A stretch of 64,000 nucleotides of DNA, from NCBI GenBank assembly GCA_011523655.1, contig WTGH01000039.1, positions 62,001 through 126,000 on the forward strand, read 5' to 3'. A program made the translations under genes and the position numbers. Under the pieces are notes generated by a model. It had not been told where the DNA came from. It was given only the letters and a program-made list of their open reading frames with translations, and searched no databases. The DNA comes from Rhodospirillaceae bacterium (GTDB lineage Bacteria; Pseudomonadota; Alphaproteobacteria; Bin65). Shown here piece by piece: positions 1 through 64,000 of the stretch (the first letter of the stretch is position 1; the number at the start of each line of letters is the position of its first letter).

Positions 1-48
1 CAGGGAAACGACCGGTCCCGGAAATTTTTCCGAATTGGCACTCGCCTC

Positions 49-78
49 TTGACACGGTTCAGGCAATCATAGTGAAAT
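49..78 (+). promoter_or_regulatory. Candidate sigma70-type promoter upstream of livK
   Basis: A perfect TTGACA box at 49-54 is followed after 18 bp by TGAAAT (73-78), four of six matches to the -10 consensus. It would give a leader of about 180 nt before the livK start at 266. No gene can be supported in bases 1-265. The long leader and weak -10 make this only a candidate. Confidence 0.3.
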
Positions 79-265
79 TTGATGCCTGAACGAACAGTCG
101 GTCAGGAGAGCGCCTACGCTCCAGTGCGCCGAAAAATTTCTGAAAACGTGCCGCCGTTGCGGGAAAGTCCGCGTGGAAAAACAATATGAAAATAGACAGT
201 AGTCGCCCCGACGCCGGCGTCCCGCGGAGGTGCCACACAAGAACTCGCGTCTCAAGGAGATGAAA

Positions 266-1474
266 ATGGCAAAGCTGACTAATCTGACAATTGCGAAAGG
301 CCCCGGCAGGGGGCATTCGCGACGCTTCGGCACCGCTCTGGCCACGATCGCTATGCTGGCTGTCGGCGCTGCCTTTCCGGGAAGCGTCGGCGCCCAGGAA
401 TTCAAGGTGGGTTACATCATGTCCCTGACCGGCCCGAGCGCGGTGCTCGGAAAAGCGACGCTCGAAGGCGCAAAGGCCGGCATCGAGATGGTGAACAGCA
501 CGGGCGGCATCGGCGGCGCGAAAGTCAAGCTGGTAATCTGTGATGTTAAGTCGTCGGAACAGCAGGCGGTCATCTGCGCACGCCGGCTCGCCTTCCAGGA
601 CAAGGTCAACCTCATGGTCGGCACCGGAAGCTCGCCGCAGACCATTGCGATCCTGCCTACGGTGATGGCGGCGAAGATCCCGCTGTTCGCGATCGCATCC
701 TCGCCACGCACCTATAAGCCGGTGAAGAAGTACAGTTTCAAGGGTATTCAGGGGCTGGGCGACCAGATACCCCTCATCGTCAAGTACCTGAAGGACAAGA
801 AGCTGAACCGGGTTTATGTCATCCATGACAACGGGCCGCTCGGGCAGATCATAGGCAAGATCTTCAAGGGAGCGGTGTCCGGCGCAGGCATCGAAGTTCT
901 CGGCACCGAACTTTATGCACCAACCGATACCAACGTCACCGCTCAGGTCACGCGCATGAGGGCGGCAAAGCCCGATGCGGTTCTGAACATCGCGATCACG
1001 CCGCCGGCCGGCGCGCTGATCGTGAAGACGATGAAACAGCTGGGCATGAATGTGCCGATCATGGTCGGGTCGAACCTGCAGAACCGGGGCTTCGTCAAGC
1101 TGGCCGGCGATGCAGTCGACAACATCGTCTTCCCGGCGTCGAAGGTCGTGCTGGCGGACCTACCGGCCAGCGACCCACTGCGTCCGTCAATCATGAGATT
1201 CCGCGCCGCCTTCGCGAAAATGTACAAGGGTAAGGAGCCGAGTTCGCTTTCGCCGTGGTTGGTGGATGGGATCCTGCTGGCCCAGCGGGCGGGCAAGTCC
1301 CTGGGCAAGAAGGCGCTGGATACGGTTGCGCTGACCGACGCACTCGAAAAAACAAAGGACGTTCCCGGCATCCAGGGTATCTGGACATTCAGTCCGACCG
1401 ACCACGGGCCGAGCCTCAGGCAGGGTATGATTCTGGTGCATTTCCGCGGGAATCGCTGGACAGTCGCAAAATAA
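266..1474 (+). CDS. Branched-chain amino acid/amide-type ABC transporter substrate-binding protein (LivK-like)
   Basis: Periplasmic solute receptor of a Liv/HAAT-type ABC importer (402 aa). I chose ATG 266 because AAGGAG at 254-259 sits six bases upstream; the frame is open back to a GTG at 230 but without a ribosome site. An N-terminal signal peptide (basic start, hydrophobic ALATIAMLAVGAAF, cut near GAQ-EF) precedes the Peripla_BP_6 fold, opened by VGYIMSLTGPSAVLGK, the usual start of LivK-type receptors. Fused permease livHM and ATPases livG and livF follow on the same strand, forming a complete importer. The substrate cannot be read from sequence: the family covers Leu/Ile/Val, amides, urea and aromatic acids. 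Confidence 0.9.
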   Translation: MAKLTNLTIAKGPGRGHSRRFGTALATIAMLAVGAAFPGSVGAQEFKVGYIMSLTGPSAVLGKATLEGAKAGIEMVNSTGGIGGAKVKLVICDVKSSEQQAVICARRLAFQDKVNLMVGTGSSPQTIAILPTVMAAKIPLFAIASSPRTYKPVKKYSFKGIQGLGDQIPLIVKYLKDKKLNRVYVIHDNGPLGQIIGKIFKGAVSGAGIEVLGTELYAPTDTNVTAQVTRMRAAKPDAVLNIAITPPAGALIVKTMKQLGMNVPIMVGSNLQNRGFVKLAGDAVDNIVFPASKVVLADLPASDPLRPSIMRFRAAFAKMYKGKEPSSLSPWLVDGILLAQRAGKSLGKKALDTVALTDALEKTKDVPGIQGIWTFSPTDHGPSLRQGMILVHFRGNRWTVAK

Positions 1475-1505
1475 CAAGGAGTAATCGCCCGAACGGGTCA
1501 GGACT

Positions 1506-3422
1506 TTGGATCTCGTTAGTCTCGGCCAAATTGTCGTATCCGGCCTGGCCAATGGGGCGCTGTACGCCTTCGTTGGCCTGGGTTTCTCGCTCATCAGCCG
1601 AAGCACCGGCATCATCAATTTCGCCCAAGGCGACTTTGCGATGCTGGGGGCCGTACTGACGGGATTCCTCGTCGCCGGGGGAATTCCGCTCATTCTCGCG
1701 GTGCCGCTTGCCGTCCTGGTCTGTGGGCTGGTCGGTGGTGCGTTGCATGTCCTGGCCGTTCAGCGCGCCGAGCGCGCCAACATGGCGCAGCTCATCATCA
1801 TGACCATCGGCTTCGCGATCCTGATCCAGGGAGCCGTGACTTGGGGATGGGGGTCCGACCCGATCGCCATTCCTGCCTTCACCGGGAGTGCGCCGCTCCA
1901 CCTCTTCGGCGTCACCATCCTTCCCCAGCAGCTTTGGCTGGTCGGCACGCTTGCGCTGGTGACGGCGTCGATGTGGTTCTTCTTTCATCGCACGGTGTTG
2001 GGCCTCGCGTTGCGCGCCGGCGCATCCAATCCGCTCGGCGCCGCGTTCGTTGGCATCGATCACAGGCGGCTTGGCGCCTACTCCTTCGTCGCCGGCGGGT
2101 TGCTCGGCGGCCTCGGCGGAGCGGTTTGGGCGCCCATTGCCTTCGCTCAGGTCGATATCGGTATCGCGCTGGGGCTGAAGGGCTTCACCGCCGCTGCCCT
2201 GGGCGGTTTCGGCACCACCTTTGGCCCGATCGCCGGCGGTCTGATCTTTGGCCTGGTCGAGAGCCTGGCGGCTGGATTGATATCTTCGGCCTATACCGAT
2301 GCGATCGCCTACGGACTGCTGCTCGCTGTGCTTATCGTCCGGCCGCAAGGTCTGCTCGGAAAGATCCAGCGCGGCGCTGCCGACGACAACCGGGAAGAGG
2401 TGCTCTCGGCAGGCTTGATGCCGACACGGCTCAGCGGACATGACTTTGTCCGTTTAGGCGCCGGGATCGGCGTTCTGCTGCTGCTGAGCGTTATCCTTGC
2501 CGCCTCCTGGAAGACGGCAGCGATATTTGCCGGGATCACCGCAATCGTGGTCATCGGCATGGTCCTCCTGACCGGGTTTGCCGGCCAGATTTCCCTCGGT
2601 CAGGGCACCTTCATGATGGTAGGCGCTTACGCCAGCGGCTATCTAACCCTGAAACAAGGCTGGCCGGCCATCGCCGCGATCGCCTTCGGCATGGTCTTCG
2701 CAGGGCTGCTCGCACTTGTCGTCGGGCGTTTCATCTTCCGGCTTCGCGGCTACTACCTGGCGATGGCAAGCCTTAGCCTCCTGATGATCTTCCAGACCTT
2801 GGCCCGAGAACTGCACAGCATCACCGGCGGACCGAATGGCCTGCCCGGCATTGCCCCGCTCAAGATTTTCGGGATGCAGTTCTTTACCGACGACGAGGTC
2901 TTCCTGGTTATCGTGGTGGCGACCCTGCTCTGTCTGATCGCCGGGCTCAGCATAACCCGTTCGAGAGTGGGACGGGCGCTGCTGGCGATCCGCTCGGATG
3001 AGTTGGCCGCGCGCGCCTGCGGCGCGAACGCCGTCTGGCTGAAGATTGGCGCCTTCGTCTTCGCCGCCGCTTGCGCCAGTCTCGCCGGCAGCTTGTATGT
3101 CCACTATCTCGGGATTGCCAACCCGTTGCCCTTCAGCTTCAAATCGAGCATCGAGCATATCGTTGCACTCACGCTTGGTGGCTTCCTGGCGCTCTATGGC
3201 AGTTATTTCGGCGCCGCGATCGTTGTCGCCTTGCCGTCCGTTATCACGACAGTGTTCGGCGACGCGGATACACAGGCGGGCGCGGGCCTGAAATACCTGC
3301 TCTTCGGCCTGTTGCTGATCGTAGTCATCATTGCGCAGTCCAACGGCAACGCCCGCAGGGTATCCGAGCGTGTCCGGGAGTGGATTTGCAACGGATTTCG
3401 CCTCAAGACGGCCGAAACATGA
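1506..3422 (+). CDS. Fused LivH-LivM type ABC transporter permease
   Basis: Inner-membrane permease of the Liv-type importer, 638 aa, about twice the length of a single permease. Residues about 1-290 are LivH-like (GLANGALYAFVGLGFSLI, GIINFAQGDFAMLG). Residues about 310-625 are LivM-like (LLTGFAGQISLGQGTFMMVGA, then LRGYYLAMASLSLL). The two halves are joined by a short polar linker (residues about 280-310), so the heterodimeric channel is made as one chain. The start is a TTG at 1506; the upstream Shine-Dalgarno is weak, so a nearby alternative start is possible. The stop overlaps the livG start as ATGA, implying translational coupling. Fused LivHM proteins are known in proteobacteria but are the minority form. 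Confidence 0.9.
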   Translation: MDLVSLGQIVVSGLANGALYAFVGLGFSLISRSTGIINFAQGDFAMLGAVLTGFLVAGGIPLILAVPLAVLVCGLVGGALHVLAVQRAERANMAQLIIMTIGFAILIQGAVTWGWGSDPIAIPAFTGSAPLHLFGVTILPQQLWLVGTLALVTASMWFFFHRTVLGLALRAGASNPLGAAFVGIDHRRLGAYSFVAGGLLGGLGGAVWAPIAFAQVDIGIALGLKGFTAAALGGFGTTFGPIAGGLIFGLVESLAAGLISSAYTDAIAYGLLLAVLIVRPQGLLGKIQRGAADDNREEVLSAGLMPTRLSGHDFVRLGAGIGVLLLLSVILAASWKTAAIFAGITAIVVIGMVLLTGFAGQISLGQGTFMMVGAYASGYLTLKQGWPAIAAIAFGMVFAGLLALVVGRFIFRLRGYYLAMASLSLLMIFQTLARELHSITGGPNGLPGIAPLKIFGMQFFTDDEVFLVIVVATLLCLIAGLSITRSRVGRALLAIRSDELAARACGANAVWLKIGAFVFAAACASLAGSLYVHYLGIANPLPFSFKSSIEHIVALTLGGFLALYGSYFGAAIVVALPSVITTVFGDADTQAGAGLKYLLFGLLLIVVIIAQSNGNARRVSERVREWICNGFRLKTAET

Positions 3423-4216
3423 CCTCGGTCCATGACAGCGAAAAGCCAGCGAGCGGCCTGGTTCTGCAGGTCGAAAACCTCTCGGTGCAATTCGGCGGCC
3501 TGCGTGCTGTCGACGATGTCTCCTTCTCGGTGGCACCGGCAGAGATCGTCGGGTTGATCGGTCCCAACGGCGCCGGCAAGACGACCACCTTCAACTGCAT
3601 TTCCGGCGTAATCGTGCCGACGGAAGGGAGAATCCTGATTCAGGGTCAGACGGTCACCCCCTTCACGCCGGAGCGCGCTTGTGCCATGGGGGTCCTCAGA
3701 ACCTTCCAGAATGTGCGCCTTTTCGGCGAGCTTTCGCTGCGCGAGAACATCATGATGGGCGCCTACGGCGCTGGGCGCTGCGGCATGTTGTCGGCAATGC
3801 TTCGCCTGCCGATCCACGGTCGTCTGGAGCGGGTGGCCGCCGAACGCGCCGACCACTGGATGAATCTCCTGGGTCTGGCGGACTATGCCGACGCTGGCGC
3901 GACATCACTGCCTCTAGGCTTGCAACGGGTCGCCGAGGTGGCGCGCGCCATGGCGGCGAACCCGGAGATCGTCCTGCTCGACGAACCGGGCGCCGGCCTG
4001 AACAAGGTCGAGAAGGAGAAATTGTCAGACATCCTTCGGAGCATCGCGGCCGAAACCAACTGCGCGCTTTTGGTGGTCGATCACGACATGGGCCTGGTCA
4101 TGGGTCTGGTCGAACGCCTTGTGGTGCTCGATTTTGGCAAGCTCATCGCTCAGGGCCGCCCGGAAGCCGTGGCGCAGAACCCGGATGTAATCGAAGCCTA
4201 TCTGGGTGTGGCGTGA
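3419..4216 (+). CDS. livG: Branched-chain amino acid-type ABC transporter ATPase (LivG)
   Basis: Cytoplasmic ATPase (265 aa) that powers the fused LivHM permease together with LivF. Walker A GPNGAGKT lies at about residues 48-55. The signature is the LivG-style degenerate SLPLGLQRVAEVARA, followed by Walker B IVLLDEPGAGLN and the H-loop VVDHDM. The insert between Walker A and the signature is longer than in LivF, as expected for LivG. ATG 3419 overlaps the livHM stop (ATGA). The stop in turn overlaps the livF start (TGATG), so the three reading frames form one coupled operon. Confidence 0.93.
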   Translation: MTSVHDSEKPASGLVLQVENLSVQFGGLRAVDDVSFSVAPAEIVGLIGPNGAGKTTTFNCISGVIVPTEGRILIQGQTVTPFTPERACAMGVLRTFQNVRLFGELSLRENIMMGAYGAGRCGMLSAMLRLPIHGRLERVAAERADHWMNLLGLADYADAGATSLPLGLQRVAEVARAMAANPEIVLLDEPGAGLNKVEKEKLSDILRSIAAETNCALLVVDHDMGLVMGLVERLVVLDFGKLIAQGRPEAVAQNPDVIEAYLGVA

Positions 4217-4941
4217 TGCTGGAAATCAGCGCGCTCCATGCCGGTTACGGCAAGGTCGCGGTGCTCGACGCCATCGATCTTGAGGTCAATGAGGGCGAGT
4301 TCGTTGCGATCCTGGGGCCTAACGGCGCCGGCAAGAGTACGCTGCTCAAGACCATCGCGGGTGTGCTTTCGCCGGAACGCGGTACGATTTCCCTTTTCGG
4401 CAGGTGCATCGACAGGCTTGGTCCGGCAGAGCGCATCCGGATAGGCTTGGGCGCAATTCCGGAAGCCCGGCAGCTCTTCTCCGACATGAGCGTGCGCGAG
4501 AATTTGGTGCTGGGCGCCTATGCGCGGATCGGCATCAGGATTCCCGAGGCGCTCGCGGCGGATCTCGATGAGGTCTTCGCCCTGTTTCCACGCTTGCGCG
4601 AGCGAGACAAACAGATCGCCGGCAGTCTGTCCGGCGGCGAGGCCCAGATGCTGGCGATCGCTCGCGCGCTGATGGGGCGCCCTCGGCTCCTGTTATGCGA
4701 CGAGCCCTCGCTGGGTCTCGCACCCATGCTGGTTCGCGAGATGCTCGGAGCGCTGGAGAAGCTGCGGGAACAGGGGATCACTATCCTGATGGCGGACCAG
4801 AATGCGCTTGCGGTTCTGCAGATGGCGGACCGCGGCTACGTCCTGGATACCGGTCGCATCGTTGCACAAGGTGAAAGTAAGTCTCTGCTAAATGATAAAA
4901 GGCTGCACGCCGCCTATCTCGGCGCCGGCCTGTCGCAATAG
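4216..4941 (+). CDS. livF: Branched-chain amino acid-type ABC transporter ATPase (LivF)
   Basis: Second ATPase of the Liv-type importer, 241 aa, normal for LivF. Walker A GPNGAGKS is at about 34-41, the Q-loop region reads PEARQLFSDMSVREN, the signature is LSGGEAQMLAIARAL, Walker B is LLLCDEPSLGLAP, and MADQNA stands in the H-loop position, as usual in LivF. ATG 4216 shares its A with the livG TGA. It is the last gene of the operon; the next gene is convergent. Confidence 0.93.
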   Translation: MLEISALHAGYGKVAVLDAIDLEVNEGEFVAILGPNGAGKSTLLKTIAGVLSPERGTISLFGRCIDRLGPAERIRIGLGAIPEARQLFSDMSVRENLVLGAYARIGIRIPEALAADLDEVFALFPRLRERDKQIAGSLSGGEAQMLAIARALMGRPRLLLCDEPSLGLAPMLVREMLGALEKLREQGITILMADQNALAVLQMADRGYVLDTGRIVAQGESKSLLNDKRLHAAYLGAGLSQ

Positions 4942-5011
4942 TTTGTCGGTCCTGCAATCGCACCGGCCCGGTCAACGCTTCTTGGGAACCACCGGGATCT
5001 TCGGGCGTCGC

Positions 5012-5215
5012 TCCTCTGCCCTCCCTGTCCCGGGCGAAGGCGAGATGGAGGTCGAACCGGCACTTCACCTCGAAATACCGGCTCTCCAGGCCGAGAAATG
5101 CCGGGCACCGCGAGGCGGACTTCGCGTGGCGCCGGCTCGGTTCGGCCGAGCGGACGCGCGCCGGCGTATCGAAGATGACGCCGCCGCGCTCCGCGTTCAG
5201 CAGGCAGCCGACGTG
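5012..5215 (-). pseudogene. Possible decayed gene fragment in the livF-esterase gap
   Basis: The 417-base gap 4942-5358 holds no intact gene. On the minus strand, 5215 down to about 5012 encodes a protein-like stretch (HVGCLLNAERGGVIF, then CPAFLGLESRYFEVKC and RFDLHLAFARD). Its composition looks coded: aromatic residues and a Cys-Pro pair at sensible spacing. It then runs into Gly/Pro/Arg-rich sequence typical of non-coding GC-rich DNA. A shift of one base would extend it a few residues to a stop. I read this as the remnant of a hypothetical protein gene; no function can be given. It could also be a chance open stretch. Confidence 0.3.
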
Positions 5216-5358
5216 ACGGGACCGGAGTGCTGAAAGTCTTAGAGAAATTGAAGAAGTGATGCCGTTTCCCGTTAAGGTTCGTTTGTACAGATAGAGCAAT
5301 AGCCTAACGGTTGGCGCTCCCTGCAGCTTCAGAGTTACACTTGACGCCAAGAATTCGG

Positions 5359-6183
5359 CTACTGGCCCCGCATAAATACCGCGCAGCGCTCCAACCACAG
5401 GGTTACTGCAGGCACGACGGCCGGGCCGTCATGGGCGACTCCTTCTAGAAGTTCGAACTCTGTCGACGCCCCGCGTCGGTCCAACTCGCACTGCAGCCGC
5501 TTCAGCCGCTCGATCCGGTTCGTCGACTCGTCATTGACGCCCGGGATATAGACAGGATCGCCGGGTTCCTTGGCGATTTCCCAGATTTCGGTATCTGCTT
5601 CCCCAGCGACCAGGTGGACAGGGACTGCCGGAACGGCGTCGTTGTCGAAACCGATACCGAAGCGCGCCTCAAGCCCGCCGACGCCGGCCGGCCAGGCGCG
5701 GGCCGGGTCGGGCAGCGTGACGTTGCCCGGCGCGCCGACCGATAACGCCGCCAAACGGTGCGGATGCAAGTACAGAAAGCGGTGGGCGAACTGGCCGCCG
5801 CCGCTGTAGCCGAACAGGGCGAAGCGGTCTGCGGCGAGCGGCCAGATGCCGGCGGCCTGGTCGATCATGTCGAGCAATAGCAGATCGAATCGCACCCCGT
5901 GAGCCTCGATCCACTTGTAGCCATGGACGTCGCCCGGAACAGCGGCGCCGACCGGGAACAGGGGCGCCAGAAGGACCGTGCCCGTACGGTCGGCAAAGTC
6001 CCGGAAGGCGTCGCGAAAATTGTCCCGACGGGTTGTGCCGTGCACCAGGACGAGCAGCGGCGCGGTGCGGTCCCGCGGCAGCGATTGCGGCACATAGAGC
6101 GACAGGGCGAAGCGCGGGTCCAGCCGGCTCGCCATCCAGGGCGTGAAGCCCGTATCGTAAGGGAAGAGGTCCGCCCGCTTCAT
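5359..6183 (-). CDS. Alpha/beta hydrolase (PHB-depolymerase/esterase-like)
   Basis: Predicted serine hydrolase of 274 aa. The nucleophile elbow is GYSGGGQ, the oxyanion strand is LLVLVHGTTR, and a late histidine (VAHDGP) can complete the triad; an acidic residue near VAGEADTE is a candidate third member. No clear signal peptide, so probably cytoplasmic. I start it at MKRADLFPYDTG (6183). The frame is open to 6270, but the extra 29 residues are Arg/Ala-rich and would run into the palindrome at 6264-6278. It is divergent from the LysR gene at 6312, a common regulator-target layout. Substrate unknown. Confidence 0.75.
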   Translation of the reverse strand: MKRADLFPYDTGFTPWMASRLDPRFALSLYVPQSLPRDRTAPLLVLVHGTTRRDNFRDAFRDFADRTGTVLLAPLFPVGAAVPGDVHGYKWIEAHGVRFDLLLLDMIDQAAGIWPLAADRFALFGYSGGGQFAHRFLYLHPHRLAALSVGAPGNVTLPDPARAWPAGVGGLEARFGIGFDNDAVPAVPVHLVAGEADTEIWEIAKEPGDPVYIPGVNDESTNRIERLKRLQCELDRRGASTEFELLEGVAHDGPAVVPAVTLWLERCAVFMRGQ

Positions 6184-6263
6184 CGTAGCGCCCGGTTGAC
6201 GCAACGGGAGGCGTCGGGCAAGGCGAGCAGCCGCACGGAACGTCTCGCTGCGGGCGCCGAATT

Positions 6264-6278
6264 CCCGCATAGTGCGGG
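6264..6278. promoter_or_regulatory. Inverted repeat in the esterase/LysR divergent region
   Basis: CCCGCA-TAG-TGCGGG is a perfect 6-bp inverted repeat between the divergent esterase and LysR genes, 34 bp before the LysR start. It contains GCATA, which recurs three times upstream of the peptide transporter at 7250-7421. This suits a LysR autoregulatory site but is unproven. Confidence 0.4.
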
Positions 6279-6311
6279 CTCGCCTCGACAGCAGTCCCCA
6301 GGGGTCGACGG

Positions 6312-7247
6312 ATGGAAATCAAATGGCTCGAAGATTTCCTGGTGCTCGCGACGACGCGCAGCTTTTCCCGGGCCGCCGAAGAGCGCAACACGACCCAGTC
6401 GACGCTCAGCCGGCGCATCCAGCAGCTTGAAGACTGGCTGGGCGTGCGCCTGATCGACCGGAGTTCCCAGCCCGTCGGCCTGACCCGGGCGGGCAGCGAT
6501 TTCTACCGGGAGTCGGTCGCGATCGTCCGGACCGTGTACCGGGCGCGCGCCGGCGCCCGACGGATCGGCCTGCAGGGGGCGGAGCAATTGCGGATCAGCG
6601 CCCAGCATGTCCTGGCGCGCCATTTCCTGCCCCGGCTGCTGGCGCGGATCGAGGCACGCCTGGAGATCGGCGGCGTCACCCTGAAATCCGACAATCTGTA
6701 TAACTGCGTCGACGACCTGCTCAACGACGAGGTCGATTTCATGGTGTGCTTCCACCAGCCGGCAATGCCGGATTTGGTCGACCTGAGCGGCTACGACTTC
6801 CTGGTCGTCGGCTCGGAGGAAATGGTTCCGGTTTCGCTGCCGGACGACAGCGGCGCCCCGCGTTTTGCACTGCCCGGCACGGCCGGGGCGCCGGTGCCCT
6901 GCATCGGGTTTTCTTCGGAAAACCCGCTCGGCTGGCACCGCCAGGCGCGCATGACGGCGCAGGATATCGAACTCCATATCAACCCGGTCTACGAATCGAC
7001 CATGGGCGAGATCATCCGCGACATGGTCCTGGACGGGCGCGGGATGGCCTGGCTGCAGACCATGCTGGTCGGCGGCGACCTGACGGTCGGCCGCCTGGTG
7101 CGCGCCGGCGATGCGACTTGGGACCAGTCCATCGAGATCAGGCTCTTCCGCACCCGCGCCCTCGGCCGGGGCGCCGTCGAACAGATCTGGGACATGCTGC
7201 GCGACGGCGGCTTCCCGCCCGGCACGCCAGATCCAAGGCCCAGCTAG
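6312..7247 (+). CDS. LysR family transcriptional regulator (HypT/YjiE-like)
   Basis: DNA-binding regulator of 311 aa, the usual LTTR length. The winged helix-turn-helix spans residues 1-60 (FLVLATTRSFSRAAEERNTTQSTLSRRIQQLEDWLGVRLIDR, canonical LTTR spacing). It is followed by a linker helix and an effector-binding domain (about 90-295). The opening MEIKWLEDFLVLATTRSFSRAAEERN resembles the HypT/YjiE branch, but ligand type cannot be assigned from this. It is divergent from the esterase and upstream, same strand, of the peptide ABC transporter; either could be a target. No cysteine pattern indicating redox sensing was established. Confidence 0.85.
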   Translation: MEIKWLEDFLVLATTRSFSRAAEERNTTQSTLSRRIQQLEDWLGVRLIDRSSQPVGLTRAGSDFYRESVAIVRTVYRARAGARRIGLQGAEQLRISAQHVLARHFLPRLLARIEARLEIGGVTLKSDNLYNCVDDLLNDEVDFMVCFHQPAMPDLVDLSGYDFLVVGSEEMVPVSLPDDSGAPRFALPGTAGAPVPCIGFSSENPLGWHRQARMTAQDIELHINPVYESTMGEIIRDMVLDGRGMAWLQTMLVGGDLTVGRLVRAGDATWDQSIEIRLFRTRALGRGAVEQIWDMLRDGGFPPGTPDPRPS

Positions 7248-7249
7248 AT

Positions 7250-7279
7250 TATGCAAAAATCGCATAGTATAGTTGCATA
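7250..7279. promoter_or_regulatory. GCATA-containing repeats upstream of the peptide transporter
   Basis: In the 239-base gap between the LysR gene and the substrate-binding protein, TATGC (7250-7254) and GCATA (7262-7266) form an inverted pair separated by seven bases, with another GCATA at 7275-7279. A fourth lies at 7417-7421, about 65 bp before the SBP start. The same pentamer lies in the palindrome upstream of the LysR gene. The gap is AT-richer than its surroundings, as expected of a promoter. Confidence 0.4.
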
Positions 7280-7486
7280 GCAGCCGGCAGGTATTCGGCG
7301 GCAGTCCCGGCCTGTGATCCAGCTTTCCGGTTAAATTTTCAGTTTGAAGAAAAACCGGCATGTTTGTATGATTTGAGGAAGAGGCATTGGGATTGGCGTT
7401 ATTCTATCGAAAATTCGCATAACATCAAGCACGCCGGTCTTCGATCAATGCCAGGTTTCGTGGACGCGGGATGAGAGGAGGAATTC

Positions 7487-9073
7487 ATGTCCGTAATCCG
7501 CAAGAACTTCGCCCCTGCCGCCCTAACGGCGGCCATCGGCGCCGGCCTCGCCCTGTCGCTGGCGGCCGGGGCCGCCGCCGACACGCCCAAGAAAGGCGGC
7601 ACGCTGGTCATCGGTTCCCCGCAGACGCCGCGGCACCTGAATCCGGCGGTGCAATCGGGCGTCGCCACGGGCATGCCCGGATCGCAGATTTTTGCGACGC
7701 CGCTCCGGTTCGACGAGAACTGGAACCCGCAGCCCTATCTGGCTGAAAGCTGGAAGGTTTCGGCCGACGGCCTGAGCGTGACGCTCAACCTGCGCAAGAA
7801 CGCGAAGTTCCACGACGGCAAGCCGGTCACCTCGGAAGACGTCGCCTTCTCGATCGATACGATCAAGAAAAACCATCCCTTCAAGACGATGTTCTCGCCC
7901 GTGGCGAAGGTCGAAACGCCAGATCCGTACACGGCCATCCTGCGGCTGAGCAAGCCGCATCCGGCGATCCTGCTGGCCATGTCCTCGTCGTTGTGCGCGA
8001 TCATCCCGAAGCATGTCTACGGCGACGGCAAGGACGCCAAGCGCCATCCGATGAACCTGAAGCCGGTCGGCTCCGGACCGTTCCGTTTCGTCGAATATGT
8101 CAAGGGCCAGCACATCATTCTGGAGCGCGACCCGAACTTCTTCCTGAAGGGCAAGCCTTATCTCGACAAGATCATCTACAAGATAAACAAGAACACCAAT
8201 TCCCTCGCGCTCGGCCTGGAGCGGGGCGATATCCACCTCCGCGCGTTCAACACCAAGTCGCGCGAGCTTGGCCGGCTCAAGAAGAACAAGAACCTGGTCG
8301 TGACCTCGCAGGGGTATGCCGCGATCGGCCCGATCGCCTGGCTGGCGTTCAACCTGAAACACCCGATTCTGGGCAAGAAGGCCGTGCGCCAGGCGATCGC
8401 CTACACGGTCGACCGCAAGTTCATCAATGAATCGCTGCACAGCGGGCTGTCGAAGCCGGCCCTCGGTCCGATCGCCATGGGCAATCCGCTGGCCGACCAG
8501 AACGCGAAGCGCTACGACCTCGACCTCGACAAGGCGAACAAGATGCTCGACGCGGCGGGCTATCCGCGCAAGGCCGACGGCACGCGCTTCCAGGTCACGC
8601 TCGATACCCTGCTGTCGCAGCGCGATGCGGCGGAATATCTCAAGCCCCAGCTGAAAAAGGTCGGCATCGACGTCAAGCTCCGCATCCCTCCGGACTTCCC
8701 GACCTGGGCCATCTGGGTCAAGAGCCACGAATTCGACATGACGGTCGACGTCGTCTTCAACTGGGGCGATCCGGTGATCGGTGTGCACCGCACCTATGTG
8801 GCGTCCAATATCCGCAAGGGCGTGATCTGGTCGAACACGCAAAGCTACTCCAACCCGAAGGTCGATGCGCTGCTCGAAAAGGCGGGCGTCGAGCTCGATC
8901 CGGCGAAACGCAGGCAGATCTATCTGGAATTCCAGAAGATCGTGACCGACGAGCTGCCGGTCTACTGGATGTACGGGCTGCCCTACCACACGATCTACAA
9001 CAAGAAGGTGGGCAACCCGCCGCTGACGATCTGGGGCACCATGGGCCCCATGGATAACGTCTACCTGAAATAG
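7487..9073 (+). CDS. Peptide/opine-type ABC transporter substrate-binding protein (SBP_bac_5)
   Basis: Periplasmic receptor (528 aa) of a dipeptide/oligopeptide-family importer. The signal peptide is visible (positively charged MSVIRKN, hydrophobic core, AAGAAA-DTPKKGG). The mature part starts with KKGGTLVIGSPQTPRHLNP and carries the cluster-C hallmark LNLRKNAKFHDGKPVTSEDVAFS at about residues 95-120. The start is backed by a strong AGAGGAGGAATT site just before ATG 7487. Two permeases and two ATPases follow, so the system is complete. Clients of this family include peptides, nickel, opines, glutathione and heme; nothing here decides among them, but the coupled amidohydrolase hints at an amide or peptide. 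Confidence 0.9.
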   Translation: MSVIRKNFAPAALTAAIGAGLALSLAAGAAADTPKKGGTLVIGSPQTPRHLNPAVQSGVATGMPGSQIFATPLRFDENWNPQPYLAESWKVSADGLSVTLNLRKNAKFHDGKPVTSEDVAFSIDTIKKNHPFKTMFSPVAKVETPDPYTAILRLSKPHPAILLAMSSSLCAIIPKHVYGDGKDAKRHPMNLKPVGSGPFRFVEYVKGQHIILERDPNFFLKGKPYLDKIIYKINKNTNSLALGLERGDIHLRAFNTKSRELGRLKKNKNLVVTSQGYAAIGPIAWLAFNLKHPILGKKAVRQAIAYTVDRKFINESLHSGLSKPALGPIAMGNPLADQNAKRYDLDLDKANKMLDAAGYPRKADGTRFQVTLDTLLSQRDAAEYLKPQLKKVGIDVKLRIPPDFPTWAIWVKSHEFDMTVDVVFNWGDPVIGVHRTYVASNIRKGVIWSNTQSYSNPKVDALLEKAGVELDPAKRRQIYLEFQKIVTDELPVYWMYGLPYHTIYNKKVGNPPLTIWGTMGPMDNVYLK

Positions 9074-9114
9074 TCCGCCATCCGGATAACGGTTCCGGCA
9101 ATGGGCCGGGGAGC

Positions 9115-9143
9115 GGGCCGGTTCGCACAAGGCGGACCGGCCC
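9115..9143 (+). terminator. Stem-loop between SBP and permease genes
   Basis: GGGCCGGT (9115-9122) pairs with ACCGGCCC (9136-9143) across a 13-base loop, in the 186-base gap after the SBP gene. There is no T-run, so it is more likely an mRNA-stabilising or partial-termination hairpin that raises receptor over permease levels than a full terminator. Confidence 0.4.
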
Positions 9144-9259
9144 CTCTCGCTCTACGGGCGGTTCCCCGCCCGAGCCTTGCCCGGCCGCGCTTGACCGGGC
9201 AGGACGAAACATGCCGAATGGGCGTTGGCGGCGAAGCGGACGAAAGGCGCTAGGCGGCA

Positions 9260-10240
9260 ATGCCGATCCTCAGACTGGTGCTTGAGCGGATCGCCTACGC
9301 CTTCATCGTCGTCACGGCCGTCCTCGTTCTCAACTTCATCCTGGTGCGCCTGGCGCCGGGCGACCCCGCCGAGGTCATCGCCGGGGAATCCGGCGGCATT
9401 ACCGAGGAAATCCTCGCGGCCATCCGGCGCGACTACGGCCTCGACCTGCCCATCCACGAGCAGCTCTGGATCTATCTCGGCAACGCCGTGCAGGGCGATC
9501 TCGGCTATTCCTTCTACTTCAACTCGCCGGTCGTCGAGCTGGTCGTCTCGCGGATGGGGCCGACCATCCTGCTCATTTTGGCGGCGACCGTGATCGCCCT
9601 GTTCATCGGCACGGCGCTCGGCGTGCTGGCGTCGCGCAATCCCGAAGGCCTGTTCTCGAACTTCCTCACCGTCGCGTCGCTGATCGGCTATTCGGCGCCG
9701 GCCTTCTGGACCGGCCTGATGCTGATCATCCTGTTCGCCTTCGTCGTCCCGCTGTTTCCCGTCGCCGGCCTTTACGACGTGACGCTATCGGTGGGTTATT
9801 TCGGCCGCGCGCTCGATATCGCCCATCATCTGGTGCTGCCTGCGTTCACGCTCGCGATCATCTATATCGCGCAATACAGCCGCCTCGCCCGCGCCAGCAT
9901 GCTCGAAGTGCTGGGCTCCGACTATATCCGCACGGCGCGGGCCAAGGGCGTCGCCGAGCGCGTCGTGTTCTTCAAGCACGCCCTGCGCAACGCCATCCTG
10001 CCGATCATCACGATCACCGGGCTGCATTTCGGCAACCTGCTGTCGGGCGCAGTTCTGGTCGAGGCGGTGTTCAACTGGCCGGGCCTCGGCACACTGGCCT
10101 TCGATTCGCTGCTGCGCCGCGACTACACGACGATCCTTGCGCTGCTGTTCTTTTCCGCCCTGATGGTCATCGTCGCAAACCTGGCGACCGACTTCTGCTA
10201 CCGGCTGGCCGATCCGCGCATCAAGGGCAAGAGGGGCTGA
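9260..10240 (+). CDS. Peptide ABC transporter permease (DppB/OppB-like)
   Basis: Inner-membrane permease of 326 aa. It begins with the family pattern LERIAYAFIVVTAVLVLNFILVRLAPGDP, has a periplasmic loop with GLDLPIHEQLWIY, and carries the EAA-type cytoplasmic loop SDYIRTARAKGVAERVVFFKHALRNAILP that contacts the ATPases (about residues 215-250). Six membrane spans are expected. It pairs with the DppC-like permease four bases downstream. Confidence 0.92.
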   Translation: MPILRLVLERIAYAFIVVTAVLVLNFILVRLAPGDPAEVIAGESGGITEEILAAIRRDYGLDLPIHEQLWIYLGNAVQGDLGYSFYFNSPVVELVVSRMGPTILLILAATVIALFIGTALGVLASRNPEGLFSNFLTVASLIGYSAPAFWTGLMLIILFAFVVPLFPVAGLYDVTLSVGYFGRALDIAHHLVLPAFTLAIIYIAQYSRLARASMLEVLGSDYIRTARAKGVAERVVFFKHALRNAILPIITITGLHFGNLLSGAVLVEAVFNWPGLGTLAFDSLLRRDYTTILALLFFSALMVIVANLATDFCYRLADPRIKGKRG

Positions 10241-10244
10241 GCCG

Positions 10245-11132
10245 ATGACCGACCGCCCTGCCGGACAGGAAATTCCCGTTGCCACTGCCGAGAGCCCGGC
10301 ACGCGAGGCCTGGCGCATGTTCCTGCGCAACCGGTCGGCGATCCTCGGCCTCGTCCTGCTCGCCGCCATCATTCTCGTCAGCCTGTTCGGCCCGCCCCTC
10401 TACGGCGTCGATCCCTTCAAGATCAGGGGCGCGCCCTTCACGCCGCCCGGCGTCGATCCGAACGTCCCGCTGGGCACCGACCATGTCGGCCGGGACATTC
10501 TCGCCGGCATGATCGGCGGCGGCCGGGCGACGCTCGCGGTCGGCGCGTCCGCGGCGCTGATGACGGTCGCGATCGGCCTGCTGGTCGGCGCGATGGCAGG
10601 CTATTACGGCGGGCTGGTCGACGAGATCCTGATGCGGATCACCGAGTTCTTCCAGGTCCTGCCGTCGCTGATCCTTGCCATGGTGCTGGTGGCGCTGTTC
10701 ACGCCGTCGCTCTACATGATCGCCATCGCCATCGGGGTGGCGAGCTGGCAATCGACCGCCCGGCTTGCGCGCGCGGAGTTCCTGCGGCTCAAGGAACTGG
10801 AATATGTCAAGGCCGGCCGGACCATCGGAGCGACGGACAGGCGCCTGATCTGGGTCGTCATCCTGCCCAACGCACTGCCGCCGCTCATCGTGTCTGCCAC
10901 CCTGATCGTCGGTGTCGCCATCCTGTTCGAGGCCGGGCTGAGCTTTCTCGGCCTGGGCGACCCGAACATCATGAGCTGGGGCCTGATGATCGGCAGCAGC
11001 CGCGAATACATCTTCGATTCCTGGTGGTCGGCGACCTTCCCCGGCGCGGCGATCTTCCTCTCGGTGCTCAGCGTGAGCCTGATCGGCGACGGCCTGAACG
11101 ATGCGTTGAACCCGAAGCTGCGGGAACGGTAA
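10245..11132 (+). CDS. Peptide ABC transporter permease (DppC/OppC-like)
   Basis: Second permease (295 aa). The N-terminal cytoplasmic segment ([15 protein letters not shown]) is the OppC_N type. The middle has the characteristic [20 protein letters not shown], and the EAA loop reads [29 protein letters not shown]. Its C-terminus ends in [15 protein letters not shown], the common DppC ending. The stop codon TAA at 11130-11132 shares a base with the start of the first ATPase gene (TAATG), indicating coupled translation. Confidence 0.92.
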
Positions 11133-12187
11133 TGCCGGCAGCGGACGACTCTTCGGCGCTGCTGGAAGTGCGCAACCTGCAGGTCGATTTCCGGACCCGC
11201 AACGGTATCGCGCACGTCCTCGACGGCATCGAATTCAGCCTGTCGAAAGGCGAAATCCTCGGCATTGTCGGTGAGTCCGGCTGCGGCAAGAGCATGACGG
11301 CGCTGGCGATCATGGGCCTGGTGCCGACCCCGCCGGGACGGATCGCCGGCGGTGAGATCGTCTATCGCGGCGAGAACCTGCTCAAAGCCTCGAAGGAGCG
11401 CATGCGCCGGATCCGCGGCAACCGGATTTCCATGATCTTCCAGGAACCGATGACCGCGCTCAACCCGGTCTTTACTGTCGGCGACCAGATCGCCGAATCC
11501 ATTGTGCTCCACCAGGGGCTGAGCAGGCGCGAAGCCCTCGACCGTGCCGTCGAACTGCTGCGCGAGGTCCACATTCCGGCCCCGGAACGGCGCATCGGCG
11601 AATTCCCCCACCAGCTGTCCGGCGGCATGCGCCAGCGCATCATGATCGCGATCGCGCTGGCGTGCGAACCCGACATCCTGATCGCCGACGAGCCGACCAC
11701 GGCCCTCGACGTGACGGTGCAGGCCCAGGTGTTCGACCTGCTGCTGGAGCTTCAGCAGGACCGGGACATGGCGATCGTCCTGATCACCCACGACATGGGC
11801 GTGATCGCCGAAATGACCGGCCGGGTCCTCGTCATGTATGCCGGCCGGATCATCGAGGTGGCTGCCGTCGACGACCTGCTGGAAAACCCGCAGCATCCCT
11901 ACACAAGCGGCCTGATCGCCTGCGTGCCGCAACTGAGCGACGAGCCGGAGGCCGAGCGCGAAGCGCTGATGGAGATTCCCGGCGTCGTGCCGCCGTTGAC
12001 CGAGCTCGGCGTCGGCTGCGCCTTCGAGCCGCGATGCGGCTTCCGGATGCCGGTCTGCGTGCAGTCGCGGCCGTCGCCGGTCACCGTGGGCGCCGGCCAT
12101 TCGGCGGCCTGCTGGCTCATGGAAGACGCGGACCGGCAAGACGCGGACCGGCAAGACGCGGACCGGCAAGACGGGGACCGGCCGTGA
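11132..12187 (+). CDS. Peptide ABC transporter ATPase (DppD/OppD-like) with repeat tail
   Basis: ATPase of 351 aa. Walker A GESGCGKS is followed by [13 protein letters not shown] (Q-loop), the signature [15 protein letters not shown], Walker [13 protein letters not shown] and H-loop LITHDMG. The oligopeptide/dipeptide C-terminal domain carries a Cys cluster ([17 protein letters not shown], then AACW). After that conserved end comes a tail of about 20 residues, mostly DADRQ repeated, encoded by four tandem 15-bp units (12125-12184). Family members normally end near the last Cys, so the tail is probably recent slippage and dispensable. The stop overlaps the next start as GTGA. Confidence 0.92.
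12125..12184 (+). repeat. Four tandem 15-bp repeats at the 3' end of the ATPase gene
   Basis: GACGCGGACCGGCAA occurs three times perfectly (12125, 12140, 12155), and a fourth diverged unit (12170-12184) runs into the stop/start overlap. The period of 15 keeps the frame, adding DADRQ each time. Confidence 0.9.
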
Positions 12188-13224
12188 GCGGGCCGGCGGA
12201 CCGGCCGCTCCTGCAAGTCCGCGACCTGAAGGTCCATTTCCGGACCGGCTCGCGCGGGCCGTTCCGCAAACAGACTTTCGTCCACGCCGTCGACGGGGTC
12301 AGTTTCGACGTGCCGAGGGGGACGACATTCGGCATCGTCGGCGAATCCGGCTCCGGCAAGTCGACCACGGCGCTCGCCATCATGCGCCTCGCGCCGATCA
12401 CCGGCGGCACCATCGATCTCGCCGGCGCGCGCCTGTCCGAGGCCGGGGGCAACGAGTTGCTCGCCCTGCGCCGCAAGGCCCAGATCATTTTCCAGGATCC
12501 CTATTCCTCTCTCAGCCCGCGGATGCGCGCCGGCGCCATCGTTCGCGAGCCGCTCGACCTGATGGGTATCGGCAATCCGGAGGGCCGCGACCGCCGTGTC
12601 GCCGACCTGTTCGGCAAGGTCGGGCTGCGCGCCGAGCAACAGGCCCTGTTTCCGCACCAGTTTTCCGGCGGCCAGCGACAGCGGATCGGGGTGGCGCGGG
12701 CGCTCGCCAGCCAGCCCGACCTCATCGTGTGCGACGAGCCGGTCTCGGCGCTCGACGTCGCCATCCAGGCGCAGATCCTCAACCTGCTGCGTGCGTTGCA
12801 GCGGGAATTCCGCCTGACCTACCTGTTCATTTCGCACGACCTCGCGGTGGTCCAGTATATCTGCGACGAGATCGCGGTCATGTATCTGGGCGAGATCGTC
12901 GAACAGGCGGACCGCATCTCCCTCTTCAAGCGGCCGCTCCATCCCTACACCTGGGCGCTGCTGTCCGCGGTGCCGTCGGCTGCCTCGAAGCGGCGGGGAC
13001 GCCGGCGCGTCAGCCTCGAAGGCGATCCGCCCAGTCCGATCGACCTGCCGCCGGGATGCCGTTTCGCCGGGCGCTGCCCGTTCGCGGAAGACATCTGCCG
13101 GACGGAGGCGCCGGCCCGGCGCGAGATTTTCCCGAAACACTGGGTCAGCTGCCATCGCGTCGGCGACGACGGCGTGCCGCCGCACGAGAATTACCCGCTC
13201 GCAAACGGGCCGGCGCGGTCATGA
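12184..13224 (+). CDS. Peptide ABC transporter ATPase (DppF/OppF-like)
   Basis: Second ATPase (346 aa). It starts at GTG 12184, which overlaps the previous stop (GTGA). The frame is open further upstream but that part is antisense-type sequence inside the previous gene. Walker [10 protein letters not shown]-loop [14 protein letters not shown], signature [15 protein letters not shown], Walker [14 protein letters not shown] and H-loop FISHDLAVV are all present. The C-terminal oligo_HPY domain ([13 protein letters not shown]) and the Cys motif [15 protein letters not shown] follow. The stop overlaps the amidohydrolase start (ATGA). Confidence 0.92.
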
Positions 13225-14858
13225 ACCGGATCTACAGCGCCCGCAAGATCGTCACCATGAACCCGGCGAGGCCGGTCGCGAGCCACGTCGCGGTACGCGA
13301 CGGGCGGATTGTCGGCACCGGGACCGTCAAGGAACTGGCAGGATTCGGGACCTACGAACTGAATGAGCGCTTTGCCGGCAAGATCCTCATGCCCGGCCTG
13401 GTCGAGGCGCATTGCCATGTCATGGCGGGGGCGTTCTGGCGTTTCGTCTATTGCGGCTTCTTCGGCCGGCAGGCGCCGGACGGAACGGTCTGGGCCGGAC
13501 TGAAATCGGTCGACGCGGTCGTTGCCCGCCTGCGGGAGGCCGAAGCGGAACTCGCCGATGCCGGGGCGCCGCTCGCCGGTTGGGGGCTGGACGCGATCTA
13601 TTTCGGCGCCCGGCGGCTGGACCGGCACGATCTGGACCGGGTCTCGACCGACCGGCCGGTCGGCGTGCTCAACGCCTCCTGCCACATTCTGAACGTCAAT
13701 ACCGTGGCGCTGGAACGGGCCGGCCTGCTCCGCCCTGGCATCAACCATCCCGGCATCCCGCTGGCGGCGGACGGCCTGCCTGCCGGCGAGTTGCGGGGCC
13801 ACGACGCCATGGGTCCGGCCAATCCCCATGTCGGCTTCGACCGGGACAGCCTAGCCTGCGACGAGCACGGCTTCCGGCAGTTCGCCCGCCAGTGCGTGCG
13901 CAGCGGCGTGACGACGGCGACCGACCTTGCCGGCCTGCTGCCGGAGGAGGCGGTCGCCATGATGCTGCGGGTCACGGGCGAGCCGGACTATCCGGTGCGC
14001 ATCGTCGCGATGCGGAAACTGCAGAATATCGCCATCCCGGACCTGATCGCCCGGGCGCGCGAACTCGGCCCGATGAGCACCGACCGGCTGCGCCTGGGGT
14101 CGGTCAAGATGGTCGTGGACGGGTCGATTCAGGGTTTCACGGCGCGCCTGCGCTGGCCGGGCTATTACAACGGCGCGCCGGAGGGGCTCTGGTACCTGCC
14201 GCCCGAACAGGTTCGCGAACTCTACCGCTCGGCGCTGGAGCACGGTATCCAGGTCCACACCCATGCAAACGGCGACGAGGCGACCGAACTGGCGCTCGAT
14301 TGCATCGAAGAGGCCCTGCGGCGGCACCCGGCGCCGGACCACCGGCTCACGATGCAGCATTGCCAGCTCGCCGACGCCGCCCTGTTCCGCCGCATGCGCG
14401 CGCTCGGCCTGTGCGTCAACCTGTTCTCCAACCACATCTTCTACTGGGGCGACGAACACTACGCGCAGACCGTCGGGCCGGAGCGGGCGGAGCGGATGAA
14501 CGCCTGTGCGACCGCGCTGGCCCAGGGTGTGCCAATGGCGATCCATTCCGACGCGCCGATCACGCCGCTCGGCCCGCTGTTCACCGCCTGGTGCGCGGTC
14601 AACCGCAAGACGGCATCCGGGCGCGCGCTCGGCGCGTACGAACGGATCGGCGTCGAGCAAGCGCTTCGCGCGATCACCCTTGGCGCGGCCTATACGCTGA
14701 AGCTCGACGGTGAGATCGGCTCCATCGAGGCCGGCAAGCGCGCCGATTTCGCCGTCCTGGAAGACGATCCGACGGAGATCGGCGCCGACAGGCTAAGAGA
14801 CGTCTGCGTTTGGGGAACTGTGCAGGACGGTCGGGTGTTTCCTGCCGCCGAAATCTGA
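13221..14858 (+). CDS. Metal-dependent amidohydrolase (Amidohydro_3/YtcJ-like)
   Basis: Predicted cytoplasmic hydrolase of 545 aa in the amidohydrolase superfamily. Visible metal and active-site motifs are HCH in MPGLVEAHCHVMAGA (about residue 60), VHTHANGD, TMQHCQ and IHSDAPITP, with the late VLEDDP end typical of YtcJ-like enzymes. A small N-terminal composite beta-domain (IVTMNPARPVASHVAVRDGRIVGTG) is also typical. Because its ATG lies inside the stop of the last transporter gene, it is co-translated with the importer and probably acts on the imported compound or its product. The exact substrate (amide, N-acyl, cyclic imide) is not deducible. Confidence 0.88.
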   Translation: MNRIYSARKIVTMNPARPVASHVAVRDGRIVGTGTVKELAGFGTYELNERFAGKILMPGLVEAHCHVMAGAFWRFVYCGFFGRQAPDGTVWAGLKSVDAVVARLREAEAELADAGAPLAGWGLDAIYFGARRLDRHDLDRVSTDRPVGVLNASCHILNVNTVALERAGLLRPGINHPGIPLAADGLPAGELRGHDAMGPANPHVGFDRDSLACDEHGFRQFARQCVRSGVTTATDLAGLLPEEAVAMMLRVTGEPDYPVRIVAMRKLQNIAIPDLIARARELGPMSTDRLRLGSVKMVVDGSIQGFTARLRWPGYYNGAPEGLWYLPPEQVRELYRSALEHGIQVHTHANGDEATELALDCIEEALRRHPAPDHRLTMQHCQLADAALFRRMRALGLCVNLFSNHIFYWGDEHYAQTVGPERAERMNACATALAQGVPMAIHSDAPITPLGPLFTAWCAVNRKTASGRALGAYERIGVEQALRAITLGAAYTLKLDGEIGSIEAGKRADFAVLEDDPTEIGADRLRDVCVWGTVQDGRVFPAAEI

Positions 14859-14881
14859 AGGCGCCGTTTGCAAGCCGGCGG

Positions 14882-14913
14882 CGTTCGCGAAGAAAATCCA
14901 CCTCTCGCGAACG
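14882..14913 (+). terminator. Hairpin downstream of the amidohydrolase
   Basis: CGTTCGCGA (14882-14890) and TCGCGAACG (14905-14913) form a perfect 9-bp stem with a 14-base loop, 24 bp after the amidohydrolase stop. No T-run follows, so Rho-independent action is doubtful, but it is well placed to end or protect the transporter operon mRNA. Confidence 0.4.
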
Positions 14914-15004
14914 ACCGCTTAAGATGCCGTTACCTCGGCGCAACGTACCCTTGAGCGAGCTACAGGTGCAGGATCGAATGGGCTGGCCTGATCGTAGGAG
15001 GCTC

Positions 15005-15021
15005 GCAGGTTCAAATCCTGC
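15005..15021 (+). other. tRNA-like T-arm fragment
   Basis: GCAGG-TTCAAAT-CCTGC is a perfect 5-bp stem with the canonical seven-base TTC loop of a tRNA T-arm. No acceptor, D or anticodon arms can be built around it, so it is not a functional tRNA. It stops one base before a reading frame that matches the interior of a short-chain dehydrogenase (15023 onward). This looks like the footprint of an insertion or deletion at a tRNA 3' end. The gap 14859-15294 contains only the hairpin at 14882, this fragment and the dehydrogenase remnant. Confidence 0.45.
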
Positions 15022-15022
15022 C

Positions 15023-15214
15023 CACGTCGCCCACATCACCGTCGACGCGATGATCGATATTCCGTGGGTGCGCGAGCGGATGGGCGGGGACCGGCCGGAC
15101 GACGCCTACGCCAAACCGGCGGACATTGCGGGCGAGTTTTTCCGCATCGCCCACCAGCCGCGCAGCACCTGGAGCTTCAACGTCGAGCTCCGGCCCTACC
15201 GGGAACCGTGGTAA
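15023..15214 (+). pseudogene. 3' remnant of a short-chain dehydrogenase gene
   Basis: Sixty-three codons starting HVAHITVDAMIDIPW and ending in FNVELRPYREPW before a stop correspond to the C-terminal quarter of one SDR branch, whose members typically carry H-V-(A/V)-H-(I/V)-x-(I/V)-D near the C-terminus and a QPRSxWxxEL-RP ending. There is no Rossmann TGxxxGxG or YxxxK part upstream. The frame continues into unrelated sequence across the tRNA-like fragment, so the 5' three quarters were lost. A fused small protein from an upstream ATG is formally possible but unlikely. Confidence 0.7.
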
Positions 15215-15294
15215 ACGCGACAAAGACCTTACCCGTTCGAGCGTGCCTGAATCTCTCGCCTTACTTTCGCCATCGGTTTACCGCGAATAGCCTC

Positions 15295-17163
15295 ATGCGC
15301 TGGATCGTTGCAATTCCGGCCGCTCTCGCTTCGCTTGTCGCTCTGTCGGCACAAGGCGGCGCCGATGACGCTGCCATGGCGTCAAACATCGTCGAGAGCC
15401 ACGCCATCGCCATGCACGGGACGCCGAAATATCCGGCCGGCTTCCCGCATTTCCACTATGTCAATCCGAAGGCGCCGAAGGGCGGCAGCCTGTGGCTGGC
15501 GGCCCAGGGCACCTTCGACAGCCTGAATCCCTACATCGTCAAGGGCACGGCGGCGAGCGGCGCCGGGCTGATCTACGATACGCTGATGCGGCGGGCGGAC
15601 GACGAACCGTTCACCCTCTATCCGCTGCTCGCGGAATCGATCCGCTATCCGCAAGACCGGTCCTGGGTCGAGTTCACGCTCAATCCCGCGGCGCGCTGGC
15701 ACGACGGCCGGCCCGTCACCGTCGAGGACGTGATTTTCTCCATGAACATCCTGCGCAAGCAGGGCCGGCCGTTCTACCGCTACTATTTCCGCGACATCGC
15801 CCGGATGGAGCGGACCGGGCCGCGTTCGGTGAAATTTATCTTCCGCGGCGGCACGAACCGGGAATTGCCGCTGATCGTCGCCGGCGACCTGAACATCCTG
15901 CCGAAACACTATTGGAAAGACCGGGACTTCACGAAATTTTCCCTCGATCCGCCGCTGGGCAGCGGCCCCTACCGGATCGGCAAGGTCTCGCCCGGCCGGC
16001 GGATCGAATTCGTCCGGGTCAAGGACTACTGGGGCCGGAACCTGCCGGCCAATGTCGGCCACTACAATTTCGACCTGATCCGTTATGAGTATTTCTTCGA
16101 CGCCTCGGTGATGCGCGAGGCGCTGAAGGCCGGCCAGTTCGACTATCGTGCCGAGAACACGGCCTCGGCCTGGGCGCGGGCCTACGACATCGCCGCGAAG
16201 CGCGAGGGGCTGCTGATCCAGAAGACGTTCCCGACCGGCCAGCCGAGCGGCATGCAGGCCTTCGTCTACAATCTGCGCAATCCGCTGTTCCGGGACTGGC
16301 GGGTGCGGCGGGCGCTGGTCTACGCCTTCGATTTCGAATGGACCAACCGCAACCTGTTCTTCGGCCAGTATGCCCGGACCCGGAGCTTCTTCGACAATTC
16401 CGAACTCGCATCGCGCCCCGGCAAGCCCAGGGGCGCGGTGCTCAGGCTGTTGCAGGATTTGAAGCGGCGCTACCCCGGCGCGGTGCCGAACCGGGTGTTC
16501 ACGTCGCCCTACACGCTGCCCGTCTACAGGGACAGCAACATCCGCCCCGGTCTGCGTGAGGCGTTCAGGCTGCTGAAAGAGGCCGGCTGGGTCGTCCGGA
16601 ATTTCCGCCTGGTCAATGCGAAGACGGGGTTGCCGTTGCGGTTCACCATCCTGCTGCGTTCCCCGGCCTTTGAGCGCATCGTGCTGCCGGTGCGGCGCAA
16701 CCTGAAACGGCTCGGCATCGACATGCGCATCCGGCTGGTCGATTTCTCCCAGTATGTGAACCGGGTGCGCAAATTCGATTTCGACATCGTCGTCCTCGGC
16801 TGGGGCCAGTCGCTCTCGCCGGGCAACGAGCAGCGCGGCTACTGGACGACGGCCGCCGCCAAACGGCCCGCCAGCAGCAACTGGAGCGGCCTGCAGAACC
16901 GGGCGGTCGACGACCTCGTGGAGCAGCTGATCGCCGCCCCGGACCGGAAGAGCCTGGTGCTGCGGACCCGGGCGCTCGACCGGCTGCTGCTCAGCCAGCA
17001 TTTCGTCATCCCGAACTGGCACATCCCCTATGATCGTGTCGTTTTCTGGGACAAGTTCGGCTATCCGGACAAACCGACCATCGGCGGCGCGGATATCATG
17101 ACCTGGTGGTTCGATCCGGCGAAAGCGGCCCGGCTGCGCGGCCGGATCGCGAGCCTGAAATAG
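15295..17163 (+). CDS. yejA: YejA-type peptide ABC transporter substrate-binding protein
   Basis: Periplasmic receptor of 622 aa, longer than the Dpp-type receptor and normal for YejA. The signal peptide is MRWIVAIPAALASLVALSA. The mature start has the YejA hallmarks HGTPKYPAGFPHFHYVNPK, then APKGGSL and FDSLNPYIVKG, with the SBP_bac_5 element WHDGRPVTVEDVIFS following. I use ATG 15295; the frame is open to 15064, but that stretch overlaps the dehydrogenase remnant and lacks a signal peptide. No clear Shine-Dalgarno is seen. The yejB, yejE and yejF genes follow. YejABEF imports oligopeptides, and microcin C in enteric bacteria. Confidence 0.9.
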   Translation: MRWIVAIPAALASLVALSAQGGADDAAMASNIVESHAIAMHGTPKYPAGFPHFHYVNPKAPKGGSLWLAAQGTFDSLNPYIVKGTAASGAGLIYDTLMRRADDEPFTLYPLLAESIRYPQDRSWVEFTLNPAARWHDGRPVTVEDVIFSMNILRKQGRPFYRYYFRDIARMERTGPRSVKFIFRGGTNRELPLIVAGDLNILPKHYWKDRDFTKFSLDPPLGSGPYRIGKVSPGRRIEFVRVKDYWGRNLPANVGHYNFDLIRYEYFFDASVMREALKAGQFDYRAENTASAWARAYDIAAKREGLLIQKTFPTGQPSGMQAFVYNLRNPLFRDWRVRRALVYAFDFEWTNRNLFFGQYARTRSFFDNSELASRPGKPRGAVLRLLQDLKRRYPGAVPNRVFTSPYTLPVYRDSNIRPGLREAFRLLKEAGWVVRNFRLVNAKTGLPLRFTILLRSPAFERIVLPVRRNLKRLGIDMRIRLVDFSQYVNRVRKFDFDIVVLGWGQSLSPGNEQRGYWTTAAAKRPASSNWSGLQNRAVDDLVEQLIAAPDRKSLVLRTRALDRLLLSQHFVIPNWHIPYDRVVFWDKFGYPDKPTIGGADIMTWWFDPAKAARLRGRIASLK

Positions 17164-17182
17164 CGGCCGCGGGAAACGCGCG

Positions 17183-18280
17183 ATGCTGGCCTATATCGTC
17201 CGCCGCCTGCTGCTCATCATCCCGACCCTGCTCGGGATCATGGTGATCAATTTCGTCATCATCAACATGGCGCCCGGCGGGCCCATCGAACAGCTGATCG
17301 CAAACCTGCGCCAGGGCGGCGACCAGGTCGCGGAGCGCACCGGATCCTCCCGCGGGCAGGAGGCCGGCGTCGGCCAGCAGGAGCGGCAGCCGGGCGAACA
17401 ATCCCGCGCCGGGCGCGGCCTCGATCCGGAGCTGCTGGAGAAACTGCGCAAGCAGCTCAATCTCGACAAGCCGCCGCACGAACGGTTCGTCCTGATGGTC
17501 GCCAACTACGCGGCCTTCGATTTCGGCCAGAGCTTCTTCAAGAACCGTCCGGTGGTCGATCTGGTGCTGGAGAAGATGCCGGTCTCCATATCGCTGGGGT
17601 TGTGGACGACGCTGATCGTCTATCTGGTCTGCATCCCGCTCGGCATCCGCAAGGCGGTGCGCGACGGCTCGGCTTTCGACATCTGGACCAGCGGCGTCGT
17701 CGTGGTCGCCAACGCGATCCCCGGCTTCCTGTTCGCTATCATGCTGGTCATCCTGTTCGCGACCGGGGCGGTGTTCCAGTGGTTCCCGCTCAAGGGGCTG
17801 GTGTCGGAGAATTTCAGCGAGCTTTCCACGGCCGGGCAGGTGCTCGACTATCTGTGGCACATCGCGCTGCCGGTGCTGGCGCTGGTGATCGGCGGCTTTG
17901 CGGCGCTGACGCTGCTGACCAAGAACAGCTTTCTCGAAGAGATCAACAAGCAGTATGTCGTGACCGCGCGGGCCAAGGGCATGGGCGAGCGGCGGGTGCT
18001 CTACGGCCACGTCTTCCGCAACGCGATGCTGATCGTGATCGCCGGTTTTCCCGGCGCCTTCATCGGCATCCTGTTCACCGGCTCGCTGCTGATCGAGATC
18101 ATCTTCAATCTCGACGGCCTCGGCCTGCTCGGCTTCGAGGCGATCGTCAACCGCGACTATCCGGTCGTCTTCGCAACCCTGTTCTTCTTCTCGCTGATCG
18201 GCCTGCTGGTGAAGCTGATTACCGACCTCACCTACATCTGGGTCGATCCGCGGATCGATTTCGAGGCCCGCCAGGCATGA
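17183..18280 (+). CDS. yejB: YejB-type peptide ABC transporter permease
   Basis: Membrane permease of 365 aa. The opening MLAYIVRRLLLIIPTLLGIMVINFVII is classic YejB. A charged periplasmic loop of about 60 residues (rich in Q, G, E, R) separates the first membrane span from LDPELLEKLRKQLNLDKPP, longer than in DppB-type permeases. The ATPase-contact loop is NKQYVVTARAKGMGERRVLYGHVFRNAM. The end, WVDPRIDFEARQA, is the YejB consensus, and the stop codon falls within the first unit of a 14-bp tandem repeat. Confidence 0.92.
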   Translation: MLAYIVRRLLLIIPTLLGIMVINFVIINMAPGGPIEQLIANLRQGGDQVAERTGSSRGQEAGVGQQERQPGEQSRAGRGLDPELLEKLRKQLNLDKPPHERFVLMVANYAAFDFGQSFFKNRPVVDLVLEKMPVSISLGLWTTLIVYLVCIPLGIRKAVRDGSAFDIWTSGVVVVANAIPGFLFAIMLVILFATGAVFQWFPLKGLVSENFSELSTAGQVLDYLWHIALPVLALVIGGFAALTLLTKNSFLEEINKQYVVTARAKGMGERRVLYGHVFRNAMLIVIAGFPGAFIGILFTGSLLIEIIFNLDGLGLLGFEAIVNRDYPVVFATLFFFSLIGLLVKLITDLTYIWVDPRIDFEARQA

Positions 18281-18330
18281 GTATCCGGGCATGAGTATCC
18301 GGGCATGAGTATCCGGGCATGAGTATTCGG
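18275..18330 (+). repeat. Four tandem 14-bp repeats spanning the yejB-yejE junction
   Basis: GCATGAGTATCCGG starts at 18275, 18289, 18303 and (one change, TATTCGG) 18317; a partial fifth copy, CCATGAGCG, supplies the yejE start at 18333. Each unit contains ATGA, the stop/start overlap signal. A 14-base period shifts frame, so each ATG opens a different short frame. The ancestral junction was probably a single ATGA between yejB and yejE. Confidence 0.92.
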
Positions 18331-18332
18331 CC

Positions 18333-19499
18333 ATGAGCGTCGCCCCGACCCGGAAGGACAGCGTCCTGTGGTGGCGGATCACGCCGGTGACGGCGCGGCG
18401 GCTGGCCAATTTCCGCGCCAACCGGCGGGGCTACTGGTCGCTCTGGATCTTCGCCGCCCTGTTTGTCCTCAGCCTGTTCGCCGAGCTGATCGCCAACGAC
18501 CGGCCGATCGTCGTCTGGTACGACGGCGGCCTCTACCTGCCGTCGGTCAGCCGCTATGCCGAGACGGCGTTCGGCGGCGAGTTCGAAACCGAGGCCGACT
18601 ATACCGACCGCTTCGTGCAGGAGAAGATCGGCGAGAAGGGCTGGATGGTCTGGCCGCTCATCCCCTATCGCTACGATTCCCAGGTCATCGGCCTGCCTGA
18701 ACCGTCGCCCACGCCGCCGTCGGCCGCCAACCCGCTCGGCACCGACGACCAGGCGCGCGACGTGCTGGCCAGGGTGATCTACGGCTTCCGCCTGTCCGTC
18801 CTGTTCGGCCTCGTCCTGACATTGCTCAGCAGCGTGATCGGCGTGGCGATGGGCGCGATCCAGGGCTATTTCGGCGGCTGGACCGACCTGTCCCTGCAAC
18901 GCTTCATCGAAATCTGGGAATCCGTTCCGATCCTCTACCTGCTCATCATTCTCTCGGCCATCGTCGAGCCGAATTTCTGGTGGCTGCTCATCATCCTGCT
19001 GCTGTTCAGCTGGATGGCGCTGGTCGGCGTCGTGCGGGCGGAATTCCTGCGGGCGCGCAATTTCGATTATGTCCGCGCCGCCCGGGCGCTCGGCGCGAGC
19101 AATGTCACCATCATGTTCAGGCATGTCCTGCCCAACGCGATGGTCGCGACGCTTACCTTCATGCCCTTCATCCTGTCCGGCTCGATCGTTGCGCTGACGT
19201 CGCTCGATTTCCTGGGCTACGGCCTGCCGCCCGGCTCGCCGTCGCTGGGCGAGTTGCTCAAGCAGGGCCGGTCGAACCTCGAATCGCCCTGGCTCGGCGT
19301 CACGGCGTTCTTCGTGCTCGCCGCCCTGCTGAGCCTGCTCGTGTTCATCGGCGAGGCGGTGCGCGACGCCTTCGATCCGCGCAAGGGCATCGCCGCCGCC
19401 GCACCGCCGCCGGAACAGGATCCGGATTCCGCGGCGGCGATTTCGAACGTCCGCCAGCCGGCCGATGGCGCGCTCGCCGCCGCGGGACGGGCCCCATGA
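18333..19499 (+). CDS. yejE: YejE-type peptide ABC transporter permease
   Basis: Permease of 388 aa. Visible are the N-terminal RRLANFRANRRGYWSLWIF (OppC_N type), a large periplasmic loop (residues about 55-125) typical of YejE with IPYRYDSQVIG and ANPLGTDDQARDVLARVIYG, and the EAA loop RNFDYVRAARALGASNVTIMFRHVLPNAM. The C-terminus has an Ala/Pro-rich extension after AVRDAFDPRKGI. The stop overlaps the yejF start as ATGA. Confidence 0.9.
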   Translation: MSVAPTRKDSVLWWRITPVTARRLANFRANRRGYWSLWIFAALFVLSLFAELIANDRPIVVWYDGGLYLPSVSRYAETAFGGEFETEADYTDRFVQEKIGEKGWMVWPLIPYRYDSQVIGLPEPSPTPPSAANPLGTDDQARDVLARVIYGFRLSVLFGLVLTLLSSVIGVAMGAIQGYFGGWTDLSLQRFIEIWESVPILYLLIILSAIVEPNFWWLLIILLLFSWMALVGVVRAEFLRARNFDYVRAARALGASNVTIMFRHVLPNAMVATLTFMPFILSGSIVALTSLDFLGYGLPPGSPSLGELLKQGRSNLESPWLGVTAFFVLAALLSLLVFIGEAVRDAFDPRKGIAAAAPPPEQDPDSAAAISNVRQPADGALAAAGRAP

Positions 19500-21124
19500 G
19501 CGCCGAACGCCTGCTCACCGTCGACAATCTGAAAGTCGGTTTCAGCGTGCCGGACGGCACGGTTCACGCCGTCAAGGGCGTTTCCTTTCATGTCGACAAG
19601 GGCGAGACGCTGGCGATCGTCGGCGAAAGCGGCTCGGGCAAGTCAGTCTCGGCGCTTTCGGTGCTCCAGCTCCTGCCCTACCCGCAGGCCAGCCATCCCG
19701 CCGGCGCCGTCAACTTCCGGGGCGAGGAGCTGATGGGCGCGCCGAAGCAGGTGCTGCGCCGGATCCGCGGCAACCGGATTTCGATGATCTTCCAGGAGCC
19801 GCTGACCGCCCTCAACCCGCTGCACACGGTCGAGAAGCAGATCGGCGAAATCCTGCGCATCCACAAGGGCATGGTGAAAGGCGCGGCGCGCAGGCGGGTG
19901 CTCGAACTGCTGGAGAAGGTCGGCATCAAGGAGGCGGAGCGCCGGCTCGGCTCGTTCCCGCACGAACTCTCGGGCGGACAGCGCCAGCGGGTGATGATCG
20001 CGATGGCGCTCGCCAACGAGCCCGACCTGCTGATTGCCGACGAACCGACGACGGCCGTGGACGTGACGATCCAGGCGACGATCCTCCAGCTCCTGAAGGA
20101 CCTTCAGAAGGACATGGGCCTCGGCATCCTGTTCATCACCCACGATCTCGGCGTGGTCGAACATTTTGCCGACCGGGTCGCGGTCATGCGCCTGGGCGAA
20201 ATCGTGGAGGAGGGGGCCGTCGCCGACGTGTTCGGCCGGCCGCAGCACGAGTATACGCAGCGCCTCCTAGCGTCGGAGCCGAAGGGCACGCCGCCGGAAG
20301 TGCCGGACAGCGCCGCCGAAATGCTCGCCACGGAGGGCTTCCGGGTCTGGTATCCGATCAAGGCCGGCGTGTTCCGCCGCACCGTCGATCACATCAAGGC
20401 GGTCGACGAGGTGGCCTTGCGCGTCCGGGCGGGCGAAACCGTTGGCGTCGTCGGCGAGAGCGGGTCCGGCAAGTCGTCGCTCGGGCTGGGCCTGCTGCGG
20501 CTGATCTCGAGCCGCGGGCCCATCGTCTACCAGGGCCGGGACATCCAGGGCCTCGGGTGGAAGGCGCTGCGCCCGCTGCGGCGCGAGATGCAGATCGTGT
20601 TCCAGGACCCGTTCGGCAGCCTGAGCCCGCGGCTTTCGGTCGGCGAGATCGTCGAGGAAGGGCTCAAGATCCACGGTCTGGGCGACCCCGATGCGCGCGA
20701 GCGGGCGGTGATCGACGCCTTGGCGGAGACCGGCCTCGATCCCGATACCCGCCACCGCTATCCGCACGAATTCTCCGGCGGCCAGCGCCAGCGGGTTTCG
20801 ATCGCCCGCGCCATCGTGCTCAAGCCGAAGGTCGTGGTGCTGGACGAACCGACCTCTGCGCTCGACCGGTCGGTGCAGAGCCAGATCATCGACCTGTTGC
20901 ACCAGCTTCAGCGCGATCACGATCTGGCCTATCTGTTCATCAGCCACGATCTGAAGGTCGTGCGCGCCATGAGCCACCAGGTCATCGTCATGCGCGACGG
21001 CAAGGTGGTGGAGCAGGGCCCGGCGGCCGACGTGCTCGACAACCCGCAGGCGGGCTACACGCGGGCCCTGATGGATGCGGCCTTCGATTTCAAGGCCGAC
21101 GAGACCGGCATCGTCGCGGCGTGA
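19496..21124 (+). CDS. yejF: YejF-type peptide ABC transporter ATPase with two nucleotide-binding domains
   Basis: Single chain (542 aa) carrying both ATPases of the importer. Domain 1 has Walker A GESGSGKS (about residue 40), [28 protein letters not shown] and FITHDLG. Domain 2 (about 280-540) has [36 protein letters not shown] and FISHDLKVV. Both sites look catalytically complete. This contrasts with the neighbouring Dpp-type system, where the two ATPases are separate genes. ATG 19496 overlaps the yejE stop. Confidence 0.93.
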   Translation: MSAERLLTVDNLKVGFSVPDGTVHAVKGVSFHVDKGETLAIVGESGSGKSVSALSVLQLLPYPQASHPAGAVNFRGEELMGAPKQVLRRIRGNRISMIFQEPLTALNPLHTVEKQIGEILRIHKGMVKGAARRRVLELLEKVGIKEAERRLGSFPHELSGGQRQRVMIAMALANEPDLLIADEPTTAVDVTIQATILQLLKDLQKDMGLGILFITHDLGVVEHFADRVAVMRLGEIVEEGAVADVFGRPQHEYTQRLLASEPKGTPPEVPDSAAEMLATEGFRVWYPIKAGVFRRTVDHIKAVDEVALRVRAGETVGVVGESGSGKSSLGLGLLRLISSRGPIVYQGRDIQGLGWKALRPLRREMQIVFQDPFGSLSPRLSVGEIVEEGLKIHGLGDPDARERAVIDALAETGLDPDTRHRYPHEFSGGQRQRVSIARAIVLKPKVVVLDEPTSALDRSVQSQIIDLLHQLQRDHDLAYLFISHDLKVVRAMSHQVIVMRDGKVVEQGPAADVLDNPQAGYTRALMDAAFDFKADETGIVAA

Positions 21125-21161
21125 CGGCCCGCGGCGGACAACGAAGAAGGACGGCGCGACG

Positions 21162-22106
21162 ATGACTTTGCTCCTGGCCTCCTCCTGGGGCGACATGGAC
21201 CCCTATTTCGGCAAATGGCGCGAAATGCTGATCGCGCAGCCGGGCGGGATCGAGGTGCGGCTGTATCCGGACGAACTGGGCGACGCTGCGGACATCACCG
21301 CCGCGCTGGTCTGGGATCCGCCGCCGGGCCTGCTCGCCGGGCTGCCGAATTTGAAGCTGATCCAGTCCCTGGGCATGGGCGTCGACCATATCTTCAGGCA
21401 CGACGACCTGCCCGAGGGCGTCCCGGTGGCGCGCCTGGTCGATCCCGATCTCGTAACGCGGATGAGCGAATATTGCGTGCACAGCGTGCTGCATTATCAC
21501 CGCGACGCCGACCGCTACGACCGGGACCAGGCGGCACGGCGCTGGAACCCGGTCTCCTATCCGGCCGCGAGCACGCGCCGGGTCGGCATCATGGGCGTCG
21601 GCGCGATCGGCGCCGATACCGCCGGCAAGCTGAAACATCTGGGTTTCGACGTCGCCGGCTGGAGCCGGACGCCCAAGGACCTTCCGGGCGTCGTCGGCTT
21701 CCACGGTGCGGAGGGGTTCGCCGGCTTCATGCAGCGCTCGGAGATCGTCGTCTGCCTGCTGCCCCTGACCGCGGAAACGGAGGGCATTCTCGATGCAAGG
21801 GCCTTCGACCTGATGCCGGTCGGCGGTGGCATCGTCAACGCGGCGCGCGGCGGGCATGTCGTCGACGCCGACCTGATCGCCGCGCTGGATTCGGGCAAGC
21901 TGAAATTCGCCAAGCTGGACGTGTTCCGGGAGGAGCCGCTGCCCAGGGACCATCCCTTCTGGAGCCACCCGAAGATCCGCATCACGCCGCACAATGCCGG
22001 CATCACCAATCCGATGACCGCGGCGGCCGAGGTCGCGGAAAACTACCGCCGGGCGATGCGCGGCCAGCCGCCGAACAACATCGTCGACCCCGCGCGGGGG
22101 TATTGA
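21162..22106 (+). CDS. D-2-hydroxyacid dehydrogenase (glyoxylate/hydroxypyruvate reductase A-like)
   Basis: NAD(P)-dependent 2-hydroxyacid dehydrogenase of 314 aa, the GhrA length. The nucleotide-binding motif is GIMGVGAIGADTAGKL (about residue 145). Active-site residues are visible as the Arg in NAARGGHVVD, the Glu in FREEPLP and the His in ITPHNAG. It follows yejF by 37 bp on the same strand with a GAAGAAGGA ribosome site, so it is probably co-transcribed with the importer. Likely reduces glyoxylate, hydroxypyruvate or a related keto acid. Confidence 0.87.
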   Translation: MTLLLASSWGDMDPYFGKWREMLIAQPGGIEVRLYPDELGDAADITAALVWDPPPGLLAGLPNLKLIQSLGMGVDHIFRHDDLPEGVPVARLVDPDLVTRMSEYCVHSVLHYHRDADRYDRDQAARRWNPVSYPAASTRRVGIMGVGAIGADTAGKLKHLGFDVAGWSRTPKDLPGVVGFHGAEGFAGFMQRSEIVVCLLPLTAETEGILDARAFDLMPVGGGIVNAARGGHVVDADLIAALDSGKLKFAKLDVFREEPLPRDHPFWSHPKIRITPHNAGITNPMTAAAEVAENYRRAMRGQPPNNIVDPARGY

Positions 22107-22130
22107 CGGGCTGCCGGCCCGACAGCGCCC

Positions 22131-22258
22131 GCCCTTCGATACGCCCCGGCCGGGGGCCGGGGCTACTCAGGGTGAGGGTGAAGGGGACAAGCCTCCATCA
22201 ACCCCTCATCCCGAGTAGGCGCGCCAGCGCCGTATCGAGGGGGCCGTATCGAGGGGCG
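22131..22258. repeat. REP-like inverted repeat between convergent genes
   Basis: The left arm (about 22131-22178, CCCTTCGATACG then GCTACTCAGGGTGAGGG) is the inverted counterpart of the right arm (22202-22241, CCCTCATCCCGAGTAGGC then CGTATCGAGGG). GCCGTATCGAGGGG is also duplicated in tandem at 22229-22242 and 22243-22256. It fills the gap between convergent hydroxyacid dehydrogenase and aminopeptidase genes and could fold into a long hairpin acting as a bidirectional terminator. Confidence 0.75.
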
Positions 22259-22285
22259 CTTCGCCAACGGACGGCTGCCGGCGCG

Positions 22286-23677
<1,392 letters not shown>

Positions 23678-23739
23678 GGCGCCGTTCTATAGCCGGCGAC
23701 AGCCGCGCGCGCTACACGGCGCGCCGGCGGTTCGGCAGC

Positions 23740-24312
23740 TCAGACGCTCAGCGCCGCACCGGCGACCGAAACGGCGCGGCGGATCATCGGGCCGTCGGCG
23801 CCGCCGCGGATCATGACGAACATGCCGAGATAGGTGGCGAGCGCAAAATCGGCGAGGATCGCCGCCGCGTCGGCCGTCCGCGGATCGCCCTTCAGCCGGT
23901 CGAGGAAAACCTGGCGCAGCGGGGCCATGTTGGCGCTGACCCGGGCGGCGATGGCGGGGTCGTGCGCCGCCTGGTCCGCAGCGGCGTTGCACAGGAAGCA
24001 GCCGTCGCTGTAGGCGCCCGATTCGACCTGCGCCGCGATCATCTTGAGAAATCCGGCGACCGCTTCCGCGCCGCGGCAATCCTGCCGCGCGATCCAAGCG
24101 ACCGCGGCGGCGACTTCCTTTTCGCCGTAGCGGTCGAGGGCCTTCAGGTAGAGCGCGTGCTTGTCGCCGAAGGCGTTGTACAGGCTGCCGGTCTTCAGCC
24201 CCGTCGCTGCCGCGAGTTCGCTGATCGACGACCCTTCGTAGCCTTTCGCCCAGAAAACGGCCTTGGCCTTGTCCAGCACTGCGCCGGAATCGAAACTGCG
24301 CGGTCGGGCCAT
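23740..24312 (-). CDS. TetR/AcrR family transcriptional regulator
   Basis: Repressor-type protein of 190 aa. The helix-turn-helix is residues about 5-50 (MARPRSFDSGAVLDKAKAVF, then GSSISELAAATGLKTGSLYNAFGDKHALY). The C-terminal ligand domain has the CFLCNAAAD motif with two cysteines typical of one TetR_C branch. Its promoter region (24313-24400) contains an ATCG-TT-CGAT palindrome, suggesting autoregulation. It lies between the aminopeptidase and the peroxiredoxin on the same strand; its target is not evident. Confidence 0.87.
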   Translation of the reverse strand: MARPRSFDSGAVLDKAKAVFWAKGYEGSSISELAAATGLKTGSLYNAFGDKHALYLKALDRYGEKEVAAAVAWIARQDCRGAEAVAGFLKMIAAQVESGAYSDGCFLCNAAADQAAHDPAIAARVSANMAPLRQVFLDRLKGDPRTADAAAILADFALATYLGMFVMIRGGADGPMIRRAVSVAGAALSV

Positions 24313-24336
24313 GTGCTCCCTCTGCGATGGTTTTTT

Positions 24337-24350
24337 ATCGTTCGATCATA
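24337..24350 (-). promoter_or_regulatory. Candidate operator/-10 of the TetR gene
   Basis: ATCG-TT-CGAT (24337-24346) overlaps TATGAT read on the minus strand (24350-24345), a five-of-six match to a -10 box, 33 bases before the TetR ATG. The -35 element is weak. Fits an autoregulated promoter. Confidence 0.3.
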
Positions 24351-24403
24351 ATGGAAAATGGAGAGAAAAGAAAGGCTTGGCCGAATCAAGGGCCCGCAAA
24401 CGC

Positions 24404-24434
24404 TGTAGGGGAGGGCTTCAAACCCTCCCCTACA
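24404..24434. repeat. Perfect 12-bp hairpin repeat
   Basis: TGTAGGGGAGGG (24404-24415) and CCCTCCCCTACA (24423-24434) form a 12-bp perfect stem with a CTTCAAA loop, between the TetR promoter and the 3' end of the peroxiredoxin gene. It has the look of a dispersed intergenic repeat and is placed to end the peroxiredoxin transcript, but no T-run is present. Confidence 0.7.
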
Positions 24435-24458
24435 AAATTCCGGCTGTGCCGGAGAAGA

Positions 24459-24938
24459 CTACAAAGCCGTGAGAATCGCCTCGGCCCTGGAGACGTCGAA
24501 GGCGCCCGGCTGTTCGACATTCAGGGTTGTGATCGTCCCGTTCTCCGCGACCAGGGCATAGCGCTGGCTGCGCGTGCCGAGCCCGAAGCCGGAGCCGTCC
24601 ATTTCCAGCCCCATCGCCTTGGTAAAGTCGCCGTTGCCGTCGGCCAGCATGGTGACGTCGCCGGCGTTCTGCGACTTGCCCCAGGCATCCATGACGAAGG
24701 CGTCGTTGACCGAAATGCAAGCGATCTCGTCGACCCCCTTGCCCTTCAGTTCCGCGGCGTTCTCGACGAATCCGGGCAGGTGCTTGGCCGAGCAGGTCGG
24801 GGTGAAGGCGCCCGGCACGGCGAACATCACTACCTTCTTGCCGGCGAAATAGTCGCCTGTATCGATTTCCGACATGCCGTCGGCCGTCATGGTCTTGATC
24901 TTCGTGGACGGAATTTTGTCTCCAACACTGACTGTCAT
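24459..24938 (-). CDS. Peroxiredoxin (Prx5/AhpE-like, thiol peroxidase)
   Basis: Thiol peroxidase of 159 aa that reduces H2O2 and alkyl hydroperoxides. The peroxidatic cysteine is in PGAFTPTCS (about residue 49), the Prx5 signature, and ACISVND follows with a second Cys (about 74) at the usual position. GLGTRSQRYALV is the family's conserved active-site Arg region. No rubredoxin or glutaredoxin fusion; it likely uses glutathione/glutaredoxin or thioredoxin. Single-gene unit on the minus strand. Confidence 0.92.
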   Translation of the reverse strand: MTVSVGDKIPSTKIKTMTADGMSEIDTGDYFAGKKVVMFAVPGAFTPTCSAKHLPGFVENAAELKGKGVDEIACISVNDAFVMDAWGKSQNAGDVTMLADGNGDFTKAMGLEMDGSGFGLGTRSQRYALVAENGTITTLNVEQPGAFDVSRAEAILTAL

Positions 24939-25076
24939 GCCAAACCCTCTCTCCGTTCGGTGGTGTCGATGATGTGCAACTTTAGATGACGGGCGCGCCG
25001 GACCGGCGATACCCGGAAGACTATGCCGTCAACATACGCGCCGGCGCCCCCGATTCCACGCGTCCCGCCGCCGCGG

Positions 25077-26477
25077 CTAGTGTCGGACAACCGGATCGAT
25101 CGGCACCCGGGATGCGATCCCCAGCAGGTCTTCAAGTTGCGCCGCTGCGGCGAGCAGGGCGGCCTCGCCGCGATGCCGGCCGACGAGCTGCAAACCGACG
25201 GGCAGCCCGTCTTGCGTAAAGCCGCAGGGCAGCGACACGACAGGCAGCCCGGTCAGCGTGATCGAGAAGGTGATCGCGATCCAGTCGATGTAGCTCGCCA
25301 TCTTCCGGCCGTCGATTTCCTCGACATAGGTCCGTTCGACGGGATAGGGCCGGGCCTGCATGACCGGGCAGGCCAGGATGTCGTAATCGTTCATGAAGGC
25401 GGCGACCCGGTGGTAAAGCGCCGTCCGCTCGCGCTCGGCCCGGCCGATATCGTCGGCGGTGAGCGCCAGGCCCTTCTCGATATTCCAGACGACATCGGGT
25501 TTCAGCTTGTCGCGATGCGCCGCCAGCAACGGCGCCGCCCGGCCGGCGAAGAAGGCCGCGCGCAGGGTCTGGAAACAGTCGTAGGCGCCGGCGAAATCGG
25601 GGCAGGCCTCTTCGACGACGGCGCCCAGGCCGCTGAAACCCGCAGCCGCTTCGGCGCAGACGGCCTGGATTTCCCGATCGACGACCGTGACGCCGAGGTC
25701 GGGCGACCAGGCGATGCGCAGGCTTGCCGGGGGTTCGCGCAGGGCTTCGACATAGGAGGAAACCGGCGGCGCGAAGCTGCGCGGATCGCGCGGGTCGGCG
25801 CCGGCCATGGCGTCGAGCATGAGCGCGACGTCGGCCACCGTCCGTCCCATCGGCCCTTCGACGGCCAGGTCTTGGAAGGTCAGCAGGTCCGGCCCGCTCG
25901 GCACGAGGCCGGGGCTGGGCCGCAGGCCGACGACTGCGTTGAAGCCGGCCGGCGTGCGCAGGCTGCCGCCCAGGTCCGAGCCGTGGGCCAGCCAGGCGGT
26001 TCCCGTAGCGAGCGCGACCGCGGCGCCGCCCGAGGAGCCGGCCGCGCTCATCCGCGTGTCCCACGGGTTGCGGGTGACGCCGAACACCGGGTTGAAGGTG
26101 TTGGCGCCGGCGCCGAATTCCGGCGTGTTGGACTTGGCGTAGACCACGCCGCCGCGTTCCTCCAGCCGTTCGACGACATAGTCCGAATGGTCCGGCACGT
26201 TGTCGGCGAAGATCGGCGAGCCGAAAGTGGTGCGTACGCCCTCGACCGGCGCCAGATCCTTGATCGCGACCGGCAGGCCGGCGAGCACGGTGTCCCTCTC
26301 CGCCCGTTCGGCGGCGGCTTGCGCCCGCTTCCGGCACAGGGTCGGCAAGGCGTTGACCGCGCCGTCCACGGCCTCGATGCGCGCGTGCAGGATGTCCAGC
26401 AGCTCGGCGGGCGAGACTGCGCCGGCCTTGAGCAGCGCGACGGTTTCGGTCGCGGTCTTCTTCCAGAGATCGCTCAT
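25077..26477 (-). CDS. Amidase (amidase signature family)
   Basis: Hydrolase of 466 aa with the full Ser-cis-Ser-Lys set: catalytic Lys in VAIKDL (about residue 70), Gly/Ser-rich GSSGGAAVALATG, and the nucleophile region HGSDLGGSLRTPAGF. The C-terminal LTGLPVVSLPCGF is also typical. It is not GatA: no gatB or gatC is nearby, and the sequence resembles general aliphatic/aryl amidases. Follows the DUF192 gene by 28 bp on the same strand, possibly co-transcribed. Substrate unknown; nearby amide and peptide hydrolases suggest nitrogen scavenging. Confidence 0.9.
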   Translation of the reverse strand: MSDLWKKTATETVALLKAGAVSPAELLDILHARIEAVDGAVNALPTLCRKRAQAAAERAERDTVLAGLPVAIKDLAPVEGVRTTFGSPIFADNVPDHSDYVVERLEERGGVVYAKSNTPEFGAGANTFNPVFGVTRNPWDTRMSAAGSSGGAAVALATGTAWLAHGSDLGGSLRTPAGFNAVVGLRPSPGLVPSGPDLLTFQDLAVEGPMGRTVADVALMLDAMAGADPRDPRSFAPPVSSYVEALREPPASLRIAWSPDLGVTVVDREIQAVCAEAAAGFSGLGAVVEEACPDFAGAYDCFQTLRAAFFAGRAAPLLAAHRDKLKPDVVWNIEKGLALTADDIGRAERERTALYHRVAAFMNDYDILACPVMQARPYPVERTYVEEIDGRKMASYIDWIAITFSITLTGLPVVSLPCGFTQDGLPVGLQLVGRHRGEAALLAAAAQLEDLLGIASRVPIDPVVRH

Positions 26478-26505
26478 ATCGGGTTTCCGGTTCGGGAAGT
26501 GGCGG

Positions 26506-27018
26506 TCAGTTCTTGCGGCGCAGCGATTTCGGCTTGTAGCTCGGCGGCTTCTTGAGCGGCGTGCCGAACATTTCGTGTCGGATCCGGTCGCCGGGCCGGA
26601 TGCCGAGTTTCTCCGCCGTCCCGTGCAGAACTTCCAGGACGGCGCGCACCGGGGCCCCCGACCGGACGATCCGGAGCGAGAAGGGCTCGCCGAAGCCGAT
26701 GCTTTCGATCGTGCCGTCGGCCCTGACGAACAGGATATCGAGCGGGATTTCGGTATTCTTCATCCAGATACGCGCAAGGACCGGGCTGCCGAAATCGAAC
26801 AGCATGCCATTGTAAGGATCGAGGGTCTTCCGGAACATCAGGCCCTGGGCCATCTGGGCGGCGGAAATGGCCTGCTGGACGCGCCATTTGTAGCGCTTTT
26901 TGGCGGTGACCACTTCGATGGTGGTGTCATCGAAGACCAGTCGGGACTGAGCCTGGACCGCGGCGCCCGACGCCAGGAACAGCAGCCCGGCGAGCGCCGG
27001 CGCCAACATGAATTTCAT
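26506..27018 (-). CDS. DUF192 family exported protein
   Basis: Small exported protein (170 aa) of the DUF192 family. I place the start at ATG 27018 (MKFMLAPALAGLLFLASG) because AGGGAG lies six bases upstream and a clean signal peptide follows. The frame is open to 27072 but the extra residues are Arg-rich. Family motifs visible: AQGLMFRKTLDP, YNGMLFDFG, IWMKNTEIPLDILFV and VLEVLHGTAEKLGIRPGD. A basic C-terminal tail (KPPSYKPKSLRRKN) extends past the domain. Function of DUF192 is not established. Confidence 0.87.
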   Translation of the reverse strand: MKFMLAPALAGLLFLASGAAVQAQSRLVFDDTTIEVVTAKKRYKWRVQQAISAAQMAQGLMFRKTLDPYNGMLFDFGSPVLARIWMKNTEIPLDILFVRADGTIESIGFGEPFSLRIVRSGAPVRAVLEVLHGTAEKLGIRPGDRIRHEMFGTPLKKPPSYKPKSLRRKN

Positions 27019-27111
27019 TCGGAACTCCCTGAACATCCACCGATTGTAGCGGCGGGTTAGGGGCGATTCCAAGGCACGACCCGGACTGTGGCATTATTGC
27101 AACACATGTCT

Positions 27112-27142
27112 CTTGTGCGGCGGTCGCGAGCGTCCCACATAG
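27112..27142 (+). promoter_or_regulatory. Candidate heat-shock (RpoH) promoter of clpB
   Basis: CTTGTGC (27112-27118) and CCCACAT (27134-27140), 15 bp apart, resemble the sigma32 pattern CTTGAAA-N13-17-CCCCATNT. It lies about 75 bp before the clpB ATG, where a heat-shock promoter is expected for this gene. Confidence 0.4.
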
Positions 27143-27219
27143 CGGTCGGGATGCTGCCGTAGCAGGTCCCGCTCCGCCTGTCCCGCCGCCAGCCGGGGGA
27201 CGAATAACGGGAAGAGACA

Positions 27220-29871
<2,652 letters not shown>

Positions 29872-29908
29872 CCTCGGCAGTGCTGCAGGCGAATGGCGCG
29901 GAGGACAG

Positions 29909-30544
29909 ATGACTGCGCAGGACGGCCTGACAACCGGCGCCGACGGATTGCGCCGCTGCTGGTGGTGCGGCGATGACGCCATGTACCGGGACTATCACGA
30001 CCGGGAATGGGGCCGGCCGGTCGCCGACGACCGACGCCTGTTCGAGAAGGTCTGCCTTGAAGGGTTCCAGTCCGGCCTGTCCTGGCTGACGATCCTGCGC
30101 AAGCGCGAGAATTTCCGCGCCGCCTTCGACGGCTTCGACTTCCGCAAGGTCGCCGGCTACGGCGAAGCCGATGTCGCGCGGCTGCTGGGCGACGCCGGCA
30201 TAATCCGCCACCGCGGCAAGATCGAGGCGACGATCAACAACGCCGCCAGAGCGATCGAGTTGGTGCAGGAAGCCGGTTCCCTCGCTGCCTTTTTCTGGCG
30301 CTACGAAACGCCGCCGGAAGACCGGCCCGCCCGGCTGGACCGGACGGCGGTTGCCGGCCTCGCTCAGACGGACATGTCGCGGGCGCTCAGCAAGGATCTG
30401 AAGAAACGCGGCTGGAAATTCGTCGGCCCGACGACCTGCTACGCCTTCATGCAGGCCATGGGCCTTGTCAACGACCATCTCGAAGGCTGCGCTTTCCGCG
30501 CAGAAGTCGAGGCCGAACGCCGCGCCTTCGTCCGGCCGGTATAG
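29909..30544 (+). CDS. tag: DNA-3-methyladenine glycosylase I
   Basis: Base-excision repair enzyme (211 aa) removing 3-methyladenine. Diagnostic features are RRCWWCG with the zinc-ligand Cys, YHDREWGRPV (zinc His), the catalytic Glu in CLEGFQSGLSWLTIL, KIEATINNA, and the C-terminal GPTTCYAFMQAMGLVNDHLEGC, which supplies the last His and Cys of the zinc snap. It lies 37 bp after clpB on the same strand. An extension of about 16 residues precedes the usual RCxW start. Confidence 0.95.
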   Translation: MTAQDGLTTGADGLRRCWWCGDDAMYRDYHDREWGRPVADDRRLFEKVCLEGFQSGLSWLTILRKRENFRAAFDGFDFRKVAGYGEADVARLLGDAGIIRHRGKIEATINNAARAIELVQEAGSLAAFFWRYETPPEDRPARLDRTAVAGLAQTDMSRALSKDLKKRGWKFVGPTTCYAFMQAMGLVNDHLEGCAFRAEVEAERRAFVRPV

Positions 30545-30594
30545 CCCGGTTTGCCGCCAAACCTCCCTTCCCGTCATATCGGCCTTTCGCCCCT

Positions 30595-30719
30595 CCCCGT
30601 CATTTCGACCGGAGCGAAGCGAGCGGAGAAATCTTTCCGGCACGGCGCTTCGGACCTTGCGCCGCGGTTGAAAGATTTCTCCGCTCCGCGGGCTGACGCC
30701 TGCTCCGGTCGAAATGACG
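30595..30719. repeat. Long REP-like inverted repeat between tag and uvrB
   Basis: Two nested stems: CGTCATTTCGACCGGAGC (30598-30615) pairs with GCTCCGGTCGAAATGACG (30702-30719), and GCGGAGAAATCTTTC (30623-30637) pairs with GAAAGATTTCTCCGC (30670-30684). The whole element can fold into one long cruciform or hairpin. This motif type occurs as a dispersed intergenic repeat in many proteobacteria. It probably ends the clpB-tag transcript before uvrB. Confidence 0.85.
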
Positions 30720-30796
30720 AGGAGCGGGGATGCGCGGGCGGGCAGCCGGCCCCTTTGCCGATGGCGCGCGCCAGCACCGGGCCATATAGTCGGCCC

Positions 30797-33001
<2,205 letters not shown>

Positions 33002-33013
33002 CGGCGACGGGCG

Positions 33014-33454
33014 TCAGTCGTATTGCCCCTGGACGTATTTCTGCATTTCCTCGACCTCTCGCGTCGCCTCGGCGAGGCGGTATTTGACGACGTCGCCGAT
33101 CGAGATCATGCCGGCCAGCCTGCCGTCGTCCATGACCGGCAGATGGCGGAAGCGGCCCTGGGTCATGATTTCCATGGCCTGCGCGATGGTCGCGCCCGGT
33201 CCGATCGTTGTGACGCCGCGGGTCATGAGCTGGGAGACCGGCCCGTCGAGGCATTCCGGGCCGAAGGTCGCGATGCCGCGCACGATATCCCGCTCCGAAA
33301 GAATACCGGCGAGGCTCGCACCGCCGCCTTCCAGGATCAGCAGCGAGCCGATCTTGCGCCCGGTCATCTCGCTGGCGGCGCGGGCGACCGTCGTGTCCGG
33401 CGTGCCGGAATGGATCGCGTTGCCCTTGGTGCGCAGGATATCCGATACGAACAT
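33014..33454 (-). CDS. CBS domain-pair protein
   Basis: Stand-alone Bateman module of 146 aa with two CBS domains, about residues 8-65 (GTPDTTVARAASEMTGRKIGSLLIL, ILSERDIVRGIA) and 75-130 (GVTTIGPGATIAQAMEIMTQGRFRHLPVMDDGRLAGMISIGDVV). Such proteins bind adenine nucleotides or NAD and modulate partners. No partner gene is adjacent. It is convergent with uvrB (13 bp gap). The 148-base stretch upstream contains only a 15-bp direct duplication. Confidence 0.9.
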   Translation of the reverse strand: MFVSDILRTKGNAIHSGTPDTTVARAASEMTGRKIGSLLILEGGGASLAGILSERDIVRGIATFGPECLDGPVSQLMTRGVTTIGPGATIAQAMEIMTQGRFRHLPVMDDGRLAGMISIGDVVKYRLAEATREVEEMQKYVQGQYD

Positions 33455-33536
33455 CGATGGTCCTCCGATGGCGCGATACGGCGCGGCGATTCCGGCCGCC
33501 CGCCATGGTCGCGCCGGACGGGCCGCAAGGCAAGCG

Positions 33537-33566
33537 GGTTCCGTCGGGGCAGGTTCCGTCGGGGCC
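33537..33566. repeat. Two tandem 15-bp repeats
   Basis: GGTTCCGTCGGGGC plus one base is duplicated at 33537-33551 and 33552-33566 in the gap between the CBS and glycosyltransferase genes. Confidence 0.8.
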
Positions 33567-33602
33567 GATTTCCGGCAACCGCCATATCGACCGGAATGCG
33601 CT

Positions 33603-34352
33603 TCAGTCCGTTTCCTTCCGAACGTCCGGCCGAACGTCCGGATAGCGCATCCGGCGCATCACCCACATGACGCCGATCAGGTCCCAAAGTCCGGCCCACA
33701 GGCGGTCGAAGGTGCCGTATTTGCTGACGCCGGCATTGCGGGGCCGGTGCGTCACCGGCACCGAAACCGCCCGATGCCCGCGCCGGACGAACAGGGCGGG
33801 GAAGAAGCGGTGCATGTTCTCGAAATGCGGTAGTTCCAGGAATGTCACACGGTTCATCAGTTTGAGGCCGCAGGCGGTATCCGGCGTCCCGTCGCCGAGC
33901 AGCAGGCGGCGGACCGCGTTGGCGATCCGCGAAACAAGTTTTCGCCGGAAACCGTCCTTGCGTTCGCGCCGCCAGCCGCAGACCAGCAGCCGGGGGTCCG
34001 GCGCGCCGCCTTCGCAGAGCTTCTCCCACATTTTCAGCAGGCTGGCCGGGTCGTCCTGGCCGTCGCCGTCCATCGTCGCCATGAAGGGCCCGCGCGCCGC
34101 CTTCGCGCCGTTGATGAGCGCCCGGCTCTTGCCGCCGCGCGTTGCGTGGGTCACCGCCCGCACGAGGCCGGGCGCCGCCGCGGACTGCGCGGCGATCTCG
34201 GCCGCGGTCCCGTCGTCGCTGCCGTCGTCGACGAACACGATCTCGTAGCCGACCCGTCCGTCCAGCGCCGCCCGCACCTCGCCGACGACCCCGGCGACGT
34301 TGCCGGCCTCGTTGTAGACGGGAATGACGATGGAGAACTCCGGAGCGGACAT
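33603..34352 (-). CDS. Family 2 glycosyltransferase (polyprenyl-phosphate glycosyltransferase-like)
   Basis: GT-A fold transferase of 249 aa. The nucleotide-binding start FSIVIPVYNEAGNV, FVDDGSDDGT, and the metal/donor motif MDGDGQDDP are clear. The acceptor-side part (CGLKLMNR, HRPRNAGVSKY) resembles enzymes that load a sugar onto dolichyl or undecaprenyl phosphate (DPM1/ArnC-like). No C-terminal membrane pair is obvious. Divergent from a GT39 transferase, which would use exactly such a lipid-linked sugar. The C-terminus contains a tandem DVRP/DVRK duplication from two 12-bp DNA units (33618-33641). Confidence 0.85.
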   Translation of the reverse strand: MSAPEFSIVIPVYNEAGNVAGVVGEVRAALDGRVGYEIVFVDDGSDDGTAAEIAAQSAAAPGLVRAVTHATRGGKSRALINGAKAARGPFMATMDGDGQDDPASLLKMWEKLCEGGAPDPRLLVCGWRRERKDGFRRKLVSRIANAVRRLLLGDGTPDTACGLKLMNRVTFLELPHFENMHRFFPALFVRRGHRAVSVPVTHRPRNAGVSKYGTFDRLWAGLWDLIGVMWVMRRMRYPDVRPDVRKETD

Positions 34353-34578
34353 GAGCGCCGAGTGTCTTCTCCCGATGGTTGATTCCGGACCTGCGGCGGG
34401 GCCGTTTGCCCGTACCGGATTCCGGCCGGCGGCACGCCCGCCCGGCCCCGGTTTGACGGTCCGGAACGATTGTCGTACCTAGCCGGCCATCCCGATCGGG
34501 GACCGATTAGCACGCGGGCGGGCGCGGCGTCACCCTGCGGCAGCGGTCGCCGGCGCTTGCGGAAAGGACGCCGAAAGG

Positions 34579-36225
34579 GTGCTCACCGGGTATCGCGCAT
34601 GGTTGTGGCTGGTGCTGCTGTGCGCGGCGCTCTACCTGCCGGGACTCGCCTCGCTGCCGGCCATGGACCGCGACGAATCCCGTTTCATGCAGGCGTCGCG
34701 CCAGATGGCGCAGACCGGCGACACGATCCGCATCCGCTTTCTGGACAAGGCGCGCAACAAGAAACCGGCCGGCATTCACTGGATGCAGGCCGCTTCGGTC
34801 AAGCTGCTGAGCACGCCGGAGAGTACGGCCCTGTGGCCCTACCGGCTGCCCTCGGTGCTGGGCGCCACCGCCGCCGTCCTGTTCGCCTTCGCCCTCGGTC
34901 TGCTGTTCCTCGACCGGCGCGGCGCGTTTCTCGGCGCTGCGCTGCTGGCGTCCTCCTTCGTGCTCGTCGTCGAGGCCCACACTGCCAAGACCGACGCGGT
35001 CCTGCTCGGCGCCATCGTCGCGACGCAATATGCGCTCGCCCGAATCTATCTCGACGGGCGCAGCGGCACGGTCACCGGCTGGCGCATCGCCATCCTGTTC
35101 TGGGCCGCGCTCGCCGTCGGTATCCTCATCAAGGGACCGGTCCCCGTTGCGGTCGTGTTCCTGACCCTGGCGGCGCTGCTGGTCACCGACCGGCAGGCCC
35201 GCTTCTGGCGTGGCCTGCGGCCGCTGGTCGGCCTGCCGCTGCTCCTGCTGATCGCCGCGCCCTGGTATCTCGCCATCATCCTGGCCGACGACACCTTCCT
35301 GCGCGAAGCCGGCGGCCGGGATTTCCTCGGCAAGCTGCTCACGGCCCAGGAGCAGCACGGCGCGCCGCCGGGCGCTTACGCCGTGATCCTGATCGTCGCC
35401 TTCGCCCCGGCCTCGCTGTTCGTCTGGCAGGCCCTGCGCTGGAGCTGGACATGGCGGCGGGAGGCGGCCGTGCGCTTCTGCCTGTGCTGGATTCTCCCCT
35501 TCTGGCTGGTGCTGGAACTGACGCCGACCAAGCTGCCCCACTATATCCTGCCGACCTTCCCCGCTTTGGCCCTGCTGATCGCGATGGCGGTCCAGGCCGC
35601 CGAGGCCGGCGAGTTCCGCTGGCTGCACCATTGGGCGTCGCGCACCCTCTACGTCTTCGGGCTGTTGCTGATCGGCGGCTTCGCCGTCCTGGCGTTCCTG
35701 CTGCCAATCGTGACGGGAAACGGCTTCGTCTGGGCCGGCCTCGTTCCGATCCTGGCGGTCGTTGCGGTAAGCCTCTACACCGTCCCGCGCCTGTGGCGGG
35801 GCGAAATCAGGCGGGCGCTGCTGGCATCGGCCATCGCCGCGCCGCTCGTTTTTGCGCCGGTCCTTTCCGCCGTGGCGCCCGCAGTGAACCAGCTCTGGAT
35901 CAGCCGCGAGATCGGCCGCACGGTGGCGGCGCTCGACCTGCCGGCCGGGACCCGTTTCTTCGCCAGCGGCTATACCGAGCCGAGCCTGGCCTTCTACCTG
36001 GGGAGCGGTCTGCGCCTGACGTCGCCGGCGGCCCTCGGCGCCGGCCTGCCGGAGCAAAGCTGGCTGGCCGTGATCCGCGACGACAGGGTCGGGAAGTTCC
36101 GCGATGCGATGGCCCGGCGGGGACTCGCGGTCCGCGCCGTGGGAACGGTTTCCGGCCTGAACTATTCGCGCGGCCGGCGCACGACGGTCACGCTGTTCCG
36201 GCCGGCGCGTCCGGACGGCGAATAG
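34579..36225 (+). CDS. Family 39 membrane glycosyltransferase (ArnT-like)
   Basis: Integral membrane GT-C transferase of 548 aa with about 12 spans. The first periplasmic loop has LPAMDRDESRFMQASRQM, which matches the catalytic acidic pair of ArnT/PMT enzymes, followed by KKPAGIHWMQA. A periplasmic C-terminal domain follows the last span (about 440 onward). Starts at GTG 34579. ArnT-like enzymes move a sugar from undecaprenyl phosphate onto lipid A or protein. The GT2 gene on the other strand could make the donor. The 226-base divergent gap shows no clear promoter. Confidence 0.85.
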   Translation: MLTGYRAWLWLVLLCAALYLPGLASLPAMDRDESRFMQASRQMAQTGDTIRIRFLDKARNKKPAGIHWMQAASVKLLSTPESTALWPYRLPSVLGATAAVLFAFALGLLFLDRRGAFLGAALLASSFVLVVEAHTAKTDAVLLGAIVATQYALARIYLDGRSGTVTGWRIAILFWAALAVGILIKGPVPVAVVFLTLAALLVTDRQARFWRGLRPLVGLPLLLLIAAPWYLAIILADDTFLREAGGRDFLGKLLTAQEQHGAPPGAYAVILIVAFAPASLFVWQALRWSWTWRREAAVRFCLCWILPFWLVLELTPTKLPHYILPTFPALALLIAMAVQAAEAGEFRWLHHWASRTLYVFGLLLIGGFAVLAFLLPIVTGNGFVWAGLVPILAVVAVSLYTVPRLWRGEIRRALLASAIAAPLVFAPVLSAVAPAVNQLWISREIGRTVAALDLPAGTRFFASGYTEPSLAFYLGSGLRLTSPAALGAGLPEQSWLAVIRDDRVGKFRDAMARRGLAVRAVGTVSGLNYSRGRRTTVTLFRPARPDGE

Positions 36226-36241
36226 GGGGAGGCGGCAACCG

Positions 36242-37105
36242 ATGGCGCGTGAAAACCCGGACCCGCGCGACTGGATCGGCCGGACGGAAACGGTCGCGGA
36301 CACGATCACACCGACGTCCGTCTTCCGCATGAGCCGGACACTGGACCGCGACGACCCGGAGCCGCGGGAGGGCGATCCGCTGCCGCCCTGCTGGCACTGG
36401 CTCTATTTCGCGCCGGCCGCGCAGCCTGCGGATCTCGGCCATGACGGCCATCCGGCAAAGGGCGGGTTCCTGCCGCCGATCGCCTATCCGCGGCGCATGT
36501 GGGCCGGCAGCCGGATCCGGTTCGACCGGCCGCTGCGGGTCGGCGACCGCGCCGCCAGGCGGTCGGAAATTGCCGATGTCGTCTTCAAGGAAGGGCGCAC
36601 CGGAAAACTGGGCTTCGTCACCGTCAGGCACACCTATTCCGGCAGCGAAGGGCCGGCGATCGCCGAGGAGCAGGACATCGTGTACCGGGAGCCGCCGGCC
36701 GGCGGCCCGAACGCCGGCAACGCCGCGCCGCCGCCGCAGGAGCCGCCCGGCAAAGCCGAAATCGAGCGGGAGATCGCGCCGGACCCCGTGATGCTGTTCC
36801 GCTATTCGGCGCTCACCTTCAACGGCCACCGCATCCACTACGACCATCCCTATGTCACCGGCGTCGAAGGCTATCCCGGCCTGATCGTCCACGGCCCGCT
36901 GATTGCGACCCTGCTGGTCGACCTGGTCCGCCGGCACCTTCCCGGCGCCGATGTCGCGCAATTCCGGTTCCGCGGCCTGCGACCGACCTTCGATACCGGC
37001 CCGTTCATGGTGAAGGGTTTCCGCGAAGGCGACGAATTCAGCTTGTGGTCTCTGGACAATGGCGGCGCCGTCGCGATGACCGCGCGTCTCGCCCTGCGGA
37101 CCTGA
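36242..37105 (+). CDS. MaoC-family hydratase (FAS1-type dehydratase/mesaconyl-CoA hydratase-like)
   Basis: Double hot-dog protein of 287 aa. The N-terminal half is the MaoC dehydratase N-terminal type (PPCWHWLYFAP, GGFLPPIAYPRRMWAGSRIRF). The C-terminal half holds the hydratase-like motif SALTFNGHRIHYDHPY with the catalytic-type Asp/His, then GLIVHGPLIATLL. This pattern is shared by mesaconyl-C4-CoA hydratase and related itaconyl/acyl-CoA hydratases. No CoA ligase, CoA transferase or lyase is adjacent to fix the substrate. Lies 16 bp after the GT39 gene, probably by chance. Confidence 0.8.
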   Translation: MARENPDPRDWIGRTETVADTITPTSVFRMSRTLDRDDPEPREGDPLPPCWHWLYFAPAAQPADLGHDGHPAKGGFLPPIAYPRRMWAGSRIRFDRPLRVGDRAARRSEIADVVFKEGRTGKLGFVTVRHTYSGSEGPAIAEEQDIVYREPPAGGPNAGNAAPPPQEPPGKAEIEREIAPDPVMLFRYSALTFNGHRIHYDHPYVTGVEGYPGLIVHGPLIATLLVDLVRRHLPGADVAQFRFRGLRPTFDTGPFMVKGFREGDEFSLWSLDNGGAVAMTARLALRT

Positions 37106-37112
37106 GCGGCGC

Positions 37113-37985
37113 CTATTCCGCGGCGCTGCGCCGGACCGTCAGATCGTTGACGGTGAATGTCCGCTCGGCGTGCAGGGACGGAATGCGGCGGCGGCTCTTC
37201 TCCACGAGATCCAGGTCGAGCGTGCCGAAGACCAGGTTTTCGCCTTCGCCGCCGTCGGCGATCACCTCGCCCCACGGATTCACGATCAGCGAATGGCCGA
37301 AGGTCTTTCGGCCTTCCGCATGGTCGCCCCACTGGGCCGGCGCAATGACGAAACAGCCGGTCTCGATCGCCCGGGCGCGCAGCAGCATGTGCCAGTGCGC
37401 CTGGCCCGTCGTCCGGGTGAAGGCGGAGGGGACCGTCAGGATATCGGCGCCCGCCTGAGCCAGTGTGCGGTACAGGCCGGGAAAGCGCAGGTCGTAGCAC
37501 ACGGTCATGCCGATCCGGCCCCAGGGCGAGGGTGCTAGAGCGGCCTCCGTCCCGGCCTGGATGGTATCGGATTCCCGGTACCATTCGTCCTCGCGCAGAT
37601 TGACGTCGAAGCAATGCAGCTTGTCGTAGCGCGCCACGATGGCGCCGCCGTCGTCGATGAGGAAGGAGCGGTTGGCCAGCTTGCCGCCGGGCAGTTTGAT
37701 CGAGAGCGAGCCGATCAGCAGCCAGACGCCGGCCTTGCGCGCCGCCTCGGTCAGCGCCGGCAACGCCGGATGGTCCTCTTCCCGTTTCGCCTTGCGCAAC
37801 GCCGCTGCGGCGACCGGCTCGATCATCGTGGCGTTTTCCGGCGCCAGGACGAACTTCGCGCCTTCCTCCGCGCTGGTGCGGATCATCCGGACGAGTTTTC
37901 TGATATTCGGCTCGAACTCGCGTTCAGCGGTCACCTGCAGGCAGGCGACCTTGACGCTCCCGCCGCCGGTCGCCTTCGCCGTCAT
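37113..37985 (-). CDS. Carbon-nitrogen hydrolase (nitrilase superfamily, Nit1/2-like)
   Basis: Amidohydrolase of 290 aa. The catalytic Glu-Lys-Cys triad is visible in LAPENA, RYDKLHCFDV and MTVCYDLRFPGLYR. The latter, plus ITVPSAFT-type and HWHMLLRARAIETG sequence, marks the Nit/omega-amidase branch that hydrolyses deaminated glutathione or alpha-ketoglutaramate. Start at ATG 37985, which overlaps the glutaredoxin stop (ATGA). A grxC-nit pair is a recurrent alphaproteobacterial arrangement and fits a glutathione-repair role. Convergent with the MaoC gene. Confidence 0.9.
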   Translation of the reverse strand: MTAKATGGGSVKVACLQVTAEREFEPNIRKLVRMIRTSAEEGAKFVLAPENATMIEPVAAAALRKAKREEDHPALPALTEAARKAGVWLLIGSLSIKLPGGKLANRSFLIDDGGAIVARYDKLHCFDVNLREDEWYRESDTIQAGTEAALAPSPWGRIGMTVCYDLRFPGLYRTLAQAGADILTVPSAFTRTTGQAHWHMLLRARAIETGCFVIAPAQWGDHAEGRKTFGHSLIVNPWGEVIADGGEGENLVFGTLDLDLVEKSRRRIPSLHAERTFTVNDLTVRRSAAE

Positions 37986-38245
37986 CGCGCGCTCTGGGCC
38001 AGCATGGGATCGAGCCGGCCGGCCGCGTCCAGGGCATGCAACTCGTCGCAGCCGCCGATATGCCGGCCGTCGATCCAGATCTGCGGCACGCTTCTGGCGC
38101 CGGCCCGTTCGGCCATGGCCCGGCGCACCTTGGGCCGGAGAGTGACGTCGACCTCGGTATAGTCCGCACCCTTGCTCTTGAGCAGCGACAGCGCCCGGGC
38201 GCAGTACGGACACATCATCGTCGTGTAGATTTCTACGTTTGCCAT
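37982..38245 (-). CDS. grxC: Glutaredoxin 3 (GrxC)
   Basis: Glutathione-dependent thiol-disulfide oxidoreductase of 87 aa. Active site TTMMCPYCARAL (about residues 10-16), the cis-Pro element SVPQIWIDGRHIGGCDEL and a class I length identify GrxC. Upstream of it (38255-38288) lies a 17-bp tandem duplication. It is translationally coupled to the nitrilase-family gene downstream. Confidence 0.95.
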   Translation of the reverse strand: MANVEIYTTMMCPYCARALSLLKSKGADYTEVDVTLRPKVRRAMAERAGARSVPQIWIDGRHIGGCDELHALDAAGRLDPMLAQSAR

Positions 38246-38254
38246 CGCTCCCCG

Positions 38255-38288
38255 GTGCGTTCGTATCGTTTCTGCGTTCGTATTGTTT
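38255..38288. repeat. Two tandem 17-bp repeats in the grxC leader
   Basis: TGCGTTCGTATCGTTTC (38255-38271) is followed directly by TGCGTTCGTATTGTTTC (38272-38288), one mismatch. It lies 10 bp before the grxC ATG, where the ribosome site should be (read on the minus strand as GAAACRATACGAACGCA). The rest of the 173-base gap to comF shows nothing else. Confidence 0.85.
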
Positions 38289-38418
38289 CGGGCTTACATG
38301 GACCGCCGCCGCAGCGGTGTCCAGTTCCCGGCCCATGACCGCGCAGCGCCCGGCACCGCCTCTGTAGCGTATGTCTTCCGTGGGATTCTCGCCGGAATTG
38401 AGCGCGTTTGCATGGCGG

Positions 38419-39216
38419 TCATTCCGGCTGCGCGCTGCGGACGACCCGGGCCAGCACCAGAACGTCGACCCGCGACGCTCCGGCCCGCTTCAGCGTCCGG
38501 GCGGCCGCTTCGACCGTAGCGCCGGTCGTCATAACATCGTCGACCAGCAGGATGCGCGCATCCCGTATCGCGGGCCGCCGGCGCGGCGCGACCGCGAATG
38601 CGCCGCGGACATTCAGCCGCCGGGCCCTTCGGGTGAGGCCGCCCTGGCTCGGCGTCGCCCGGGTCCGGCGCAGCAGGTCGACGCACAGTCCGATCCCGGC
38701 CGCCGCCGCAACGCCGCGCGCCAGTTCGGCGGACTGGTTATAGCGGCGCGCGGCGAGCCGGCGCCAATGCAGCGGCACCGGCGCGACCAAATCGGCGTGC
38801 GGCGCCAGTTCCGCCCCGGCCCGCGCCATCCAGCCGCCGAAGTGGCGGCCGGCCTGCATCCGATCGCCGTGCTTGAACGAAAGGATCAGCGGCCGGCTCG
38901 CATCGTCGTAGTGCAGCACGGCCCGCGCTGCATCGAACGCCGGCGGACCGGCGGCGCAGCCTCCGCACAGGGCGCCGTCTTCGATGTCGAATTCGAACGG
39001 CAGTCCGCAACAGGCGCACCAGGGCCGCTCGATGAAGGACAGGCCGCCCCAGCAGGCGCCGCACAGGGCGCCGTCGCTTGGCGCGATCGCGCCGCAGGCC
39101 AGGCAGCGCGGCGGCAGGAGCGCGTCCGCAGCCCGGAGGGCGGCTGTGCGCAGAAGGCCGACCACCCGGCCGGGTGCGTTTCCGGCCTGCGATACGCCGC
39201 TGCTGCCGTCAGTCAC
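38419..39216 (-). CDS. comF: ComF family phosphoribosyltransferase-like protein
   Basis: Protein of 265 aa. N-terminal double zinc ribbon (CLACGAIAPSDGALCGACW, then CACCGLPF and CGGC; residues about 38-90) is followed by a type I PRTase domain with YNQSAELA and the PRPP loop ILLVDDVMTTGATV. ComF proteins assist DNA uptake/recombination in competent bacteria. Starts at GTG 39216 overlapping the end of ppk2 by 8 bp; a start further in is possible. Upstream of grxC-nit on the same strand with a 173-base gap. Confidence 0.9.
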   Translation of the reverse strand: MTDGSSGVSQAGNAPGRVVGLLRTAALRAADALLPPRCLACGAIAPSDGALCGACWGGLSFIERPWCACCGLPFEFDIEDGALCGGCAAGPPAFDAARAVLHYDDASRPLILSFKHGDRMQAGRHFGGWMARAGAELAPHADLVAPVPLHWRRLAARRYNQSAELARGVAAAAGIGLCVDLLRRTRATPSQGGLTRRARRLNVRGAFAVAPRRRPAIRDARILLVDDVMTTGATVEAAARTLKRAGASRVDVLVLARVVRSAQPE

Positions 39217-40207
39217 CGCCGTGGCTGCGTCTGGCGCTGCGGCGTCGGTCCGGATGGACCGAGCGGCCCAGGATGTGGGCGCCGTCTCCGATAGCGTGGG
39301 CGGTGCCGCCGACGATCAGGGGATCCGGCGCGCCGACGAGCCGCCTGTCCTTGCCCGGATAGGGCAGGTTGCTGAGGAAATGCCGCATGCAGTTCAGCCG
39401 CGCCCGCTTCTTGTCGTCCGACTTGATGATGGTCCAGGGCGCATCGGCGGTATCGGTGTAGAAATACATCGCCTCCTTGGCCTCGGTATAGTCGTCCCAC
39501 AGGTTGAGCGATTTCCGGTCGATCGGCGACAGCTTCCACTGCTTCAGCGGCTCGTTCTCGCGCGAATTGAAGCGGCGCATCTGCTCTTCCCGGGTCACGG
39601 AGAACCAGTATTTGAACAGGCGGATGCCGCTGCGCACCAGCATCCGCTCGAATTCGGGCGTCTCGCGCATGAATTCGAGATATTCGTTGGGGGTGCAGAA
39701 GCCCATGACCCGCTCGACGCCGGCCCGGTTGTACCAGGAACGGTCGAACAGGACGATTTCCCCGGCCGAGGGGAGATGCGCGACGTAGCGCTGGAAATAC
39801 CACTGGGACTGCTCTTTCTCGGTCGGCTTGTCGAGCGCGACCACCCGCGCGCCGCGCGGGTTGAGATGTTCGGTGAACCGCTTGATCGTGCCGCCCTTGC
39901 CGGCCGCGTCCCGGCCCTCAAACAGGCAGACGATCTTCTGCCCGGTCTCACGCACCCACTCCTGCACCTTGAGCAGTTCGATCTGCAGTTCCGCCTTGCG
40001 CTTCTCATAGTCCTTGCGGCCGATCTTCCGCCGGTACGGGTATTCACCGGATTCGAAGACATGCCGGATGGCCTCCCGGTCCCGGCGGATTTCCGCGGCG
40101 GTCGGCTTTCCCGACGCCGGGTCTTCGGTCAACTCGGGCAGCGGTTCGGCGTTCGCGCCTGCCGTTTCCGCCTGCTTGCCGCGGCTGCTCCGTTCGGCGT
40201 TGCTCAT
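39209..40207 (-). CDS. ppk2: Polyphosphate kinase 2 (PPK2)
   Basis: Polyphosphate-dependent nucleotide kinase of 332 aa. Start at ATG 40207, with GGGAGGT nine bases upstream; the longer frame to 40285 is not supported. Walker A FEGRDAAGKGGTIKRF (about residue 98), then DKPTEKEQSQWYFQRYV, the Walker B/lid FDRSWYNRAGVERVMGFC, and YWFSVTREEQMRRF are diagnostic for one-domain PPK2. It converts polyP and (G/A)DP to (G/A)TP or the reverse. The C-terminal 20 residues (HPDRRRSARRSHGGD) are a variable basic tail. Confidence 0.95.
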   Translation of the reverse strand: MSNAERSSRGKQAETAGANAEPLPELTEDPASGKPTAAEIRRDREAIRHVFESGEYPYRRKIGRKDYEKRKAELQIELLKVQEWVRETGQKIVCLFEGRDAAGKGGTIKRFTEHLNPRGARVVALDKPTEKEQSQWYFQRYVAHLPSAGEIVLFDRSWYNRAGVERVMGFCTPNEYLEFMRETPEFERMLVRSGIRLFKYWFSVTREEQMRRFNSRENEPLKQWKLSPIDRKSLNLWDDYTEAKEAMYFYTDTADAPWTIIKSDDKKRARLNCMRHFLSNLPYPGKDRRLVGAPDPLIVGGTAHAIGDGAHILGRSVHPDRRRSARRSHGGD

Positions 40208-40342
40208 GACTGCCGACCTCCCTAGAGTATCGCCGAGCCTGACGCAGCCATGCGCTGGATGGCAGGATGCCGACAGGCGTCGCATCCCGCTGCCGGTACC
40301 GGACTCCCGGCGCGCCGCTGCCCTTCTTGAACGGATGATAGC

Positions 40343-41098
40343 ATGAACCTTACCGGAAAGACCGCAATTGTGACCGGCGCCGCGCGCGGCCTCGGACGCG
40401 CCTATGCGCAGAAAATGGTGGAAATGGGCGTCAACGTGGTCGCCGCCGACATCGCGGACTGCGGCGAGACCGTGGCCGGCGCCTACGGGCCGGGCAAGAT
40501 CGTCGGCACGAGCGTCGACGTTGCCAGCTTCGACAGCGCCGAGGCGATGGCCGAACTGGCCTGCGAGCGCTTCGGCGGCATAGATATTCTGGTGAACAAT
40601 GCAGCGCTTTACGGTTCCCTCACCGGCGGCCGGATCGAGACGATTGCCGAGTCGGACTGGGACGCCTGCATGGCGGTCAACGTCAAGGGCCTGTGGAACT
40701 GCGCCAAAGCCGTCATCCCCTCGATGCGCGAGCGCGGCGGCGGCAGCATCATCAACATTTCATCGCTGGCCGCGGTCTACGGCCTGCCCTACGCGCTGCA
40801 CTATTCCACGTCGAAGGGCGCCGTGATCGGCATGACGCGGGCCATGGCGCGCGAGCTGGGGCGGGACTGGATCCGGGTGAACGCGATCGCTCCTTCGGCT
40901 GTGCTGACCGAAGGAACGGACGAATTCTTCGGCGAGAAGAAGGAAAAGGGCATGCAGGTGATCGCCGCCTCGCAGAGCCTGCAGAAGAACCTGGAGACCG
41001 ACGACCTGGTCGGCACCGTGCTCTATCTCGCCGGCGACGCCAGCAAGTTCGTGACCGGCCAGACAATCATGGTCGACGGCGGCACGGTCTATCTTTGA
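40343..41098 (+). CDS. Short-chain dehydrogenase/reductase
   Basis: Classical NAD(P)-dependent SDR of 251 aa. TGAARGLG (residues 11-18), NNAALYGS, the catalytic Ser in INISSLA, YSTSK, and IAPSAVLTEG with the end VTGQTIMVDGG are all present. An Asp after the second strand (VVAADIAD) suggests NAD(H) preference. Divergent from ppk2. Substrate not deducible; general SDRs of this form are often annotated as 3-oxoacyl-ACP reductase-like. Confidence 0.92.
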   Translation: MNLTGKTAIVTGAARGLGRAYAQKMVEMGVNVVAADIADCGETVAGAYGPGKIVGTSVDVASFDSAEAMAELACERFGGIDILVNNAALYGSLTGGRIETIAESDWDACMAVNVKGLWNCAKAVIPSMRERGGGSIINISSLAAVYGLPYALHYSTSKGAVIGMTRAMARELGRDWIRVNAIAPSAVLTEGTDEFFGEKKEKGMQVIAASQSLQKNLETDDLVGTVLYLAGDASKFVTGQTIMVDGGTVYL

Positions 41099-41108
41099 TG
41101 GATCATTC

Positions 41109-41528
41109 GTGACGGTCCGCCGCCTGACGGGTGCCGGCCTGCTCGCCCTCGCCCTCGCGGCGGCGGCGCCCCCGGCCGGGGCGGTCACGGTGGCGGACTA
41201 TCAGAAGTGGCGGCACGCGACGCGGACGGTCCGGGCGACTCCGACCGGGCTGGTCGAAGTGCGCCTCGGCGGCATCCTCAGCGGCTTGCTGCTGGCCAAC
41301 GGGAGGCTCAGCCGCGCCGGCGGCCCGACGCTCTTCTGCATGCCCGCCGATGCCCCGGCGGACGGCATGCCAGGTACCGAGCTGCGCAAACTCGTTGATG
41401 CAGAACTGAAATCCCCGTCGCGGCCAAGTGGCGAACCCTGGCCCGCGGACACCGGAATCGGGGCGGTCGTCCTGCATATCCTGCAAAGGGACTGGCGTTG
41501 CCCGGCCGGACGCCGGGTCGTGCGATAG
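41109..41528 (+). CDS. Exported small protein, Rap1a/Tai immunity-like
   Basis: Predicted periplasmic protein of 139 aa starting at GTG 41109. The signal peptide (MTVRRLTGAGLLALALAAAAPPAGA) precedes a short domain with GLLLANGRL, FCMPAD, ELRKLVDAEL and VVLHILQRDWRCPAG. The FC-P / L-x-LVD / VxxxLxxxxxC pattern resembles the Rap1a/Tai family, which includes type VI effector immunity proteins but also many exported proteins of unknown role. No effector or T6SS gene is nearby, so an immunity role is not claimed. It is 10 bp after the SDR gene. Confidence 0.65.
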   Translation: MTVRRLTGAGLLALALAAAAPPAGAVTVADYQKWRHATRTVRATPTGLVEVRLGGILSGLLLANGRLSRAGGPTLFCMPADAPADGMPGTELRKLVDAELKSPSRPSGEPWPADTGIGAVVLHILQRDWRCPAGRRVVR

Positions 41529-41532
41529 CGCT

Positions 41533-42462
41533 ATGACCGGCCCGGCCCGGATCTTCGACCGCCGCGCCGTCCGCCTGCACCGCGACCGGGCGGCCCGCCG
41601 CTGGTCGAAAATTTCCGGTTCGCGCAACCCGGAATTCCTGCACGAGGAGGTCGCCGGCCGGCTTCTCGAAAGGCTGGGGGAGGTGCGCGAACCTTTCGCC
41701 GACTGTCTCTATCTGGGCTGCCGGCGCGGTTATGCGACGCGGCGGCTGGCGGCGCGGACCGGGATGCAGCGGATCGTGCAGGCCGACCTGAGCCCGGCGA
41801 TGGCCGCCGCCGCGCGGGCCGCCAATCGTTTCTTTCCCGCCCTGTGCCTGGACGAGGAATGCCTGCCCTTCGCCGACGGCAGCTTCGACCTCGTCTTCGC
41901 GCCGTTGTCGCTGCACTGGGTCGACGACCTGCCGGGAACGCTGATCCAGATCAACCGCCTGCTCCGGCCCGGCGGCCTGCTGCTGGCGGCATTGATCGGC
42001 GGCGGCGCGCTCGCCGAACTGCGCGAGGCGCTGGCCGAGGCCGAATTGGCCGGCGAAGGCGGGGTCTCGCCGCGGGTCTCGCCCTTTGCCGACGTGCGCG
42101 ACGGCGGCGACCTGCTGCAGCGGGCGGGCTTCGCCCTTCCGGTGGCCGACCGCGAGCGGATCGGCGCGACCTACGAACACGCCTTCGGCCTGATGATCGA
42201 CCTGCGCCATATGGGCGAGACCAACGCCGTCTGCGCCCGGCGCAAATCCTTTACCCGCCGCGCCACCCTGGTCGAGGCGGCGGAGGTCTATCTGCGCCGC
42301 TTCGCCGACAGGGGCGGCCGGCTGCGCGCCACCTTCGACATTCTCTTCCTGACCGGATGGGCGCCGGCAGAGGGCCAGCCCCGGCCGCTGCGCCCGGGCA
42401 GCGCCGCGACCCGCCTTGCCGACGCGCTGGGGGGAAGGGAAACGGACCCGGAGGCGGGTTAG
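41533..42462 (+). CDS. SAM-dependent methyltransferase (BioC/NDUFAF5-like)
   Basis: Class I methyltransferase of 309 aa. Start ATG 41533, five bases after the preceding gene. Motifs: CLYLGCRRGYATRRLA (motif I, diverged from GxGxG), QADLSPAMAAAA, FDLVFAPLSLHWVDDLPGTLIQINRLLRPGGLLLAAL. The N-terminal RIFDRRAVRLHRDRAARRW matches the alphaproteobacterial relatives of NDUFAF5, the complex I assembly hydroxylase, rather than BioC of biotin synthesis. It ends convergent with pheT with a 4-bp overlap. Confidence 0.85.
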   Translation: MTGPARIFDRRAVRLHRDRAARRWSKISGSRNPEFLHEEVAGRLLERLGEVREPFADCLYLGCRRGYATRRLAARTGMQRIVQADLSPAMAAAARAANRFFPALCLDEECLPFADGSFDLVFAPLSLHWVDDLPGTLIQINRLLRPGGLLLAALIGGGALAELREALAEAELAGEGGVSPRVSPFADVRDGGDLLQRAGFALPVADRERIGATYEHAFGLMIDLRHMGETNAVCARRKSFTRRATLVEAAEVYLRRFADRGGRLRATFDILFLTGWAPAEGQPRPLRPGSAATRLADALGGRETDPEAG

Positions 42463-44882
42463 CCGCGCAGTTCGCCGCCGGCCTGCTTCTGCACGGCGGC
42501 GACGATTTTCTCGGCCACGGCGTCGATCTCCGCGTCGGTCAGGGTCTTTTCCTTCGGCTGGAGGGTCACGGCGATGGCGACGGACTTGCGGTCGTCGCCG
42601 ATTCCCGCGCCCTCATAGACATCGAACACCGAAACGTCGGCGACCAGCGCCTTTTCGGCGTTCTTCGCCGCGCGGACCACCTTCTCGGCCGGCGTCGACC
42701 GGTCCAGCACGAAGGCGAAATCGCGTTCGACCGGCTGGAAGGGCGGCGGATCGAGCAGGGCGCGCGCCCGGGTGCCCTTGTCCTTGCGCGGCGGCAGCGC
42801 ATCGAAAAAGACCTCGAAGCCGACCATCGGGCCCTTGGCGTCGAGCGCGCGCAGGACCCGCGGATGCATCTCGCCGAACGCGGCCAGCACCCGGTTGCCC
42901 AGCTTCAGGACGCCGGACCGGCCGGGATGGTACCAGCCGGGCGCCTCGGCCGCGGTCTGCAGGCTGCCGACCGGCGCGCCCGCCGCATCCAGCGCCGCCA
43001 GCGCATCGGCCTTGGCGTCGAACGGGTCGGCGGCGCGCGGCGCCTCGAACCACGGGCGGCCGTTGCGATCGCCGGCGCGCAAACCTCCGGCGACGGTGGC
43101 CTGGTCCTCCGGCTCGTTGCCGGCGAACTGCGGCCCGATCTCGAACAGGGCAACATTGGGCGAACCGCGGTCGGCGTTCCAGCGCGCCGCCTGGATCAGG
43201 TTCGGTAGGATCGACGGCCGCATGACGTCCAGATCGGTCGTGATCGGATTCTCGAGCGTGGTCTTCGGGGTCGCCCCGCCGAACAGCCCGGCGTGGCCGG
43301 CGTCCATGAACGACCAGGTGACGGCCTCCAGCATGCCCCGTGCCGCCAGGGCGCGCCTCGCCATGCCCAGGCGGCGCTGATCCGGTGTCACCGTGCGGGT
43401 GGCGATGCCTTCGGGCACGACCGAGACGGCCGGGATCCGGTCGTAGCCGTAGACCCGCAGCACGTCCTCAACGATGTCCGCCTCGCCGTGGGCGTCGATA
43501 TCGAAGACGCGCCAGGAGGGGATGGCGACCGTCCACGTCTCCTCGCCGTTCACTGGCGCCTTCTCCCGGACGGTGTAGCCCTGCGCTTCAAGGATGCGCT
43601 CGATTTCGGTGTCCGGCACGGCAAGGCCGCCCAGGCTTTCCAGCCGCGCCGGCCGGAAGCTGACGTCGCGCGGCCAGTCCGGTACGGTGCCGGCGCTGAA
43701 CACGTTACTCGCCTCGCCGCCGCAGAACTCCAGGATCAGCCGCGCCGCGACCTCGGCGCCCCACAGGGCCGATTCCGGGTCGACCCCGCGCTCGAAGCGA
43801 TAGCGGGCGTCCGAACTCAGACTGAGCTTCCGGCCGGTTGCCGCGGTGCGCAGCGTGTCGAACAGGGCGACCTCGAGGAACACGTTCGTCGTGTCGGGCT
43901 GGCAGCCGGTCTCCTCGCCGCCCATCAGGCCGCCGATGGCGTGGACCGCCCGGTCGTCGGCAATGACTGTCATTTCAGACGTAAGAGAATATTCGTTGCC
44001 GTCGAGTGCCTGGATCGTCTCACCGTCCCGCGCCATGCGCATGGTGAGATCGCCGGCGAGCTTGTCGGCGTCGAAAACGTGGAGCGGCCGGCCCAGGTCG
44101 TGGGTCACCAGGTTGGTGATATCGACCAGCGCCGAGATCGGCCGCAGCCCGATCGCGCGCAGGCGCCGCTGCACCCAGTCCGGGCTCGGCCCGTTGGTCA
44201 CGCCGCGGAAAAACCGGCCGACGACGAAGGGGCAGGCGCCGGCATAGTCGCCCGGCAGATCGCGCCGCCAGACCAGCGGGCTGTCGAAGGTGCCCGGTAC
44301 GGGCGCCGCGTCGAAGGGCTTGAGCCGGCCCATACCGGCGGCGGCGAGGTCGCGCGCGATGCCGTGGACGCCCAGCGCATCCTGGCGGTTCGGCGTGATG
44401 GCGACCTCGATCACCGGGTCGTTCAGGCCGAGCCAGTCGGCGAACGGTTCCCCGACCGGGGCGTCGTCCGGCAGGTCGATGATGCCCTCGTGCTCGTCGG
44501 ACAGACCCATCTCCCGCTCGGAGCACAGCATGCCGTTCGATTCCTGGCCGCGGATCACGCCTTTCTTCAGATCCAGCCCGGTGCCGGGGATACGGGTGCC
44601 GGCCGCGGCGAACACGCCCTTCATCCCGGTGCGCGCGTTAGGCGCGCCGCACACCACTTGGACCCGGTCTTCGCCGGTATCGACGACGCACACGCTCAGC
44701 CGGTCGGCGTCCGGATGCTGCCGCGCCTCGACGACCCGGGCGATCCGGAAGGGGGCAAGTTCGGCGGCCTTGTCCTCGACGCTTTCGACCTCGAGGCCGA
44801 TGGCGGTCAGCTTCGCGGCGATCTCGTCCAGCGGCGCATCTGTCTCCAGATGCTCCCTGAGCCAGGACAGGGTGAATTTCAT
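42459..44882 (-). CDS. pheT: Phenylalanine-tRNA ligase beta subunit
   Basis: Beta chain (807 aa) of the heterotetrameric PheRS. The N-terminal tRNA-binding OB fold (about 40-150, PDADRLSVCVVDTGEDRVQVVCGAPNAR region), B3/B4 editing domain (about 210-390), B5 and the C-terminal FDX-ACB anticodon domain (from about 710, PFQPVERDFAFVLDRSTPAEKV) are recognisable. Length is normal. The catalytic partner pheS is normally just upstream on the same strand. Here the upstream neighbour is a toxin-antitoxin pair, and no pheS is present in the window. Confidence 0.96.
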   Translation of the reverse strand: MKFTLSWLREHLETDAPLDEIAAKLTAIGLEVESVEDKAAELAPFRIARVVEARQHPDADRLSVCVVDTGEDRVQVVCGAPNARTGMKGVFAAAGTRIPGTGLDLKKGVIRGQESNGMLCSEREMGLSDEHEGIIDLPDDAPVGEPFADWLGLNDPVIEVAITPNRQDALGVHGIARDLAAAGMGRLKPFDAAPVPGTFDSPLVWRRDLPGDYAGACPFVVGRFFRGVTNGPSPDWVQRRLRAIGLRPISALVDITNLVTHDLGRPLHVFDADKLAGDLTMRMARDGETIQALDGNEYSLTSEMTVIADDRAVHAIGGLMGGEETGCQPDTTNVFLEVALFDTLRTAATGRKLSLSSDARYRFERGVDPESALWGAEVAARLILEFCGGEASNVFSAGTVPDWPRDVSFRPARLESLGGLAVPDTEIERILEAQGYTVREKAPVNGEETWTVAIPSWRVFDIDAHGEADIVEDVLRVYGYDRIPAVSVVPEGIATRTVTPDQRRLGMARRALAARGMLEAVTWSFMDAGHAGLFGGATPKTTLENPITTDLDVMRPSILPNLIQAARWNADRGSPNVALFEIGPQFAGNEPEDQATVAGGLRAGDRNGRPWFEAPRAADPFDAKADALAALDAAGAPVGSLQTAAEAPGWYHPGRSGVLKLGNRVLAAFGEMHPRVLRALDAKGPMVGFEVFFDALPPRKDKGTRARALLDPPPFQPVERDFAFVLDRSTPAEKVVRAAKNAEKALVADVSVFDVYEGAGIGDDRKSVAIAVTLQPKEKTLTDAEIDAVAEKIVAAVQKQAGGELRG

Positions 44883-44966
44883 GTCGGGCGTTCCGTGGCG
44901 GTGGGGCCGGGATTATCTGGCGATCAGCAGCAATCCGGCAACCGGCGGCAGGGCCGCACCGGCGAA

Positions 44967-45365
44967 TCAGGTAACAGGGGCGAAACCGTCGAAGCGCAAG
45001 GCCGATTTATCGAATGTCAGAGTTGTGTCCGCCCCTAGGCTACGGTTGAGTCCCGAGACGATGGCGTCGGCAAAGTCGCCGCCTTGCCGAAGCCACTGGG
45101 TCGCGCGGGCGACGAGGGCCGGTTCCTGGAAGATCAGGGCTGGGCTGTTCGCGAGCGTCTCGATGCAGTCGGCAATTTCCGCCCTCGAATAACCGTACGA
45201 CCGGCGCAGTACCCAGGCGAACTCGCACAGCACGACGAGGTTTAGCTGCAGGGGTGTCCCGGCATCTGCCGCCCGGCGGACGGCCAGTTCCGCGGCGCGG
45301 GTCTGCTCCGGCTCGTCCGCGACGACCAGACGGAGCAGGACATTCGTATCCAGCCCCTTAGTCAT
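44967..45365 (-). CDS. PIN domain type II toxin (VapC-like)
   Basis: Predicted ribonuclease toxin of 132 aa. The PIN fold acidic residues are visible: GLDTNVLLR (first Asp), CEFAWVLRR (Glu), and GGDFADAIVS (two Asp), with the ending TLTFDKSALRFDGF. Start at ATG 45365, overlapping the antitoxin stop by 8 bases. The frame upstream belongs to antisense-type sequence. It lies 84 bp upstream of pheT on the same strand, exactly where pheS would be expected. Confidence 0.9.
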   Translation of the reverse strand: MTKGLDTNVLLRLVVADEPEQTRAAELAVRRAADAGTPLQLNLVVLCEFAWVLRRSYGYSRAEIADCIETLANSPALIFQEPALVARATQWLRQGGDFADAIVSGLNRSLGADTTLTFDKSALRFDGFAPVT

Positions 45366-45663
45366 CGCCCGCCGCGTCACGTCCCGGCAGCGGCCCCAGC
45401 GCCCGTTCGGCGCGCTCAACCGCCGCTCCCGCGGTGGCCTCGTTCATCTCCTCCACGCTGATAGCCGGTCCGTCATAGTAAGGCTTCAGCATGCCGACGA
45501 TGTCGTCGATCGACCGGTTCATCGCCCGCATCTGCGCGCAGCCGTCCTCCCCGATCTCGAAACGCACCTTGTCGCCGGGCTGGAGCTTGAGCGACTCGCG
45601 CACATGTTTGGGGATGGTGATCTGGCCTTTGGAAGTGACCTTGGCGGTAAGCAACCGTTCCAT
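45358..45663 (-). CDS. AbrB/MazE-type antitoxin
   Basis: DNA-binding antitoxin of 101 aa. The SpoVT/AbrB swapped-hairpin motif TAKVTSKGQITIPKHVRESL is residues 6-25, followed by LQPGDKVRFEI. The C-terminal part (about 50-101, IDDIVGMLKPYYDGPAISVEEMNEA) is the toxin-wrapping region. Start at ATG 45663; the longer open frame upstream is the iteron region and not protein-like. An AbrB antitoxin paired with a VapC PIN toxin is a standard VapBC variant. Probably represses its own promoter through the repeats at 45664-45728. Confidence 0.9.
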   Translation of the reverse strand: MERLLTAKVTSKGQITIPKHVRESLKLQPGDKVRFEIGEDGCAQMRAMNRSIDDIVGMLKPYYDGPAISVEEMNEATAGAAVERAERALGPLPGRDAAGDD

Positions 45664-45728
45664 ATTCCTTACTCTTTCCGAATTCCTTACTTTCTTGATA
45701 CTCCTTACTATTTTGAAAAGTAAGGAAT
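45664..45728. repeat. Three 18-bp iterons plus one inverted copy upstream of the antitoxin
   Basis: ATTCCTTACT occurs at 45664-45673 and 45682-45691 and as ACTCCTTACT at 45700-45709, exactly 18 bp apart. The inverted copy AGTAAGGAAT is at 45719-45728. Read on the minus strand these are AGTAAGGA(A/G)T boxes, and the one nearest the gene also supplies the AAGGA ribosome site of the antitoxin. The block is much more AT-rich than its surroundings. Confidence 0.85.
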
Positions 45729-45864
45729 GGCGGCGGCATTTCAAGCGACCTGCGGCGCGCTCTGTTGCGGTTTTCGCTTGCGCCGGATCGGGACGGGCTG
45801 CCTTTCGCGTCTTGCCGGCGCCGCTCAAATTCAAGATTGATTCTAAACTACGCGATACCATATC

Positions 45865-46290
45865 ATGGGCGTTATGAAAGACCGCCCGTTCGCTCCGATG
45901 CTGGAACGCCTGCGCAATGCCGGGCTGCGGCCGACGCGCCAGCGGCTGGCCCTGGCGCGCCTGCTGTTCGAGGGCGGCAACCGCCACGTCACCGCCGAGC
46001 AGCTCCATGCCGAGGCGCGGCGCGAGGAGATCCCGGTCTCGCTGGCGACCATCTACAACACGCTCAACCAGTTCCGCAAAGCCGGCCTGCTGCGCGAGGT
46101 CGTGGTCGATTCCGGCCGCTCCTGGTTCGATACCAACCTGGAAGACCATCACCATTTCTTCCATGAAGCGACCGGCGCGCTGACCGATTTCGAGGCCGAG
46201 GGGCTGGCCGTGGAAGGCGTCCCGCGGGCGCCGGCCGGCACGGAAATTGACCGTGTCGAGGTCATCGTGCGCCTGCGCGATGCGGGTTAG
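45865..46290 (+). CDS. irr: Irr-type Fur family regulator
   Basis: Iron-responsive regulator of 141 aa. The winged helix has LRPTRQRLALARLLF and VSLATIYNTLNQFRKAGLL. The metal/heme region reads LEDHHHFFHEATG, the three-His pattern of Irr rather than the HHDH of Fur. There is no cysteine at all, so the Fur structural zinc site is absent. Irr in alphaproteobacteria acts under iron or heme limitation. Two starts are possible, ATG 45865 and ATG 45874. A TTGATT-N18-TATCAT promoter (45837-45866) would make the second nearly leaderless. A TTCTAAA half-site (45841) lies in that promoter. Confidence 0.85.
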   Translation: MGVMKDRPFAPMLERLRNAGLRPTRQRLALARLLFEGGNRHVTAEQLHAEARREEIPVSLATIYNTLNQFRKAGLLREVVVDSGRSWFDTNLEDHHHFFHEATGALTDFEAEGLAVEGVPRAPAGTEIDRVEVIVRLRDAG

Positions 46291-46333
46291 GTCCGGCGCG
46301 GCCTGTCTGTTCGGCGGCGGCGTCCGTTCGCCA

Positions 46334-46360
46334 AACAGATTAGAACAAATCTAAACTGTT
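46334..46360. promoter_or_regulatory. Irr/Fur-type palindrome upstream of rubrerythrin
   Basis: Arms AACAGATTAGA (46334-46344) and TCTAAACTGTT (46350-46360) are inverted repeats with one mismatch around ACAAA. The core TTAGA-N5-TCTAA resembles the iron control element bound by Irr. Its right edge overlaps the -35 box (TTGACT at 46359). A further half-site TCTAAAA lies at about 46422. Confidence 0.65.
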
Positions 46361-46387
46361 GACTCGACACCCGCCCCGGACTAGACA
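46359..46387 (+). promoter_or_regulatory. Candidate rubrerythrin promoter
   Basis: TTGACT (46359-46364), 17 bp, then TAGACA (46382-46387). Overlap of the palindrome with the -35 element suggests repression by Irr. The leader would be about 90 nt. Confidence 0.45.
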
Positions 46388-46432
46388 GGCCCCGGCGGCG
46401 CGGAGTGCGCCCTGTCCAGTAGTCTAAAACTT

Positions 46433-46451
46433 CCGGGGAACGCTTCCCCGG
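46433..46451 (+). other. Leader hairpin in the rubrerythrin mRNA
   Basis: CCGGGGAA (46433-46440), loop CGC, TTCCCCGG (46444-46451): a perfect 8-bp stem in the predicted 5' leader, ending about 20 bases before the GAGAGGAGAG ribosome site. It could stabilise the message or affect initiation. Confidence 0.5.
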
Positions 46452-46482
46452 TAATGCACCGGCCCAGAGAGGAGAGCCATTC

Positions 46483-46899
46483 ATGTCCCTGAAAGACAGC
46501 AAGACCGAACAGAATCTCAAGGACGCGTTCGCCGGCGAAAGCCAGGCCAACCGCCGATACCTGTATTTCGCCCAGAAGGCCGATGTCGAAGGCTACAACG
46601 ACGTCGCCGCCGTGTTCCGCTCGACCGCCGAGGGCGAGACCGGCCACGCCCACGGCCATCTGGCGTACCTCGAAGAGACCGGCGATCCGGCGACCGGCGA
46701 GCCGATCGGCGACACCGAGAACAACCTGAAGGCTGCTATCGCCGGCGAGACCCACGAATATACCGACATGTATCCGGGCATGGCCCGCACCGCCCGCGAC
46801 GAGGGGTTCGACGAGATCGCTGACTGGTTCGAGACCTTGGCGAAAGCCGAAAGAAGCCACGCCGGCCGCTTCCAGAAGGCGCTCGACGAGATCGCCTGA
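46483..46899 (+). CDS. Rubrerythrin-like diiron protein without rubredoxin domain
   Basis: Ferritin-like diiron peroxidase of 138 aa. The four-helix bundle carries [16 protein letters not shown] (first Glu), [12 protein letters not shown] (ExxH), [13 protein letters not shown] and [11 protein letters not shown] (second ExxH). The C-terminal rubredoxin domain of classic rubrerythrin is absent and there is no cysteine, so electrons must come from a separate donor. A strong GAGAGGAGAG site precedes ATG 46483. The Fe-S protein gene 108 bp downstream is the probable redox partner, and the Irr-like regulator is upstream. Confidence 0.93.
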
Positions 46900-46927
46900 C
46901 GCCCTGTCCGGGCCGGGCAGGCGGGGT

Positions 46928-46944
46928 CGGGCGGCAGCCGCCCG
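46928..46944 (+). other. GC-rich hairpin between rubrerythrin and the Fe-S gene
   Basis: CGGGCGG (46928-46934), CAG loop, CCGCCCG (46938-46944), inside a larger GGGCCGG/CCGGCCC pairing (about 46911 and 46953). No T-run; probably tunes the ratio of rubrerythrin to downstream message. Confidence 0.4.
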
Positions 46945-47007
46945 GTCCCCGGTCCGGCCCGCGCCTTGCGCGCTTCCCGCCGAATCCCGACATCCGAAAC
47001 AGGAGCC

Positions 47008-48342
47008 ATGACCGAAGGCAGCCTGGAAGCCCCCGTCCGCCATGCCATCCCGTGGCAGGACGAGGCCTACTACGACGAAGCGGCCCTCGACGCCGAGCTG
47101 CGCCGGGTCTTTGACGTCTGTCACGGCTGCCGGCTCTGCTTCAACCTGTGCGATTCCTTCCCGACCCTGTTCGACCTGATCGACGCGGCGGGCGACGCCG
47201 AACTGGACGGTGTCGACAACGCAGACTTCCGGAAGGTCGCCGACGGCTGCACGCTCTGCGACATGTGCTTCATGACGAAGTGTCCCTACGTGCCGCCGCA
47301 CGAGTTCGACCTCGATTTTCCCCATCTCATGCTGCGCTACCGGGCGGTCGAGAACCGCAACGGTCGCCGCGGGTTCCGGGAGCGGCAACTTACGCGGACC
47401 GATCGCAACAACCGGCTGGGCCGCGCCGCATCCGGCCTCGCCAACTGGGCGACGCAACGCGGCAACCGCCTGACCCGGCCGGCCCTCGAGGCGGTCGCCG
47501 GCGTGCATCGGGACGCCGCCCTGCCGGCTTTCGCGCCCCGGAGCTTGGAGCAACGCGCCGCCGCGGAAACGCCGGAAGTCGACCGGGATGCGCCGGCGTA
47601 CGGCCGCAAGGCGGCGATCTACGCGACCTGCTACGGCAACGGCAACAACCCGGAAATCGGCATCGCCCTGCTCAAGGTGCTGGCGCGCAACGGCGTCGAG
47701 ACCGAGATCGTCTATCCCGGCTGCTGCGGCATGCCCCAGATCGAGCAGGGCGACCTGAAGGCCGTCGCTGCCGGCGCCGCGCGGACGGCCGCCGCGTTCC
47801 GGCCGTGGATCGACCGGGGCTACGCCATCGTGGCGACGGTCTCCTCCTGCGCCCTGATGCTGAAATTCGAATGGCCCCTGCTGCTGCCGGACAATGAGGA
47901 CGTCCGGTTGCTCTCCGAAAACTGCTTCGACGCGGCGCAGTATGTCGTCGACATCGCGAAGACAGAGGGACTGGCCGAGGGTCTGGAGCCGCTGGACGGC
48001 GGCGTGACCCTGCATGTCGCGTGCCACGCTCGGGCACAGAATATGGGCGTGAAAGCCGCCGAACTGCTGCGCCTGATTCCCGGAACCAAGCCGAAGATCC
48101 TGTCGCGCTGTTCGGGCCACGGCGGCTCGTGGGGCGTGATGAAGGACAATTTCGAAACGGGGATGAAGGTCGGCAAACCGGTCATGCGCGACGCCGCAAA
48201 GGCGGGCAACCCGTACATTGCGTCGGAGTGCCCGCTCGCCGCAGCGCATATCCTGCAGGGCATGGAGCGGATCGACGGCGCCGCGGTGCCCGACCGTGCG
48301 CCCCACCCGATCGAACTGTTCGCCAGGGCCTACGGATACTAG
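47008..48342 (+). CDS. Heterodisulfide reductase-related Fe-S protein (GlpC/HdrD-like)
   Basis: Electron-transfer protein of 444 aa. Two [4Fe-4S] ferredoxin motifs, [11 protein letters not shown] and [13 protein letters not shown] (residues about 38-48 and 78-90), precede two CCG-type domains, recognisable at [14 protein letters not shown] and at [12 protein letters not shown] with SRCSGHGG. In the second site CxG replaces the usual CCG. Start ATG 47008, AGGAG six bases before. In other proteobacteria this protein travels with rubrerythrin and a DUF3501 protein; DUF3501 is not found here. A role in supplying electrons to the diiron protein is inferred. Confidence 0.88.
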
Positions 48343-48377
48343 GCGTTTGCGCGCCAGGGCCGGCATGTCCGGCATAA

Positions 48378-48396
48378 ATGTTAATTTCTTTAACAT
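48378..48396. promoter_or_regulatory. Palindrome ATGTTAA-N5-TTAACAT (downstream copy)
   Basis: ATGTTAA (48378-48384), TTTCT, TTAACAT (48390-48396). Same arms and spacer length as the site at 49919-49937 over the TetR start. It lies between the convergent 3' ends of the Fe-S protein and aminotransferase genes, an unusual place for an operator. Confidence 0.7.
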
Positions 48397-48442
48397 ATAC
48401 CGTTCCACCGAAACGCATGGCCGCCGGCCCGGCAGGGACCGG

Positions 48443-49777
48443 TCACTCTGCCGGAGCGGTGTCCAGCAGATGGCCGTGGCGGGTGAGGAATTCGTCGACG
48501 GCCTCGATCAGTCCGGTACAGTCGGGCCCGGCGATGGCGAGCGAAAGCGTGATGTAGCCGCGCCGGGTCGTAAAGAAGCCCTTGTCGATCAGGTCGAGAT
48601 GCAGGAGCTGGCGCAGGCGCGGATCCCGCGGCGCGATATCGCGGATGGAGCGGATCGGCGCGCGCTGCAGGTGCAGGTTCATCAGCGAGCCCAGTCCGGT
48701 GGCCCGGAACGGTACGCTGTGCCGGGCGGCAAGTTCGTTCAGGGAGGCGCGCAAGGCATCGCCGGCGTCGTTGAGCGCAGCCTGCATCGGCGCGGTAAAG
48801 ACATTCTCCAGGCCCGCGGCGCCGGCGGTCAGCATGAACACGTTGTTGTTGAAGGTGCCGTGGTGGACGAAGGACTCCGGCCGGGCGGGGTCGTAGACCT
48901 TCATGATCTCCGCGGGACCGCCGAAAGCGCCGCAGGAGAAGCCGCCGCCGATGAACTTCCCGAGCGTGGTCATGTCCGGAACGATGCCGAGCTGCCCCTG
49001 GCGCCCGCCCGGCGCAAGCCGCGAGGTCATCACCTCGTCGAAGATCAGCAGGACGCCGTGGGCGCTGCACGCCTCCCGCAACGCCCCGAGAAAATCGGCC
49101 GAAGCCGGAATCGCGCCGGACGCGCCCTGGAGCGGCTCGACCAGAACCGCGGCAAGCCGGTGCGCATTCTCCCGGATCAGGCGCTTCGCCTCTTCCGGAT
49201 CGTTGTAGGGTGCGATCAGGAAGGGGAAGGGCACGGCGATCGGCGCCGCCTCCCGGCCGAAGTAGACGGTGCCGCCATGGTAGCCGCCCTCGAACACCAT
49301 GATCGAATCCCTGCCGGTCACCGCGCGGGCGGTGACCAGCGCCATCAGGTTGGCCTCGGTGCCGGAGGTGGTGAAGCGGATCCGCTCGATGGACGGAAAT
49401 TGCGCGCACAGCAATTCGGCAAGCCGCGCTTCGTAGGGGGTCGTCGAACCATAGGCCATCCCGCGGTCCAGCGCCTCCATCACCGCCGCGCGGATCGCCG
49501 GATGCGAGTGGCCGTAGAGGCCGGCGGAGAAGTCTCCGACGAAATCGGTATAGGTATGGCCGTCGACATCGGTCAGCGTTGCGCCGGCCGCGGTCTCGAT
49601 CGCGAGCGGGAAGGGCGCATAGAACATGCCGGTGCGCGTGTTGCCGCCGGGCAAGCTCTTGCGCGCGCGTTCGTAGTGCGCCCGGCTGGCGGGATTGGCG
49701 GCCTCGTAGCGCGCCGTCACTGCGTCGACCGCGCGCTCCAGATCGGGGTTCCGGCCGCCTGTCCCGGGATTTGCCAT
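48443..49777 (-). CDS. Class III aminotransferase (glutamate-1-semialdehyde aminomutase-like)
   Basis: PLP enzyme of 444 aa. SLPGGNTRTGMFYAPFPLAIE and DVDGHTYTDFVGDFSAGLYGHSHP are the HemL-like N-terminal pattern. PLP contacts are SGTEANLMAL, GGYHGGT, FDEVMTSRLAPGG and the Schiff-base Lys in TTLGKFIGGGFSCGAFGG. The last includes a GSF/GAF-type change relative to true HemL, and the protein is more like catabolic or biosynthetic aminotransferases in this superfamily than tetrapyrrole-forming GSA mutase. Substrate unknown. Divergent from a TetR gene and flanked at both ends by an identical-type palindrome, so probably regulated by that repressor. Confidence 0.85.
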   Translation of the reverse strand: MANPGTGGRNPDLERAVDAVTARYEAANPASRAHYERARKSLPGGNTRTGMFYAPFPLAIETAAGATLTDVDGHTYTDFVGDFSAGLYGHSHPAIRAAVMEALDRGMAYGSTTPYEARLAELLCAQFPSIERIRFTTSGTEANLMALVTARAVTGRDSIMVFEGGYHGGTVYFGREAAPIAVPFPFLIAPYNDPEEAKRLIRENAHRLAAVLVEPLQGASGAIPASADFLGALREACSAHGVLLIFDEVMTSRLAPGGRQGQLGIVPDMTTLGKFIGGGFSCGAFGGPAEIMKVYDPARPESFVHHGTFNNNVFMLTAGAAGLENVFTAPMQAALNDAGDALRASLNELAARHSVPFRATGLGSLMNLHLQRAPIRSIRDIAPRDPRLRQLLHLDLIDKGFFTTRRGYITLSLAIAGPDCTGLIEAVDEFLTRHGHLLDTAPAE

Positions 49778-49918
49778 CGCGCCATGCTCCGCCGCCGAAC
49801 GAGCGGCGGACGATAGCCGGCCCGACGGAGACGCGGCAAGGCCGGCGCGACGCGGGACCGGCCGGGCCCGGTTGCTCCCGGAATTTTCCGGCAGCGGGAC
49901 TTGGCAAGCGCTACGGTT

Positions 49919-49937
49919 ATGTTAAATATATTAACAT
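49919..49937. promoter_or_regulatory. Palindrome ATGTTAA-N5-TTAACAT over the TetR start
   Basis: ATGTTAA (49919-49925), ATATA, TTAACAT (49931-49937); the right arm contains the TetR ATG at 49936. A TTGGCA -35 box (49901-49906) with a 17-bp spacer would place -10 at 49924-49929 and the transcript start at the ATG, so the TetR mRNA may be leaderless and self-repressed. The site also lies in the divergent promoter region of the aminotransferase. Confidence 0.75.
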
Positions 49938-50571
49938 GGTAGAAAGCAAACGAAAGAACCGGGCCAGCGGGTTGCGCAAGAGCGGCTATCACCATGGCAA
50001 CCTGAAAGAAGCGCTGGTCTCGGCGGCGCGCGTGCTGATCCTGGAGAAGGGCCCGCACGGCTTTTCGCTGATCGAGGCCGCGCGTCTGGCCGGCGTCAGC
50101 CCGGCCGCGCCCTACCGGCATTTCAGGGACCGGGAAGCGCTGCTGGCCGAGGTGGCGCGGCGCGGCTACGCCAAATTCTCCGACAGTCTGGAAAAAGCCT
50201 GGGCCGGCGGCGATCCGGACCGGCTGACCGCGTTCCGGCGCCTGGGCCACGCCTATCTCGATTTCGCCCTGAACGAACGGGCCTACTATGCCGCCATGTT
50301 CGAGGCCGAACTGCCGCCCGACGGCGACCCGGCCTTTCATGACGCGGCCGACCGCGCCTACCGCACCCTTTCCGCGGTGACGGAGGGGCTGAAGGGCGAC
50401 GATCCGGCCGGACAGTCCGTTCCGCCGGAAGCGGTGTTCTTCCATATCTGGTCGCTCGCCCACGGCGCGGCGACGCTGGGCCGGAGCGGCGGCGCGCCGG
50501 CCCTGTCGCGCCACCGAATGCTCGACCTGGGCGTCGAGATCTACCTGAAAGGCCTGGGCGTCACCGCGTAA
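49936..50571 (+). CDS. TetR family regulator (WHG-domain type)
   Basis: Repressor-type regulator of 211 aa. After a basic N-terminus, GYHHGNLKEALVSAARVLILEKG and FSLIEAARLAGVSPAAPYRHFRDREALLAEVA form the DNA-binding domain of the HHGNL subfamily. The C-terminal part has the WHG-type ending (HIWSLAHGAATL). I use ATG 49936, inside the palindrome. Longer frames upstream are antisense to the aminotransferase. Divergent neighbours of such regulators are commonly their targets. Confidence 0.9.
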   Translation: MVESKRKNRASGLRKSGYHHGNLKEALVSAARVLILEKGPHGFSLIEAARLAGVSPAAPYRHFRDREALLAEVARRGYAKFSDSLEKAWAGGDPDRLTAFRRLGHAYLDFALNERAYYAAMFEAELPPDGDPAFHDAADRAYRTLSAVTEGLKGDDPAGQSVPPEAVFFHIWSLAHGAATLGRSGGAPALSRHRMLDLGVEIYLKGLGVTA

Positions 50572-50691
50572 TGCGGCGTCGGAAAGCCGCCCGCAAGATT
50601 TTTTCGACGGACTTCTTGTATCCGTGCGTTCGATCCCCATCTATGTAAAGTCGTTTTACATTGACGGCAAAACCAACCGAGGAGGACTTCA

Positions 50692-51141
50692 ATGACCGCA
50701 GCATCGATGGCCCGGGAAAATCCCGCCCGCCACAGCCGCGAGTGGACCGGACCCAGCCTGCCGAAACCGGCATGGATTGCGATCATGGTCCTGGGATTCA
50801 TCGTGTTCTGGCCGATCGGCCTCGCGATTCTGGGTTTCCTGCTGTTCACTGGCCGGCTCGGCAGCTGCGCCGATTCCTGCGACTGGGTGAGCATGAAGAG
50901 CAGGATGCGCCGGGGCCCGTCCACCGGCAACGCCGCCTTCGACGAGTATCGCGAGGAAACCCTACGCCGGCTGGACGAGGAACGCCGCGAGTTCGCCATG
51001 TTCATGGACCGGCTGAGGCGCGCCAAGGACCAGGCCGAGTTCGACCAGTTCATGGCCGAACGCAACGGCGGCTTTGCCGGCGGCGGGTCGAACGGCAACG
51101 GCAATGGCGACGGCCCGAACGGCAAGCCGGCCGCGTCCTGA
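50692..51141 (+). CDS. DUF2852 family membrane protein
   Basis: Protein of 149 aa with one or two close membrane spans (residues about 27-53, PAWIAIMVLGFIVFWPIGLAILGFLLF). It has the highly conserved cytoplasmic motif GNAAFDEYREETLRRLDEE followed by FAMFMDRLRRAKDQAEFDQFMAER. A Gly/Asn-rich tail ends it. DUF2852 is a mostly alphaproteobacterial family of unknown function. GAGGAGG lies six bases before ATG 50692. Followed by a strong terminator. Confidence 0.92.
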   Translation: MTAASMARENPARHSREWTGPSLPKPAWIAIMVLGFIVFWPIGLAILGFLLFTGRLGSCADSCDWVSMKSRMRRGPSTGNAAFDEYREETLRRLDEERREFAMFMDRLRRAKDQAEFDQFMAERNGGFAGGGSNGNGNGDGPNGKPAAS

Positions 51142-51188
51142 CCCTTGCGGGCTTCGGCCCGCACTCCCCTTCCTTCCCTCTCCTCCTG

Positions 51189-51220
51189 AGCCCGGTCCGG
51201 CGCCGACCGGGCTTTTCTTT
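51189..51220 (+). terminator. Rho-independent terminator after the DUF2852 gene
   Basis: AGCCCGGTC (51189-51197), loop CGGCGCC, GACCGGGCT (51205-51213), then TTTCTTT. A 9-bp stem followed by a T-run: the clearest intrinsic terminator in the window. Just after it, GCCCGGAAGC is duplicated in tandem (51221-51240). Confidence 0.9.
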
Positions 51221-51293
51221 GCCCGGAAGCGCCCGGAAGCCTGCGCCGGCCGTTGTTGAGGCAGGGCGGCGGCGGGCCTATGTTCTGCCGGCC

Positions 51294-52226
51294 ATGACCG
51301 AACCCGCCGACGCCCGCGCCGCCGAAGCCACCGCCCGAATCCGCCTCAAGAAGCTGGCGACCATCGCATCGGTCGCCGTTGCGACCCTGCTGATCGCGGC
51401 CAAGCTCGCCGCCTGGCTGATGACGGATTCGGTTGCCGTCCTTTCCGCGCTGGTCGATTCCCTGCTCGACGCCGCGGCCTCCATCGTGACCCTGCTTGCG
51501 GTGCGCTACGCGGTCGAGCCGGCCGACCGGGAGCATCGCTTCGGCCACGGCAAGGCGGAGGCGCTCGCCGGCCTCGGCCAGGCCGCCTTCATCTGCGGCT
51601 CCGGCGCCCTGCTGTTGATCGAAGCGGTGCGCCGCTTCTTCGATCCCCGGCCGGTCCATGACGAAGCCGTCGGCATCGCGGCGATGGTGTTTTCCGTCGT
51701 GCTGACCCTCGCGCTGGTCGCCTTCCAGCGCCATGTCGTGCGGCGCACCGGCTCGGTCGCGATCGAGGGCGATTCGCTGCACTACGCCGGCGACCTGGCG
51801 CTCAACGGCAGCGTCATCGTCGCGCTCGGCGCCCACGCGATGTGGGGCTGGACCTGGCTCGATCCGCTGTTCGCCGTCGGCATCGTGCTGTGGCTGCTGT
51901 GGAACGCGCGCAAGGTCGGCATGGCGTCGCTCGATATGCTGCTCGACCGCGAATTGCCGGACGCGGAGCGAGAAGAGATCCGCCGGATCGCGCTGAGCCA
52001 CCCGGAAGCGCGTTCGCTGCACGACCTGCGCTCGCGCCGTTCGGGCGGCGACACCTTCATCCAGTTTCACCTGGAGATGGACCCGGACATGTCGCTGATG
52101 CGCGCCCACACTGTCGCCGACGAGGTCGAAGCCGCCATCATGGAGGCCTTTCCGAGCGCCGAGGTCATCATCCACCAGGACCCGGAAGGCCTGGAAGAGG
52201 AACACCCGACCCTGGCGGCGAGTTAG
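51294..52226 (+). CDS. Cation diffusion facilitator (FieF/CzcD-like)
   Basis: Divalent metal/proton antiporter of 310 aa. Six membrane spans are predicted in the first 210 residues. The transport site residues are visible as ALVDSLLDAAAS (two Asp) and DSLHYAGDLALN (HxxxD). HRFGHGKAEALAGL is the usual second motif. The cytoplasmic C-terminal domain (about 215-300) includes LHDLRSRRSGGDTFIQFHLEMDP. Without His-rich loops, it resembles FieF (Fe2+/Zn2+) more than ZitB. Ends convergent with the MFS gene, 4 bp overlap. Confidence 0.93.
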   Translation: MTEPADARAAEATARIRLKKLATIASVAVATLLIAAKLAAWLMTDSVAVLSALVDSLLDAAASIVTLLAVRYAVEPADREHRFGHGKAEALAGLGQAAFICGSGALLLIEAVRRFFDPRPVHDEAVGIAAMVFSVVLTLALVAFQRHVVRRTGSVAIEGDSLHYAGDLALNGSVIVALGAHAMWGWTWLDPLFAVGIVLWLLWNARKVGMASLDMLLDRELPDAEREEIRRIALSHPEARSLHDLRSRRSGGDTFIQFHLEMDPDMSLMRAHTVADEVEAAIMEAFPSAEVIIHQDPEGLEEEHPTLAAS

Positions 52227-53434
52227 CCCCGCCGCTCCAGCCGGCGCAGCAGCAGGGCGAAACCGATGGCGGCGGCCGCCAGCCCCACGATCAGCCACGG
52301 ACCCTGCGGCCAGCCGCCGGCGGCGACCAGCATGGCGAACAGCGGCGGCGCGGCGAGTTGGCCGACGTTGGTGCTTTGCTGGATCAGCCCGTTGATGCCC
52401 GCGACCCGGTTTCTGTCCGGCGCGTGACGCGTCACGCTGCCGAAGATCGACGACGGCAGCAGGCCGCCGACGCCGGAGAAGACGAACGCGAAGACCAGGC
52501 GGGCCTCGCCGCTGAAACCGGGCTGGTAGGTCAGCCAGCCGGCGACTCCCATGGTCGTCAGCGCCACGATCATCAGGAACCAGCGCGGCGCCCCGCGATG
52601 GCCGAGCCAGCCGCCCGTCAGGTTGCCGCCCGCGTTGGCCAAGATCGCCAGCGCCACCCAGGCGGCCGCCGCGGACTGCGAATAGCCGTGGTGCTCGATG
52701 AGGTATTTGGGCAGGAAACCGAGGATCGGCAGATAGGCCGCAGCATAGAGGCCCATGACCAGCGTAAGCAGCCACGGCCCGGTGCGGCGCAACACGCCGG
52801 CCAGTTCGCGCCATGGCCCCGGCCCGGCAGCGCCTGGCCCGGCAGGGTCCGGCATGGACCGGGTCGCGGCCCAGAACAGGCCGGCAAACAACCAGACCAG
52901 ACCGGCATTGACGATCCAGAGGCCGCGCCAGCCGGCAAGCGCCAGCAGGAGCGGAGTCAGCAGGGTCATGACCGCCATGCCGGTCGGCATGAACGAGGCC
53001 CACATGCCCATGGCGAGGCCCTGGTCGCCCGGCCGGCTTGCCCGCAGCATCAGCGCCGGCGCGGAGACGAGGACGGTTATCGACCCCACGCCTTCGACCA
53101 TCCGCGAGAGCAACAGCAGGGTCAGACCGTCCGACAGACCGCCCGCCGCCGCGCCGAGCCCGGTCGCCAGAAGCCCGGCGAAGGCGACCCGGCGGATTCC
53201 CCATCGGTCGGCATGGACACCGGCAACCGCGCCGGTCGCCGCCGCCAGGGTGTGGAACACGGCCAGCACCCAGCCGGCGTCGACCAGATCGAGGCGGAGT
53301 TCGCGCTGCAGGGTCGGAATCGCCGCCGGCAGCTTGCCGATCTGGAACGCCACCATGATGCCGGCGAACATGCCGAGCAGGACAATCGTCCAGCGCGTGC
53401 GCATTCCGGAGCTGTCCGGCGGATGCGCCGTCAT
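52223..53434 (-). CDS. Major facilitator superfamily transporter
   Basis: Twelve-span carrier of 403 aa. ATG 53434 gives MTAHPPDSSGMRTRWTIVLLGMFAGIMVAF. The MFS loop motif between spans 2 and 3 is GVHADRWGIRRVAFAGLL, and its counterpart in the second half is GGWLGHRGAPRWFL. Closest in look to cyanate/nitrate-type or general anion MFS transporters (SPATG-like region is degenerate). It follows the FAH-family gene by 44 bp and is likely co-transcribed, so it may carry that enzyme's substrate. Confidence 0.87.
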   Translation of the reverse strand: MTAHPPDSSGMRTRWTIVLLGMFAGIMVAFQIGKLPAAIPTLQRELRLDLVDAGWVLAVFHTLAAATGAVAGVHADRWGIRRVAFAGLLATGLGAAAGGLSDGLTLLLLSRMVEGVGSITVLVSAPALMLRASRPGDQGLAMGMWASFMPTGMAVMTLLTPLLLALAGWRGLWIVNAGLVWLFAGLFWAATRSMPDPAGPGAAGPGPWRELAGVLRRTGPWLLTLVMGLYAAAYLPILGFLPKYLIEHHGYSQSAAAAWVALAILANAGGNLTGGWLGHRGAPRWFLMIVALTTMGVAGWLTYQPGFSGEARLVFAFVFSGVGGLLPSSIFGSVTRHAPDRNRVAGINGLIQQSTNVGQLAAPPLFAMLVAAGGWPQGPWLIVGLAAAAIGFALLLRRLERRG

Positions 53435-53478
53435 GACGGCGCACTCTCGATAGATCGGAGCGCCGACCGCCCGGCGGT

Positions 53479-54315
53479 CTATTCGTCCCGGACCGGGTTC
53501 GAAAGCACGCCGATGCCGGAGATATCGACCTCGACCGTGTAGCCGTCCTTCATGAACAGCGGCGGGTTGCGCTTGAAGCCGACGCCGCCCGGCGTGCCGG
53601 TGACGATAACGTCGCCCGGCTCGAGGGTCGTGAAGCCGGAGATGTATTCGATCAGGACCGGCACCGTGAAGATCAGCAGGTCGGTCGTGGAGTTCTGCAC
53701 TTCCTGGCCGTTCACCCGGGTCCGGAGATGCAGGACGGAGGGATCGGGAATCTCGTCCGCCGTCACCATCCACGGCCCGAAGCCGCCGGTGCCCTCGAAA
53801 TTCTTGCCGGGCGTGAACTGGTGGGTGTGGCGCTGCCAGTCGCGGATCGAGCCGTCGTTGTAGCAGCTGTAGCCAGCGACATGGCCGAGCGCGTCGGCCT
53901 CGCTGACATGGCGGGCCGCTCTGCCGATGATGACCGCCAGCTCGCCCTCATAGTCGAATTTGGTCGAGTTGACCGGCCGGATCATCGGCGCGCCGTGGCC
54001 GACCTGGGTGTTGGCCCAGCGGGTGAACAGCACCGGGTAGTCGCTGTCGGACCGGCCGGTCTCCTCGATGTGGGATTTGTAGTTGAGGCCGACGCAGATG
54101 ACCTTGTCCGGGTCGGGAATGACCGGCAGCAGATCGACATCCGCCAGCGCCGCCGAGGGCGCCTGCCCGGCCGCCCGCTCCGCCGCCGCGCCCAGCAGGC
54201 TGCCGGCCAGCGCGGCCTTGAGGGTCGGGGCAAGGCCGCCCAGGTCGATCACCGAGCCGCCGTCCACGGCGCCCCAGGTCGGCGTGTCGTTCAGGATGAA
54301 GGATGCGAGTTTCAT
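53479..54315 (-). CDS. Fumarylacetoacetate hydrolase family protein
   Basis: Mg-dependent FAH-fold enzyme of 278 aa. MKLASFILNDTPTWGAVDGG is the typical beta-N-domain. Active-site elements are CVGLNYKSHIEETG, FDYEGELAVIIGR (metal Glu), HVAGYSCYNDGSIRDWQRHT, FTPGKNFEGTGGFGPW and GTPGGVGFKR. Likely catalyses C-C bond cleavage, hydration or tautomerisation of a beta-diketo acid in aromatic or sugar-acid breakdown. ATG 54315; the longer frame is not protein-like. Probably in one operon with the MFS gene. Confidence 0.92.
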   Translation of the reverse strand: MKLASFILNDTPTWGAVDGGSVIDLGGLAPTLKAALAGSLLGAAAERAAGQAPSAALADVDLLPVIPDPDKVICVGLNYKSHIEETGRSDSDYPVLFTRWANTQVGHGAPMIRPVNSTKFDYEGELAVIIGRAARHVSEADALGHVAGYSCYNDGSIRDWQRHTHQFTPGKNFEGTGGFGPWMVTADEIPDPSVLHLRTRVNGQEVQNSTTDLLIFTVPVLIEYISGFTTLEPGDVIVTGTPGGVGFKRNPPLFMKDGYTVEVDISGIGVLSNPVRDE

Positions 54316-54416
54316 GGGAAATTCCTGTTTGGGGTCCTGTTCGGTGTTCTGTCGTGCGTCGGAAGGGTGACGCGCGGGGAAGCGATGCGGCGCGGAGGGA
54401 CGTGAAGCAGGCCGGG

Positions 54417-54590
54417 CTAGCCGGCGCCGGGCGCCAGCACGAAGCGGCGGTCGCAATAGGGACACTCGACGAAATCGCCGTCGCCCATGTTGAGATAGAC
54501 TTTCGGATGGCCGAGCGCCCCGCCGCCGCCGTCGCAGGACACGCTGCGCTCGCTCACCTCGATAATCTCGGGGGCGTCGGTGTCTGCCAT
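54417..54590 (-). CDS. Small zf-CHCC protein (NDUFS6-like)
   Basis: A 57-aa protein, easily missed because of its size: it starts MADTDAPEIIEVSERSVSCD. The zinc ligands are Cys19, His28 (ALGHPKVYLNMG), Cys43 and Cys46 (VECPYCDRRFVL), the CHCC pattern of the zf-CHCC family and of mitochondrial complex I subunit NDUFS6. In alphaproteobacteria this family is a short stand-alone protein associated with complex I. Start ATG 54590, stop TAG 54417-54419. It lies 101 bp upstream of the FAH gene. Confidence 0.88.
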   Translation of the reverse strand: MADTDAPEIIEVSERSVSCDGGGGALGHPKVYLNMGDGDFVECPYCDRRFVLAPGAG

Positions 54591-54716
54591 CGGGATCGGG
54601 CCTGTCGGGTCGCGGAAGCCGGGAGAGTGCCGCCGGCAAGGAAAGCCGGCCGGATATTACCTAACGCCTCATGCCGTGCAACCGGACAGAAGAGGGCAGC
54701 AGTGTCCCTACATCAT

Positions 54717-55073
54717 TCAGCCATGTCTGGCAGCGACGATGCTGAGTTGGCCGCCCCGTGACGAGCGGGGATTCCGGACGATGATTTCCACATCGCGGCC
54801 CAGCGCCGTCAGCAGGCGGAGCAGGCGCTCCATGGAAAAGTCGCGAAAGTCGCCCCGCAACAGTCTCGAAACGTCGGGCTGGGACAGGCCGAGGATTTTT
54901 GCCGCCTCGACCTGTGTGAGGCTGCGCTGCCGGACGATGGCGTCGATGCGGCTGGCAAGCTCCGCCTTCAGAAGATGCCCGGCTGCATCGGGATGATCGA
55001 GATCCGCGAAGACATTGCCGCTGCTGCGTTCGACCGTCGTTTCCGCTGACTTCATCGCCTTAATCTCCGCCAT
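54717..55073 (-). CDS. XRE-family antitoxin (HigA-like)
   Basis: Helix-turn-helix antitoxin of 118 aa (or 112 aa from the second ATG at 55055). The core HTH is LTQVEAAKILGLSQPDVSRLLRGDFRDFSMERLLRLLTALGRDVEI, preceded by NVFADLDHPDAAGHLLKAELASRIDAIV, a layout known from the HTH_37-type antitoxins that accompany Gp49-like toxins. It begins inside the last 14 bases of the toxin gene, so translation is coupled. Codon use is less GC-biased than in neighbours, consistent with horizontal gain. Confidence 0.9.
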   Translation of the reverse strand: MAEIKAMKSAETTVERSSGNVFADLDHPDAAGHLLKAELASRIDAIVRQRSLTQVEAAKILGLSQPDVSRLLRGDFRDFSMERLLRLLTALGRDVEIIVRNPRSSRGGQLSIVAARHG

Positions 55074-55416
55074 ATGCGTTACGGTAGTGCCGTTTCGCGG
55101 TCCGTAGTCTACGCCGCACCAGATCGAGTTCCGTTTGCGGCGTCGCGGCACCTCGCTTTGCTTTCTTCTGAAAAGCATGCAGGACGTAAACTGCCGACTC
55201 GAACCGCAGCGTGTAGACTGCCCTGAAGGTATCTCCGTCGAACCGCGACACCACCTCCAGGACACCCGAACCGTAGCCTTTCAAAGGTTTGGCGTCGCGG
55301 TGCCGAAGGCCGATCTGCGCCTGATAGATTGCAAAGCCGATGCGATCCCGTACGGCGTCCGGGAACCGCCTCAGGTCGGTCCTGCTCGAACCCACCCATT
55401 CGACCGGTTTCAACAT
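55060..55416 (-). CDS. RelE/HigB-type toxin (phage Gp49-like)
   Basis: Toxin of 118 aa with the Gp49/HigB pattern: VEWVGSSRTDLRRFPDAVRDRIGFAIYQAQ, then KPLKGYGSGVLEVVSRFDGDTFRAVYTLRF and AVYVLHAFQKKAKRGAATPQTELDLVRRRL. The central Arg/Lys and final basic helix fit a ribosome-dependent mRNA interferase. Toxin-first order with a downstream antitoxin is the HigBA arrangement. Upstream (55436-55451) are TATAG and TGGTTTCACCA, a small inverted repeat that could be the operator. Confidence 0.9.
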   Translation of the reverse strand: MLKPVEWVGSSRTDLRRFPDAVRDRIGFAIYQAQIGLRHRDAKPLKGYGSGVLEVVSRFDGDTFRAVYTLRFESAVYVLHAFQKKAKRGAATPQTELDLVRRRLRTAKRHYRNAYGGD

Positions 55417-55492
55417 TCAGCTGTTTCCGTCATCATATAGTGGTTTCACCATAGGCACGCAAGCAGGGCAATTCCGTGTTCTGTCTCCCGCC

Positions 55493-56395
55493 TCACGCCT
55501 CATCACTCCCCCGCCCCTTGCGGATGGCGATGACGCCGCCGGCGACGACGAGCGCGGTTCCGGCGGCCGTGAACCAGTCCACGCTCTCGCCCCAGATCAG
55601 CCAGCCGAGGGCGGCGGCGAAGAAGACCGAGGTATAGTCGAGCGGGCTCACCCGGTCAGCCGGGGCGACGAGGCAGCCTTGGGCGAACAGGATGTGAGCG
55701 GCAGTCGAGAACAGGCCGAGCATGACGAGCGGCGGCCAGGCTTCGGCCGGCGGCAGCAGGGAAGGGTTGGTAACGAGCGCCGGCCCCGCGGTGATCGCGA
55801 TGCCGATCAGCGCGAAGTAGACGGCGATGCGCACCGGGCTCTCGTCAGCCGGCATGCGCCAGACGGCGACCGCCGCCAGCCCGCCGAGGGCGCCGGAGGC
55901 GACGCCGATCAGCGCGTCGGGCCGGAAGAAATCCGTGCCCGGCTTGAGAATCAGGGCGACGCCGACGAAACCGACCGCGACGGCGAGGAGTACCTTGCGG
56001 TCGAGGGCGAAGCGGAACAGGAGGAAGCCGAGCAGCGGGACGAAGATCGGCGAGCTGAAATTCAGCAGCACCGCCTCGGCGAGCGGCAGCGCCTTGACCG
56101 CGTAATAGTAGCAGAGCAGCGAGGCCACCACCGCGACGCCGCGCAGCGCCATCAGCCCGCCATGCTCCGGCCGCAGGGACCGGGGCCAGTGCCAGAGGAT
56201 CCACGGCGCCAGGATCGCCAGGCTCAACACGTTGCGCCAGAACAGCACCTCGACGCTGGAAAGATGCGCCCCGGCCATCTTGATCGCCACGCCGGCGAGC
56301 GCGAACATCAGCCCCGCCGCCGCGACCAGGGCCGCGCCCAGCAGCACGCGGTCCCGCCCTTTCGCGCCGTCCCCTGCACCGCCGGCGTGCTTCAT
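55493..56395 (-). CDS. EamA/DMT family transporter
   Basis: Ten-span carrier of 300 aa made of two EamA repeats (residues about 20-150 and 160-290). Typical features are FWRNVLSLAILAPW, the Glu in LPLAEAVLLNFSSPIFVPLLGF and, in the second repeat, SPLDYTSVFFAAALGWLIWGE. Its start overlaps the FAD-monooxygenase stop (ATGA), so the two are translated together and probably handle the same compound. Direction (usually export) is inferred from the family. Confidence 0.9.
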   Translation of the reverse strand: MKHAGGAGDGAKGRDRVLLGAALVAAAGLMFALAGVAIKMAGAHLSSVEVLFWRNVLSLAILAPWILWHWPRSLRPEHGGLMALRGVAVVASLLCYYYAVKALPLAEAVLLNFSSPIFVPLLGFLLFRFALDRKVLLAVAVGFVGVALILKPGTDFFRPDALIGVASGALGGLAAVAVWRMPADESPVRIAVYFALIGIAITAGPALVTNPSLLPPAEAWPPLVMLGLFSTAAHILFAQGCLVAPADRVSPLDYTSVFFAAALGWLIWGESVDWFTAAGTALVVAGGVIAIRKGRGSDEA

Positions 56396-58059
56396 CGTCC
56401 GCCCGCGCCCCTGACGACATCCACGACGGCCGCTGCGTCGTCGAGGCGGTCACCCCGCCAGGCCACCGTCTGGTCGGGGCGGATCAGGGCGTAGTCCGCT
56501 TCGTAGAGGTCGCGCAGGCCGGGTTCGTTCAGCGTCACGAGGCGCAAAGGAAGGCCGGCGCTGCACGCGGCTTCCCGCATCGGCGCGGCGCGCGCCGGAT
56601 CGCCGCCGAAATCGAGAAGCGTGAACTCGAAGCCGAAGCGGTCGTAAAGCGAGGCGCCGCCGGTTAGCCAGGCGTGGGGCGGGCGGCCGCCGGGGCAGGC
56701 GGTCGGGACGTATTCGTTCGGCCGGTCGGGCGGCGGCGCGGTGCCGTCGGGCACTATGACCGACGAACCGTCGATGCGCGTGCCGAAGGTGATGCCGGGA
56801 ATGTTGAACTCGCGCCGTCCGTGGTCCCCGAAATAGGCGCCGGCCTCGGCGCGCAGCCGTTCGCCCGCCGGCGACGCCTCCTCCAGCCGCGGATCGGGCA
56901 CGAAGTTGCCCAGGGAATCAGCGAAGGCGCGGGCATATCCGGTGTTGCGCACTGCCGCCGGCTTGCGCTCGCGCTCGTAGGAGTCGAGCAGGTCGGGCCC
57001 GCCCCAGCCCTTGAGCACGGCAGCCAGCTTCCAGCCCAGGTTGACCGCGTCCTCGACCGCGGTGTTGTAGCCAAGGCCGCCCATCGGCGTGAACAGGTGG
57101 GCGGCGTCGCCGGCCAGGAACAGCCGGCCCTCCCGGAACCGCTCGGCGACCAGGGCAAAGCCCGCGGTCCAGGAGGCGCGGAACAGGATGTCGAAACCGA
57201 TCTCCCGGCCCATGCAATCGGCGAACATGCGCCGGACGTCGCCGTCCGTGAGCGCCGCTTCGTCCTCGCCGGCCAGAAGCTGGGTGTGAAAGACGAATTC
57301 CGAGACGCCGTCGAGGGCGATCATGAAGCTGCGCCGGGCGTGGTGGACGTTGACGTGCATCCAGCCCGGCGCGCCGCTCATCGCCGGCTTGACCGCCGCG
57401 TTGCGCAGATGCACGGCATGCATGCGCCCGCCGGCAAAGTTGCGCTGCACCCCGGCCTCGCCTTCGTAGCGCACGCCCAGATGCTTGCGCACCAGGCTGC
57501 CGGGGCCGTCGCAGCCGACGAGATAGCGGGCGGAAGCCTCGAGAGTCTTGCCGTCATGCTCGACCGTCGCCGTGGCCCGTTCGCTGTCGTCGTGCACGGC
57601 AATGACCTTGTGTTCGTAATGCAGCGCGACCGGGGGCAGGGCAGCGGCGTGGCGCTGCAGCACCCGCTCGACATACATCTGCGAGACCCGATGCGGCAGC
57701 TCGGCGGCGCTCCACGAGCCGGAAAGCTGTTTCGGCAGTTCGGCGGCCTGGCGCGCGGTCGGCAGGCGGAAGCGCGCCAGCTCGTAGCCCCCATAGGTCG
57801 TATAGTAGACGATATCGGTCGGATGGTCGGGCGGCAGGCCGAGCCGGCGGATCTCACCGGCGAAGCCGAGACGCCGGAAATGCTCCATGGTGCGCGCCTG
57901 GGTCGCGTTGGCCTGGGGGCTGAAAGAATCCGCCCGGTCGTCGTCGAACAGCGCGACGGAAACGCCGCGCCGGCCGAGTTCGATGGCGAGCATCAGCCCC
58001 GCCGGCCCGCCGCCGGCGATGATGACATTCGTATCGGGCAGGCGCGGGGGCTGCGGCAT
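56392..58059 (-). CDS. FAD-dependent aromatic monooxygenase (MhpA-like)
   Basis: Flavoprotein hydroxylase of 555 aa. The ADP-binding motif NVIIAGGGPAGLMLAIELGRRG, the DG motif YLVGCDGPGSLVRKHLG and the GD motif LFLAGDAAHLFTPMGG, then LGYNTAVEDAVNLGWKLAAV, place it in the p-hydroxybenzoate hydroxylase superfamily. A C-terminal thioredoxin-like domain (about 440-555, YDRFGFEFTLLDFGG, YALIRPDQTVAWRG) marks the phenol/3-(3-hydroxyphenyl)propionate hydroxylase branch. Middle gene of a VOC-monooxygenase-EamA operon, suggesting breakdown or detoxification of an aromatic compound. Confidence 0.92.
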   Translation of the reverse strand: MPQPPRLPDTNVIIAGGGPAGLMLAIELGRRGVSVALFDDDRADSFSPQANATQARTMEHFRRLGFAGEIRRLGLPPDHPTDIVYYTTYGGYELARFRLPTARQAAELPKQLSGSWSAAELPHRVSQMYVERVLQRHAAALPPVALHYEHKVIAVHDDSERATATVEHDGKTLEASARYLVGCDGPGSLVRKHLGVRYEGEAGVQRNFAGGRMHAVHLRNAAVKPAMSGAPGWMHVNVHHARRSFMIALDGVSEFVFHTQLLAGEDEAALTDGDVRRMFADCMGREIGFDILFRASWTAGFALVAERFREGRLFLAGDAAHLFTPMGGLGYNTAVEDAVNLGWKLAAVLKGWGGPDLLDSYERERKPAAVRNTGYARAFADSLGNFVPDPRLEEASPAGERLRAEAGAYFGDHGRREFNIPGITFGTRIDGSSVIVPDGTAPPPDRPNEYVPTACPGGRPPHAWLTGGASLYDRFGFEFTLLDFGGDPARAAPMREAACSAGLPLRLVTLNEPGLRDLYEADYALIRPDQTVAWRGDRLDDAAAVVDVVRGAGGR

Positions 58060-58085
58060 GGGTCAGGCAGGCGGCGGTCTTGGGC

Positions 58086-58547
58086 CTACCCTTCCGGCGC
58101 CATGCCCTTCTTCGCGAGTTCCTCGATCGCCTCGGGCGTCTTCTTCAGGTGGCTGAGGCCCATGCCGTTCAGGATATGGTCGGCCTTGGTGTACTGGATG
58201 TTGGTGTAGGTGGTGAGTTCGACCCGGTTGCCCCAGGGGTCGAGGAAATCGGTGAAGCGGGTGTCGAGCAACTCGACGCCCATCTCCTTCAGCCGCTCGA
58301 TGGCGAGCGGCTTGTCGTCCACCGCGATGCCGAAATGGCGGCCCTCGTCCGGGCCTTGGCGGCGGCCGGTCATGAAGTTGATGAACTGGTCGCCGAAATA
58401 GATGAAGGCCGCCTTCTCGTTCTGGAACGTGATGTTCAGATCGAGAAAACCGCCGTAGAAATCCAGCGCCTCCTGGATGTCGCCGACCTCGAGCGCGATA
58501 TGGTTGATCCCGACGGGCTTCGCCCTGGAATTTGCGGTGTCTGACAT
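58086..58547 (-). CDS. VOC/glyoxalase superfamily protein
   Basis: Metal-dependent VOC protein of 153 aa (dioxygenase/glyoxalase/isomerase fold). GINHIALEVGDIQEALDFY gives the first metal His; a second set is at RHFGIAVDD, and the Glu is in PWGNRVELTTY. I start at ATG 58547, with GGAGGA five bases before. The frame is open to 58898, but the upstream part is a different, decayed toxin-antitoxin locus read through. Precedes the FAD monooxygenase by 26 bp; ring-cleavage-like or lyase activity would fit the operon but is unproven. Confidence 0.88.
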   Translation of the reverse strand: MSDTANSRAKPVGINHIALEVGDIQEALDFYGGFLDLNITFQNEKAAFIYFGDQFINFMTGRRQGPDEGRHFGIAVDDKPLAIERLKEMGVELLDTRFTDFLDPWGNRVELTTYTNIQYTKADHILNGMGLSHLKKTPEAIEELAKKGMAPEG

Positions 58548-58655
58548 GCCGTCCTCCGGGTTTCGCAGCGCCGGTTGCCCGATGCCGGCAGGGACTGGCC
58601 CGGAGATGGGGACTGCCGGCCTCGGAACAAGGGGCGGCGGCGGGGACGGCGCGGT

Positions 58656-58786
58656 CGCCGGGCCTTCGCCCTTCGCATGGGCCAGCGCCTCGTTGAGCGA
58701 CCGGATCAAATCGTCCCCGAACGTGCTCATTTCCGTTCCTTCCACGCCGCCTTGAGCCCGGCTACCATGGCCGTTACCGTGTGCAT
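58656..58786 (-). pseudogene. Remnant of a HigBA-type toxin-antitoxin module
   Basis: On the minus strand, 58786-58727 encodes a toxin-like C-terminus (VAGLKAAWKERK then stop), cut off upstream by an in-frame TAG. Its stop overlaps ATG 58730 (AAATGA), which starts MSTFGDDLIRSLNEALAHAK, the typical N-terminus of HTH antitoxins of this type. After about 25 residues the frame turns into Pro-rich sequence without a helix-turn-helix and reads through into the VOC gene. Both genes are therefore truncated at opposite ends around their former junction. Confidence 0.65.
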
Positions 58787-58901
58787 AATCTAGCGCTCGC
58801 TGCCATCGTCGATCCTTGCGAGGACGATTCGGAGCGGTACAACCGCATTGCAGCGAAGCTGAACTCATCCGTGCGTATCTTTGCCGAACGACGCCCAAAT
58901 T

Positions 58902-59396
58902 ATGTCAATTACTGTTTACGTCGAAACCTCGGTAGTCAGCTATCTGACAGCGCGACCCTCTCGGGACGTGGTGATCGCCGGATATCAAGCGATAACGCGC
59001 GAATGGTGGCGTAGTGCAACGGCAGCGTTCGAACTCGTCGCCTCGGAACTTGTCATTTCAGAAGCCGGTGCAGGCGACCCGGACGCGGCCCGCGCCCGTC
59101 TCGAAGCGCTCGAATCTGTGACGCTTCTCGAAGCGACTTTGGACGCGGAACGATTGGCGGGAACGCTCCTCGATTCGGGAGCGATTCCTCGTCGCGCTGC
59201 CGGCGATGCCGCGCATATCGCCGTTGCCGCGGCAAACGGCGCCGACTATCTGGTAACATGGAATTTTCGGCATATCGCCAACGCTACCATGCGGTCGCAA
59301 ATCGAAAAGGCATGCCGGCAGGCGGGCTACGAGCCGCCGGTCATCTGCACGCCGAGCGAACTGATGGAGGACAGCCATGGCAACGATGAAAACTGA
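58902..59396 (+). CDS. PIN domain type II toxin
   Basis: Predicted toxin ribonuclease of 164 aa. VYVETSVVSYLTARPSRD replaces the usual first Asp by Glu (VET for LDT), a variant known in this PIN branch. LVISEAGAG, AGDAAHIAVAAANGADYLVTWNFRHIAN supplies the later acidic residues, and the ending PPVICTPSELM is typical. ATG 58902 preferred over TTG 58881. Codon use is clearly less GC-rich than in flanking genes, suggesting recent acquisition. The 20-base overlap with the next gene implies a toxin-antitoxin pair, toxin first. Confidence 0.85.
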   Translation: MSITVYVETSVVSYLTARPSRDVVIAGYQAITREWWRSATAAFELVASELVISEAGAGDPDAARARLEALESVTLLEATLDAERLAGTLLDSGAIPRRAAGDAAHIAVAAANGADYLVTWNFRHIANATMRSQIEKACRQAGYEPPVICTPSELMEDSHGNDEN

Positions 59397-59571
59397 TCCG
59401 ATCGTAGCGGAAGTCCGGGCCGTGCGGGATGCGCATGCAGCCCGGTTCGACTACGATGTGGCGGCAATTTTCCGGGACATCCGGGCGCGGCAGGAGGCAT
59501 CCGCCCGCGATTATGTCCGCTATCCGGCCCGACGGGTTGCCGAGGACATCGAACAAGCGGCGAGCCGATAA
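59377..59571 (+). CDS. Small antitoxin-like partner of the PIN toxin
   Basis: A 64-aa protein (TDPIVAEVRAVRDAHAARFDYDVAAIFRDIRARQ as its core) seen next to PIN toxins in many bacteria. Predicted two alpha helices; no DNA-binding motif is recognisable. Its start lies 20 bases inside the toxin gene. Probably neutralises the PIN protein; this is inferred from context only. Confidence 0.75.
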   Translation: MATMKTDPIVAEVRAVRDAHAARFDYDVAAIFRDIRARQEASARDYVRYPARRVAEDIEQAASR

Positions 59572-59597
59572 ATCCCTCCGGTCGCATATCGCACCCC

Positions 59598-60398
59598 ATG
59601 ACCAACCGCTCCCGCTACTGGGCCGACCATACGACGGAGGAGTTCGCCGGTTTCGATCCGGCGGCGACGGTGGTCCTGCTGCCGGTCTCGGCGACCGAGC
59701 AGCACGGGCCGCACCTGCCGGTCTCGGTCGACCGAGACATCTGCGACGCGCTGGTCGAGCGGCTGGTCGCGCGGCTGCCGGTCAAGGTGCCCCTGCTCGT
59801 GCTGCCGGCCCTGCCGGTTGGCGTCAGCATCGAACACGGCGATTTCCCCGGCACGCTCAGCCTGTCGGCCGAGACCATGATCGCGGTGCTGATGGAGCTG
59901 GCCGGCGGCGTTGCGGCGGCGGGGATCCGCAAGCTGGCGCTGCTCAACTGCCACGGCGGCAACCCGGCGGTGCTCGACATCGTCGCCCACAAGCTGCGCC
60001 GCAAGCACGAACTGCTGGTCTTCCCGCTCAACGGCTACCGCTACTGGCAGGCCGAGAGCCATTTCGGCGTCCACGAGGCGGCCCACGGCATCCACGGCGG
60101 CGCTGCCGAGACCGCGATCATGCAGGCGATCCGGCCCGGCGCGGTGCGGCAGGACAAGGTCGCGCGCTTCGCCTCGCGCTCCGAGGAGATGGCCCAGGCC
60201 TACGCCCATCTGCGGCCGTTCGGGCGCACGGTCGGCTTCGGCTGGCAGGCCCAGGACCTCAACCCCGCCGGCGCCGTCGGCGACGCCACCCTCGCCAGCC
60301 CGGAGACCGGCGCGCGCCTGCTCGACGAAGCGACGGAAGTGCTGGTCCAGGTCGTCACCGAGATCAGCAGCCTGCCGCTGGACGTCATTGACGGATGA
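59598..60398 (+). CDS. Creatininase family protein
   Basis: Metal-dependent amidohydrolase of 266 aa. The metal ligands are visible in VSATEQHGPHLP (Glu, His), SVDRDICDAL (Asp), NCHGGN and GGAAETAIM (Glu). LPVGVSIEHGDFPGTLSL is a strong family motif. Members open creatinine, N-formyl or cyclic amide substrates, or act in mycofactocin/F420-like pathways. None of those pathways is seen here. Lies 26 bp after the small antitoxin, not necessarily linked. Confidence 0.9.
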   Translation: MTNRSRYWADHTTEEFAGFDPAATVVLLPVSATEQHGPHLPVSVDRDICDALVERLVARLPVKVPLLVLPALPVGVSIEHGDFPGTLSLSAETMIAVLMELAGGVAAAGIRKLALLNCHGGNPAVLDIVAHKLRRKHELLVFPLNGYRYWQAESHFGVHEAAHGIHGGAAETAIMQAIRPGAVRQDKVARFASRSEEMAQAYAHLRPFGRTVGFGWQAQDLNPAGAVGDATLASPETGARLLDEATEVLVQVVTEISSLPLDVIDG

Positions 60399-60429
60399 CG
60401 AGAGCCGGCGAGAAACTAACAACAGCCAA

Positions 60430-60520
60430 TTTTCGCAAAATGCCACCCCGGCCGATCGCAGGGAGAGCCGGGGTCCAGGGGCCGTCCCGAAACGCCTGCG
60501 CTCGTGGCCCTGGGCCCCGG
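60430..60520. repeat. Inverted repeat element, TTTTCGCAAAA-bordered (copy 1)
   Basis: Arms CCGGGGTCCAGGGGCC (60468-60483) and GGCCCTGGGCCCCGG (60506-60520) are imperfect inverted repeats. The left border TTTTCGCAAAA plus CCCCGGCC (60430-60452) is shared with the element at 62921-63116, so the two are related. The element fills most of the 260-base gap before the nitronate monooxygenase gene. Confidence 0.65.
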
Positions 60521-60658
60521 ATCGTCGCTCCGCTCCGTCCAGAGCAGCACTGTGAAGAGACGGCGCATCGGAACTCAATCGAGCCATCCTTCGCACATTC
60601 GCCATCCCGAGCGCATTCGTAACGACATTCCCTTTGCCATCGCTCGCCAAAAGCCGCT

Positions 60659-61678
60659 ATGCCCGCGGCCATGAGGCTGTCTACCGCGATCACCCGCCTG
60701 CTGGGCATCGACCATCCGGTGCTGCTCGCGCCGATGGGCGGGGTATCCGGCGGCGTGCTCGCCGGGGCGGTTTCGGCGGCGGGCGGGCTCGGCCTGATCG
60801 GCGCCGGCTATGCCGACCCTGCGCTCGGCTGGGGCTCCGACGACTGGATTTCGGCCGAGTTCGACAAGGCGGGCAACCGGGCGGTCGGCATCGGCTTCAT
60901 CACCTGGGCGCTCGACAGGCGGCCCGTTGCATTAGACGCCGCGCTGGAGCGCCGGCCGACGGCGGTCATGCTGTCGTTCGGCGATGTCGCGCCCTACGCC
61001 GCGAAGGTGAAGGACAGCGGCGCCGCGCTGATCTGCCAGGTCCAGACCCTGAAGGACGCGAAGGACGTTGCGGCCAAGGGCGCGGACATCGTCGTCGCCC
61101 AGGGCACGGAAGCCGGCGGCCACGGCGCGGACCGGGCGACCCTGCCACTGGTCCCGGCGGTCGCCGATGCGGTGGCGCCGATCCCGGTTGCCGCGGCGGG
61201 CGGCATCGCCGACGGGCGCGGACTGGCCGCGGCGCTTTTGCTGGGCGCGGAAGGCGTGCTGGTCGGCACCCGCTTCTGGGCGACGCAGGAGGCGTTGGGC
61301 CATCCGAACCAGAAGGCGCTGATCGAGCGGACCGGCGGCGACGACACGCTGCGCACCAAGGTTTTCGACACGGCGCGCGGCCTGACCTGGCCGGAGCCGT
61401 ATACCGGCCGCGCCATCCGCAACGCCTTCACCGACGAATGGCACGGGCGCGACGATGCCCTGCGCGCCGAGGGCGAGCCGATGCGCGAGCGTTTCTTCGC
61501 CGCCCAGCGCGGCGGCGACACCGATACGGCTGTCACCTTCGCCGGCGAGGGGCTGGACCTGATCGCCGACGGGCCGGCCGCCGGGGAACTGGTCGAGCGC
61601 ATGGTCGCCGACGCCGTCGATGCGATCCTCGCCGCGCCGGAGCGGCATTTGCGCGTCGCCGACGAGGCGGAAAGCTGA
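60659..61678 (+). CDS. Nitronate monooxygenase (2-nitropropane dioxygenase family)
   Basis: FMN TIM-barrel oxygenase of 339 aa. VLLAPMGGVSGGVLAGAVSAAGGLGLIGAG is the N-terminal signature. The FMN/catalytic loop is VVAQGTEAGGHGA (catalytic His), followed by VAAAGGIADGRGLAAALLLGAEGVLVGTRF. Oxidises nitronates such as propionate-3-nitronate, or related enolisable compounds. ATG 60659 or ATG 60671 could be the start. Eleven bases separate it from zapE, so it is probably co-transcribed. Confidence 0.93.
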   Translation: MPAAMRLSTAITRLLGIDHPVLLAPMGGVSGGVLAGAVSAAGGLGLIGAGYADPALGWGSDDWISAEFDKAGNRAVGIGFITWALDRRPVALDAALERRPTAVMLSFGDVAPYAAKVKDSGAALICQVQTLKDAKDVAAKGADIVVAQGTEAGGHGADRATLPLVPAVADAVAPIPVAAAGGIADGRGLAAALLLGAEGVLVGTRFWATQEALGHPNQKALIERTGGDDTLRTKVFDTARGLTWPEPYTGRAIRNAFTDEWHGRDDALRAEGEPMRERFFAAQRGGDTDTAVTFAGEGLDLIADGPAAGELVERMVADAVDAILAAPERHLRVADEAES

Positions 61679-61689
61679 GCCGCGCGCCG

Positions 61690-62844
61690 ATGGACGACAG
61701 CCCCGCTGCATCGCGGCCCCTGCAGACGCCGCTCGCGGTCTGGCGCGCCCGGGTCGCCGCCGGCCATCTGATCCACGATCCAGCCCAGGCGCTGGCGGCG
61801 GAGAAACTCAGCGGTCTGCACCAGGCGATCCGCGGTTACGAGCCCGGCCGCGCGGGCTCCTGGCTGGCGCGCTTCGGCCTCGCCAACCGGAAGGCCGAAG
61901 AACCGCCGCGCGGCCTCTATCTCTACGGCGGCGTCGGGCGCGGCAAGTCCATGCTGATGGACCTGTTCTTCGACGCCGCGCCGGTCGCCCGCAAGCGCCG
62001 GGTTCACTTCCACGAATTCATGCTGGAAATCCAGGACCGGCTGCACCGGCGGCGCGGCGAGTCGCGAAAAGGCCGCCGGGTCGACGACCTGCTGCCCGCG
62101 GTCGCCGCCGACATCGCCGAGGACGCCTGGCTCCTCTGCTTCGACGAACTGCACGTCGTCAACATCGCCGACGCCATGATCCTCGGCCGCCTGTTCGAGG
62201 CCCTGTTCGCCCGCGGCGCGATCGTCGTCGCCACGTCGAACTGGCCGCCCGACCGGCTCTACGAGGGCGGCCTGCAGCGCCAACTTTTCCTGCCCTTTAT
62301 CGAGCTGCTCAAGACGAAGCTGGACGTGCTGCACCTGGAGGCGGCGCGGGACTACCGGCTCGCCCGGCTGATGACGATGCAGGTCTGGCGCACGCCGCTC
62401 GGCCCCGCGGCGACCCGGGCGCTCGACAGGGCCTTCGAAGCCCTGACCGACGGCGCCGAGGCCGCACCGGCCCGGCTGACCGTGAAGGGGCGGGACGTGC
62501 CGGTGCCCCTGGCCGCCCACGGCGTCGCGCGCTTCCCGTTCGACGCGCTGTGCCGCGAGGCGCTGGCCGCCGCCGACTATATCGCCATCGCCGAGGCCTA
62601 CCGGACCGTGCTGATCGACGGCATTCCGCGCTTCAAGCCGGACGAGAAGAACCCGGTCAAGCGCTTCGCCATCCTGATCGACACCCTCTACGAGCGGAAG
62701 GTCAAACTGCTCGCCTCGGCGGCCGGCGCGCCGCAGGACCTCTACCGCGGCACCCACATCGCGATGGAATTCCAGCGCACCGTCTCGCGCCTGATGGAGA
62801 TGCAGTCCAAGGACTATCTCGAAGCGCGCCAGGATGCGGAGTGA
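61690..62844 (+). CDS. zapE: AFG1-family ATPase (ZapE)
   Basis: P-loop ATPase of 384 aa. Walker A LYGGVGRGKSMLMDLFF (about residue 80), VHFHEFMLEI, Walker B LLCFDELHVVNIADAMILGRLF, then VATSNWPPDRLYEGGLQR and the arginine-finger-like ending KRFAILIDTLYERKVKLL identify AFG1/ZapE. In E. coli ZapE acts at the division ring under stress; in mitochondria AFG1 helps respiratory complex turnover. ATG 61690. Confidence 0.94.
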   Translation: MDDSPAASRPLQTPLAVWRARVAAGHLIHDPAQALAAEKLSGLHQAIRGYEPGRAGSWLARFGLANRKAEEPPRGLYLYGGVGRGKSMLMDLFFDAAPVARKRRVHFHEFMLEIQDRLHRRRGESRKGRRVDDLLPAVAADIAEDAWLLCFDELHVVNIADAMILGRLFEALFARGAIVVATSNWPPDRLYEGGLQRQLFLPFIELLKTKLDVLHLEAARDYRLARLMTMQVWRTPLGPAATRALDRAFEALTDGAEAAPARLTVKGRDVPVPLAAHGVARFPFDALCREALAAADYIAIAEAYRTVLIDGIPRFKPDEKNPVKRFAILIDTLYERKVKLLASAAGAPQDLYRGTHIAMEFQRTVSRLMEMQSKDYLEARQDAE

Positions 62845-62920
62845 GCGCGGGAGCCAAGCGGCGACGGGCGCGGTCGGTCACGCCTTGGATGTCGACTATC
62901 TAGATTACCATTAGCCCGCA

Positions 62921-63116
62921 TTTTTCGCAAAACATGTCGCCCCGGCCCCCGAGCCGGGGCCCAGAGCCACAGGGCAAAGCGGCGGAAACGGACCGGGGCG
63001 ACGGCAACGATCCGCCTCGCGGATTGGATTGCTGGGCTCCGGAAACCCTGTCCCGATCTCCGGACGCACCGCCCGTCGTGCGCTTCTGGACCCCGGCTCG
63101 GGGCCGGGGTAACATG
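62921..63116. repeat. Inverted repeat element, TTTTCGCAAAA-bordered (copy 2)
   Basis: The left arm (62933-62963, CATGTCGCCCCGGCCCC then GAGCCGGGGCCCAG) is inverted at 63084-63116 (CTGGACCCCGGCTCGGGG then CCGGGGTAACATG). About 120 bases separate the arms. It takes up most of the 371-base gap 62845-63215; the rest holds no recognisable gene. Related by its border to the element at 60430. Confidence 0.75.
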
Positions 63117-63215
63117 ATTCCTAATGTTAACCTGTTATCGCGAAAGAATTTTCTTGCACATAAGTCCTGGATGCGCCGGTTTCCTGTAAGAAGCCCCGAC
63201 TAGGGAGAAACTCCC

Positions 63216-63503
63216 ATGCTCATGCACGATCCGCCCCATCCCGGCGCATTCATCCGGCGCCAGTGCCTCGATCCCCTCGGGCTGACCGTGACCGAGGCCG
63301 CCAGGGGGCTTTCGGTATCGCGCAATACGCTGTCGATGCTGCTCAACGGCCGCCTCGGCATCTCGCCCGAGATGGCGATCCGGCTGTCCGAGGCGTTCGG
63401 CGGCAGCCCGGAAAGCTGGCTGATGCAGCAGATGCAATACGATCTGTGGCATGCGCAGCGGGACCGGGAGGATGTCGCGATCCGCAGGTTCGTTGCCGCG
63501 TGA
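63216..63503 (+). CDS. higA: HigA-family addiction module antitoxin
   Basis: HTH protein of 95 aa of the HigA/VapI type: [65 protein letters not shown] is the complete family core. The matching HigB toxin normally lies just upstream; the 100 bases before it contain no such frame, so this is an orphan or has been recruited as a regulator. Its stop overlaps the FAD oxidoreductase start (GTGA), tying it to that gene. Confidence 0.9.
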
Positions 63504-64000
63504 CGGTGTTGATCTGCGGCGGCGGCGTGATCGGCGCCTGCATCGCGTACTTCCTCAGCCTGCGCGGCATCGAGGCGGTCGTTGTCGAGCGCGCGGGCGT
63601 CGCCAATGCGGCGTCGGGCAAGTCCGGTGGCTTCCTGGCGCGCGACTGGTGCGACGGCACGCCGGTGGCGGCGCTCGCCCGGCGCGGCTTCGATCTGCAC
63701 GCCGAGTTGGCGCAGAACCCGGAACGCGACTGGGGCTACCGCCGGGTCGGGGCGCTGGGCGTCGTCGCCCGCGAAGGGCAGGATGTCAGCCGCTTCGGCA
63801 GACTGGCGCCGCCGGACTGGCTCGCCGCGGACTGCGCGGTTCACGGCCGGCTCAGCACCGCCGACACTACGGCACAGATCCATCCCGCGGCCTTCACTGC
63901 AGCGATGATGGCGGGCGCGACCGAGCGCGGCGCGCGGCTGGTCGAGGGCTGCGTGCAGGGCCTTGCCCTGTCGCCCGACGGCAAACGGGCGGCCGGCGCG
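63500..64000 (+). CDS. FAD-dependent oxidoreductase (DAO family), partial
   Basis: N-terminal 167 codons of a flavoprotein cut by the window end. It starts at GTG 63500 within the antitoxin stop (GTGA). [29 protein letters not shown] is the GxGxxG dinucleotide fold, and [13 protein letters not shown] is the DAO-type FAD-contact loop. Resembles D-amino acid dehydrogenase/glycine oxidase relatives and FAD oxidoreductases of eukaryotic FOXRED type. Substrate unknown. Confidence 0.88.

Follow-up and report, generated by a model that had tools for sequence, protein, structure and literature searches.

Palindromic sites at a TetR–DUF2852 locus of a Rhodospirillaceae bacterium: probable TetR operators and a probable promoterless copy beside an aminotransferase gene

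Why should one palindrome stand at both ends of an aminotransferase gene, at one end over the start codon of a TetR-family regulator and at the other between two convergent 3' ends, where no promoter is expected? The question is raised by a stretch of 64,000 nucleotides from a Rhodospirillaceae bacterium (GCA_011523655.1, contig WTGH01000039.1, positions 62,001 to 126,000 of the forward strand), the whole of which is referred to here as the window. An earlier note on this DNA had assigned both palindromes to the adjacent WHG-type TetR protein and had taken the aminotransferase as its target. The sites were examined in the window, in the genome, in seven genomes of the genus, and in orthologous loci across the Alphaproteobacteria.

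Palindromes in the window and in the genome

The elements of the locus are listed below in window coordinates.

46483–46899, rubrerythrin gene
46966–48342, + strand, gene for a GlpC-like iron-sulfur protein
48343–48442, intergenic region between the 3' ends of the glpC-like (+) and aminotransferase (−) genes, containing the 3' palindrome
48360–48365, + strand, CCGGCA, possible relict −35 element, spaced like the TTGGCA of tetR (flank similarity weakly significant)
48378–48396, the 3' palindrome, ATGTTAATTTCTTTAACAT, probably a duplicate of the TetR operator (pattern match; kept in G001, G002 and G004, absent from G005)
48419–49855, probable inserted unit, delimited by its DNA similarity to loci that have the aminotransferase without tetR or palindrome (blastn, 78–82%)
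48443–49777, − strand, class-III aminotransferase gene, glutamate-1-semialdehyde-aminomutase-like
49811–49839, − strand, conserved promoter-like block of the aminotransferase, TTGCCG-17-CTATCG (alignment of 11 loci)
49901–49906, + strand, TTGGCA, candidate −35 element for tetR, 18 bp ahead of the palindrome (TTGGCA in G000–G005, TTGGAA in G006)
49919–49937, predicted operator of tetR, ATGTTAAATATATTAACAT, overlapping its start codon (pattern match, orthologue conservation)
49936–50571, + strand, tetR, regulator with TetR_N and TetR_C_33 (WHG) domains
50643–50661, third predicted operator, in the upstream region of DUF2852 (position conserved across the class)
50692–51141, + strand, gene for a small membrane-type DUF2852 protein, the presumed conserved TetR target

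The motif ATGTTAA-N5-TTAACAT was located at 48378–48396 and 49919–49937, exactly where the earlier note had placed it, each time as two perfect 7-bp arms around a 5-bp spacer (TTTCT and ATATA, respectively). Two exact matches were found in the 4.27-Mb genome and none to a reversed control. In addition, a third related site with two mismatches, ATGTAAAGTCGTTTTACAT at 50643–50661, was detected that the note did not contain. With up to three mismatches allowed, shuffled versions of the window gave a mean of 0.12 matches, compared with the three found. When one position per arm was loosened (ATGTNAAN5TTNACAT), three matches were obtained genome-wide, all at this locus. The positions of the two perfect palindromes relative to the genes also agreed with the note. 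The second overlaps the ATG of tetR (49936–49938), and the first lies between the convergent ends of the glpC-like gene (48342, +) and the aminotransferase gene (48443, −). By contrast, the note's placing of the second palindrome over the divergent promoter of the aminotransferase was not supported; the conserved promoter-like block lies at ~49811–49839, ~80 bp from the operator.

The TetR protein and its conserved neighbor

The TetR protein passed the Pfam gathering scores for TetR_N (38.5 bits; cut-off, 24) and TetR_C_33 (51.3 bits; cut-off, 26.8). It reached no curated cut-off of the named regulators in NCBIfam (SACE_7040, MtrR, BetI, and FasR); the best matches, SACE_7040-type, MtrR, and FasR, scored 36, 27, and 26 bits, where 250, 280, and 330 are required. 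The similarity to these three was weak and chiefly over the DNA-binding half. The solved TetR structure 3on2, a probable transcriptional regulator, was similar over residues 16–187 (E = 5.6e-19). Each of the seven genomes of the genus has an in-frame ATG of tetR that overlaps the end of the palindrome, so the start of tetR is probably correctly placed there. The tetR transcript may then be leaderless.

A palindromic site at the promoter of tetR was kept in its orthologues. In 36 orthologous loci across the class, which include the seven congeners and hence are not all independent, the DUF2852 gene adjoined the TetR orthologue in 34. Sites of the palindrome type, matching 11 or 12 of the 12 core motif positions, were present at the start or promoter of tetR in 31 loci and between tetR and DUF2852 in 34. 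Shuffled regions from 22 loci reached a score of 11 once in 4400 near the tetR start and never in 4400 between the two genes. Furthermore, the motif tracked TetR in 61 relatives, being found in 12 of 15 genomes with tetR and in 4 of 46 without it (Fisher P = 4e-7). Because the orthologues carry the palindrome both where tetR starts and ahead of DUF2852, these sites are very probably operators of the neighboring WHG-type TetR, and on this point the proposal of the earlier note was well founded.

In genome G032, the tetR homologue has no adjoining DUF2852 gene, and no site was found beside it. The only two motif matches in G032 are found immediately before DUF2852, 58 bp from each other (L130, 2530–2606), which suggests that the sites go with the target gene. 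Together with the TetR–DUF2852 linkage and the co-occurrence of motif and regulator, the G032 sites point to DUF2852, and not the aminotransferase, as the conserved target. The conserved regulon would thus consist of tetR itself and DUF2852, both presumably repressed, which corrects a plausible target assignment. DUF2852 is an uncharacterized protein that is widespread among Alphaproteobacteria; in the literature searched it came up in only two papers, once in each, within an expression or proteomics result, and no link between TetR and DUF2852 was found there. Searches on the TetR/WHG family and on operator roadblocks likewise returned nothing relevant.

The module with a predicted operator at both genes was seen in the window and in L028–L040 and L108–L129. 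Between tetR and DUF2852, the site is often made up of two overlapping dyads offset by 6 bp, for example ATGTGAATGTAAGTAACATTTACAT (L036, L037, L038, L039, and L040), an arrangement that suggests two TetR dimers side by side.

The aminotransferase gene and the 3' palindrome

The aminotransferase gene was found at this locus in five of the seven genomes of the genus. In the other two, G003 and G006, tetR comes immediately after glpC, a single palindrome lies between the two genes, and tetR, DUF2852, and the sites are kept. The nearest relatives of the aminotransferase outside the genus (L064–L070; 75–80% identity) are located elsewhere, and no tetR, DUF2852, or palindrome was present in the DNA examined at these loci. 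DNA similarity to loci of this type covers 48419–49855, entirely between the two palindromes. The block TTGCCG-17-CTATCG is common, with slight changes, to 11 loci, 7 of which have neither tetR nor operator, and the operator at 49919 sits ~80 bp upstream of the aminotransferase −35. The aminotransferase gene thus seems to be a later arrival that brought its own promoter, whose block palindrome-free relatives also have. A palindrome serving as an operator of the aminotransferase was also considered and rejected, as it is not kept wherever the gene occurs (none in L064–L070; 3' site missing from G005). In L069 and L070, ORFs upstream of the aminotransferase resemble, by eye, subunits of molybdenum hydroxylases, and a small conserved ORF begins just downstream of the gene in all seven of L064–L070.

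The 3' palindrome was present with perfect arms in four of the five congeners that carry the aminotransferase (G000, G001, G002, and G004) and was missing from G005, where the gap between glpC and the aminotransferase gene is shorter. Thus the conservation at orthologous loci to which the earlier note had looked was found in G001, G002, and G004 but not in G005, which has the gene pair without the palindrome. The distance between the two palindromes was 1539–1551 bp in all four species carrying both. A hexamer 18 bp before the 3' palindrome, at the same offset as at tetR, reads TTGGCA in G001, CTGGCA in G002 and G004, and CCGGCA in the window. The spacers of the tetR copy were TA-rich (ATATA, ATACA, and CTATA), whereas those of the 3' copy were not (TTTCT, TCTCT, and ATTCT), and without a TA-rich core a tetR-like promoter is unlikely at the 3' site. 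A scan for sigma-70-like promoters found none at the 3' palindrome; the same scan also missed the presumed tetR promoter. The near flanks of the 3' copy resembled those of the G003 tetR site (P of about 0.01–0.04), and their similarity to the tetR site of the same genome was not significant. For homology between the 3' copy and the tetR promoter outside the palindrome, these comparisons are no more than suggestive.

In the four species, all 14 arm columns of the 3' palindrome were invariant, compared with 57 of 79 ungapped flank columns (Fisher P = 0.016, with the gap in the G002 alignment placed by hand). Blocks beside the palindrome are as invariant as the arms, and selection on the 3' operator is therefore only possible. 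One such block, GTTCCACCGAAA at 48402–48413, is invariant in the four species with the site.

A tree built from six genes at the locus, for which the outgroup was a distant one, placed G003 among the aminotransferase carriers and allowed several inner arrangements. A tree in which G003 branches before the carriers was disfavored by the AU test (P = 0.0185) and was not excluded by the SH test. The simplest history would be insertion of the gene with duplication of the operator region, after which G005 lost the 3' site and G003 the gene.

Readings of the locus and comparison with known systems

Taken jointly, TetR operators, a conserved tetR/DUF2852 circuit, an inserted aminotransferase gene, and a duplicated, promoterless 3' operator make up the account that we consider reasonably probable. 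TetR would repress its own gene at the start site as well as the next gene, DUF2852. The aminotransferase gene, bringing a promoter of its own, would have been inserted between glpC and tetR. The 3' palindrome would be a further copy of the tetR operator that probably arose, together with part of the tetR promoter, by duplication during this insertion and is now left without a promoter between two convergent 3' ends. TetR could probably still bind there, as an auxiliary site or as a block to read-through from glpC, with a minor effect at most, because G005 manages without the site. In G003, with its single site and without the aminotransferase, the gene was probably lost again, perhaps when the two palindrome copies recombined.

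Several other readings were weighed against this account. The 3' operator may work, either because bound TetR blocks transcription from glpC into the antisense strand of the aminotransferase, or as an auxiliary operator that concentrates TetR locally or forms a loop with the tetR site at a distance of 1.5 kb. Perfect arms in four species despite differences in 22 of the 79 flank columns, the similar spacing of the two sites in all four, and the lack of a predicted terminator-like site downstream of glpC on the + strand all speak for such a role; nevertheless, G005 has the gene pair without the site, the aminotransferase lies outside the conserved regulon, and the conservation signal is modest, with neighboring blocks as invariant, so we regard it as rather unlikely. 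Against the favored account stand the weak similarity of the 3' and tetR copies outside the palindrome and the invariant arms, which hint at selection that a pure relic could do without. It is doubtful that the 3' palindrome was recruited after the insertion as a selected, promoterless operator acting as a roadblock or looping anchor.

Divergent control, in which TetR represses the aminotransferase from 49919–49937, has the gene orientation and the upstream position of the operator on its side, but we consider it improbable. The promoter block of the gene stands apart from the operator and is common to seven relatives lacking both operator and tetR, and G003 and G006 keep tetR and two conserved sites without the aminotransferase. 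The target proposed by the earlier note does not hold against this distribution. Least credible is that the 3' palindrome forms part of a bidirectional terminator instead of a protein-binding site. Its position between convergent genes and a possible 7-bp A+T-rich hairpin would allow this, but the same 19-bp motif forms the tetR operator and occurs nowhere else in the genome, and the fold energies of the weak A+T stem were near those of shuffles (z = −0.2 to −1.7). An intrinsic terminator was rejected, as the palindrome has an A+T stem and not a G+C-rich stem with a T run; the one terminator-like match nearby (− strand, 48415–48401) was at chance level.

The favored account of a duplicated operator implies that insertion of a gene into the promoter region of a regulator can leave an operator where no promoter exists. 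Among TetR-family repressors, those of the TetR/tetA, AcrR, and MtrR type are known to be autoregulated and to have a target gene beside them. Like these, the protein described here combines TetR_N with a TetR C-terminal domain, has a predicted palindromic operator over its own start region, and has a second predicted operator before an adjacent, seemingly membrane-borne gene. Unlike in these systems, the presumed target, DUF2852, lies downstream in the same direction and has a predicted operator of its own.
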